The notes under the pieces are model-generated. The model saw nothing but the letters and a program-made list of their open reading frames with translations, ran no database searches and had not been told where the DNA came from. A DNA stretch of 35,949 nucleotides from Pseudomonadota bacterium (GTDB lineage Bacteria > Desulfobacterota > JAPLJL01): positions 1 through 35,949 of the forward strand of contig JAPLJI010000082.1 of NCBI GenBank assembly GCA_026388655.1, written 5' to 3'. Made by a program: the position numbers and the translations under genes. Positions within the stretch are counted from its first letter, which is position 1. Every line of letters begins with the position of its first letter. Positions 1 to 35,949 of the stretch are shown here, one piece after another.

Positions 1-432
1 GATCTTGCCCGCGACCTCGCCCCAGGAACCGGGATCGTGGCCCACGTAAATCATCGGCGCGGTGATCCCCCGGGGTCCCGTGAAAGCGGTATTCCATTGG
101 TAGAAACACGGGATTTCGATCGGGCCGTCCGGGCCGGAAACGGTCAGGCCCCACTTCCTGGCCTGCCAGACCATAATCTCAATCGGTTCTTTCGTTACCT
201 GCTCCAGGCCGAATTCCCGGAATTTCCCCGCGATATAATCAACCGACCGGTGGTGCTCCGGCGTTCCGGCCCGGCGGTGTTCCGGGGCGGTAAAATCCTG
301 GAGCCATCCGAAAATCGTATCCGCGTCCGGCACCGGCAGGTTCCGCTCGGCGGGCGCTCCCCCGTTCGCCACCGGGACGAAGAGGAGCAGGGCGATCGCA
401 ATTCCCAGCCGCTTTTTAAATTCTATTTTCAT
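1..432 (-). CDS. M28-type metallopeptidase, N-terminal part (runs off window)
   Basis: The first 144 codons of a minus-strand gene are present; its 3' end lies beyond position 1. The ATG at 432 is the first start after an in-frame TAA. The protein begins MKIEFKKRLGIAIALLLF, a basic n-region and hydrophobic core ending near VANGGAPA, so it is probably exported. The following region (PDADTIFGWLQDFTAPEHR, then a GTPEHHRSVDYIAGKFREFG segment) resembles the N-terminal helix-rich part of bacterial M28 aminopeptidases, where a conserved G(T/S)P..H...DYIA.+F...G motif precedes a PA-like insert. The zinc ligands of M28 lie further downstream and are not in the window, so the catalytic assignment is inferred from the N-terminal pattern alone. 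Confidence 0.65.
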   Translation of the reverse strand, partial: MKIEFKKRLGIAIALLLFVPVANGGAPAERNLPVPDADTIFGWLQDFTAPEHRRAGTPEHHRSVDYIAGKFREFGLEQVTKEPIEIMVWQARKWGLTVSGPDGPIEIPCFYQWNTAFTGPRGITAPMIYVGHDPGSWGEVAGKI

Positions 433-570
433 GATTTATTTTACGATGGATTTGCCTCCCGGGCGAGAATTCAGGACCCGGTCACTTTTCAATTTTTCTT
501 TTCGGCCGCGGGCTCCCGGGCCGGCGGAGAATTTTCATGGTTTTCTCCATCGGTAAAAACCGGGCCGGGC

Positions 571-1254
571 TCAACCCGGTTGGTTGTCGCCGGGTCCGGG
601 GACCAACGCGGGCCGGGTAATCTGGAGCGCCGCCCGGATAAAATAAGCGGTCCAGCTGACCAGACCCATCAGCTTGGCCCCTTCTTCGTAGATCTCCTGG
701 TAATTTTTACCGTGAATATTTTGAACCATGATGAGGTCAAAAAAAAGCGAGAGGCCGAAAAACCCGAAAGCCAGAAGGAGAAGAAGAAAATTCGTTTCCA
801 GGACTACCTTCCTAAACGCGATCAGGTTCGCCAGGAACAATACCCCATATACCGAAACGACGAAGGCTTCGGGAATGTTAAGGGTATCACGATATATTTT
901 TTCGTGCAGTTGGAAAAAATCATCCAGCATGAGAATAGAGATGATCAGGCCGGAAAAAAGGAGAAATAGCGCCGGTAGACGGTGGACCGGGTTTTTTCGG
1001 AGGAGGACGAAGCAGAAAAGGCAGATAGAAGCGGAAGCGCACCAGAGCAAAATACCGAGATTGGAGATGGCGCCGATGTAAATCGGGGCCCGGTAGACCG
1101 CCAGGGGATCGGCGGTCAAAAGCCACGGGTCAAATCTGGTTCTCCAGGTCAGGAGGGCGAGGGAACCGAAAATCAGGAGCACCGGAGGATAAATAATCAG
1201 GAAGGTCGGGATCAGGGATTGGAATTGCTTCCAGAATGATTTCGGATCCAGCAT
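571..1254 (-). CDS. Multi-span inner-membrane protein, function unknown
   Basis: A 227-residue protein starting at the ATG at 1254 (a TTG lies one codon upstream). It has about six hydrophobic segments: near residues 15-38, 55-75, 78-98, 102-120, 130-150 and 155-175. Between two of these is a conserved-looking polar motif, LDDFFQLHEKIY, with two Asp, a His and a Glu close to the membrane face; such a cluster could bind metal or act catalytically, but this is inference. The C-terminal 50 residues are soluble and end GPGDNQPG. I do not recognise a family. It follows the YkgJ-like gene on the same strand with a 30-bp gap, so the two may be co-transcribed. Confidence 0.75.
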   Translation of the reverse strand: MLDPKSFWKQFQSLIPTFLIIYPPVLLIFGSLALLTWRTRFDPWLLTADPLAVYRAPIYIGAISNLGILLWCASASICLFCFVLLRKNPVHRLPALFLLFSGLIISILMLDDFFQLHEKIYRDTLNIPEAFVVSVYGVLFLANLIAFRKVVLETNFLLLLLAFGFFGLSLFFDLIMVQNIHGKNYQEIYEEGAKLMGLVSWTAYFIRAALQITRPALVPGPGDNQPG

Positions 1255-1284
1255 CAATGGTTCTCGGACGGAAAAAGGTCTCCT

Positions 1285-1593
1285 CTAGGGTTTTTTAACA
1301 AAATAAAATCCGCAGGGCCCGTTGACCAGATCCAGATCTTCGGGCTTGTTCGGGAAGACCCAGCATTCGGGGTAACGGTTCAAATAAATGTCGCATTCGG
1401 CTTTATTTTCCGAATTGAAAACCAGGTGGGGGCAGTCGGTTCCGATGATTCTGATGAATTCCTGGATGTATTTATCATCCTGGGAAGGACCCGGGGTAAG
1501 TTTGTCCCCCTGGCAGCATATTCCGCAGCGCCGGCATTTGCCCCGTCGGACCCAGCCATCCTTATTCTTTTTCGTTGTCGCTTTCTGGCTCAT
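1285..1593 (-). CDS. YkgJ-type CxxCxxCC cluster protein
   Basis: A 102-residue protein with the pattern RGKCRRCGICCQGDK near residues 17-31, i.e. CxxCxxCC, plus later cysteines at CPHLVF, CDIYLNRYPECW and the C-terminal GPCGFYF. This arrangement is typical of the YkgJ/UPF0153 family, small proteins thought to bind zinc or an iron-sulfur cluster; their biochemical role is poorly known. The length is on the short side but normal. The start ATG abuts low-complexity word DNA and has no clear Shine-Dalgarno sequence. It lies upstream of and in the same direction as the membrane protein gene, with a 30-bp gap. Confidence 0.8.
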   Translation of the reverse strand: MSQKATTKKNKDGWVRRGKCRRCGICCQGDKLTPGPSQDDKYIQEFIRIIGTDCPHLVFNSENKAECDIYLNRYPECWVFPNKPEDLDLVNGPCGFYFVKKP

Positions 1594-1600
1594 TTAGTTG

Positions 1601-1725
1601 ATCGGAGATAGGAGATTGGAGATGGGGGAGGGACAAAAACATCGGGTTCAATGAGTTTATTGAGTTCATTGGGTTTTGGGGGTTTGACCCTATCTACTAT
1701 CTCCTATCTCCCATCTCCTGTTTTT
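1601..1725. repeat. Low-complexity word palindrome
   Basis: The left arm (about 1604-1627) is built of GGAGAT words (GGAGATAGGAGATTGGAGAT); the right arm (about 1690-1720) carries the same words inverted (ATCTCCTATCTCCCATCTCC). Between them lie words of the TTGAGTTCATTGGG type. The block fills the whole gap between the Fe-S protein gene and the YkgJ-like gene. Confidence 0.75.
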
Positions 1726-2640
1726 TCAGCTCAGGTCCAGCTTCAGTTCATTGAAATAATCCAGCAGGTTCTCCCGCAGGGGCGAGATCTGGATCAGGCG
1801 GATCGCGTGATGGGGGCAGGTGTGCTGGCAGATTCCGCAGCCGATGCAGAGGTCTTCCTGTACCCAGACCTTGTCGCCTTTCACCTTGATCGCCCCCGCC
1901 GCGCACTTGGTCACGCACTCGTAGCAGCCCTGGCAGGTGGGGAGGGCCTTAGCGACAAAACCGATGCTGACCATGTTGTTCTTCTTAACTATGGGAGAAT
2001 AGTACTTGAGGTTGGACATCGCGACGCAGCAGCAGGGACAGCAGAAGCAGACCTCCAGAAATTTGTGGTTCTGCTCTTTCGGGATCCCTATCGTCTGGTT
2101 CTCCGGGATGGCGTGGGCCAGGAAGGCCGGGAGGCCGAGCTCGCCCGCCTTGCGGACGTGGGCTTTCGCCTCCTCCAGGCTCACTTCCCGCCCGTGCGGG
2201 CCCTGGAGCAAAACCCGGGCGCCTTCCCCCAGGTCCAGGCACCCGAGTTCGATCGGGTAATCCTGGCATTCCATCCCCTGGCGGCAGAGGCATTTATCCA
2301 TGATGAACCGGAAGCCGGCCTTTTCGATCAGCTCGTCCAGCAATTGCAGGGGGACCACCGTGTTGGGCGCGGTTTTGACCTTGGCGTTCAGGGGCACCAC
2401 CCGCGATATGACCGGTTCCCGGAAATAGGGGGCGAAAAAGCCGCGGTCCACCAGGAAGCGGCCGAAGCGGGTATGCCCGAAGCGGGGCATCATCCAGTTC
2501 CCGACCCGGATGACCCGGGAGAGATCGTTGAAATCCTCGCGGGTGAAGACATATTCCCGGCCCTCGGTCCGGTCCTTGATCTTCCGGCGCATCCAGCGGC
2601 CGATCTGCCGCAGGTCTTCGAAAACGAATTTTCTTTCCAC
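1726..2640 (-). CDS. Cysteine-rich protein with C-terminal 2x[4Fe-4S] ferredoxin domain
   Basis: The GTG start at 2640 (VERKFVFEDL) has AAAGG a few bases upstream and gives 304 residues; the longer open frame upstream runs into the preceding gene. The C-terminus carries two classical [4Fe-4S] motifs, CQGCYECVTKCAAGAI and CIGCGICQHTCPHHAI. The middle holds an extra set, DKCLCRQGMECQDYP followed by GC, and an exceptionally dense run, CFCCPCCCVA (six Cys in eight residues), which suggests an additional metal site. No membrane segment is evident, so it should be cytoplasmic. Ferredoxin domains of this kind carry electrons between two low-potential clusters; the partner is unknown. It is 38 bp downstream of the small Cys-containing protein gene, in a same-strand run that starts at 4959, so a functional pairing is plausible. 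Confidence 0.8.
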   Translation of the reverse strand: MERKFVFEDLRQIGRWMRRKIKDRTEGREYVFTREDFNDLSRVIRVGNWMMPRFGHTRFGRFLVDRGFFAPYFREPVISRVVPLNAKVKTAPNTVVPLQLLDELIEKAGFRFIMDKCLCRQGMECQDYPIELGCLDLGEGARVLLQGPHGREVSLEEAKAHVRKAGELGLPAFLAHAIPENQTIGIPKEQNHKFLEVCFCCPCCCVAMSNLKYYSPIVKKNNMVSIGFVAKALPTCQGCYECVTKCAAGAIKVKGDKVWVQEDLCIGCGICQHTCPHHAIRLIQISPLRENLLDYFNELKLDLS

Positions 2641-2678
2641 GGTTTTTCCTTTCCCCCGGTTCCTGGGATGCTTGCCGT

Positions 2679-3128
2679 TTAGATCTTGTGCATGGTGATC
2701 CGGCACTTGGACGCGCCGCCGGGAATGGTTTCCTCCACCCGGAGATCTCCGCCGCAAAGCCGGAACATGACCCGGTCCATGTCCATGGCGGCGTCGCATA
2801 CCCCCTGCTGGTCGGGGCGGTGATATCGGTAGGGGCACTCGAGGATGAAGAATTCGAATTGGTCCGGTTTCTCCCCGGACAGTTCCATTTTAAAGCCCAT
2901 TTTCCGGCAGGACTCCACCAGGGTTTCTTTCACGCCCTGGAGGTTGTCGCTTCGCTTCAAGCCGGAAGGGGAGTAGAAAGAAATCCGGCCCAGGTTCCGG
3001 CAAAAACCCCGGACCAGCGATTCTCCGACGCCCGGCACCCGGTAAAGGCGTTCATAAAACCGGCCCAGCGAGAGAAAGAATTTCCCCGCGGCCGCGGGTT
3101 GAGAAAATTGGGATGGGGTTTTTTTCAT
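2679..3128 (-). CDS. Small protein resembling L-2-amino-thiazoline-4-carboxylate hydrolase-like family
   Basis: A 149-residue protein; the ATG at 3128 is preceded by GAGGT at good spacing. The C-terminal half has the pattern ECPYRYH..., VCDAAMDMD..., LCGGDLRVEET..., SKCRITM: spaced cysteines and an acidic segment followed by a beta-strand with a final Cys. This resembles the L-2-amino-thiazoline-4-carboxylic acid hydrolase-like family (PF14196), related in shape to V4R ligand-binding domains, where members often sense or bind small molecules. That assignment is from pattern memory and is tentative. Its position directly upstream of the Cys-rich ferredoxin gene suggests a redox or metal-linked pair. 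Confidence 0.6.
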   Translation of the reverse strand: MKKTPSQFSQPAAAGKFFLSLGRFYERLYRVPGVGESLVRGFCRNLGRISFYSPSGLKRSDNLQGVKETLVESCRKMGFKMELSGEKPDQFEFFILECPYRYHRPDQQGVCDAAMDMDRVMFRLCGGDLRVEETIPGGASKCRITMHKI

Positions 3129-3166
3129 GGTTGCGGACCTCTTTCTGGAATTTTACAGGGTTCTAT

Positions 3167-4102
3167 TCAGCTGAATATCCCATTTACGTAAGTCATAAAT
3201 TCGTTATATTCTCCCTCGGTCGGGAAAATTTTAGTGGTCGGAAGCCGGTAGAGATCCGGTTTTTTTCTTTCCAGGTCATTCAAAAATTCCCGCCACCGTG
3301 GTTCGACCTCCCCCAGCGTCATCCCCAGGGCCGCTTCCAGAAAAGTCGGGTATCCGTTTTTTTCATTTTTCTGAACCAAGTCCAAAAAGCTTTTCCATTT
3401 TCCCTGTTTGTAAATAAATATGCAAACCAGGCTGGCCTCCGAAACGCTCCCGGAACCGCTCAGGATTTCCTCCAGGTTGAGCCGGGCCAGCCGGCCTTCG
3501 AGTTCCTGGATCCTCCAGGGGCTCGGGTATCCCCACTGGACGCGGAGCTCCCCGTCCTTTTCGTACCCGTAAAACCTTTCCGCGAAAGCCGGGATTCCCT
3601 CCACCGCCCAGGAAGGGACGGCCGGGAGCGAGGAATCCACCAGGGGGTGGAGGATCTCGTGCGTAAAAGTCCCCCACCCGGCGTTCCGGTGGGTGAAGAA
3701 AGCGCGGTAGAGGGCGTGGTAGGCGCCCGCGAAAATCTCGGGGAAGGTTTGCACCCCCATTTTCTCCTGCATGAACTTCTTGAGTTCCGGGACGTCCGGC
3801 AGGATATAGGCGTGGAGGGGGAATTTATAGTCGATCCGGAAGAAGTCGCGGTTGAACAGGTCGATAAACAGGTCGGAGGTCCGGCCGAAATCATCCAGTT
3901 TTTCCCGGGGGATGTTGGAATGGAAGACAAAATATTTCGTGGTCAGGTGATGGAGAAACAGGCCGTCGAGCTTTTTCCGCTGGGAGGCGGCCACCGGGAC
4001 AAAAACCGTATCGGGGTGGAAATACACGTAAACGGACGCGGCGAGAACCGAGAGCAGGATGGCCTTGCGGATGATGTGAACGGTTTTGGTGATCTTCGGC
4101 AC
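3167..4102 (-). CDS. Membrane-anchored or exported HExxH zinc metallopeptidase
   Basis: The protein has 311 residues with a GTG start; no earlier start codon lies between it and the upstream TAA. An N-terminal hydrophobic stretch (AILLSVLAASVYVYF, about residues 13-27) is a signal anchor or signal peptide. The catalytic pattern is clear: THEILHPLV contains HExxH near residue 147, and WAVEGIPAFAE about 20 residues later supplies the third zinc ligand Glu. This is the gluzincin (peptidase MA-like) arrangement. Family members cleave proteins in the periplasm or at the cell surface, but their substrates are mostly unknown. It sits in the minus-strand run 4959-1726, 38 bp upstream of the small Cys-containing protein gene. 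Confidence 0.8.
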   Translation of the reverse strand: MPKITKTVHIIRKAILLSVLAASVYVYFHPDTVFVPVAASQRKKLDGLFLHHLTTKYFVFHSNIPREKLDDFGRTSDLFIDLFNRDFFRIDYKFPLHAYILPDVPELKKFMQEKMGVQTFPEIFAGAYHALYRAFFTHRNAGWGTFTHEILHPLVDSSLPAVPSWAVEGIPAFAERFYGYEKDGELRVQWGYPSPWRIQELEGRLARLNLEEILSGSGSVSEASLVCIFIYKQGKWKSFLDLVQKNEKNGYPTFLEAALGMTLGEVEPRWREFLNDLERKKPDLYRLPTTKIFPTEGEYNEFMTYVNGIFS

Positions 4103-4167
4103 CGGGAGATCAGCGGAAATCTGAAGGTATTTCGGCTGTTACCAGGGAAATCGGGGCCGCCCCCCTC

Positions 4168-4464
4168 TTAATCCCGTTTCCGGATCAGGAGCCAGATCGT
4201 GATTCCCAGGGCCAGCCCGCCCACCATCCCGATCAGGGCGGATTCCACCATCAGGTTGAACGAGGCCCGGGCGGTCGGCCCCAGGAGCGCCCTTTGCACC
4301 AGGTCCAGGTTCTCGCCCCGGCTGAGGACCGTGTCGAACGACAACTGGCCGACCAGGGGGACGGAGGGCCGGATTAAAAACCCGATCAGTCCACCTATGA
4401 AAAACCAGAGAAATCCCAAAACGCCGATCAAGATATAGGATTCCCGGTTGTTCAATTTGCTCAT
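4168..4464 (-). CDS. Small two-span membrane protein
   Basis: A 98-residue protein with a strong Shine-Dalgarno (GGAGG six bases before the ATG at 4464). It has two hydrophobic segments, ILIGVLGFLWFFIGGLIGFLI (about 11-31) and ALIGMVGGLALGITIWLLI (about 76-94), separated by a polar loop of about 45 residues, and ends RKRD. I do not recognise a family. It lies between the metallopeptidase gene and the unknown gene at 4519 in the same orientation. Confidence 0.75.
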   Translation of the reverse strand: MSKLNNRESYILIGVLGFLWFFIGGLIGFLIRPSVPLVGQLSFDTVLSRGENLDLVQRALLGPTARASFNLMVESALIGMVGGLALGITIWLLIRKRD

Positions 4465-4518
4465 TTCTTTCCTCCTGTCGGATTGGAGCGCCCCAGCCTG
4501 GACCGGCCGGAAGCGAAC

Positions 4519-4959
4519 TCAACCCGGCCCGGTTGGCCACCGGCATTTCCGCGCGTAGTAACACTCCCGGCCAACCTGGTTCTCGGTAATGGATAATTCC
4601 ATGAATAAATTCGAGACCGTCACCTTGATGGTGATTTCCTCCACGAAGCTGATGGTAATGATATCGTTTTTATACGAGATCGAATTGATCACCCCCGCGC
4701 CTTTCTGCTCGTCGTCCACGATGCCGCAGCTCTGGACGTTGAAAACATACAGGCAGGCGGACACGACGTGATGCTCCCATTTTTTTACCAGCAGGAAATT
4801 CCGGGCGACGCAACCTCCTTTTTCGATCAGGGTCACGGGGATATCGATGGAATGCTTGTACTTGTCGAACCTGACCTGGTCCAGGCTGACGCTCCGCCCC
4901 AGGAGGTAGTCGCGGAGGCGGTTCAAATCTTCAATTTCCCGGACCGGGACCTTGTGCAT
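4519..4959 (-). CDS. Hypothetical cytoplasmic protein
   Basis: A 146-residue protein starting MHKVPVREIEDLNRLRDYL with AAAGG upstream of the ATG. It appears alpha/beta, with alternating strands in the second half (NDIITISFVEEITIKVTVSN). It has no signal peptide or membrane segment. Four or five scattered cysteines are present (GGCVAR, SACLYV, SCGIV, RECYYARKC) without a recognisable ligand motif. It is the first gene of the minus-strand run down to 1726. Its base composition looks somewhat less GC-rich than its neighbours. Function unknown. Confidence 0.7.
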   Translation of the reverse strand: MHKVPVREIEDLNRLRDYLLGRSVSLDQVRFDKYKHSIDIPVTLIEKGGCVARNFLLVKKWEHHVVSACLYVFNVQSCGIVDDEQKGAGVINSISYKNDIITISFVEEITIKVTVSNLFMELSITENQVGRECYYARKCRWPTGPG

Positions 4960-4980
4960 AAATTACCTTTAACTTGATAA

Positions 4981-5166
4981 TTCTTCGCGGACTCTGCCGC
5001 GGGGTTACCTTATTTCTGTCATTCCCGTCCCGCATCAGAGTGCGGGATAAACTCCAGCGGGAATCCAGTTTTTTCCGGAATTCTCTGGATCCCTGCTTTC
5101 GCAGGGATGACGGACATCTTAAAAACTTCTCTTAGATACCCCACGGACTCTGCCGCGGGGAGGTTC
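4981..5166. repeat. Nested palindromic intergenic element, copy B1
   Basis: The element is framed by GGACTCTGCCGCGGGG on both sides (near 4990 and 5144). Inside are inverted modules: CCCGCATCAGAGTGCGGG, ATTCCC...GGGAAT as in Neisseria dRS3 repeats, and ATCCCTGCTTTCGCAGGGAT. A second copy lies at 32021-32245. Positions 5019-5067 recur there exactly but inverted (32132-32180). B1 lies downstream of the nucleotidyltransferase gene, upstream of the 4959 gene, and may act as a transcript-end hairpin. Confidence 0.85.
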
Positions 5167-5791
5167 ATTCAGCCAGCCGTTTTTCAGCCATTCGGGCAAG
5201 CTCATGTTCGTCACCGATCAGGAAAAGCTTTTTTCCCTTCAAGACGGTATTAAGGAAATGGTGATTTTCTTGCAGTTTGGACTTGAATTCACCCGGCGGA
5301 TAGACCGTGGGATTCACTTTCCGCCGCAGGGTTTGCTGGACCGGCCCCAGGACGGCGGCCACCTCGGAAAACTTCACCCGGCCGACCACGAGGATATCCA
5401 CGTCGCTCCGGCGTATTTCCTCGCCCCGGGCAATGGAACCGTAGATCCAGGCGACCTGGATGCGGTCGGCCAGGGGGGCCAGGGCCGATCTCAGGACGTC
5501 GGCGACCCCGGAGGTTTTCCGCACCAGGTTTTTAATCTCGGGGAAGATCGGGCAGTCCGGGTTGGCCTGGAAGTAAACCTGGCGACCCTGCACCCGGCGC
5601 CGGATGAACCCGGCGTCGGAAAGCTGCTGCAATTCCCGCTGCAGGGCGCCGAGCCCGACCCCCGCGGTCCGGGCCAGCTGGCGCAGGTAAAAAGCTTCAT
5701 CGGTATGGCTGAAAAGCAGAGACAGAACCGCGAGGCGGGTTTTGCCGAAAAGGCTGGCGGCCAGGTTATGATCCGGATCCATCGTATCCAT
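5165..5791 (-). CDS. Winged-helix / minimal nucleotidyltransferase fusion protein
   Basis: The ATG at 5791 gives 208 residues; an ATG at 5782 and a TTG at 5830 are alternatives, none with a clear Shine-Dalgarno. The N-terminal 75 residues form an ArsR-like winged helix (LFGKTRLAVLSLLFSH..., FYLRQLARTAGVGLGALQRELQQL, GFIRRRVQGRQVYF). The C-terminal half is a nucleotidyltransferase domain with the GSIARGEEIRRSDVDILV motif (GSxxRG...SDxD), whose two Asp bind metal. Such fusions resemble MNT proteins of HEPN/MNT toxin-antitoxin modules but carry their own DNA-binding domain. No HEPN partner is next to it. The GGTTAC repeats just upstream suggest autoregulation. The carboxylates are intact, so catalysis is plausible. 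Confidence 0.85.
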   Translation of the reverse strand: MDTMDPDHNLAASLFGKTRLAVLSLLFSHTDEAFYLRQLARTAGVGLGALQRELQQLSDAGFIRRRVQGRQVYFQANPDCPIFPEIKNLVRKTSGVADVLRSALAPLADRIQVAWIYGSIARGEEIRRSDVDILVVGRVKFSEVAAVLGPVQQTLRRKVNPTVYPPGEFKSKLQENHHFLNTVLKGKKLFLIGDEHELARMAEKRLAE

Positions 5792-5794
5792 TAT

Positions 5795-5821
5795 GGTTAC
5801 AATAGTAACCGATTTGGTTAC
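5795..5821 (-). promoter_or_regulatory. GGTTAC inverted/direct repeat, likely operator of the wHTH gene
   Basis: GGTTAC (5795-5800), four bases, GTAACC (5805-5810), then a third GGTTAC at 5816-5821. The inverted pair lies 3 bases upstream of the ATG at 5791. A winged-helix protein is encoded immediately downstream, so binding by its own product is the simplest reading; this is inference. Confidence 0.55.
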
Positions 5822-5934
5822 GATAGGCAAGCGGGGGGCTCTGTTCGCCCGGCCGGTTCCCCGGCCCGGGCGGGAATGGGTAAGATTAAAAACAGCGCAA
5901 TCGCAAACAGGCTGATTTTGTCGATTCTATTCAC
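5818..5934 (-). CDS. Tiny exported peptide or signal-peptide stub (38 aa)
   Basis: A GTG at 5934 is preceded by AAGGAG with six-base spacing, one of the best Shine-Dalgarno sequences in the window. The 38-residue product starts with NRIDK, then a strong hydrophobic core (ISLFAIALFLILPIP) and a canonical ARA cleavage site, leaving only about 14 mature residues ending PPACLS. The stop overlaps the third GGTTAC repeat. It is either a genuine small secreted peptide or leader co-transcribed with the wHTH/nucleotidyltransferase gene, or the surviving 5' end of a larger exported protein whose body was replaced. No family is recognised. Confidence 0.45.
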   Translation of the reverse strand: MNRIDKISLFAIALFLILPIPARAGEPAGRTEPPACLS

Positions 5935-6048
5935 CGGGATCTCCTTTCTCGGGTGAGGGTACTATTATCTTCAGCTCTGGATGGGATTTCAAATAAAAGA
6001 AAAAGCGGCGGGGAGGAGCGCCCTGCCCGCCGCAAAGCTGGAGATGAT

Positions 6049-6281
6049 CCCCTCACCTCTCCGAGCCGTAGGCTCCTACCCTCCCTCCGGGCTGGAGGCC
6101 CTTACGGGCAGGAAGCCGGCCTGTAAGCCCTACCCTCCGGCCTGTAAGCCCTACGGGCTGGAAGCGGGGCTGGAAGCGGGGCTGGAAGCGGAGCCGGAGG
6201 CCTCGCCCTCTCCTTCAGGACGAACCTTCAGGACGAGCCTTCAGGACAAGTCCCTCGAGGGGAGAGGGGACGGGAGAGGGT
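6049..6281. repeat. GC-rich GGCTGGAAGC element, copy A1
   Basis: This occupies most of the 5935-6294 gap. It opens CCCCTCACCTCTCCGAGCCG and closes with GGGGAGAGGGGACGGGAGAG, so its ends are roughly inverted. The middle repeats CCTCCGGGCTGGA, GGCCTGTAAGCCCT and GGGGCTGGAAGC units, and the 3' part has ACCTTCAGGACGA-type repeats. A second copy lies at 31836-31991. Short pieces recur inside three coding genes (26309-26335, 26659-26738, 34558-34589). The rest of the gap (5935-6048) shows nothing recognisable beyond the small-ORF ribosome-binding site. Confidence 0.85.
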
Positions 6282-6294
6282 GAAATGTTTTTTA

Positions 6295-7950
6295 CTAGAC
6301 TTTTTCCCGGTATTCCCCGAAAATCGAGCGCAGGGTGTCGGAGATCTCGCCGATCGTGCCGTAGGCCTTGACCGCCTTCAGGATCGGGGGCATCAGGTTG
6401 TCCTTGCCCTCGGCGGCCTTCTTGACCTCGGCCAGGGCGGATTTCACCGCCGCGTTGTCGCGTTTCTTCCGGACGTCAACCAGGCCCTTGACCTGGTCCT
6501 CTTCCTTTTTGGGGTCGATCTTCAGCATCTCGTATTTCATGGGCTCGTCGACCTTGTACTCGTTCACCCCCACCACGATCCTTTCCTTCTTCTCGATCTC
6601 AAGCTGGTAGCGGTAGGAGGCTTCCTCGATCTCCCGCTGGACGTAGCCCGACTCGATCGCCGGGATCATCCCGCCCATCTCCTCGACCTTCTTCAGGTAG
6701 GCGCGGGCCCCTTCCTCGATCTGGTTGGTCAGGGCCTCGACCGCGTAGGAGCCGGCCAGGGGGTCGATGGTGTTGGTGACCCCGGATTCCTCGGCGATCA
6801 GCTGCTGGGTCCGGAGGGCCAGGCGGACGGCGTTCTGGGTGGGGAGGCTGAAGGCCTCGTCCAGGGAGTTGGTGTGGAGCGACTGGGTCCCGCCCAGGAC
6901 CGCGGCCAGGGCCTGGAGGGCCACCCGGACCACGTTGTTCATCGGCTGCTGCGCGGTCAGCGTGCAGCCCGCGGTCTGGGTGTGGAAGCGGAGCATCTGG
7001 GCCCGCGGATCGGTGATCCCTTTTTCCTGCAGGAGGCGCGCCCAGAGCCTCCGCGCGGCGCGGAACTTGGCGATCTCTTCCAGAAAATCGTTGTGGGCGT
7101 TGAAGAAGAAGGAGAAGCGCTGGGCCAGCTCGGCCGCGTCCAGCCCGGCGTCCTTGACCGCCTTGATGTATTCAAGCCCGTCGGCCAGGGTGAAGGCCAC
7201 CTCCTGGACCGCGGTGCAGCCCTTCTCGCGCATGTGGTAGCCCGAGATCGAGATGGTGTTCCACTCTGGCACGGCGTCCTTGCAGAAGATCATGATGTCG
7301 GTGGACACCCGGAGGGAGGGCCGGGGCGGGAAGATGTAGGTGCCGCGGGCGATGTATTCCTTCAGCATGTCGTTCTGGATCGTGCCCCGGAGCTTCTTGG
7401 ATTCTACCCCCTGCTTTTCCCCGATCGCGATGTACATGGCCAGGAGCACGCTGGCGGTGGAGTTGATCGTCATCGAGGTGGAGACCTTATCCATGGGGAT
7501 CTGGTCGAAGAGCACCTCCATGTCGGCCAGGCTGTCGATGGCCACGCCCACCTTGCCCACCTCGCCCTTGGCCAGGGCGTGGTCGGAGTCGTAGCCCATC
7601 TGGGTGGGGAGGTCGAAGGCGATGGAAAGACCGGTCTGCCCCTCCTTCAGGAGGAAGCGGAAACGCTCGTTGGTTTCCTTGGCCGTGCCGAAGCCGGAGT
7701 ACTGCCGCATGGTCCAGGCCCGCCCGCGGTACATGGTGGGCTGGACGCCGCGGGTAAAGGGAAATTTCGAGGGAAAGGCCAGGTCGCGGACGTAATCTTC
7801 CCCCTCGATATCGAGGGGGGTGTAAACCCGCTGATATTCCAGGCCCGAGCCGGTGGTGAATTTGGGCTTCCGTTCCGGGGCCTTGCCGAGGGATTTCTTC
7901 AGGGTTTTTTCTTCCCAGTCCTGATAGGATTTCTTGAGGTCTTCCGCCAT
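6295..7950 (-). CDS. mcmA: Methylmalonyl-CoA mutase, catalytic (alpha) chain without B12 domain
   Basis: A 551-residue protein with AAGGAG upstream of the ATG. It interconverts (R)-methylmalonyl-CoA and succinyl-CoA using adenosylcobalamin. Family motifs run throughout: [56 protein letters not shown] (about 322) and [11 protein letters not shown]. Residues that set specificity in methylmalonyl-CoA mutase, a Tyr in TMRQYSGF and an Arg in ARGTYIFPP, are both present, arguing against isobutyryl-CoA mutase, where these are Phe and Gln. The chain ends without the C-terminal cobalamin-binding domain (no DxHxxG), so it needs a separate small subunit, which is not in this window. It is downstream of the carboxyltransferase gene, consistent with a propionyl-CoA/succinyl-CoA route. 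Confidence 0.93.
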
Positions 7951-7959
7951 GTCATCTTC

Positions 7960-8138
7960 TCCTTATCTTCTCAATCTGGTAAACGGTTTCCGGTTTCTGC
8001 TTTCTGCCTACTGGTTGCTGCCTACTGCCTACTCCTTACCCTCCGGGCCGTAGGCCCTATGGGCCGGAGGCTGCTTACTGGGAGCGCAGCCTAAAGGCTG
8101 CGGCTACCTCTATGCGCTTGGCTCTTTGCCCTATGCGA
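7960..8138. repeat. Word mosaic with GC hairpins
   Basis: Words of the TACTGCCTACTGCCTACT type are followed by CCTCCGGGCCGTAGGCCC and its inverse GGGCCGGAGG, then a perfect hairpin GCAGCC-TAAA-GGCTGC (8086-8101), then TGCGCTT/CTTTGCCC words. It separates the carboxyltransferase and mutase genes. The string GGGCCGGAGGCTGCTTA recurs near 16576. Confidence 0.7.
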
Positions 8139-9686
8139 TTAAAGCGGGATGTTTCCGTGTTTCTTCGGGGGGTTGGTGTCCCGCTTGTCCTTGATCATAT
8201 CCAGGGCCTGGATCAGCCGGGGCCGGGTCTCGGCCGGGTCGATCACCTCGTCCAGGTAGCCGAGCGAGGCCGCCTGATAGGGGTTGGCGAATTTTTCGCG
8301 GTAGTCGTCGGTCAGCTTCTTCTTGGCCTCGGCCTTGTTCTCGGCCTTCTCCAGCTCCTTCCGGAAGACGATGTTGACCGCCCCGTCCGGACCCATCACC
8401 GCGATCTCGGCGGTGGGGTAGGCGAGGTTGACGTCGCCCCGGAAATGCTTGGAGCTCATCGCGCAGTAGGCGCCCCCGTAGGCCTTGCGGGTGATGATGG
8501 TCAGCTTGGGCACGGTGGCCTCGCAGTAGGCGTAGATCAGCTTGGCGCCGTTCCGGATGATCCCGCCGTATTCCTGGTTGGTCCCGGGCAGGTAGCCGGG
8601 CACGTCCACCAGGGTCAGAATCGGGATGTTGAAGCAGTCGCAGAAACGGATGAAGCGGGAGGCCTTGATCGAGGCGTTGATGTCGATGCAGCCGGCGTAG
8701 AAGTTGGGCTGGTTGGCGATGATCCCGATCGGCCGGCCGGCCAGGCGGGCGAAGCCCACCACCATGTTCTTGGCGAAATGCTCGTGCACCTCGAGGAAGT
8801 AGCTCTGGTCCACCACCGGGCGGATGATGTCCTTGATGTCGTAGCTTTTGCTCGGGTCTTCCGGCACGACCAGGCGGAGGTTGGGATCGATCCGGTTCGA
8901 GTCGTCCCCGGTGTCCTTGATCGGGGGATCGCTCATGTTGTTCGAGGGAAAGAAGGAGAGAAGCTCCCGGATCAGCTTGAGGGTGGCGGTGTCGTCCCCG
9001 GAGGAGAAGTGGGCCACCCCGGAGGTGGCGTTGTGGGTCATCGGCCCGCCCAGCTGCTCCTTGGTCACGTCCTCGTGAGTCGAGGCCTTGACCACCTCGG
9101 GCCCGGTGATGAACATGTAGCTCGCCCCGGACATGAGGATGAAGTCGGTCAGGGCCGGGGAGTAGACCGCGCCCCCGGCGCAGGGCCCCATGATCGCGGT
9201 GATCTGGGGGATCACCCCGCTGGCCATCACGTTCCGGAAGAAGATGTCGGCGTAGCCGCCCAGGCTGGTCACGCCTTCCTGGATCCGGGCCCCGCCGGAA
9301 TCGTTGATCCCGATCACCGGGGCCCCGGCCTTCATCCCCGCTTCCATGATCTTGCAGATCTTCTTGGCGAAGGCCTCGCCCAGGGAGCCGCCCAGGACGG
9401 TGAAATCCTGGGAAAAGAGGAAGACGGTCCGGCCGTCGACCTTGCCGTAGCCGGTGACCACGCCGTCGCCCAGGAACTTGGTCTTCTCCATCCCGAAATC
9501 GACGCAGCGGTGGGTGACCAGGCGGTCCACCTCGATGAAGGTTCCCGGGTCGAGCAGGGTGTCGATCCGCTCGCGGGCGGTGAGCTTGCCTTCCTGGTGC
9601 TGCTTGTCGGCCCGCTCTTTCCCGCCCCCGGCCATGGCTTCCCCGTTAAGCTTGTTCAATCTTTGGAGTGTTGCTGGCTCAGTCAT
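8139..9686 (-). CDS. pccB: Acyl-CoA carboxyltransferase (propionyl-CoA carboxylase beta / methylmalonyl-CoA decarboxylase alpha type)
   Basis: A 515-residue protein with GGAGG four bases before the ATG at 9686. It is a full-length biotin-dependent carboxyltransferase: N-terminal crotonase-like half with GKLTARERIDTLLDPGTF, FSQDFTVLGGSLGE, INDSGGARIQEG and GPCAGGAVYSPALTDF; C-terminal half with VDVPGYLPGTNQEYGGIIR, RKAYGGAYCAMSSKH and AEIAVMGPDGAVNI. It transfers carboxylate between carboxybiotin and propionyl-CoA (or the reverse in a sodium-pumping decarboxylase). No biotin carboxylase, biotin carrier or membrane beta-subunit is in the window, so the direction cannot be decided. The mutase gene next to it supports a methylmalonyl-CoA substrate. 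Confidence 0.92.
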   Translation of the reverse strand: MTEPATLQRLNKLNGEAMAGGGKERADKQHQEGKLTARERIDTLLDPGTFIEVDRLVTHRCVDFGMEKTKFLGDGVVTGYGKVDGRTVFLFSQDFTVLGGSLGEAFAKKICKIMEAGMKAGAPVIGINDSGGARIQEGVTSLGGYADIFFRNVMASGVIPQITAIMGPCAGGAVYSPALTDFILMSGASYMFITGPEVVKASTHEDVTKEQLGGPMTHNATSGVAHFSSGDDTATLKLIRELLSFFPSNNMSDPPIKDTGDDSNRIDPNLRLVVPEDPSKSYDIKDIIRPVVDQSYFLEVHEHFAKNMVVGFARLAGRPIGIIANQPNFYAGCIDINASIKASRFIRFCDCFNIPILTLVDVPGYLPGTNQEYGGIIRNGAKLIYAYCEATVPKLTIITRKAYGGAYCAMSSKHFRGDVNLAYPTAEIAVMGPDGAVNIVFRKELEKAENKAEAKKKLTDDYREKFANPYQAASLGYLDEVIDPAETRPRLIQALDMIKDKRDTNPPKKHGNIPL

Positions 9687-9845
9687 ATTTCCTCCCCGCG
9701 TTTAACGAATTACTCAAAGCTGGCAGCAGAGCGCCGGCAGCTATTTAATTACGGCAAATAAATGATAACTGCAAAAATAAAATCGGCAATCCGTCCTTTC
9801 CTAACCCGAAACTCGCAACCCGCAACTCGAAACTCGAAACTGATT
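9687..9845. repeat. Word mosaic between carboxyltransferase and reductase genes
   Basis: The clearest part (9797-9841) is a run of ACCCGAAACTCGCAACCCGC and CGAAACTCGAAACT words with a period of about 7-8. The same family (CCCGAAACCCGAAACTCGAA) recurs near 16509. The rest is unremarkable. Confidence 0.6.
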
Positions 9846-10658
<813 letters not shown>

Positions 10659-10663
10659 GGTTA

Positions 10664-10961
10664 AAGCCTCCTTTCCTCAGGCACGACCGCCGACGGCAGA
10701 CCGCTGACCGCCGTTAAAACATTTCGTTTAGATCGTTAGTTTCGTTTCCTTGGTTTCTTAGCTTTCCAGCTTTTTTTCTTTCGACACTATGGACACAACG
10801 AACTCAATGGACACTATGGACGCCTTACGTTTTACGCCTCACGTTTTACGGCTGCTTGCTGCTTACTACTTACTCCCTACTGCCTACTGCGCTCTGCGCT
10901 TTTCGTTTCTTGCCTTTGACTGCGGTCGGCGGTCGGCGGTCCGCGGTCAGGGGCTACGCCC
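10664..10961. repeat. Long word mosaic with inverted ends
   Basis: No gene is seen here. The left end has ACCGCCGACGGCAGACCGC; the right end has the inverse family (GCGGTCGGCGGTCGGCGGTC at 10922-10941). Between them lie GACACTATGGACAC words (10784-10820), TTACGTTTTACGCC words (10824-10851), TGCTTACTACTTACTCCC words and GCGCTCTGCGCTTTTC. The same words reappear in the 5' ends of the genes at 14485 and 23193. Confidence 0.8.
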
Positions 10962-11567
10962 CTAGTCCCCCGGCGGTTCCAGCTCGCCCAGGGCCAGGGC
11001 CGCCAGCCCCCGCACCCTCGGCTCGGGATGATTGAGCATCTCGATCAGGGGTTTCTCGGCCAGGGGGTCCCCCAGCTTGCCCAGGGCGGAGAGGACCTGC
11101 TCCAGGACCTCCAGGTTCTTTTCGGAGAGGTGGGCCAGGAGGTAAGGGACGAGTTTCCGCGCCCCCTTCAGTCCGATCGTCTCCGCGGCCAGGGCGCGGA
11201 TCACGACGCTCTGGTCCTCGAGGAGCTCAACCAGGACCTCATAGGTCTGCATCTCGTTCCGCTGGCGGAGCGCCCGGACGGCCGTGGCCCGCACGTCCTC
11301 CTCGGGACTCTTGGTCGCCTCGATGATGGCCCGGAGGGCCTTTTCCCCCGGGATGCGGGAGAGGGCGTAAACGGCCTTGACCCGGAGCTCCCGGTTTTTC
11401 CCTTCCTTCAGGTGGCCGATCCAGGTTTCCAGATCGCACTGGGATTCGATCTTCTCCAGGGCCCGGGAGGCGCATTTTTGCACCCCCGGGTTCTTGTCCT
11501 GCAAAAGCGGCATGATCAGCTCGCGCCGCCGATTCAGGGAATCTTTTGAGTTGGACATAACTTGCAT
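10962..11567 (-). CDS. HEAT-repeat protein
   Basis: A 201-residue protein made of about five to six HEAT-type helical hairpins, e.g. NRELRVKAVYALSRIPGEKALRAI, EDVRATAVRALRQRNE, SVVIRALAAETIGLKGARKLVPYLL and PRVRGLAALALGEL. There is no signal peptide or membrane segment. Such scaffolds usually mediate protein contacts; PBS-lyase-type HEAT proteins are common next to unrelated genes. The start may be the ATG at 11567 or the one at 11558 (MSNSKDS); neither has a clear Shine-Dalgarno. It is divergent from comEC, sharing a 34-bp AT-rich gap. Confidence 0.85.
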   Translation of the reverse strand: MQVMSNSKDSLNRRRELIMPLLQDKNPGVQKCASRALEKIESQCDLETWIGHLKEGKNRELRVKAVYALSRIPGEKALRAIIEATKSPEEDVRATAVRALRQRNEMQTYEVLVELLEDQSVVIRALAAETIGLKGARKLVPYLLAHLSEKNLEVLEQVLSALGKLGDPLAEKPLIEMLNHPEPRVRGLAALALGELEPPGD

Positions 11568-11601
11568 ATTATTATTAAAAAGTAATTAACTTTCAATATT
11601 A

Positions 11602-14061
11602 ATGATGATCCGACCACTTTTACCTGTTTTTATCACCTATAGCCTGGGTATTCTGATCGGCTATTTCCTGGAAATCCCCCGTTTTTCCCCCCTTTACCTT
11701 CTCCTCATCCTGGCGCTGGCACTGGGCTTGCTCGCGCTCAAGTGGCGCAAGCCGGCGCTGGTTTGTTTCGCGTTTTTATTTCTGGTCCTGGGCGTCGATG
11801 CCTCGCGCGGCCGCTTAACCCCCTCCGCCGGGGACCGGTTCCTTTCCGCCCGGGCCCGCGAGGAGGGAAAGTTGATCCTGGAGGGCCATGTTTCCGGGCT
11901 TCCCGAAAATTATCCCGACCATGTCCGTCTGCCCTTCCAGTCCCAATTCCTCCCGGAAGGCGGCCGGCTTTTCCCGGTCTCCGCGGGCCTTTTCCTGAAC
12001 GTGCCCGCCCCCGCCCCCGCTTTCCGGGCGGGGGACCGGGTGCGCCTCCGGGCCTCCCTTCACCCGCCCCGGGGTTTCGGGAACCCGGGCGCTTTCGATT
12101 CCGGCCGCTGGCTCGCCCGGCAGGGGGTTTTCCTGGTCGGCAACATCGCGGGCGCGGACGAGATCGTCCTCCGGGAAGGCCGGGGCGGGAACCCCTGGCT
12201 CAACCGGGTCCAGGAGATCCGCCGGCGGATGGCGGAATTCATGGACGCGGGCGGTTACGGGGAGTCCGGGGAGATCCTGAAAGCCCTGGTGGTGGGGGTG
12301 CGGGCGGGCCTGCCGGACGATCTCTGGAAGGATTTTTCCCGGACGGGGACCGTCCACCTCCTTTCCATCTCGGGACTGCATTTCGCGATCGTGGCCGCGA
12401 TCTTCTTCTTCCTGGTCCGTTTCCTCCTGTCCCGCTCCTCCTGGCTTCTCCTCCGCTTCAACCTTTTCCGGGTCTCGGCCTGGATCTCGATCCTCCCCGT
12501 GATTTTCTACGTCCTGGTGGCCGGGGCCAACATCCCCACCCTCCGGTCCGCCGCCATGATCCTCGCCTACCAGCTGGCCGTGATCCTCGGGCGGGAGCGG
12601 GATGTCTACTCGGCCCTGCTCCTGGCCGCGTTCCTGATCGTGGTCTTTTTTCCTCTTTCCCTCCTCGAGGTGTCCTTCGCGCTCTCCTTCGGCTCCGTCC
12701 TGGCGATTCTCTACCTGACCCCGCGCCTGGCGGAATTTTTCGTTTCCGATCCGGATTTGACCTATCTCCTCGAGCCCTCCCGACTGCGCCGGTACCTGGC
12801 CGGGGTCGGCGCCCTGGCCCTGGTCTCGCTGGCCGCCGCCCTGGGCACGTTTCCGCTGGTGGCCCGCTACTTCAACCTCGTTTCCCTGGTCAGCGTCCCG
12901 GCCAACCTGGTCCTGGTCCCCTGGCTCTCGTTTCTTTCCCTGCCACTCGGTCTCCTGGGGGGCTTTCTGCACTTTATCCTTCCGGAAGCGGCCCGCTTCA
13001 TCCTGGATGTCTCCGCCTGGATCACCGTGCTTTCCCTCGGGGCGGTCCGGTTTTTCAGCCGTCTCCCCGGGGCCTGGTTCCGGGTGACCACCCCCACGCT
13101 CCTGGAGGTCGGCCTCCTTTATCTCGCGGTCCTGGCCTTCGCCAACCTGAAGCGGTCGAGGTGGGCGGGGGCGGTGCTCCCGGCGGCGCTGGCGCTCCTG
13201 GCCCTCGACCAGGCTTACTGGACGGTCAAGCCCCGCTTCGAGCGCGATCTCCGGGTGACCGTCCTGGATGTCGGCCGGGGGGACGCCATCCTGCTCGAGT
13301 TTCCCTTCGGGAAGCGCATTCTCCTCGACGGCGGGGGCTTCGAGGAAAGCGATTTCGACCCGGGGGAGAAGCTGGTGGCCCCCTTCCTCTGGAAGAAGAA
13401 GATCCGGCGGCTGGATTACGTGATCAATTCCCACCCGCACTTCGACCACTTCGGCGGGCTCCGGTTCATCCTGCGGGAGTTTTCCGTCGGGGAGGTCTGG
13501 AAAAACCCGCAGGACAGCTTCTACCGGGAATACCGGGAATTTCTGGGAATCATCCGGGACCGGAAGCTCCCGCTCCGGATCATGGACGCCGCCTCCCCGG
13601 GAGTGGAGATCGGCGGCGTGAGGTTCGAGTTTCTGAACCCGCCCGCGCCGGGATCGGAGGAGGCCCTGGCCCTGGGCGGGGACCAGAACGAGAACTCCCT
13701 GGTTCTCCGGCTGAGCTTCGGCGAGACGAACATCATGCTCGCGTCCGACATCATGGCCCGGGCCGAGGCGAGACTGGCCGCGAAAAATTATCCGCTTTCC
13801 GCGGACGTGCTCAAGGTTCCCCACCACGGGGGGAAGACCTCGAGCACCCCGGGGTTCCTGGCCGCCGTCCACCCCCAGGCGGCGGTGATCACCACCGGCC
13901 CGGAAAACGGCATCCGCCACGTGAGCCTCGAGGTGCTGGAGCGTTACGAGGCCGTCGGCGCCCAAATCTACCGGACCGACCAGACCGGGGCGGTCACGAT
14001 CCGGAGCAACGGGAGAAGGATCACGATCGAAACGTTCCGAGCGGGGGAAAAGCGTCCATAG
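11602..14061 (+). CDS. comEC: ComEC/Rec2-type DNA uptake channel protein
   Basis: An 819-residue protein with the full ComEC order: N-terminal membrane segments, a DUF4131-like soluble region (about 60-195), the polytopic Competence domain (about 220-500, with LLSISGLHFAIVAA and ANIPTLRSAAMI), and a C-terminal metallo-beta-lactamase domain. The latter has VLDVGRGDAILLEFP, the metal motif HPHFDHFGGL (611-620), DQNENSLVLRL and VPHHGGKTSS (near 739), so it looks catalytically intact. ComEC carries single-stranded DNA across the inner membrane during transformation. No other competence gene is in the window. The stop TAG falls in a word repeat (CGTCCATAGTG), so the last codons are repeat-derived. 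Confidence 0.95.
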   Translation: MMIRPLLPVFITYSLGILIGYFLEIPRFSPLYLLLILALALGLLALKWRKPALVCFAFLFLVLGVDASRGRLTPSAGDRFLSARAREEGKLILEGHVSGLPENYPDHVRLPFQSQFLPEGGRLFPVSAGLFLNVPAPAPAFRAGDRVRLRASLHPPRGFGNPGAFDSGRWLARQGVFLVGNIAGADEIVLREGRGGNPWLNRVQEIRRRMAEFMDAGGYGESGEILKALVVGVRAGLPDDLWKDFSRTGTVHLLSISGLHFAIVAAIFFFLVRFLLSRSSWLLLRFNLFRVSAWISILPVIFYVLVAGANIPTLRSAAMILAYQLAVILGRERDVYSALLLAAFLIVVFFPLSLLEVSFALSFGSVLAILYLTPRLAEFFVSDPDLTYLLEPSRLRRYLAGVGALALVSLAAALGTFPLVARYFNLVSLVSVPANLVLVPWLSFLSLPLGLLGGFLHFILPEAARFILDVSAWITVLSLGAVRFFSRLPGAWFRVTTPTLLEVGLLYLAVLAFANLKRSRWAGAVLPAALALLALDQAYWTVKPRFERDLRVTVLDVGRGDAILLEFPFGKRILLDGGGFEESDFDPGEKLVAPFLWKKKIRRLDYVINSHPHFDHFGGLRFILREFSVGEVWKNPQDSFYREYREFLGIIRDRKLPLRIMDAASPGVEIGGVRFEFLNPPAPGSEEALALGGDQNENSLVLRLSFGETNIMLASDIMARAEARLAAKNYPLSADVLKVPHHGGKTSSTPGFLAAVHPQAAVITTGPENGIRHVSLEVLERYEAVGAQIYRTDQTGAVTIRSNGRRITIETFRAGEKRP

Positions 14062-14236
14062 TGTTCCTTGTGTCTATTGTGTCCATTGTGTCAATACGGA
14101 ATTTATGGAGTTAATGAACTGCTTTTTTCTTTGGACGCGACGAACTCAATGGACTCTATAAACTCAATGGACCATTTTTGTTTCTTTCGACTCTATGGAC
14201 ACTATGGACCCAATAGACCCGACGGACATTTATAAT
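14052..14236. repeat. Word palindrome of GACACTATGG family
   Basis: The left arm (about 14055-14093) reads CCATAGTG, TGTGTCTATTGTGTCCATTG; the right arm (about 14190-14226) reads GACTCTATGGACACTATGG and CCAATAGACCC. These are the same words in inverted orientation over roughly 39 bp with mismatches. The centre contains AACTCAATGGACTC words. It lies between comEC and the tRNA gene. Confidence 0.75.
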
Positions 14237-14244
14237 TTTGAAGA

Positions 14245-14332
14245 TGGTGCCGGGAGCGGGAGTTGAACCCGCACAGAGGGTGACCTCCGGGGGATTTTGA
14301 GTCCCCTGCGTCTGCCATTCCGCCATCCCGGC
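14245..14332 (-). tRNA. tRNA-Leu (anticodon CAA)
   Basis: Read on the minus strand, the acceptor GCCGGGA pairs with TCCCGGC, followed by discriminator A and an encoded CCA. The anticodon stem-loop is GGGGA-CTCAAAA-TCCCC, giving anticodon CAA (codon UUG). A class II variable arm (CGGAGGTCACCCTCTG) and a T-arm GCGGG-TTCAACT-CCCGC complete the leucine tRNA. The genomic CCA is intact. Confidence 0.95.
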
Positions 14333-14353
14333 TTGAGGTTCGTAGTAAATTTA

Positions 14354-14588
14354 TTAACATATTCAGGAGATGAAGGCGAGAGGCAAGAGGCGAGAGATAA
14401 GGCCACCAGAAACAAGAGCACCAGAGCACCAGTAACCAGAGAAACCAGAGCAACCAAAGAAACCAGAAAAATCAGGTAACCCCGATGAACTCAATGAACC
14501 CAACGAACCCGAAGAACCGTCTTACTTCTCACGTCTTACGTCTTGCTTTTTTCTGGACGGCGGTCGGCGGTCTGCTGTCGGCGGTCGT
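14354..14588. repeat. Word mosaic running into the next gene
   Basis: It comprises GAGGCAAGAGGCGAGAG words, then ACCAGAGCACCAGTAACC and GAAACCAGAGCAACCAAAG words, then ATGAACTCAATGAACCC, TTACTTCTCACGTCTTACG and GCGGTCGGCGGTCTGCTG. From 14485 onward these words are the N-terminal coding sequence of the exported TPR-like protein. Confidence 0.75.
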
Positions 14589-15384
14589 TTTTTCCCCCGC
14601 GCCGCGTCCGGCCTTCGCCGGCGGGCTGGTGAAAGCAAACTCGCAGAACCCCGAGGCGCAGAAGCTGATTGACCGGGCCTGGAAGGTGGATAAGAGCGAA
14701 TATACCGCGGAGGTTTTCCGGCAATGCATCCCCTTGATGGAGCAGGCGGACAAGCTCGACCCCCGGAACGCCGAGATCCTCAGCGAACTTTCCCGTTTCA
14801 ACTGGAGCCTGGGCGACGAACTGCCCAAGCAGACTCCCGAGCAGCGGAAAATCCTGGAAGACCTGTACGCCCGGGGCCTCAGATACGCGGAGGAATCCCT
14901 GAAGATCCGGGAGACCTCGGCCGGGAATTACTGGTACGCGGTCAACAAGGGCGCGGGCCTGGAGTTCAGTTCCATCTTCGCGCAGGCCGCCGGTTTCTTC
15001 CCCATCTACAGCCACTACCAGTATGTTCTTAAGAACGAACCCGATTACTATTACGGCGGCCCGGGCCGGCTCTGGACGGAAATCATCTCACGGGTCCCCC
15101 GGAAGGTGGTCGAGATGGTGGGCCGGAAATACGTGGACGAGGCCATGACGGAGATAGACCGGGGCATCGAGAAGGAGCCGCGCTACCTGGACAACTACGT
15201 CTACAAGGCCAGGTTCCTGTACGTATTTTTTCAGGACCGGGAGGAGGTTTTCAAACTCCTGGACCAGGTCTTGAAGGCGGACCCCAAATGTTTTCCCGGG
15301 GAAGACGCTCTCACCCGGGTGGGCCAGCGCAACGGCAGACATCTCTGGAAAAAGATCACCGGTAAAGATTACCCGGCGAAATAG
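14485..15384 (+). CDS. Exported TPR-like protein resembling TRAP-associated TatT family
   Basis: A 299-residue protein with an N-terminal signal peptide: hydrophobic segment VLRLAFFWTAVGGLLSAVVF and a PAFAGG cleavage region near residues 48-52. The mature part is helical, with paired-helix repeats (IPLMEQADKLDPRNAEILSELSRF, RGLRYAEESLKIRE, FKLLDQVLKADPKCFPGEDA). The segment GNYWYAVNKG with later SSIFAQAAG recalls the T component of TRAP-type systems (TatT, Treponema), a TPR-like periplasmic protein; no TRAP transporter is adjacent, so this is tentative. The Shine-Dalgarno (AGGT) is weak. The signal peptide codons are made of the dispersed intergenic words, which is unusual. Confidence 0.7.
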   Translation: MNSMNPTNPKNRLTSHVLRLAFFWTAVGGLLSAVVFSPAPRPAFAGGLVKANSQNPEAQKLIDRAWKVDKSEYTAEVFRQCIPLMEQADKLDPRNAEILSELSRFNWSLGDELPKQTPEQRKILEDLYARGLRYAEESLKIRETSAGNYWYAVNKGAGLEFSSIFAQAAGFFPIYSHYQYVLKNEPDYYYGGPGRLWTEIISRVPRKVVEMVGRKYVDEAMTEIDRGIEKEPRYLDNYVYKARFLYVFFQDREEVFKLLDQVLKADPKCFPGEDALTRVGQRNGRHLWKKITGKDYPAK

Positions 15385-15414
15385 TAGGCAGTAAGCAGTA
15401 GCCAGAATCAGGTG

Positions 15415-15570
15415 CTAGTGTAGTGTCTCAGTTAAATCCTTACAATAATTTTTTCGTAGGGGAGCCCCTCCGCGGGCTCCCTTCTTCGGGCGGCCGTTGA
15501 AGGCCGCCCCTACATAATCAACCCCAAAAATCTTAACCAATGTAAAGCCGTTACTGGGACACTACACTAG
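15415..15570. mobile_element. MITE with about 30-bp terminal inverted repeats, complete copy
   Basis: This 156-bp element begins CTAGTGTAGTGTCTCAGT and ends ACTGGGACACTACACTAG; the termini match as inverted repeats over about 30 bp with a few mismatches. Inside is a GC hairpin (GGAGCCCCTCCGCGGGCTCC) and GGCCGCCCCTACATAATC. It has no coding capacity. CTAG at both ends fits insertion at a TA-containing target as in IS630/Tc1-mariner-type MITEs, which is inference. A shorter copy lies at 28293-28380. Confidence 0.85.
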
Positions 15571-15732
15571 GTGATGGGTCATGGGTTATGGGGAAAAACC
15601 CGATAAACTCTATAAACGCAATTAACGAATCTAACGATCCTAACGCTCTCAACGAACTGTTTTTTATCTCTTTCGACTCTATGAACTCTATGAACCCAAT
15701 GGACGCCTTTGCTCTCTGCAACCCGCCCGACG
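15571..15732. repeat. Word mosaic after the MITE
   Basis: It contains GTGATGGGTCATGGGTTATG, TAACGAATCTAACGATCC and ACTCTATGAACTCTATGAAC words. Together with 15385-15414 (GTAGGCAGTAAGCAGTAG words) and the MITE it accounts for the 348-bp gap; no gene is seen. Confidence 0.65.
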
Positions 15733-16005
15733 TCATCTCAATTTCTTAATCTCAGTTTCCAGGTCTTTCCGGTGCAGGACGGAAAGTACCACCAGCTCGG
15801 ATTCAATTTCCCGGTAAATAACCCGATAGTCACCAACCCGAAGCCGGAAGGTAATCGGCCTCATTCCGGCCAGTCGCTTGCCCTTCGGGGGTGGAGGAAA
15901 AGGATTGGCCTCCAGGGTTTTTATTGAGGCCAGGAGTTCTATCCGGACCGGCGCGGGAATTTTTTTAAGGGCGCTGGCGGCGTGATTTGCGATTTTTATT
16001 TTCAA
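15733..16005 (-). CDS. RelE/ParE-family toxin
   Basis: A 90-residue protein with the classical RelE-like order: an N-terminal strand (KIKIANHAASALKKIP), a helical middle, GKRLAGMRPITFRLRVGDYRVIYRE, and a closing VLHRKDLETEI. The RVGDYRVIY segment is diagnostic. Family members cleave mRNA on the ribosome or, in ParE, poison gyrase; the sequence looks closer to RelE. The start is TTG at 16005, closely preceded by GGGAGGAAC, and lies 41 bp inside the antitoxin gene in another frame, so translation is coupled to the antitoxin. All core segments are present, so it looks intact. Confidence 0.88.
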   Translation of the reverse strand: MKIKIANHAASALKKIPAPVRIELLASIKTLEANPFPPPPKGKRLAGMRPITFRLRVGDYRVIYREIESELVVLSVLHRKDLETEIKKLR

Positions 16006-16267
16006 GTTCCTCCCGGGTCTCCCGGATCATCTGCTCCAAGTCTGTCCCTTCCCCGTTCGTCTGATAATCCCGAGCCGATTTCTCGATCAGCCGGCGGAAC
16101 TTCGGGCTATGGGCCAGGATAAAATCTTCAAAATCCTCTTCCTGGAGGGGAAGGATGGTCGCCCGGGGTTTTCCCCGGGAGAGGATAATGACATTTTCCC
16201 CCTGTTCAGCCGCCTGGAGATATTCGGATGCTTTCGCCTTCAACTCCCGAACATTAACAAAAATCAT
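15965..16267 (-). CDS. Phd/YefM-family antitoxin
   Basis: A 100-residue protein: the N-terminal FVNVRELKAKASEYLQAAEQGENVIILSRGKPRATILPL is the Phd/YefM DNA-binding and dimerisation fold. The C-terminal 55 residues are longer than in many members and highly charged, as expected for the toxin-binding tail. The ATG at 16267 has AGAGGAGG upstream. It overlaps the toxin gene by 41 bp. A perfect 39-bp palindrome 17 bp upstream is the likely operator, since Phd/YefM proteins repress their own promoter and the toxin acts as co-repressor by conditional cooperativity. Confidence 0.88.
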   Translation of the reverse strand: MIFVNVRELKAKASEYLQAAEQGENVIILSRGKPRATILPLQEEDFEDFILAHSPKFRRLIEKSARDYQTNGEGTDLEQMIRETREELENKNRKSRRQRP

Positions 16268-16284
16268 GGAAACCTCCTCTAGGT

Positions 16285-16323
16285 AATGTGACTACATTAG
16301 TAGTCTACTAATGTAGTCACATT
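16285..16323 (-). promoter_or_regulatory. Perfect 39-bp palindrome, probable toxin-antitoxin operator
   Basis: Two 19-base arms (AATGTGACTACATTAGTAG and its exact complement) flank a single T. Each arm also has an internal GTAGTC/GACTAC flavour, giving nested half-sites. It lies directly before the antitoxin ribosome-binding site, where the promoter should be. Confidence 0.8.
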
Positions 16324-16371
16324 TAGTCAATCAAGCCTTCGGTTTGGCTCCGGGCAGCCAGAGCAGGCAGG

Positions 16372-16612
16372 ACAGGTAGCGCAAAAGACGTAAAGCGTGA
16401 GGCGTAAGGCGTGAAGCGCATAGCGCAAGGAGCAGGGGGCATGGAGCAAAGAGTCAATGGAAAAAATCAGATGTTAATTTCTGGTCTGTTTGGTTTCTTT
16501 GGTTTAACCCGAAACCCGAAACTCGAAACCAGAAACTATTTTCTGCGTACTGCCAACTGCCTACTGCTTACCCTACGGGCCGGAGGCTGCTTAGTGCCTA
16601 CTGCCTACTTTT
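16372..16612. repeat. Word mosaic upstream of the toxin-antitoxin genes
   Basis: It comprises CGTAAAGCGTGAGGCGTAAG words with a period of 7, GGAGCAGGGGGCATGGAGC, TTTGGTTTCTTTGGTTT, CCCGAAACCCGAAACTCG, TACTGCCAACTGCCTACTGC and a GGGCCGGAGGCTGCTTA piece. It fills the 16324-16597 gap and supplies the stop codon of the radical SAM gene. No gene is seen. Confidence 0.75.
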
Positions 16613-17938
16613 TGCAAAGTACTCGTTGATCTCCCCGTAAAGCTCCCGGAGCTTTTCCGCCGGGACGGCGCAGAAGCTGAAAGGATTCTCGGTGAAATGG
16701 ATCTTGGCCAGGTCGGCGAGCGGCCCGGCGTATTCCTCCCGCTTTTTCAGATCATCATAAAGGGCCGAGCCCGGCAGGGGGCAGTAGAGGCTTACGCAGA
16801 CCTTGTCGAGCTTCAGGCTTTTGGCCAGGCTGAAGGTCATCTCGATGTCCTCCCGGGTTTCTCCCGGGATGCCGATCATGAAAAATCCCGACACCCGCAC
16901 GTGTTTTTGGGCGAGGCGGACGGCGCTTTTGATCATTTCCAGGTCGATCCCCTTCCGGAGGGTCGCGAGACTTTGCGGGGAGCCGGATTCGATCCCGAAA
17001 TCCACCTGGACTAGGCCGGCTTCTTTCTCAGCGAGGATTTCCGCCTCGTCGATCCGGTCCACCCGGGTGTTGTATTGCCATTTGATCTTTACCCCCCGCC
17101 TTTTGATTTCCGCCGCGAATTCCCCCGCCCAGGCGAGGTCGAGGTTCAGGATGCTGTCTTTGAACCAGATTCCTTCGAGGGAATATTTTTCCTGGAGCCC
17201 GGCCATCTCCCGGACCACCCGCGCCGGCCTTTTGATCCGGAACTTTCTTCCCATCGTCAGGTGGACGGCGCAGAAGGAGCACTGGTAGGGACAGCCACGG
17301 GAAACGAGCATGGAAATCCCGCGGATGCCCCGCAGGCTTTCGTTGTATTTCACGTATTTTTCCACCGGGAAGGCGTCGTAGTCGGGGAGGGGGAGTGAAT
17401 CCAGGTCCTCGGCCAGGGGAGCCGGGTAATTTATTTTCCCTCCCCCGGGGCTTTTCCATCCCAATCCCGGGATCTGGTCCGGCTTAACCCCCGCGAGCAG
17501 GGCCGCCAGGGCCTCTTCCCCCTCGCCCCGGACGATAAAATCGATATTCTCCTCCGACAGGCAGGTTTCCGGCGACACCGTCGGGTGCGCCCCGCCGGCG
17601 ATCACGGCCGCTTCCGGCAGGGTTTGCTTCACGACCCGGGCCAGGCGCCGGGCCGCGGGGAAAAGCGGGGTCATCGCCCCGATCCCGACCCGGGCCGGGG
17701 ATTTCTCCCGGAGAATTTCGGGGAGTTTGTCCTCGGGGATTCCGAGGCCCACTAGGTCAAGCACTTCCACGCGGAAGGCCCTCCCGTTCAGGTAAGCGGA
17801 AAGCGCGGCCAGCCCGAGCGGGGGTTCGAAGGGGTGGATGTACATGTTGCCGCCCGCGATCCAGCCGCCGAAGAGCTCGCGCCGGACCGCGAGCTCTTCC
17901 GGGGTGAAGTAGGGAGGATTGATTAACAAAAGATCCAT
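16598..17938 (-). CDS. B12-binding-type radical SAM protein
   Basis: A 446-residue protein from the ATG at 17938 (a TTG five codons upstream lies in repeat DNA). The N-terminal 140 residues form a cobalamin-binding-like Rossmann domain (LLLINPPYFTP, PPLGLAALSAYLN, VGIGAMTPLF, VIAGGAHPTVSPE, FIVRGEGEEAL), without the DxHxxG cobalamin-lower-ligand motif. The radical SAM core has SRGCPYQCSFC (CxxxCxxC) near residue 214, then FGIESGSPQSL and GFFMIGIPGETREDI. Such proteins often methylate or rearrange unactivated carbons in lipid, hopanoid or cofactor biosynthesis. The substrate cannot be told. It stands alone between repeat blocks, opposite in direction to smc. Confidence 0.88.
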   Translation of the reverse strand: MDLLLINPPYFTPEELAVRRELFGGWIAGGNMYIHPFEPPLGLAALSAYLNGRAFRVEVLDLVGLGIPEDKLPEILREKSPARVGIGAMTPLFPAARRLARVVKQTLPEAAVIAGGAHPTVSPETCLSEENIDFIVRGEGEEALAALLAGVKPDQIPGLGWKSPGGGKINYPAPLAEDLDSLPLPDYDAFPVEKYVKYNESLRGIRGISMLVSRGCPYQCSFCAVHLTMGRKFRIKRPARVVREMAGLQEKYSLEGIWFKDSILNLDLAWAGEFAAEIKRRGVKIKWQYNTRVDRIDEAEILAEKEAGLVQVDFGIESGSPQSLATLRKGIDLEMIKSAVRLAQKHVRVSGFFMIGIPGETREDIEMTFSLAKSLKLDKVCVSLYCPLPGSALYDDLKKREEYAGPLADLAKIHFTENPFSFCAVPAEKLRELYGEINEYFAKSRQ

Positions 17939-17939
17939 T

Positions 17940-18170
17940 AACTTGAAATCCAAAGTTCAAAATAAGTTCAAAGTTCAAATAAAGTTCAAATAATAAAAAC
18001 TTAAAATTAAAATCCGATTTGTCGTTTTGTTTTATTTTTTTTCATTTGGCCTTTGAGCTTTGACATTTATTTGGCATTTGGATTTAAGCATTTGAACTTT
18101 TGGTTTAGATATTTATTTGGCATTTGGGCTTGGGCCTTTGACCTTTAAGCTTTGACCTTTCACCTTTTTC
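17940..18170. repeat. TTCAAA/TTTGGCATT palindromic element, copy C1
   Basis: The left half has AAAGTTCAAAATAAGTTC-type words, the right half their inverse (TTTGAGCTTTGACATTTA, TTTGGCATTTGG). The centre is AAAATCCGATTTGTCGTTTT. Copies C2 (21875-22070) and C3 (24803-25030) share this plan and centre. With the smc promoter it accounts for the 17939-18359 gap. Confidence 0.8.
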
Positions 18171-18299
18171 CGCCCGCTAATCATAGCATTAATTAATGAA
18201 GAGACGATCAGGATTTTGGCGGGAAAAGCCAATTTTTTCAAGCGGGACGGGGGGTTAGGGCCGAAAGTGTATAATTAACAATATATTGTGTTTTACTAT

Positions 18300-18328
18300 T
18301 TGCAAAATACAATATCCAGTATTATAAT
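18300..18328 (+). promoter_or_regulatory. Sigma-70-type promoter for smc
   Basis: TTGCAA (18300-18305), exactly 17 bases, then TATAAT (18323-18328), 31 bp before the smc ATG. A 12-bp palindrome ACAATATATTGT lies just upstream at 18278-18289. The area is sharply AT-rich against the GC-rich genome. Confidence 0.7.
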
Positions 18329-18359
18329 CGGGGGCAAATAATATTAAGAGGGGGAATAA

Positions 18360-21300
18360 ATGCGTCTGAAAAAGATCGAATTGAACGGGTTTAAGTCCTT
18401 TCCCGACCGCACCGTGATCCAGTTGGAAAGCGGGATCACGGCCCTGGTCGGCCCGAACGGCTGCGGGAAAAGCAACATCATAGACGCGATCCGCTGGTGC
18501 ATGGGGGAGACCAATACCCGGAAGCTCCGGGCCGGTCTTCTCGAGGATCTGATTTTCCAGAGCGGGAACGGGCGCAAGCCGGAGAGCATGGCCGAGGTGG
18601 TCCTGTATCTCTCCCCGGAGAACGGGGGTTTCCCCGCCGCTTTTTCCGGCGAGGAAGAGCTGACCGTCCGGCGGAGGATTTTCCGGGACGGGACGAGCGA
18701 ATACACCCTCAACGGTTCCGCCTGCCGCCTGCGCGACATCTCCGAGATTTTCATGGACTCGGGTTCCGGCTCCCGGGCCTACTCCCTGATCGAGCAGGGG
18801 GAGGTGACCAACCTGATTGACGCCCGGCCGGAGGATCGGCGGGTGTTCATCGAGCAGGTCGCCGGGATCGGCAAGTATCGCAGCCGGATCCAGGAAGCCA
18901 CCCGGCGGATGGAAGAAACCCGGGCCAACCTGGAGCGGGTCGGGGACCTCCTCCGCGAGATCAAGCGCAACATGAAGCTCCTGGAGGTCCAGGCCGGGAA
19001 GGCCGAGGAGGGCCGGAAGATCCGGGAGGAATTGTTGGGGCTCGGGCTCTCCCTGGACGCGGAGACCTGGCGCGGGCTTTCCGCCCGCCTGCAGGAAACC
19101 GAGACCGCGCGCGCGACCGCCGAGGACGAGGAGGCCCGGGTGGCCGCCGAGCTGTCCGGGGAAGAAGCGGCGGAATCCGAGCTGGTCCAGAAACTGCAAA
19201 AAATTTCCGAAACTCTCGAGCAGGCCCGCCGCGAGGAGGAAGAAACCCGGAACCGGATCCGGGCCCGGGAGACGGAATTCTCGATCCTCACCGGGCAGGA
19301 CGAAAACCTGGACCGGGAGATCCTCCATTGCCGGGAGGAGATTGCGGCCTGGCAGGGCAAGCAGGCCGAGCTGGAGCGGGAGCTGGAGGAAAAGCGCCGG
19401 GCCCGGGAGGAACTGGAGCGGGAACTTTCCCGGCGGAGCGAGGAGCTGGCCCGGAACGAGGCCCGGCAGGCCGAGCAGCGGGAAAAGCTCCGCGAACTCG
19501 AGCGGCTCCGGGAGGAACGAAAAACTTTGCTGTCCGAGCTGATCCGGGAGGAAGCCCTGCTTTCCCATAAGGAGGACCAGGTCGCGGAGCGGATCCGCCT
19601 GGCCGGGGAACAAAGAGAAAAAAGCGAGCGCGAGCGGCAGGAGGTTCTCACCGGGCAGGGCATGCTCGAGGCGCGCCGGGTCCAGTTCCAGCAGCTCGAG
19701 CTGGCCCTGAAGGCGGAAGAGGTCCGGCTCGAGCAGAACCGCGAACAGCTTTTGTCCGAAAGGGAAGTGAATGCCCGCGAACAACAGCGCTGGCGGGAGG
19801 AGATCTCGCGGGCGGAGGAAGAAATGATTTCCCTCCGGGCTACCCTCGAGGTGCTCCGGGAGGAAGGCGATCTCCCCGATTCCGCCGGGAGCGCCGCCGG
19901 CCCCGGCGTCCCGCGCCTGGAAGAGGTGCTCGAAGTGGAGACGGGGGCGGAGATGGCGGTCGAGGCCTGCCTGGCGGAAAGGCTTTCCGGGCGGCTCGTC
20001 CCGGATCTGGAAGCGGGGATCTCGGCGGCCCAGGGGCTGGCGGCCGAGGCTGCTCCCCGCCAGATTTTCCTGCCCCGGAATCCGCGCCCGGGTCCCTCCG
20101 GGGCCGCCCATGAATGCCCGGCCCCGGCGGTGCCGCTCTTAAGCAAGGTCCGCTTCCCCGAGGAGTACCGGCCGCTGGCCGAGCTGCTCTTCCGGGAGGT
20201 TTTTCTCGTTCCGAGCCTGGCCGACGCCCCCGCGGTTTTCTCCGGGAACGGCCACTCCCTGGTGCTGGTCACCCCCGGCGGGGAAATGGCCCTGGGTTCC
20301 GGGGAGGTCCGGGGAGGCCGGATGAAAGCCGAGGAAAGCCGGCTGATCCGCCTCCGGAAGGTCCGCGAGCTCACCCAGAACCTGGAAGGGGTGGAAGGCC
20401 GCCTGTCCGTTTTCCGGAGCCGGCTGGCCGGGATCGGGCAGAAAGGCGGGGAACTCGGGCAGGAGCTGGAAAGACTGACCGCGACTCTGCAGGAGAAGAG
20501 GGTGAATTTCGCCCGGCGCGAAAATGAAGAGGACCTCCTCCGGGCGGAGTTTTCCCGCCTGGAGCGGAGGCGGGAGTTCCTGGAACTCGAGCTTTCCGGG
20601 TTGGAGCGGGAGATCTCCGCGCTGCATTCCGAGGGTGAAGGCATCCGGGGCCGGCGGGAAGAAATGGCCCGGCAGAAGGCCGGCGGGGAAGAAGACCTGG
20701 CCCGCGGGGAAGAAGAGCTGAAAAGGGTCCGGCGGGAATGCGAGGAGAGGGACACGGAACTTTCCGGCCAGAGGATCTCCGCGGCCGCCCTGCAGGAAAG
20801 GCTGGCCGGGTGGGAGAATGTTGTGAACCGGATGACCGCCGAGGTGCGGGAGCTCCTGGCCGAGGCCGAGTCCCGCCGGCAGGCGATCCTGGCCGCCGAG
20901 GAGCAGGTCGGGAAAAACCGGGCCCGCCGGGAAGAGATCCAGGGGGAGCTCGGGACCCTGTTCCAGGGCCGGGAGGAGATCCAGAAGCTGATCCAGGAGC
21001 AGGGAAAATGTTACCAGGAGGAAACGGCCGGGCTTCGGAAGCGGCAGGAGAAAATCCGCACGCTCCGGCACGACCGCGACCGGGCCCAGACAAAATTGCA
21101 GGAGTTCCGGGGCGTCGAATCCGGGCTCCGGGTCGAGCTGGAAGGGGTCACCACCCGGATCCGCGAGCGCTATGACCGCGAGCCGGCCCCGGACCTTTCC
21201 ACCCCCTTCGACGGGCAGGAGCGGGGCGAGCGGGAAAGGCGGAAAGCCGAGCTCAAGCAGAAGCTCGACGACTTGGGCGAGATCAACCCCGGCGCCCTCA

Positions 21301-21863
21301 AGCTCTTTGAGGAGGAAAAGGAGCGCTTCGAATTCCTGAACCGGCAGCGGGAGGACCTCCTAGGTTCCCTCTCGCGGCTCTCGCGGGCGATTGTCCGGAT
21401 GGACAAGACCTCGCGGGAAAGACTCCTCCAGGCCTACACCGAGGTGAACCGGAGCTTCAAGGAGGTTTTCCCCCGGCTCTTCGACGGCGGGGAAGGCGAG
21501 CTGGTCTGGGTCGGCGAGGATCCCCTCGAAGCGGGGGTGGAAATCATCGCCCATCCCCTGGGGAAGAGGCCCCGGTCGCTCTCGCTCCTTTCCGGAGGGG
21601 AAAAGGCCCTGGCCTCGGTAGCTTTCCTGATCGCCTGTTTCCTGGCCCATCCCTCGCCCTTCTGCATCCTGGACGAGGTGGACGCCCCGCTCGACGAGGC
21701 CAACATCTCCCGGTTCAACAACCTGGTGCGCGAGCTGGCCGGGCAGTCCCAGTTCATCCTGATCACCCACAACCGCCGGACCATGGAAATGGCCGACGTT
21801 CTTTACGGGGTTACCATGGAAGAGCCCGGCATCTCCAAGCTGATCTCGGTCAAGCTCAACTGA
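18360..21863 (+). CDS. smc: Chromosome segregation protein SMC
   Basis: A 1167-residue protein of normal length. The N-terminal ATPase part has Walker A GPNGCGKSN (31-39) and the conserved RLKKIELNGFKSFPD start. Two long Glu/Arg-rich coiled coils follow, split by a hinge at about 515-660. The C-terminal part carries the ABC signature LSGGEKAL (1077-1084) and Walker B FCILDEVDAPLDEAN (from 1101). SMC dimers with ScpA/ScpB load on and compact the chromosome; neither partner is in the window. A strong promoter precedes it. AGGGGG lies before the ATG. The coiled coils are extremely Arg/Glu-rich, which opens long spurious frames on the other strand. Confidence 0.97.
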   Translation: MRLKKIELNGFKSFPDRTVIQLESGITALVGPNGCGKSNIIDAIRWCMGETNTRKLRAGLLEDLIFQSGNGRKPESMAEVVLYLSPENGGFPAAFSGEEELTVRRRIFRDGTSEYTLNGSACRLRDISEIFMDSGSGSRAYSLIEQGEVTNLIDARPEDRRVFIEQVAGIGKYRSRIQEATRRMEETRANLERVGDLLREIKRNMKLLEVQAGKAEEGRKIREELLGLGLSLDAETWRGLSARLQETETARATAEDEEARVAAELSGEEAAESELVQKLQKISETLEQARREEEETRNRIRARETEFSILTGQDENLDREILHCREEIAAWQGKQAELERELEEKRRAREELERELSRRSEELARNEARQAEQREKLRELERLREERKTLLSELIREEALLSHKEDQVAERIRLAGEQREKSERERQEVLTGQGMLEARRVQFQQLELALKAEEVRLEQNREQLLSEREVNAREQQRWREEISRAEEEMISLRATLEVLREEGDLPDSAGSAAGPGVPRLEEVLEVETGAEMAVEACLAERLSGRLVPDLEAGISAAQGLAAEAAPRQIFLPRNPRPGPSGAAHECPAPAVPLLSKVRFPEEYRPLAELLFREVFLVPSLADAPAVFSGNGHSLVLVTPGGEMALGSGEVRGGRMKAEESRLIRLRKVRELTQNLEGVEGRLSVFRSRLAGIGQKGGELGQELERLTATLQEKRVNFARRENEEDLLRAEFSRLERRREFLELELSGLEREISALHSEGEGIRGRREEMARQKAGGEEDLARGEEELKRVRRECEERDTELSGQRISAAALQERLAGWENVVNRMTAEVRELLAEAESRRQAILAAEEQVGKNRARREEIQGELGTLFQGREEIQKLIQEQGKCYQEETAGLRKRQEKIRTLRHDRDRAQTKLQEFRGVESGLRVELEGVTTRIRERYDREPAPDLSTPFDGQERGERERRKAELKQKLDDLGEINPGALKLFEEEKERFEFLNRQREDLLGSLSRLSRAIVRMDKTSRERLLQAYTEVNRSFKEVFPRLFDGGEGELVWVGEDPLEAGVEIIAHPLGKRPRSLSLLSGGEKALASVAFLIACFLAHPSPFCILDEVDAPLDEANISRFNNLVRELAGQSQFILITHNRRTMEMADVLYGVTMEEPGISKLISVKLN

Positions 21864-21874
21864 TCAGCGGTGAA

Positions 21875-22070
21875 TCAAGTTCAAATGCCCAAGCTCAAAT
21901 GTCAAATAAAAAATATAAGTTCAAATGCCCAAGCCCAAAGGTCAAATAAAGTTCAAAAAGCCATAAAATCATAAATCTGGTCTTGCTTTTGGCTTTTGGG
22001 GTTTTTTTTGAATTTTGAACTTGGATCTTTGGCATTATTTTGTCATTTGGATTTTGAACTTTGAACTTAT
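21875..22070. repeat. TTCAAA/TTTGGCATT palindromic element, copy C2
   Basis: Left arm words TTCAAATGCCCAAGCTCAAA and AAAGGTCAAATAAAGTTC; right arm TTTTGAACTTGGATCTTTGG and TGAACTTTGAACTTATT. The centre ATCTGGTCTTGCTTTTGGC matches the centres of C1 and C3. It fills the smc-ftsY gap. Confidence 0.8.
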
Positions 22071-22089
22071 TTCGAACGAGGATAAGAAG

Positions 22090-23001
22090 ATGGGCTTCTG
22101 GGATGGACTGAGCAAGACCCGGGATAAGCTGAAGCAGGGGTTCGCCGGCCTTTTCCGCTCCGAAAAGGAGGGGGCGACTTACGATCTCAAGTCCCTCGAG
22201 GAAATCCTGCTCCAGGCTGACTTCGGACCCCGGACCACCGCCCAGCTGCTGGCGCAGGTCGGGGGGAGCCGCGACCTGGCCGCCGACCTGAAAAATCAGA
22301 TCATCCGGATCTTGACCCTGCCGCCCCCCCCCGCCCCGGCCCGGGAAGAGGGTGATACCCGGGTGATTTTCCTGGTGGGGGTGAACGGGGTGGGGAAGAC
22401 CACGACCATCGGCAAACTGGCTTACCGCTACCGGCAACAGGGGGAAAAAGTGATCCTGGCGGCCGGCGACACCTACCGGGCGGCGGCGAGCGACCAGCTC
22501 CAGATCTGGGCGGAGCGGGCCGGGGTGGACATCATCACCCACAACCCCGGCGGCGATCCGGCCGCCGTGATTTTCGACGCCCTCAAGGCGGCCCGGGCCC
22601 GGAAGGCCGGGGTGATGATCGCCGACACCGCCGGCCGTCTCCACACCCGCGCCCAGTTGATGGACGAGCTCAAGAAACTCAGGCGGATCGCGGGCCGCGA
22701 GGTGCCCGGCGCTCCCCACGAGGTTTTCCTGGTCCTGGACGCCACCCTCGGGCAGAACTCTCTGGTTCAGGCCCGGGTTTTCCTGGAGGTGGCGGGGGTG
22801 ACGGGGGTGATCCTGGCCAAGCTCGACGGGACGGCCAAGGGCGGGATGGCGGTGGCGGTGGCCGACGAATTGAAAATCCCCATCCGCTACGCCGGGATGG
22901 GCGAGCGCCTCGAAGACCTGGCCGAATTCTCCCCGGAAGAATTCGCCCGGGCGCTGATTCCGGACCAGGGGAACCCGGAACAACCGGCCGCGCAACCATA
23001 A
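22090..23001 (+). CDS. ftsY: Signal recognition particle receptor FtsY
   Basis: The start at ATG 22090 (MGFWDGLSKTRDKLKQG) has GAGG upstream, giving 303 residues; the frame extends upstream only into the C2 repeat. The short N-domain begins directly, without the acidic A-domain of E. coli FtsY. The G-domain shows GVNGVGKTTTIGKLA (97-111), DTYRAAASDQL, DTAGRLHTRAQLMDELKK and AKLDGTAKGG, all diagnostic. FtsY is the membrane-associated GTPase that docks SRP-ribosome complexes at SecYEG. Its order after smc, as in many bacteria, supports the call. The C-terminus GNPEQPAAQP is a short tail. Confidence 0.96.
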   Translation: MGFWDGLSKTRDKLKQGFAGLFRSEKEGATYDLKSLEEILLQADFGPRTTAQLLAQVGGSRDLAADLKNQIIRILTLPPPPAPAREEGDTRVIFLVGVNGVGKTTTIGKLAYRYRQQGEKVILAAGDTYRAAASDQLQIWAERAGVDIITHNPGGDPAAVIFDALKAARARKAGVMIADTAGRLHTRAQLMDELKKLRRIAGREVPGAPHEVFLVLDATLGQNSLVQARVFLEVAGVTGVILAKLDGTAKGGMAVAVADELKIPIRYAGMGERLEDLAEFSPEEFARALIPDQGNPEQPAAQP

Positions 23002-23025
23002 ACCCGGGCTGGGGTCATAAATAGG

Positions 23026-23335
23026 TGAAAGGTCAAAGGGCAGAGAGCAGAGAGAAGGAAATCAGGTTATCAGGGAATCAGGAAGTGGAAATCGGGATAT
23101 CAGGTTATCGGGTGACCAAAGAAACCTCGAGAGAAAAGCTGGAAGCTAGGACGCTGGGAAGCTGGTAACCCGAAACCTATTACCTATTACCTATGACCCA
23201 TAACCCATCGCCTTCTTTTACGGCGGTCGGCCGTCGGCGGTCAGCTGTCTCCTTTATCTTTACTGTGGTCTGCGGTCTGTGGTCTGCGGTCGTCATTTGC
23301 CCCTTGCGCTTTGCCCTTTGCGCTCTGCTCCTGAT
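23026..23335. repeat. Word mosaic running into the beta-barrel gene
   Basis: It comprises AGAGAGCAGAGAGAAGGAAA, ATCAGGTTATCAGGGAATC, TATTACCTATTACCTATGAC, GGTCTGCGGTCTGTGGTC and TTGCGCTTTGCCCTTTGCGC. From 23193 on, these words are the signal-peptide codons of the outer-membrane protein. Confidence 0.75.
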
Positions 23336-24725
23336 CTTTTGCCCCCTTCCGGGCCGGGCCGCGGATTGGTCCGGTTCGGTGGATGCCTCTTTCCGATTAT
23401 TGGACCAGGATCATCTCGATGAGCTGGTTTCCACCTCCCCGGCCAACCGCTTTTATTTCGCCCCGCCCGCCCAGAACGGGTTTGACGCCTACGCCGTCCT
23501 CCGGCCCGCGGTGAAACTCCGCCTGGGGTTCCTGGAGGCGGGCCTGGGACTGGATACCGGCGATATTTCTTACCATGCCATCGATGACGGCCAGCTGGCG
23601 GACCGGGCGAAAAACACCTACTTTCTCGAGCGGGCCGAATTCCAGGCCTTTCTTTTCCACTCGGGCTGGCTTTCCCTGCGCGGCGGCTTCTGGCCGGTGA
23701 ATTCCGCCTCGGGTTACCTGGTGAGTTATTCCCTCCTCGGGTTCGAGGCGGAGGGCGATCTCGATATCCCGCTCGCTTTTCCCCTGAACTTCTGGATCCG
23801 GGGGAACAAGGTGGACCCGGAGAAATTTTTCGATCCGGACCAGAAGTGCTTTCTCGTCGAGGGCGGGGCCGGGTATGCCCTGGGGAGGAAGGGCAGGTTG
23901 AAGGTTTTTTACGACTACTTCTCCGATCCGGACAATTTTTTCAAGGATCTCCTGAACCCGATCCTGGAGCGGGCCCTGACCCAGCGTTTCGGGGAGGCCT
24001 ACCGGCAGTTGCTGGAGGGTTTCGGCGGGGTGATCAAGGAAAGCTCGGACCGGCTTCATTACCTGGGGGCCTCGGTCGAGAAGGAGATCGGGGCCTTTTC
24101 GGGCCGGGGCATTTTGATTTACCAGTTCGGGGAGATGGACCTTTCCGGGGAGGTTCCCCGGCTCCGGCAGGCGCCGCTGGAATTTTCGGAGCAGGTACCC
24201 ATCCGGGGCGAGCTCCTGGACATTTCCCTGGGGCTCCGGCCCCACCGGAAGATCCGGCTGGAGGGAGGAATTTTTTGGAGCTCGGGCGACGGTTTCCGGG
24301 ACCTGAAGCCGGAACAGGCCGGGGCGGGCCTGGAAATCAACGGGTTCTTTTCCATCCTTCCCCAGATCACCAAAACCAATCTCTTTTTTAACGGGGGCAT
24401 CTCCGAGAATCTTTTCACCGGCGCGGCCCAGGCCTCCGGGATCGACGGGCACGGGGTCATGGCTCCCGTCATTTCCGCCTCGCTCGACCCCCTCCGGAGG
24501 CTTTCGCTGGATTTCACCGGGGCGCTTCTCCTGGCCCAGGAAGGACGGGTCAACGGCGGTTCCCGCTACGGGGAGGAGTTTGACCTCACCCTCTCCTACC
24601 GGCCGCTCCGGGAGCTCTCCGGACTGTTCGAAGGCGACATCCTTTTCCCGGGAGACTTTTTCCCCGCGGGCAGTGACCCGGTCTGGCGCCTCTCCGCCGG
24701 CGCGGATTACCGGTTTGAATTTTAA
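23193..24725 (+). CDS. Outer-membrane beta-barrel protein, alginate-export-like
   Basis: A 510-residue protein with a signal peptide ending PGRAA-DW near residue 56. The rest shows alternating amphipathic strands with many aromatic residues and ends DYRFEF, a terminal Phe as used by the BAM machinery. The C-terminal stretch YGEEFDLTLSYRPL...EGDILFPGDFF resembles the G.E.D...Y......F.PG.F pattern of alginate-export-type barrels. It is probably an 18-strand-class porin for a polymer or solute; the cargo is unknown. The start is unclear: ATG 23193 lacks a Shine-Dalgarno, and a TTG near 23308 would give a compact 20-residue signal peptide. Either way the signal peptide is encoded by repeat words. 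Confidence 0.75.
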   Translation: MTHNPSPSFTAVGRRRSAVSFIFTVVCGLWSAVVICPLRFALCALLLIFCPLPGRAADWSGSVDASFRLLDQDHLDELVSTSPANRFYFAPPAQNGFDAYAVLRPAVKLRLGFLEAGLGLDTGDISYHAIDDGQLADRAKNTYFLERAEFQAFLFHSGWLSLRGGFWPVNSASGYLVSYSLLGFEAEGDLDIPLAFPLNFWIRGNKVDPEKFFDPDQKCFLVEGGAGYALGRKGRLKVFYDYFSDPDNFFKDLLNPILERALTQRFGEAYRQLLEGFGGVIKESSDRLHYLGASVEKEIGAFSGRGILIYQFGEMDLSGEVPRLRQAPLEFSEQVPIRGELLDISLGLRPHRKIRLEGGIFWSSGDGFRDLKPEQAGAGLEINGFFSILPQITKTNLFFNGGISENLFTGAAQASGIDGHGVMAPVISASLDPLRRLSLDFTGALLLAQEGRVNGGSRYGEEFDLTLSYRPLRELSGLFEGDILFPGDFFPAGSDPVWRLSAGADYRFEF

Positions 24726-24802
24726 GGCGGGCAGGTTTATAAAGATCAGACCAGGGGTTACCCTCGAAGCTACTGTATGCGGTGAGACAGTCGCAGTCGT
24801 TT

Positions 24803-25030
24803 TAAATGCCAAATATCAAAGCCCAAAGTTCAAATAAAGTTCAAAAAACAAAAAAATCACAAATCCGATTTTGCTTTTCGTTTTTGGGGGAATTCATTTG
24901 AACTTGGCCTCCGGCCCAGTAGGGCCTACGGCCCGGAGGGAACTTTGGCATTAATTTGGCATTTGCCCCTCTGGGGTACTTGTCCTAAGACCCCCATCGG
25001 GGTCGAGGGAGATTTTGAACTTTGAACTTG
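24803..25030. repeat. TTCAAA/TTTGGCATT palindromic element, copy C3, with nested repeats
   Basis: The arms (AAAGCCCAAAGTTCAAATAA and TTTTGAACTTTGAACTTG) flank the centre AAATCCGATTTTGCTTTTCG. Two other repeats are nested in it: a GGCCTCCGGCCCAGTAGGGC hairpin (24906-24940) and a TTGTCCTAAGACCCCCATCG piece (24979-25012). It fills most of the 24726-25087 gap; 24726-24802 shows nothing recognisable. Confidence 0.8.
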
Positions 25031-25087
25031 ATTCATCCATCCGAGTTTACGAGGGAGTGAAACCAATCTTCCGGGACCGGGTTAGTA

Positions 25088-25666
25088 ATGGCAGAAGCTA
25101 AAGACGATCCGGGAGCCGAGCTCTTTCTCCGGGTGAGCCGGGGAGACGAGGCGGCCTTTTCGGAACTGTTCAAAATGTACGCGAAACCGATGGTGAATTA
25201 CTCCTACCGTTATCTCGGGAACTGGCACGACGCCGAGGAAGCCGCCCAGGAAATCTTTCTCCGGCTTTACCGGATGGCGCCCCGCTACGAACGGCGGGCC
25301 TCGTTTAAAACCTTCATCTACCGGGTGGCCACCAACATCCTGCGGAACTGGCTCCGGGATCATCTCCGGGACCGGGAGACCGGCTCCCTGGTTCTTGTAG
25401 ATGCCATCCCGGGGGTGGAGAGGGACCTGGATCAGGATCTCGATCATCAGGCGCTCCTGGCGCGGGTGGCCGGCGAGCTCCCCCGACTGCCCGAGCGGGA
25501 GCGGGCGGCACTGATCCTGGTCGCCCTGGAGGGCCATTCCTACGAGGAAGCGGCCGTGGTGATGGAAACCAGCTTCCGGGGGGTGAAGTCGCTGGTGCAC
25601 CGGTCGCGGGAACGGATCAGGAAAGCGCTGAAAAGCGGTAGGCAGGAGATGGGAGATGGGAGATAG
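25088..25666 (+). CDS. ECF-type RNA polymerase sigma factor
   Basis: A 192-residue protein. Region 2 (AFSELFKMYAKPMVNYSYRYLGNWHDAEEAAQEIFLRLYR and the following FKTFIYRVATNILRNWLRD) recognises -10, and region 4 (LPERERAALILVALEGHSYEEAAVVM...VKSLVHRSRERIRKAL) recognises -35; there is no region 1 or 3. It is followed by an anti-sigma factor, so it is likely held inactive at the membrane until an envelope signal. The last residues (RQEMGDGR) and the stop lie in GGAGATGGGAGATGGGAG word DNA, so the C-terminus has been recruited from, or truncated by, the repeat. Confidence 0.93.
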   Translation: MAEAKDDPGAELFLRVSRGDEAAFSELFKMYAKPMVNYSYRYLGNWHDAEEAAQEIFLRLYRMAPRYERRASFKTFIYRVATNILRNWLRDHLRDRETGSLVLVDAIPGVERDLDQDLDHQALLARVAGELPRLPERERAALILVALEGHSYEEAAVVMETSFRGVKSLVHRSRERIRKALKSGRQEMGDGR

Positions 25667-25745
25667 TAGGCAGTAAGCAGTAAGCAGTAAGCAGATAAAC
25701 CAGATGAACTTTTTAACCGTGAACGTTGAACCGTGAACCTTGAAC
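25660..25745. repeat. Word mosaic between sigma and anti-sigma genes
   Basis: TAGGCAGTAAGCAGTAAGC heptads (GTAAGCA units) are followed by AACCGTGAACGTTGAACC words. They separate two genes that otherwise form an operon. Confidence 0.7.
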
Positions 25746-25762
25746 CTGATTAAGGAGTTCTT

Positions 25763-26236
25763 ATGAATTGCCGCCAAGCCGAAAAGAACCTTTCCGCCTA
25801 CCTGGATCGGGAATTGGAGCTCAAGGACGCCAAGGCGTTGGAGGCGCATCTCTCCGATTGCCCGCGGTGCCGGGAAAAACTGGCCGAACTGGAGAAGATT
25901 GAAAAGGCCATTTCGGCCTTTCCCGAACGGGACCCTTCGCCTTTCCTCTGGACCCGCGTGAAGGCCGGCGTCGAATCCGGGGCGGAGCCCGCGAAACCCC
26001 TGGCCCGGCCGGTCCTGGCCCGTTTCCGGCTGGCCCCGGTTCCGGTCCGTTGGGCGGGGATCGCGCTTTTCCTGGCGGTGATCCTGGGCGGGGTGGTATT
26101 TTCGCTGCGGAGAGAGGCGGAGCGGCCGCGGTCGGCCGGCCTCGAGATCGTAGTGGCCGAGAATCTCGATCTCCTGGAAAACTATGAGTTGATTCAAGAT
26201 CTCGACATCCTGGAAAACTGGGAGGGAAAAAGTTAA
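25763..26236 (+). CDS. Membrane anti-sigma factor with zinc-finger (ZAS) domain
   Basis: A 157-residue protein, AAGGAG upstream. The cytoplasmic N-terminus has the anti-sigma zinc pattern: C3, H29 and CPRC (LEAHLSDCPRCREKLAEL). One membrane segment follows (WAGIALFLAVILGGVVFSL, about 95-113). The periplasmic tail of about 40 residues ends ENLDLLENYELIQDLDILENW, an acidic Leu/Asn-rich motif. It should hold the ECF sigma factor until the signal arrives, when it is cleaved or changes shape. The next gene starts at its stop codon (TAATG), and its product carries the same LLEN-type motif. Confidence 0.92.
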   Translation: MNCRQAEKNLSAYLDRELELKDAKALEAHLSDCPRCREKLAELEKIEKAISAFPERDPSPFLWTRVKAGVESGAEPAKPLARPVLARFRLAPVPVRWAGIALFLAVILGGVVFSLRREAERPRSAGLEIVVAENLDLLENYELIQDLDILENWEGKS

Positions 26237-26532
26237 TGCGAGCAGGCTGGCTGAAATCTTTTCTCTTGGTTCTGCCGTTTTTCCTGGTCGGCTTCCTGCC
26301 CGGATGGGCTTCCAGCCCCGCTTCCAGCCCGGAGGGCGGGACCACGGCGCCGTCGGGGGAAACCGCGGTTTCCCTCCCCCGGGTCTTGCCGGCCGGGAAA
26401 CCGGAACGGCTCACCGCGGAAGAAAAAGAGATCCTTTCCCGGGTGGAGCTTCTGGAAAACCTGGAGCTTCTGGAAAACATAGAGCTTTTCGAGGACTTTC
26501 TCCTCGTGCTCAAGGAGGATGAGGAAGAATGA
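26236..26532 (+). CDS. Small exported acidic protein with LLEN motif
   Basis: A 98-residue protein translated from a start overlapping the anti-sigma stop by one base. It has a signal peptide (KSFLLVLPFFLVGFLPGWA), a Ser/Pro/Gly linker, and an acidic helix LLENLELLENIELFEDFLLV (about 71-90) ending KEDEEE. The linker segment ASSPASSPEGG is encoded by an inverted piece of the A repeat (26309-26335). The LLEN helix echoes the periplasmic tail of the anti-sigma factor, suggesting that they interact or share a binding partner. I do not recognise a family. Confidence 0.75.
   Translation: MRAGWLKSFLLVLPFFLVGFLPGWASSPASSPEGGTTAPSGETAVSLPRVLPAGKPERLTAEEKEILSRVELLENLELLENIELFEDFLLVLKEDEEE
26309..26335 (-). 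repeat. A-family repeat piece inside a coding gene
   Basis: These 27 bases are the exact reverse complement of 31872-31898 in copy A2 (CCTCCGGGCTGGAAGC units). They encode the linker after the signal peptide of the small exported protein. Confidence 0.85.
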
Positions 26533-28082
26533 AAACTAAAACCCGCTTCCCGTGGTTTGTCTTCGGACTTTCCCTCGTTCTTTTCGGCGGGGGTTTCGTG
26601 AAAACCGGCTCTCCGGCCACGCTCGACCAGGTCCGGGGGGACGTGCAGGTCGTCCCCGCCCTCCGGGCTGGAGGCCCTCCGGGCTGGAAGCCGGACGGTA
26701 AGTCTGACGGTAAGCCCTCCGGGCTGGAAGCGGGGCGGCCGGTCTCGGCCGGGGCCGCGGTCAGCCCGGGTGAATCCGTCCGGGTAGGCCCGGATTCCCA
26801 CGCCCGGCTCCAGCTTCCGGACGGGACCCAGGTCGAAATTTTCGCCCGGACCGAGCTCCTTTTTAATGAGGATCTCTCCGATCCGGACGCCCGGGGCCAC
26901 CTGCTGGGCCTGATCTGGGGGCGGATCCTTTCCCGGGTGGTGCCGCGGAAGGAAGGGGGGGCGCCCTACAAAGTGGTCACCCCGGCCACGGTCTGCGGCG
27001 TGCGGGGGACGGAGTTCGTGGTGGCGGTGGCCGACGACGGGGAAACCCGGGTCGGCGTGGAGAAGGGCGAGGTGGAGGTGACCGGGACGGACGGGAGCGA
27101 GCGGCTCTCCGCGGGGACGGAAACCCGGGTCCTGGTGGGCCAGAGACCCCTGCGGCCGGTCCAGGCCCTGTTGGAAAAGATTGACTGGGAGGGCTGGATC
27201 AACGAGAGAAACCAGCGGCTCCGGGAAAAACTGGCCGAGCGGGTGGCCCTGCTCAACCAAACCGCCCGGGCCATGGATGCCCGGCTGGACCAGATAAACC
27301 GGCGCCTGCAGAAAGTAGAAGCGGACGCCCGCGAGCTCGCCCGGAAGAGACTGGAGGCCGGGGAGCAGGGCGACTGGGGCCGTTTCCAGGAGCTGGGCAC
27401 CCAGCTGAAGACCAAGCTGGACGAGGGGGTGGAGGTCTGCGGGCTCGCGGCCGAGACGCAGGGAAGGCGGATCGTGGCTTTCACCTCCGGGGAGCGGGCG
27501 CTCCAGGGGGTCGCCGGCCCCGGGGTAAAACTGCAGGGCCGGCTCCAGAAACTGGCCGGTGACCTGGACGCCTTCCGCGTTTCGCTCGCGGAAAAGGCCA
27601 AGGCCGACCAGGAAGTTTACGGGAGGCGGATCCAGACCTTTCACGATCTCTTCCAGGATTACGGCCGGAAGGCCCAGGAGCTGCTCGGGAAAACCGGGAC
27701 GGAACAGAAGCTCCTCGAGCGCTGGAACAAGCTTTCCCCGGAAAAGCAGGAGGAGCTGAAGCGGAAATACGAGCAGTGGAAGGGCCTTTCCGAGGAAACC
27801 CGGAAGAAGGTTCTCGACAACTGGGACCGCTTCCAGAAGATGAGCCAGTCCGAGCGGCGGGAGATTATGAAAAATCTCCGGGAATTTGAGCGCCTGGGCC
27901 TGGCGGAGAAGGTCCGGATCAAGGAGCATTTTGAGCACTGGCGCTCGCTCACCCCGGAACGCCGGGAGGAGATCAAACGTAAATTCCGGAAGTTCAAGGC
28001 CCTTTCCCCCGAGGAAAGGGAGGCCGTCCTGGAAAGAATCCGGGACCGGGGGCAATCAGGGCCGCGGCCGCCGGGACGGTAG
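26529..28082 (+). CDS. FecR-domain protein with coiled coil and DUF3106-like repeats
   Basis: A 517-residue protein overlapping the previous gene by ATGA, so translationally coupled. A signal peptide or anchor (WFVFGLSLVLFGGGFV) leads to a FecR domain (about 33-195: VRGDVQVV..., PDSHARLQLPDGTQVEI, KVVTPATVCGVRGTEFVV). A long helical region (about 210-390) follows, then DUF3106-like repeats of the LSPEKQEELKRKYEQWKGLS type up to 505. The FecR domain senses or transmits envelope state, and DUF3106-like parts may bind RNA or protein; their role is not established. The FecR domain is interrupted by about 26 residues encoded by A-family repeat (26659-26738). It is the last gene of the four-gene operon. 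Confidence 0.85.
   Translation: MKTKTRFPWFVFGLSLVLFGGGFVKTGSPATLDQVRGDVQVVPALRAGGPPGWKPDGKSDGKPSGLEAGRPVSAGAAVSPGESVRVGPDSHARLQLPDGTQVEIFARTELLFNEDLSDPDARGHLLGLIWGRILSRVVPRKEGGAPYKVVTPATVCGVRGTEFVVAVADDGETRVGVEKGEVEVTGTDGSERLSAGTETRVLVGQRPLRPVQALLEKIDWEGWINERNQRLREKLAERVALLNQTARAMDARLDQINRRLQKVEADARELARKRLEAGEQGDWGRFQELGTQLKTKLDEGVEVCGLAAETQGRRIVAFTSGERALQGVAGPGVKLQGRLQKLAGDLDAFRVSLAEKAKADQEVYGRRIQTFHDLFQDYGRKAQELLGKTGTEQKLLERWNKLSPEKQEELKRKYEQWKGLSEETRKKVLDNWDRFQKMSQSERREIMKNLREFERLGLAEKVRIKEHFEHWRSLTPERREEIKRKFRKFKALSPEEREAVLERIRDRGQSGPRPPGR
26659..26738 (+). repeat. A-family repeat pieces in frame inside the FecR domain
   Basis: CCCTCCGGGCTGGAGGCCCT (26659-26678) matches copy A1 (6082-6101) exactly, followed by CCTCCGGGCTGGAAGCCGG and GTAAGCCCTCCGGGCTGG units. 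It keeps the frame and encodes residues 44-70 with Gly/Pro/Lys bias. Confidence 0.85.
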
Positions 28083-28292
28083 CGGCCAGGAAAAGAAGGG
28101 TTGCTCGGTTGCTGGGTGGTTGGAAAAGAAAGTAGCAGGTAGCCGCAGGGACGATAATAAATGATTGGGTTATTGGTGATCTGGTCTATGAATGGCATCC
28201 TCCTTCGCTAAGACTACGAAGGACAAGTGGAGCAAAGGGCATAGAGCATAGCGTTAATAACATTTTCTGGTCTCTTTGGTTTTTCTAACAAC
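28083..28292. repeat. Word mosaic downstream of the FecR operon
   Basis: It comprises TTGCTCGGTTGCTGGGTGG, GATTGGGTTATTGGTGATC, a hairpin-like CCTTCGCTAAGACTACGAAG (28202-28221) and AGGGCATAGAGCATAGCG words. Together with the MITE fragment it accounts for the 28083-28527 gap; no gene is seen. Confidence 0.65.
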
Positions 28293-28380
28293 CTAGTGTT
28301 ATGTTGTAGAAAGCCGCCCCTACATAATCAAAACCAGGGATTTTGATCACTGTAAAACCATTATTGAGACACTGCACTAG
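28293..28380. mobile_element. Internally deleted MITE copy
   Basis: This 88-bp relative of the element at 15415-15570 keeps the right end (TTATTGAGACACTGCACTAG), the AAAGCCGCCCCTACATAATC part and a decayed left end (CTAGTGTTATGTTG). The internal GC hairpin is lost. Confidence 0.75.
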
Positions 28381-28527
28381 CTACCTAGCCGCCTTCTTTT
28401 TCTAGCTCTCTGTCCCCCGCGCTTCGCGCCTCTCTCGCTAACCCCTCCAAATATATGGTAATATTCGGTTCACTTTTCCTGATGGGAAAGAGCTGGCTCT
28501 CGACTTTTTGCCAAAGGAGGTTTGCGG

Positions 28528-29859
28528 ATGCCGACCAAGATCGCGGTTATCGGGATGGGTTACGTGGGGGTGCCGATCGCGGCCTTGCTCGCGGATGTGG
28601 AGGGATACGATGTCACCGGCGTCCAGAGGCGCTCGGACCGTTCCGGCTGGAAGATCGAGGTCCTGAATTCCGGGAAGAGCTGTTTCGAGGGGCTGGAGCC
28701 CGGCCTGGACGAGCTCCTGGCCCGGGTGGTCAAGAAGGGGACCTTTCGGGTCACCGATGATTACCAGGTGCTCAAGGACGCGGAAATTATCCTGATTGAC
28801 GTCCAGACCCCCACCGACGCCGACGATCACAGCCCCAGCTACGATTCGGTCAAGGACGTCTCCCGGCAGATCGGGAAATACCTGAGGCAGGGGGTGCTCC
28901 TGATTACCGAGTCCACCGTCGCCCCCGGGACCACCCAGCACGTCATCCGCCCGATCATCGAGACGGAATCCGGGAAGGTGGCCGGCCGGGATTTTCTCCT
29001 CGCCTATTCCTACGAGCGGGTGATGCCCGGCAAGCTGATCGAGTACATCGTGGACATGCCCCGCGTGGTCGGGGGGATCAACCGGGAGAGCGAGCTCAAG
29101 GCGGTGGAGATGTACAAGAAAATCGTGCGGAAGCCCGTTTTTTCGACCGACATCCTGACCGCCGAGGCCGCCAAGACCATGGAAAACGCCTACCGCGACG
29201 TCAACATCGCCTTCGCCAACGAGATGGCCCTGATCTGCGAGAGCCTGGGGATCGACGTCTGGGAAGTGCAGAAGCTCATCAACGCCCGCTCCGACCGGCA
29301 CATGCACCTGCCCGGCGCCGGGGTGGGGGGCCACTGCCTGCCCAAGGATACCTGGCTCCTGCGCTACGGTTTGCGGGCCTACGGCCGGGAGCCCCTCGAG
29401 GCCGAGCTGATCAGCCTGGCCCGGGCCATCAACGACCACATGCCCCTGCACATGGCCGAGCTCGCTCGCCGCTCGATCGAGAGCCACGGGGGGAAGATGG
29501 AAAAGAGCAAGGTGGTGATCCTGGGGGTGGCCTATCTCGAGGATTCCGACGACACCCGCAACACCCCGGCCAGCTCCCTGGCCCTCGAGCTTTCGCGCCT
29601 GGGCTGCCAGGTGGTGGCGCACGACCCCTACGTCAAGGAACTGCCCGGGATCAAAATCCTGCCGGATCTTTACGAGGCCGCCCGGGGCGCCGACGCCCTG
29701 ACCATCGTGACCAAGCACAAGGAATATTACCAGCTGGATTTTGCCCGGCTCAAACAGCTGATGCGGACGCCGGTGATCATTGACGGCCGCCGCATCGTCA
29801 ACGCGGACGAAGCCAAGAAACACGGTTTTATCTTCAGCCTGCTGGGCCGGGGAAGATAA
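28528..29859 (+). CDS. UDP-sugar dehydrogenase (UDP-ManNAc / UDP-GalNAc dehydrogenase type)
   Basis: A 443-residue protein; the ATG at 28528 has AAGGAGG at ideal spacing, better than the TTG two codons earlier. It oxidises the C6 of a UDP-hexosamine twice with NAD to the uronic acid. It has the N-terminal Rossmann motif IAVIGMGYVGVPIAALLA, VQTPTDADDHSPSYDSV, ESTVAPGTT, and the catalytic Cys in GVGGHCLPKDTWLL (near 270), followed by a C-terminal domain with YLEDSDDTRNTPA. The pattern is WecC/WbpO-like rather than UDP-glucose dehydrogenase. The WbpP-like epimerase fragment at the window end could supply UDP-GalNAc. It belongs to surface polysaccharide synthesis. Confidence 0.9.
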   Translation: MPTKIAVIGMGYVGVPIAALLADVEGYDVTGVQRRSDRSGWKIEVLNSGKSCFEGLEPGLDELLARVVKKGTFRVTDDYQVLKDAEIILIDVQTPTDADDHSPSYDSVKDVSRQIGKYLRQGVLLITESTVAPGTTQHVIRPIIETESGKVAGRDFLLAYSYERVMPGKLIEYIVDMPRVVGGINRESELKAVEMYKKIVRKPVFSTDILTAEAAKTMENAYRDVNIAFANEMALICESLGIDVWEVQKLINARSDRHMHLPGAGVGGHCLPKDTWLLRYGLRAYGREPLEAELISLARAINDHMPLHMAELARRSIESHGGKMEKSKVVILGVAYLEDSDDTRNTPASSLALELSRLGCQVVAHDPYVKELPGIKILPDLYEAARGADALTIVTKHKEYYQLDFARLKQLMRTPVIIDGRRIVNADEAKKHGFIFSLLGRGR

Positions 29860-29867
29860 AGCGCCAA

Positions 29868-29908
29868 GCGTCCATAGTGTTCGTAGTGTCCATAGTGTCT
29901 ATAGTGTC
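29868..29908. repeat. Left inverted arm of GACACTATGG words
   Basis: GTCCATAGTGTTCGTAGTG and GTGTCTATAGTGTC words lie inverted relative to the array at 30340-30565. They precede the four-helix-bundle gene by 15 bp. Confidence 0.75.
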
Positions 29909-29923
29909 AAAAGAAAAGATTGA

Positions 29924-30304
29924 ATGAAGATAGAACGATTCGAGGATCTGGATTGTTGGAAGGAAGCCAGGAAATTAGTTAATGAGGTTTATTCGTCCGT
30001 TAAACAAAGTACATCTTTTCAAAAAGATTTCCGTCTGGTTAGCCAAATTACCGACGCGGCAGTATCGAGCATGAGTAATATCGCGGAAGGATTTTCAAGA
30101 AAAACTGATAAGGAATTTATTCAATTTCTTTTTGTCGCGAAAGGCTCGGCTACGGAAGTGCAAAGCGAGACTTATGTAGCCTTGGATCAGAATTACGTTT
30201 TCGAAGAAGATTTTAATAGAATTTATAAATTAGCTGAGAATGTTAATAAACTATGCAGTGGATTAATTACTTATTTAAAAAAATCAAATAAGAAAACTGA
30301 GTGA
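29924..30304 (+). CDS. Four-helix-bundle protein (23S rRNA intervening-sequence protein family)
   Basis: A 126-residue protein of the S23/IVP family: FEDLDCWKEARKLVNEVY, LVSQITDAAVSSMSNIAEGFSR, FIQFLFVAKGSATEVQSETYVALD and a final helix VNKLCSGLITYLKK. These match the family hallmarks (the conserved S.(S/N)IAEG segment and a later helix with E.(E/Q)). Members were first found inside 23S rRNA intervening sequences and also as free genes; the related Avd protein helps diversity-generating retroelements. Their function as free genes is unknown. It is strikingly AT-rich (by eye below 40% GC against over 60% nearby), indicating transfer. It lies between inverted word arms and splits a polysaccharide gene cluster. 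Confidence 0.88.
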   Translation: MKIERFEDLDCWKEARKLVNEVYSSVKQSTSFQKDFRLVSQITDAAVSSMSNIAEGFSRKTDKEFIQFLFVAKGSATEVQSETYVALDQNYVFEEDFNRIYKLAENVNKLCSGLITYLKKSNKKTE

Positions 30305-30339
30305 TTCGACTCAATAGATTTATCCCGAAGGTTTTATCT

Positions 30340-30565
30340 GACGGACACAATAGACACAATGAACTCAATGGACACTATGGACACAATGGACACTATGGAC
30401 ACAATGGACACTATGGACACGATAGACCCTATGGACACTATGGACACTATGGACACTATGGACACTATGGACACTATGGACACTATGGACACTATGGACA
30501 CAATAGACCCTATGGACTGTTTTTGTGACACTATGGACACGATAGACCCAATGGACTCAATGGAC
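30340..30565. repeat. 9-bp tandem array GGACACTAT, upstream of galE
   Basis: About 20 or more near-perfect 9-bp units (GGACACTAT, with GGACACAAT, AGACCCTAT and GAACTCAAT variants) occur, the cleanest run being about 30434-30497. All three frames on both strands are largely stop-free because of the period. It ends 17 bp before the galE start and forms the right, inverted counterpart of 29868-29908. Confidence 0.9.
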
Positions 30566-30582
30566 CTTTCTTCGGAGCGGTC

Positions 30583-31599
30583 ATGAAAATCCTGGTCACC
30601 GGCGGAGCCGGGTACATCGGTTCCCACACCGTTAAAATGCTGGGCCGGAAACGGCACGAGATCTTGACCGTCGACAACCTCTCCACCGGCCACCGCGAGG
30701 CCGTTCTTTTCGGGGGTTTCGAAAAAGGCGACATCCGCGACCGGGCCTTCCTGGACCGGGTTTTTCCCGCCTTCCGCCCGGAGGCGCTGATCCACTTCGC
30801 CGCGAGCGCGGTGGTTCCCGAGTCGGTGGAGAACCCCCTCCTTTACTGGGAAAACAATATTTCCGGCACGGTCACCCTCCTGCAGGCGGCGGTCCGGCAC
30901 CAGGTGAGGATGGCGGTGTTCTCCTCGAGCGCCGCGGTCTACGGCGAGCCCGAGCGGGTCCCGATCACCGAGGATCATCCCCAGCGGCCCGCCAATCCCT
31001 ACGGGATGACCAAGCTGGTGGGGGAGCAGATCCTGGCCGATTGCGACCAGGCCTACGGGCTGAAATCGGTTTCCCTCCGCTATTTCAACGCCGCCGGCGT
31101 CGACCCGGAGGGGGAGTTGGGCGAAGACCGGGAGGTGGAGACCCACCTGATCCCGGTCGTCCTCAAGGCGGCCGCCCGGGTCAAGAGCGGGAAGGCCGCA
31201 GGCCCCGAGCATAGTCGAGGGGGCGGGGCCGTGGTCCGTATTTTCGGCAGTGACTATCCCACCCCGGACGGGACCTGCGTCCGCGATTACATCCACGTAA
31301 ACGACCTGGCCCAGGCCCACATCCTGGCCCTGGAATGGCTCTCCCGGGAAAGGCGGAGCGAGGTCTTCAACCTGGGCAACGGCCGGGGCTACTCGGTCCG
31401 CCAGGTGGTGGAGGCGGCCCGCCGGGTCACGGGCGTTCGCATTCCCAGCCGGGACGAACCGCGCCGGCCCGGAGACCCGGCCGAGCTGGTCGCCGGCTCG
31501 GAGAAGATCCAGAAGGTCCTGGGCTGGAAGGCGGTTATTCCCGAGCTGGAAAAGATCATCGCCACCTCCTGGGGCTACTTCTCCAAGACCGCGGGATAG
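30583..31599 (+). CDS. galE: UDP-glucose 4-epimerase
   Basis: A 338-residue protein with GGAG six bases before the ATG. It interconverts UDP-glucose and UDP-galactose with tightly bound NAD. The Rossmann motif GGAGYIGSH is at 7-15, then TVDNLSTGHREAV, the active-site SSSAAVYGEP, YGMTK (Tyr140 and Lys144), RYFNAAGVDP and FGSDYPTPDGTCVRDYIHVNDLA. Between VLKAAARVK and VRIFGSDY about 14 extra residues (GKAAGPEHSRGGGA) are present that E. coli GalE lacks; their DNA contains a repeat-like CCCCGAGCATAGTCGAGGGG. It serves the sugar cluster. Confidence 0.94.
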   Translation: MKILVTGGAGYIGSHTVKMLGRKRHEILTVDNLSTGHREAVLFGGFEKGDIRDRAFLDRVFPAFRPEALIHFAASAVVPESVENPLLYWENNISGTVTLLQAAVRHQVRMAVFSSSAAVYGEPERVPITEDHPQRPANPYGMTKLVGEQILADCDQAYGLKSVSLRYFNAAGVDPEGELGEDREVETHLIPVVLKAAARVKSGKAAGPEHSRGGGAVVRIFGSDYPTPDGTCVRDYIHVNDLAQAHILALEWLSRERRSEVFNLGNGRGYSVRQVVEAARRVTGVRIPSRDEPRRPGDPAELVAGSEKIQKVLGWKAVIPELEKIIATSWGYFSKTAG

Positions 31600-31680
31600 A
31601 ATTTGTCCTTCCGCCCGTGGTCTAATATAATAAATACTAATCGTGACAATGATTCGCCTGGAAGCATTAAAGGAAAGCTT

Positions 31681-31765
31681 AAAGTCAAAAGTTCAAATGC
31701 CCAAGCCCAAAGGTCAAATAAATGTCCAAAATAAAAGTTCAAATGCTTAAGTTCAAATCATATGT
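31681..31765. repeat. C-family fragment
   Basis: AAGTTCAAATGCCCAAGCCC and AAAGGTCAAATAAATGTCC words resemble the left arm of C2, without the right arm or the centre. It is one of several repeats in the 31600-32343 gap, which has no recognisable gene; 31600-31680 and 32246-32343 hold only AT-rich and word-like DNA. Confidence 0.7.
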
Positions 31766-31835
31766 GTCCAAATTGGATTGTCTCCTCCGAAGAAAAACAG
31801 ACCATGAGACTTGAATTTGAAAATCATTGATTTGG

Positions 31836-31991
31836 CCCCCTCTCCTCTCCGAGCCGTAGGCTCCTACCCTCCCTCCGGGCTGGAAGCGGGGCTGGAAGCG
31901 GAGCCGGAAGCGGAGCCGGAGGCCCAACCCTCTCCTTCAGGACGAACCTTCAGGACAAGTCCCTCGAGGGGAGAGGAAAAGGGTGAGGGTG
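31836..31991. repeat. GC-rich GGCTGGAAGC element, copy A2
   Basis: It has the same order as A1: CTCTCCGAGCCGTAGGCTCC, CCTCCGGGCTGGAAGCGGGG, CAGGACGAACCTTCAGGACA, TCCCTCGAGGGGAGAGG, ending GGGTGAGGGTG. It is shorter than A1 because fewer internal units are present. Confidence 0.85.
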
Positions 31992-32020
31992 AAAAAATTA
32001 AGTTTTATTTTTAGCTTGTA

Positions 32021-32245
32021 ATTCCCCGTGATCTTGCCATGGGGTTACCTTATTCCGTCATTCCGCACTTGATGCGGAATCCAGTTGTTTTTTCTGGATC
32101 CCCGCTTTCGCGGGGATGACAGATGGAGAAGTGGATTCCCGCTGGAGTTTATCCCGCACTCTGATGCGGGACGGGAATGAAAACCCAGAGCCTAAGAATC
32201 GTTTTGAGAAAGATACCCCGCGGTCTTGGCGCGGGGAGCTTCATT
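32021..32245. repeat. Nested palindromic intergenic element, copy B2
   Basis: The outer frame (GGGGTTACCTTATT near 32040 and AGATACCCCGCGG near 32210) matches B1 in the same orientation. The inner 49-base module 32132-32180 is inverted relative to B1. It also has the perfect hairpin ATCCCCGCTTTCGCGGGGAT. Confidence 0.85.
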
Positions 32246-32343
32246 TTTGGTTTTTTGGGCTTATTTTGAATTTTGGATTTTGAAATTTGAATTTCAAGTT
32301 AGAGGTGCTTGGTCATTGGTGTTTTGCGTAAGGGGGTTTTGGC

Positions 32344-33840
32344 ATGAATAAAGTCAAGGAAGAGGGGCCGTTCACCTTTGTGGTCATTCTGGCCGGGGGC
32401 GCGGGTACGCGCTTCTGGCCGCTTTCCCGGGAAAAGATGCCCAAGCAGTTTCTCAGCCTGATCGGGGAGGAGTCCCTCCTCCAGCAGACCGTCAGCCGGG
32501 TCCGCGGCCTGACCCCGCCGGAGCGGATGATCGTGGTCACGAGCAAGTCCCAGGTCGAGGAAACCCTGCGCCAGCTCGCGCCCAATCCCCGGGGAAAGGA
32601 TCACCAACTCTGCCCGGTGATCATCGAGCCCCGCGCGCTCAACACCGCCCCCGCCATCGGCCTGGCCGCGGTTTTCGTCCGCCGCGTCGATCCCGATGGC
32701 GTGATGGTGGTCCTGCCCTCCGACCACTACATCCGCGACCAGGAGAAATTCTCCCGGGACATCGAGAACGCCATCCGGATCGCCCAGGAGGGCCACCTCG
32801 TCACCCTGGGCATTCCTCCCTCCCGTCCCGAGACCGGGTTCGGCTACATCGAGTTTGACGCCTCCACCCCGGGCAAAAACGGCTACCGGCCGGTGCTTTC
32901 CTTCCAGGAAAAGCCCAACCTGAAGACCGCCCAGGGTTACCTCTCCAAGGGCAACTATCTCTGGAACTCGGGGATGTTCGTCTGGAAAGCGGCGGCCATT
33001 CTGACCGAGATCGGCCGGCACCTCCCCGGGCTCGCCCGGGGCCTGGCCCGGGTTGAGCAGGTGATCAACGAGGTGGGCGGGACCACCTATCCCAACGCCA
33101 CCGACCTCCTGGAGACCCGGGAGATGAACCAGGCGATCGAGGAGATTTACCAGGAGATCGAACCGATCTCCATTGATTACGGGGTGATGGAGAAGTCCCG
33201 GAACGTGGTGGTGGTGCCGGCCAGCTTTGACTGGTCGGACGTCGGTTCCTTCAGCGCTCTTTTCGACCTTCTGCCCCAGGACGGGCAGGGGAACATCATC
33301 TCCGGCCGGGTCTTCGACCTCGAGAGCGAGAACTCCCTGATCCGCGGCGACCGCCGGCTCCTGGCCACCCTGGGCCTCCGGGACATGATCGTGGTCGACA
33401 CCGAGGACGCGCTCCTGGTCTGCTCCCGCGACCGGGCCCAGGAGGTGAGGAGGATCGTCGAGCAGATCAAGGACAAGGGTTTCGAGGAATCCATCATCCA
33501 CCGGACCGTGAAGCGTCCCTGGGGCTCCTACACGGTTCTCGACCAGGGCGACAAGTTCAAGGTCAAGCGGGTGGTGGTCAATCCCACCTCCCGCCTTTCC
33601 CTCCAGATCCACCATCACCGGAGCGAGCACTGGGTGATCGTCTCCGGCACCGCCCGGGTCACGGTGGCGGACAAGATTTTCGACCTCCATCCCGGCGAGA
33701 GCACCTTCGTTCCGGCCTCGGCCCGCCACCGGCTGGAAAATCCCGGGATCATCCCGGTGGTGATCGTGGAGGCCCAGTACGGCGAGTACCTGGGCGAGGA
33801 CGACATCGTTCGGTTCGAGGACGACTACGGAAGAGTGTAG
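32344..33840 (+). CDS. manC: Mannose-1-phosphate guanylyltransferase / mannose-6-phosphate isomerase (bifunctional type)
   Basis: A 498-residue protein; the upstream GGGGG is a possible Shine-Dalgarno. It makes GDP-mannose from mannose-1-phosphate. The nucleotidyltransferase domain begins ILAGGAGTRFWPLSREKMPK (the AlgA/ManC signature with pyrophosphorylase Arg and Lys) and continues with VVLPSDHYIRD, FGYIEFD, SFQEKPN, NSGMFVWKA and SFDWSDVGSF. The C-terminal cupin (VKRPWGSYTVLDQG..., LQIHHHRSEHWVIVSGTARV, FVPASARHRLEN) is the isomerase-like domain. It precedes phosphomannomutase, together a complete mannose-6-phosphate to GDP-mannose route for polysaccharide. Confidence 0.95.
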   Translation: MNKVKEEGPFTFVVILAGGAGTRFWPLSREKMPKQFLSLIGEESLLQQTVSRVRGLTPPERMIVVTSKSQVEETLRQLAPNPRGKDHQLCPVIIEPRALNTAPAIGLAAVFVRRVDPDGVMVVLPSDHYIRDQEKFSRDIENAIRIAQEGHLVTLGIPPSRPETGFGYIEFDASTPGKNGYRPVLSFQEKPNLKTAQGYLSKGNYLWNSGMFVWKAAAILTEIGRHLPGLARGLARVEQVINEVGGTTYPNATDLLETREMNQAIEEIYQEIEPISIDYGVMEKSRNVVVVPASFDWSDVGSFSALFDLLPQDGQGNIISGRVFDLESENSLIRGDRRLLATLGLRDMIVVDTEDALLVCSRDRAQEVRRIVEQIKDKGFEESIIHRTVKRPWGSYTVLDQGDKFKVKRVVVNPTSRLSLQIHHHRSEHWVIVSGTARVTVADKIFDLHPGESTFVPASARHRLENPGIIPVVIVEAQYGEYLGEDDIVRFEDDYGRV

Positions 33841-34110
33841 AGGAAGGTTAAAGGTTAAAGGTCAAGGGTCAAAGGTAAGAAACGGAAAAAGCTGCGTAAG
33901 TAATGAGTCCCTCGATCTTACTCGGGATAAACGCTTAGCTCTATGCCCCATGCTCTTTGCCCTACCTGTCCGACGTAGCCCCCGTCCTTCGTAGCTCCTG
34001 TCCTCCGGCCTGTCCGAAGGAGCTTTAGCGTAGTCGGAAGCCTAAGGCGTAGGATGGATCAGCGTAGTAGAATTGGCGAAGTTGGATGCCCCCTGACCTA
34101 AAATCAGTGG
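33841..34110. repeat. Word mosaic between manC and the phosphomannomutase gene
   Basis: It comprises AGGTTAAAGGTTAAAGGTCA heptads, GCTCTATGCCCCATGCTC, TTTGCCCTACCTGTCCGACG and CTTTAGCGTAGTCGGAAGCC repeats. No gene is seen. Confidence 0.7.
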
Positions 34111-34123
34111 ATCAAATAACCTC

Positions 34124-35575
34124 GTGACCCTGATTCCTTCCCACTGTTACCGACAATACGACATCCGCGGGATCGCGGAAGAGGAATTTCTCTCCGCGGG
34201 GATCGAGCGGCTCGGCCAGGCGATCGGGACCTACCTGCTCAAGTTTGCCCCGGGGAGGAGCAAAAAGGTAACCCTCGGCCGGGACGCCCGTCTGAGTTCC
34301 CCCCGTTTAAAGGACGCCCTCGCGGCCGGCCTGGCCCAGGCCGGGTTGGGGGTCGTCGATCTCGGGGTCTGCCCCACTCCCGTGCTTTATTTCTCGCTTT
34401 TTCACCTGAAACCCCGGGGCGGGGTGATGATCACCGGTTCGCACAACCCGCCCGAATACAACGGCTTTAAAGTCTGCTCGGGGAAGGAAACCCTTTACGG
34501 GGACGAGATCCAGAAAATCGGCAAGCTGGCTTCCTCCGGTCGACTCGCCCGGGGGCCCTTCCAGCCCGGAGGGCTTACAGGCCGGAGGGGGGGCCGGATC
34601 GAAACCCGGGAGATCATCCCGGATTATATTGATTTCATGGTGAGGCATTTCCGCGGGATCACGCCCTGGGCCCGGAAGCGCAGGGGCTTCCGGGTGGTTC
34701 TCGATTCCGGGAACGGAACCGCCGGCCTGGTGGCCCCGGAGATCCTGAAGCGGCTCCGGGTCAAGGCGGTCGAACTTTACAGTGAGCCGGATGGGCGGTT
34801 TCCCCACCACCATCCCGACCCCACGGTCCCGGAGAACATGCGGGACCTGGTCCAGGCCGTGGCCCGGGAGCGGGCGGCCGCGGGGATCGGTTATGACGGG
34901 GACGCCGACCGTCTCGGGGTGGTGGATTCGGAAGGGAACATCGTCTGGGGGGACACGCTGATGGCGGTTTTCTCCCGCGATATTCTCCGGAAAAACCCGG
35001 GAGCGGCGATCATCGGCGAGGTCAAATGCTCGCAGGTGATGTACGACGAGATCTCCCGCGCCGGGGGCCGGGCCATCATGTGGAAAACCGGCCATTCCTT
35101 GATCAAGAAGAAAATGCGGGAGGAAAAAGCCCTCCTGGCCGGGGAGATGAGCGGGCACCTCTTTTTCGCCGACCGGTACTTCGGCTACGACGACGCGATT
35201 TACGCCTCGCTCCGGCTGGTGGAGCTTCTGCTCCGGAGCGGGAAGAGCCTCTCCCGGTGGGCGGGGGAGCTTCCGGCCGTCTGCTCCACGCCCGAGATCC
35301 GGGTGGACTGCCGGGAGGAGCGGAAGTTCGAAATCGTGAAAGACCTGCGGGAATTCCTCTCCGATCCCGGCCGGGTCCGCAGCCATTTCGGGCTGGAACC
35401 GCGCGAGGTGGTTACCGTGGACGGGATCCGGATTGCCTTTGACCGGGGCTGGGTTTTGGTGCGGGCCTCCAACACCCAGCCGGCCCTGGTGCTCCGCTAC
35501 GAGGCGGAGGATGAACAGGTCCTGAAACGGCTTCGCGATTCTTTCGAAACCCTGCTGAATAAAGTAACGGGGTAG
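34124..35575 (+). CDS. manB: Phosphomannomutase / phosphoglucomutase
   Basis: A 483-residue protein with a GTG start and no obvious Shine-Dalgarno. It converts mannose-6-phosphate to mannose-1-phosphate (and often glucose phosphates). The phosphoserine loop is TGSHNPPEYNGFK (Ser106), the metal site GYDGDADRLGVVD (near 256), the sugar-binding GEMSGHLFF, and the phosphate loop RASNTQPALVLRYEA near the C-terminus, so the protein is complete. About 11 residues (PFQPGGLTGRR region, about 145-156) are encoded by an inverted A-family repeat and sit in a variable loop. It follows manC as expected. Confidence 0.94.
   Translation: MTLIPSHCYRQYDIRGIAEEEFLSAGIERLGQAIGTYLLKFAPGRSKKVTLGRDARLSSPRLKDALAAGLAQAGLGVVDLGVCPTPVLYFSLFHLKPRGGVMITGSHNPPEYNGFKVCSGKETLYGDEIQKIGKLASSGRLARGPFQPGGLTGRRGGRIETREIIPDYIDFMVRHFRGITPWARKRRGFRVVLDSGNGTAGLVAPEILKRLRVKAVELYSEPDGRFPHHHPDPTVPENMRDLVQAVARERAAAGIGYDGDADRLGVVDSEGNIVWGDTLMAVFSRDILRKNPGAAIIGEVKCSQVMYDEISRAGGRAIMWKTGHSLIKKKMREEKALLAGEMSGHLFFADRYFGYDDAIYASLRLVELLLRSGKSLSRWAGELPAVCSTPEIRVDCREERKFEIVKDLREFLSDPGRVRSHFGLEPREVVTVDGIRIAFDRGWVLVRASNTQPALVLRYEAEDEQVLKRLRDSFETLLNKVTG
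34558..34589 (-). repeat. A-family repeat piece in frame inside the phosphomannomutase gene
   Basis: These 32 bases are the reverse complement of 6133-6164 in copy A1 with one mismatch (GGCCTGTAAGCCCT and GGGCTGGAAG units). The frame is kept. Confidence 0.85.
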
Positions 35576-35624
35576 CGGGGTTGGAATCTTCGGGGTGGGA
35601 GGATTGGCGGCGCGGGATCCTCAA

Positions 35625-35948
35625 TCATTTCTGCTTGAACCATTCCACGACATTTTTCAATCCCTGGTGGAAATCGCAGACGGGTTTGTAGCCGAGCCGG
35701 GCCCGGATTTTGCCGATGTCGGCCACGGAATGCTTCACCTCTCCGCCGCGGGGCGGGGCGTAAATCGGCTTGAGGGAGCGCCGGGTCAGGGCCAGGAGAC
35801 TCCGGAAAAGCTCGTTGACGGAAACCCCCTGCCCGCCGGCCACGTTGAAAACCTCGCCGGGAAAATCGCGGGCCTTTTCCGCCGCCAGCAGGTTGGCCCG
35901 GACCACGTTGGCCACGTAGGTGAAGTCGCGGGTCTGCTCGCCGTCCCC
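35625..35948 (-). CDS. NAD-dependent sugar epimerase, C-terminal part (runs off window)
   Basis: The last 107 residues of a minus-strand gene whose start lies beyond 35949. It begins GDGEQTRDFTYVANVVRANLLAA, the conserved segment of extended SDR epimerases/dehydratases, then EVFNVAGGQGVSVNEL, and ends KNVVEWFKQK. The pattern is nearest to WbpP-type UDP-GlcNAc 4-epimerases and related UDP-glucuronate epimerases; dTDP-glucose dehydratase is less likely. It converges on the phosphomannomutase gene (49-bp gap), and no clear terminator is visible between them. Confidence 0.85.
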   Translation of the reverse strand, partial: GDGEQTRDFTYVANVVRANLLAAEKARDFPGEVFNVAGGQGVSVNELFRSLLALTRRSLKPIYAPPRGGEVKHSVADIGKIRARLGYKPVCDFHQGLKNVVEWFKQK

Positions 35949-35949
35949 G

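Follow-up and report, generated by a model that had tools for sequence, protein, structure and literature searches.

The window analyzed in this study (the whole stretch of DNA, 35,949 nucleotides in length) comes from a genome of 3.56 Mb, referred to here as G000, which was compared with those of its two congeners, G001 and G002. Two genes of the window are of particular concern. One encodes a FecR/DUF3106 protein and is the last gene of a cluster that also contains an ECF sigma factor (25088-25666) and a zf-HC2 anti-sigma factor (25763-26236); its dN/dS against the G001 orthologue is 0.36, with purifying selection outside the linker described below. The other encodes a phosphomannomutase/phosphoglucomutase (PMM), which is also under purifying selection (dN/dS 0.19, G000 versus G002). 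Both genes, as well as the small ORF preceding the FecR gene, carry copies of a dispersed repeat family, here called A, that is found mostly between genes (Table 1).

Table 1. Genes and A-family copies in the window, with positions counted from its first nucleotide.
Feature	Position	Strand	Remarks
Small exported-protein ORF, 98 aa	26236..26532	+	Between anti-sigma and FecR genes; no Pfam match
A units in the small ORF, in frame	26291..26336	-	End of the signal-peptide region
FecR/DUF3106 protein ORF, 517 aa	26529..28082	+	Open; Pfam: FecR (PF04773) aa 84-183, DUF3106 aa 399-500
A-family copy in the FecR gene, in frame	26655..26738	+	Shortened long-form core; codes for the Gly/Pro-rich linker LRAGGPPGWKPDGKSDGKPSGLEAG
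A unit 1	26659..26675	+	CCCTCCGGGCTGGAGGC, read as LRAGG
A unit 2	26675..26691	+	CCCTCCGGGCTGGAAGC, read as PPGWK in a shifted frame
A unit 3	26715..26731	+	CCCTCCGGGCTGGAAGC, read as PSGLEA in the third frame
Candidate insert-spanning peptide stretches			Predicted translation: VQVVPALRAGGPP... and LARGPFQPGGLTGRR...
PMM ORF, 483 aa	34124..35575	+	
A copy in the PMM gene, in frame	34557..34593	-	+11 aa versus PDB 2fkf and outgroups, in the loop joining domains I and II
Intergenic long-form A element	6079..6206	+	Nested in a CCCTCACCTCTCC...GGGAGAGGGTGA repeat
Intergenic A element	31846..31924	+	Nested in an outer repeat of the CCCTCACCTCTCC...GGGAGAGGGTGA kind

The A copy in the FecR gene comprises three clear units in the pattern CCCTCCGGGCTGGARGC, and since these are spaced 16 and 40 nt apart, they are read in three different frames. 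The copy is collinear with the long intergenic form of A over 84 nt (80% identity, E 1e-17) and shares a 22-nt identity with the intergenic copy at 31871-31892. Against the A consensus it scores 94, a value reached by none of 1000 shuffled sequences (mean 19, maximum 34). An earlier note on this DNA had claimed that a dispersed repeat is inserted in frame in this gene and that larger copies exist between genes; both statements hold, as the ORF remains open through the segment and the long-form intergenic copies align with its entire length.

Two details of that description require revision. The repeat had been placed centrally within the FecR domain, whereas it encodes approximately residues 43-70, after the first strand (GDVQV) but ahead of the domain delimited by Pfam, and thus lies in the linker just before it. 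In addition, the gain had been put at about 26 residues. When the edges were defined by FecR homologues, as the earlier note had proposed, the linker from the first strand to the next conserved turn measured 39 aa in the G000 protein and 41 aa in its G001 orthologue, compared to 17-19 aa in FecR proteins of the phylum and in the paralogues of G000 itself; the net gain is therefore approximately 20-22 aa. No un-inserted FecR orthologue was found in the homologue search, so the ancestral state of the linker rests on homologues at 25-35% identity. Because the linkers of G000 and G001 are nearly equal in length, the event in G000 may have been a replacement rather than a fresh insertion.

The earlier note had also looked to close homologues that might share these residues without resembling the repeat, a check whose outcome is mixed. 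The nearest homologue, that of G001, does have an equally long linker, but its residues differ from those of G000 and are not encoded by A. Since 332 of 1000 shuffles score as well against A as the G001 linker does, a decayed A copy was ruled out there; instead, 53-63 nt of the linker match two other loci of the G001 genome with 90-94% identity, so that the site is occupied, again in frame, by a different dispersed repeat. That the site holds A in one genome and a different repeat in the other indicates that it accepts repeats in general. Elsewhere in the G001 gene (L139 / L032), the signal-peptide region is encoded by the repeats CTGCTTACTGCCTACTG, an A-like GACCC-GTA-TGGGTC hairpin and TGCTCTTTGCTCTTTGC, and the gene runs out in repeat DNA ahead of the DUF3106 part.

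A comparable pattern was observed in PMM, which is exactly 11 residues longer than PDB 2fkf at the loop that joins domains I and II of this enzyme. This loop is 29 aa long in G000, 30 aa in G002 and 29 aa in G001, compared to 18 aa in 25 of the 27 phylum outgroups (19 and 23 aa in the other two). The three congeners have different sub-segments of A in the loop, read in one frame in G000 and G002 and in another in G001. The stop triplets of the intergenic A consensus are absent from the PMM copies in the frame that is used; for example, the consensus CCCGTAAGGG is CCCGTCGGG in the G001 gene. In G002, an acyl-CoA synthetase paralogue (L125:835-3015) has gained 7 aa in a Gly-rich loop of its CoA-binding domain, where the stretch from the CoA-domain AS to the next helix is 17 aa long. 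Of 19 homologues whose alignment covers the loop completely, 18 have 10 aa there and one has 9 aa. The paralogue with the gain reads SYTAALA where its relatives have SHTGALA, and it may therefore have lost a catalytic His. A GH123-like protein of G002 (L138:591-2723) carries a 90-nt A copy; no homologues of this protein were found in 24 genomes. It also contains in-frame arrays of a 9-nt repeat (DTKNTTNPTDTRNTTDTTDT, DPMDPTNPTN).

The earlier note had proposed counting how often A falls within coding sequences and keeps the frame. The stretches around A hits in the three congeneric genomes were scanned for clusters of at least 25 nt, with single 17-nt intragenic hits at 2-3 mismatches taken as chance. 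Among the matches listed, 140 clusters were identified, of which 133 lie outside genes and 7 inside coding sequences, and the frame is kept in all seven, a small sample that includes one small ORF without homologues. Contig ends also limit the scan, with 7 clusters at edges. Codon-usage scoring indicated that both flanks are coding in five of the coding-sequence clusters, in the same frame each time, and identified no cluster among the matches listed in the three genomes with flanks coding in different frames. In every case that could be compared, A fills a loop or linker. For A copies outside coding sequences, the fraction open in a given frame is 0.62, so only modest selection is needed for in-frame survival.

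Between genes, A is a palindrome in which 97% of cells are paired and 27 double changes occur, versus 8.2 in shuffles; the pairing score drops strongly when the alignment is slid by one column. Single-strand folding compared to shuffles gives weak z-scores, and the structure thus rests on covariation rather than on energy. The unit is abundant: when up to 2 mismatches are allowed, it occurs 135 times in the genome of 3.56 Mb, whereas a reversed-pattern control occurs once. A core-less outer form of 34 nt, CCCTCCGGGCCGTAGGCCCTACAGGGCCGGAGGC, is present in all three congeneric genomes, and the A core, CCCTCCGGCCTGTAAGCCCTACGGGCTGGAAGC, sits at the center of this form; because the core shares the plan of the form that encloses it, the element looks self-nested. 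The A copies are commonly hosted by other repeats, including CCCTCACC...GGGAGAGG, CCCCTTTGTTAAAAGGGG, GGATTCCTGC...GCAGGAATGAC, and TCGTCAA and GTTTCGA arrays. Orthologous spacers of the congeners differ completely: the spacer corresponding to that of the intergenic element at 31846 contains a different A copy in another host repeat in G002 and no A in G001.

The window contains further repetitive sequences. A long array of the 9-nt unit GACACTATG extends over 30330-30565, upstream of a galactose epimerase-like gene, and the unit also forms short arrays at 10769, 14129 and 15661. Within 14485-14590, the ORF at 14485-15384 begins with MNSMNPTNPKN from a 9-nt repeat array and derives its hydrophobic segment TAVGGLLSAVV from a GGCGGTCGGCGGTC repeat, while the signal-peptide region (23193-23320) of the ORF at 23193-24725 is encoded by GGCGGTCGGC and TTTGCGCTTTGCC repeats. 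A separate family of palindromic repeats, of the GGGAATCC type, is represented by 52-nt inverted copies at 5019-5070 and 32129-32180 that are 98% complementary. An Rfam search of the window returned a tRNA and nothing else.

A is almost confined to the genus. A search of 395 phylum genomes located the 33-nt core in 6 of them, namely the three congeners and three others with 1 to 3 copies each. Exact 33-nt cores occur in G158 (L296) and G048 (L300), members of other families in this phylum; the core of G048 lies inside a GGATTCCCGCC...GGAATGAC repeat; either transfer or very slow change is possible in these cases. No match to A was found among viral contigs, and a viral origin was accordingly set aside.

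Judging from the sequences, the FecR segment is most probably an in-frame, stop-free, shortened copy of A that either was inserted into the linker immediately preceding the FecR domain or took the place of an earlier repeat there, and that is tolerated as a flexible spacer in a surface linker. Repeats would tend to land in existing repeats within genes as they do between them, so that a loop once seeded with a repeat might become an acceptor in which repeats are swapped or rearranged. Events that break the frame would be purged by selection, and the inserted peptides may be tolerated as spacers without a conserved, sequence-specific role. The presence of different repeats in the same loops of congeners suggests that particular loops act as acceptor sites, with repeat turnover between species. 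A broader proposal, which we put forward only tentatively, is that such loops are standing acceptors in this genus: repeats would prefer other repeats, including intragenic ones, whole families would be swapped between species with the frame kept, and non-coding repeats would thereby diversify protein loops.

There are several alternative explanations for these observations. It is very improbable that the Gly/Pro-rich linker represents the kind of low-complexity linker that is ordinary in a GC-rich gene and came to resemble A by convergence. Gly-, Pro- and Arg-rich residues are usual in GC-rich linkers and the G001 linker has no similarity to A; however, the G001 linker corresponds to a dispersed repeat of another kind, the PMM loop is filled by the A family in three species, and convergence was ruled out by the nucleotide-level match of the FecR segment to the intergenic copies, which is collinear, and by its score against A, which none of the 1000 shuffled sequences reached. 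The inserted peptides could also have been selected for function, for instance by tuning linker length in the anti-sigma/FecR pathway or in PMM, and the nearly equal loop lengths across congeners despite different sequences (29, 30 and 29 aa in PMM; 39 and 41 aa in FecR) are consistent with this idea. It nevertheless appears quite unlikely, as the residues themselves differ between congeners and one insert lies in a paralogue that, by our reading of the alignment, has apparently lost a catalytic His.

The remaining alternatives concern how a tolerated A copy would have reached the FecR linker. A may have been moved by Y1/HuH (RAYT-like) transposases of the genome, like REP/REPIN elements, in which case the FecR copy would reflect transposition into single-stranded DNA. 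Seven Y1_Tnp (PF01797) genes in G000, the palindromic structure with covarying stems and abundant internal GTAG/GGAG, and the gain or loss of A in orthologous spacers would all fit such a mechanism, but we consider it rather unlikely. The 12 Y1_Tnp genes examined in the three genomes, some at loci cut by contig ends, have no adjoining A unit save one single weak match, on which basis an association of A with REPtrons was rejected; moreover, GTAG is not at the end of the element, and the outer arms are absent from the copies in coding sequences. A somewhat better case, although still short of an even chance, can be made for the spread and rearrangement of the repeats by replication template switching (for example at hairpins) or gene conversion, with no transposase involved and with the loops in coding sequences remodelled in the same way. 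In agreement with this, copies are nested in themselves and at the center of other repeats, partial cores occur, the number of units in PMM varies, and no target-site duplications are visible, the host sites being repeats themselves. On the other hand, template switching alone can hardly account for the presence of copies at unlinked sites and in distant genera (G048 and G158).

If loops do act as standing acceptors, then non-coding repeats would be driving a route of protein-loop diversification. The fixed sites of the three congeners allow a direct comparison of insertion, replacement and tolerance, providing a natural system for asking how non-coding repeats turn into protein and whether repeats target repeats.

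To our knowledge, most palindromes inserted in frame have been described from Rickettsia and from a small number of genomes rich in REPs. The Rickettsia palindromic elements (RPE-1 to RPE-8 and others) are dispersed palindromes found in frame in unrelated genes, where they are apparently tolerated (PMC10969869, PMC3733652). The parallel with these elements drawn in the earlier note is a fair one insofar as A is in frame and leaves the gene open in all seven coding-sequence clusters; it does not extend to genomic location, since approximately 95% of A is intergenic (7 of 140 clusters in coding sequences among the matches listed) while about half of RPEs lie inside ORFs (PMC10969869). A also differs in being GC-rich and self-nested, in belonging to a different lineage, and in that its coding copies are fragments limited to the core and are read in several frames, whereas RPEs encode a conserved peptide. 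The RPE-4/6 class has a CGTC tetranucleotide at one end (PMC3733652), which A does not, as the aligned elements start with CCTCCGG and end with CCGGAGG.

The intragenic GTAG/CGTC-tagged REPs described by Di Nocera et al. (2013) are palindromes of 20-40 nt with compensatory stem subfamilies; REP dimers inside genes encode 20-30 aa, flexible linkers or loops were suggested as places where the insertions may be neutral, and the recB genes of two Xanthomonas species are reported to carry different REPs at nearly corresponding positions (PMC3733652). Like GTAG REPs associated with RAYTs, A is a short palindrome with compensatory stem variants; unlike them, its units are nested in themselves and in other repeats, and the aligned elements have GTAG internally, with none at their termini. 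MITEs and REPINs are short, non-autonomous-looking palindromes at many intergenic sites (PMC10969869, PMC3116915), as is A. Inverted ends (CCTCC.../...GGAGG) were seen in A, and no partner transposase or target-site duplication was identified, although the host sites, being repeats themselves, would mask a duplication. Given what was found for the terminal tag, the RAYT neighbors and the intragenic share, A is best regarded, with the RPE comparison made by description, as akin to RPEs and intragenic REPs rather than as a member of either group.

Follow-up and report, generated by a model that had tools for sequence, protein, structure and literature searches.

Proteins of the IVP/S23 family have been catalogued for decades as function-unknown proteins of rRNA intervening sequences (IVS). 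The IVS in the 23S rRNA of Coxiella comprises a 28-bp terminal inverted repeat, the S23p ORF, and heptamers before the start codon that vary among strains; its mobility has been put forward only as a hypothesis (PMC4990558). PF05635 proteins are also common near diversity-generating retroelements (DGRs) (PMC10053308), and the 23S rRNA IVP has been listed among CRISPR-linked genes (PMC10910872). The heptamers GGGAATC of Xanthomonas and GGGGA(C/T)T of Nostoc are intergenic and often arranged as convergent inverted pairs, 70 of which occur in X. campestris; their origin was left unexplained and no gene was named (PMC4692102). The same holds for the TAACTGA heptamers of Beggiatoaceae, for which a repeat-binding protein was suggested as a mobile element (PMC4679880). 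No report tying IVP genes in general to word arrays or to transposition was found in the open literature, outside which most subscription journals lie.

The locus considered here lies in a stretch of 35,949 nucleotides (the window) from a Pseudomonadota bacterium. With a probability of about 0.7, it is regarded as one copy of a transposable unit of ~0.5-0.7 kb, in which an IVP gene is placed between inverted arrays of a short word. Such arm-IVP-arm units are apparently an undescribed and widespread kind of mobile DNA, occurring in many bacterial phyla, with IVP as the sole gene and no recognisable transposase. They share with the 23S rRNA IVS of Coxiella and Leptospira the protein family and the stem-forming terminal inverted repeats round an ORF, and in Coxiella also the heptamers upstream of the start. 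Unlike the IVS, they lie between protein genes, are multi-copy, carry a word that differs at nearly every locus, and have filled and empty sites as well as deletion derivatives with target duplications (TSDs). Terminal inverted repeats, TSDs (in the G005 family and probably at one Nostoc site), deletion derivatives, and intergenic insertion, as seen in the G005 family and at the Nostoc sites described below, are also features of MITEs and insertion sequences, but the present units have no transposase ORF, IVP is their only gene, and their ends are degenerate word arrays differing by element. In REP/RAYT systems (REPINs), similarly, a cognate protein travels with its short, palindromic intergenic repeat; however, the protein family here is a different one, the word arrays are not single REP hairpins, and TSDs are present, most clearly in the G005 family.

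The IVP gene of the window and its arms

An earlier note on this DNA had described a four-helix-bundle gene placed between a left arm and a right array of the same words in opposite orientation, far more AT-rich than its surroundings and interrupting sugar-nucleotide genes. All three points were confirmed (Table 1). The arms are 87% complementary across 47 nt. The G+C content is 35% in the gene and 60% in the window, and GC3 is 0.32 as compared with 0.89 and 0.86 in the neighbour genes. A dehydrogenase lies upstream and an epimerase downstream, with GDP-mannose pyrophosphorylase and PGM/PMM farther along. No rRNA match was found in 28000-32500, and the unit lies outside any 23S rRNA gene.

Table 1. 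Features of the window that bear on the IVP unit and its word family (strand "." for an inverted pair).
Feature	Position	Strand	Description
UDP-glucose/GDP-mannose dehydrogenase	28522..29859	+	upstream flank, host gene; profile match
Left arm	29867..29908	-	five 9-nt words GTCCATAGT / GTTCGTAGT / GTCCATAGT / GTCTATAGT / GTC; GTCCATAGT frame
IVP/S23 four-helix-bundle gene	29924..30304	+	126 aa, AT-rich; PF05635 and TIGR02436 profile matches
Expanded right array of 9-nt words	30343..30512	+	alignment to left arm
Outer right arm	30526..30566	+	~41 nt, length close to that of left arm; separated from expanded array by ctgtttttgt
galE-like epimerase	30583..31599	+	downstream flank, host gene; profile match
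Gene-less inverted pair, window word family	14053..14229	.	left 14053-14094; right 14133-14173 and 14190-14229
Solo right arm, window word family	10783..10822	+	word search

The protein matches PF05635 with E=2.9e-30 and 105 bits (curated cut-off 33.8) and TIGR02436 with E=1.3e-28 and 99 bits (curated cut-off 24). It is the sole ORF between the arms, where a transposase gene of the unit's own is absent. In the left arm, the core GTY recurs at each 9 nt on the plus strand. The right array as a whole (30343-30566) holds ~24 words of 9 nt in the GGACACTAT frame, inverted relative to the left arm; in 20 words counted, AC at positions 3-4, which complements the GTY core, and T at position 9 are invariant. 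This array, which includes a run of seven identical words, has clearly grown by slippage. Dinucleotide shuffles predict 0.01 occurrences of GACACTATGG in the window, which has 15. The element has an RNA fold with z=-5.8 relative to shuffles, in which the arms form a long stem, so that the ORF lies within stem-forming terminal inverted repeats as in the 23S rRNA IVS. An Rfam scan returned a single match, a chance miRNA, and the array is not of the CRISPR kind, its 9-mers following head-to-tail without unique spacers. No target duplication is visible at this copy.

Modelled with AlphaFold2 (pLDDT 96.5), the protein resembles XCC0516 (2gsc, pentameric) with a TM score of 0.84, and 2rld was matched as well. 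The match to the DGR protein Avd (4dwl) is weaker, with TM 0.72 and 7% identity, and still within the Avd fold (PDB 4dwl, 8ub7). Together with the frequency of PF05635 proteins near DGRs, this likeness of fold could favour a retroelement, in which IVP would take the part of Avd, partnered by a reverse transcriptase in cis or trans; the earlier note had hinted at such a link. No match to reverse transcriptase (PF00078) was found in this genome (a 94% complete draft), and the enzyme is also absent from several IVP-rich relatives. A natural control is provided by an IVP-like gene that does adjoin a reverse transcriptase, in genome G032 (L044, C1:2048598-2048900); it is a probable true DGR Avd and has no word arms. 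Because IVP-rich genomes, this one included, lack reverse transcriptase, the window element is not a DGR, and the retroelement reading was rejected as highly improbable.

IVP proteins evolve under purifying selection, as read from dN/dS values of 0.06-0.18. A protein of 250-340 aa with a weak IVP-like stretch (26-32 bits) is encoded without arms in G000:C138 (L016 1197-2220), and similar ones occur in G002, G021, and G022; together they may make up a larger domain family to which IVP is related.

The word family of the window has further copies that the earlier reader had overlooked, namely the gene-less pair and the solo right arm of Table 1. The gene-less pair adjoins tRNA-Leu (14245-14332), and its left end is nearly identical to that of the IVP element. 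The ~42-nt left end of the IVP arm recurs in 14053-14094, in G000:C162, and in G000:C4. Several copies are therefore present in this genome: one with the gene (29867-30566), the gene-less 14053-14229 and C162:26813-26924, the C4 copy, and solo or tandem arms. The C162 copy, apparently the window element with its interior deleted, is common to this genome and the sister genome G002. It is again a gene-less inverted pair (L018 2027-2130; L259), and since it is ~97% identical to its G002 counterpart vs 88% for the flanks, this hairpin may have kept a function. At the site of 14053-14229, the sister genomes hold other word families. Other intergenic "word salads" without an IVP gene nearby are found in the window at 10660-10960, 14400-14600, 31660-31760, and 31850-31990, with words such as accagagaaacc, ggcggtcggcggtc, aaagttcaaatg, and gctggaagcgg; they are perhaps remains of other word families.

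The earlier note had recommended a search for empty sites in sister strains. In G002 the dehydrogenase is followed directly by the epimerase, without IVP, and in G001 there is no IVP upstream of the orthologous epimerase, where the contig ends before the dehydrogenase. The gene is thus missing from the locus in both sisters, but the site is not a clean empty one, because both hold other word arrays in the gap. These are further gene-less word families, GGAGATNG and GACCGCNG, in the dehydrogenase-epimerase gap of G002 (L206 2515-2780) and upstream of the G001 epimerase (L207 2120-2384). The GACCGC word of these sister regions is also the arm of a resident IVP of G001 (L037). Dehydrogenase-epimerase junctions seem to have been visited repeatedly by different word families.

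Inverted word arrays at other IVP genes

This genome (3.56 Mb) has eight PF05635 matches, and all full-length IVP genes read in it are flanked by inverted word arrays, the word differing by subfamily, with the words TTTGACCTT (L009), AGTTAAGAAGCCTA (L011), and GATTGACGA (L013-L015). IVP genes are generally multi-copy and patchy, with many pseudogenes. Genome contigs were scanned with a profile built from an alignment of the window IVP subfamily, and arms were scored by aligning the upstream flank of each gene to the reverse complement of its downstream flank, a score of at least 30 counting as armed. Since the 3' end of the ORF often contains the right arm, the right flank was taken from the domain end onward. 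The sample of 158 IVP genes drew on the phylum (51), on named genomes spread over many phyla (81), and on viral contigs (26). Arms were present at 128 of the 158 loci (43/51, 62/81, and 23/26, respectively). Cross-locus pairs reached this score in 1-5% of cases and control ORFs in 2-15%; in the phylum set, IVP copies nearby and further word arrays push the control rates up. With inverted arms specific to their locus at most of 158 independent IVP loci, a gene that merely happens to sit among slippage-born minisatellites, as the seven identical words in a row at the window might suggest, can be regarded as excluded. In six cultured isolates, 15 of 25 IVP loci had arms (control 1%), and one of these isolates, Flavobacterium akiainvivens, has eight IVP genes, seven of them armed by eye or score. 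An annotated phage collection yielded no IVP matches.

The inspection of other four-helix-bundle genes proposed in the earlier note has thus revealed arms in many phyla. Copies without words, which that note had taken as grounds for refutation, amount to about a fifth (~19% at the cut-off used), some of these having the right arm within the ORF; the majority are armed. The other ground it had named, a gene conserved at its locus without words, was approached by a few locus-conserved copies only (L125, L127-L129), and these retain their arms. Like the C162 pair in G002, they have been inherited vertically and are not obviously mobile now.

The word is constant inside an element and different between elements at nearly every site compared. 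Among 107 loci, its period is 7 (or 14) in 75, 9 in 15, and 8 in 7. In the subfamily of the window, the upstream arm carries GTY each 7-10 nt, whatever the other letters of the word, and other IVP subfamilies have other cores, including AAGGCAG, AGGGAGT, TCGGC, and GAATGCG. The density of GTY in the arm is 0.087, as against 0.012 for its reverse complement; therefore, the orientation of the word is fixed relative to the gene. On a tree of the 128 armed proteins, GTY and non-GTY labels change 20 times (shuffled mean 41, minimum 31), with a class cut-off chosen post hoc on data already seen; on this tree the word core tracks the IVP protein clade. At L203 and L183 the arms are very long and consist of words and small palindromes (GCTTGCTACGCAAGC, CGCTGCGCTG) in alternation.

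Filled and empty sites and deletion derivatives

Cyanobacterial plasmids provided four pairs of filled and empty sites in which the insert is arm-IVP-arm. In a Nostoc plasmid backbone, one junction (A) is empty in five plasmids, where the gap measures 4 nt, and occupied in three by the unit, bordered by the direct repeat [AG]G[AG]TTCTA, which is likely a target duplication. The adjacent junction of this backbone is filled in one further plasmid by an IVP unlike the first, with words of its own; eight plasmids lack it. In Picosynechococcus PCC 7003, a unit lies between cas10 and cmr3, where PCC 7002 has 12 nt, and in Nostoc edaphicum one lies between ribonucleotide reductase genes, where Calothrix NIES-4105 has none. 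In these alignments, arm-gene-arm is what varies between presence and absence at orthologous sites. Terminal inverted repeats are found at the insert ends both here and in the family described next.

Genome G005, of the same phylum, contains an IVP-derived element with an internal deletion in ~41 copies or fragments, most of them without the gene. The full derivatives are ~265 nt long and have heptameric words and the common ends CAAGCTGTGCGGTTAG... and ...CTAACCGCACAGGTCG, which form terminal inverted repeats. An 8-bp target duplication with at least 7/8 matches borders 10 of the 20 two-ended copies, compared with a mean of 1.65 and a maximum of 6 in 5000 shuffles. As judged from these copies, derivatives that have lost internal sequence but still possess the arms have multiplied in this one genome and created target duplications of 8 bp. 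Clear TSDs are limited to this single family; at 127 other loci, the longest direct repeat averaged 6.08 vs 5.71, an excess that is small because element ends are undefined within long arrays. The mobile unit of IVP gene and word palindrome envisaged in the earlier note is independently supported by the arms in many phyla, the filled and empty sites, and these multicopy derivatives.

The G005 family also bears on another interpretation, in which an unrelated transposase would mobilise the word arms, themselves ordinary MITE-like ends, with IVP as cargo or hitchhiker. Terminal inverted repeats with an 8-bp TSD are typical of DDE transposition, and the majority of the G005 copies are gene-less. 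Among 39 genomes, 18 of the 25 that have IVP contain Y1 transposases, as do 3 of the 14 that lack it, a difference that may reflect only a general load of mobile DNA; IS200-type Y1 elements make no TSD. The correspondence between word core and protein clade argues against mere cargo, as does the fact that IVP is the gene between the arms in every phylum examined, with the protein conserved. A search of the fragmentary G005 assembly (~370 contigs) for longer elements that share the ends of its derivatives and encode a transposase found none. This interpretation is considered unlikely.

A role at the RNA level has a lower probability still and appears improbable. IVP would bind the mRNA hairpin of the arms and control its own expression or that of its neighbours, the unit being spread by recombination. 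The strong RNA fold, the single orientation of the words relative to the gene, the insertions between operon genes, and the gene-less copy better conserved than its flanks are consistent with such regulation, which leaves unexplained the filled and empty sites with a direct repeat, the multicopy deletion derivatives, and their TSDs.

Proposed mechanism and relation to described repeats

For a transposable unit, the following mechanism can be inferred. IVP, a homopentameric ring in the solved relative, would bind the word core on both arms (GTY each 7-10 nt in the window subfamily), either as DNA ends or as an RNA or single-stranded DNA hairpin, and would pair the ends. Insertion would be staggered, with a TSD of ~8 bp, as in transposition of the TIR/TSD type. 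Gene-less copies would be moved in trans and give rise to the intergenic word salad of these genomes. The enzyme that cuts and joins is not a reverse transcriptase; it could be a nuclease or transposase of the host or of a transposon, or an unrecognised activity of IVP, in which we know of no catalytic motif. In some 23S rRNA genes the IVS appears to be such a unit inserted in rRNA, its arms presumably trimmed by RNase III.

A wider proposal, to which slightly less than even odds are given, is that these units form a new class of mobile element. The pentameric IVP would serve as end-recognition factor, and possibly as recombinase, with word arrays specific to each subfamily as the ends. Short-word intergenic repeats of many bacteria, the heptameric ones included, would derive from this class, as would the 23S rRNA IVS that bear IVP, and IVP-CRISPR links would be explained as insertions in cas operons. 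A system that transposes without any recognisable transposase would be new. As a rule the sole gene of a mobile unit whose word ends look programmable, IVP/S23 would gain a biological context, and two old questions, the mobility of the IVS and the role of S23p, become testable.

The heptameric intergenic repeats of Xanthomonas, Nostoc, Beggiatoaceae, and cyanobacteria (STRR) resemble the arms in being short, intergenic, and often arranged as convergent inverted pairs, but the repeat papers name no gene, whereas the present arms flank IVP. The heptamers of Xanthomonas, Nostoc, and Beggiatoaceae are predicted to be arms of IVP units, which would offer one explanation for all three. The solved IVP protein XCC0516 comes from the same X. 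campestris as the GGGAATC repeats.

IVP units can also be picked up by repeat-based mining for CRISPR, which calls for caution. Two were observed inside CRISPR-Cas operons, one on the PCC 7003 plasmid (L244 2486-2842, cas10/cmr3) and one in Anabaena sp. 90 (L262 1486-1854, cas6/cas4), and such insertions may account for the listing of the 23S rRNA IVP among CRISPR-linked genes.
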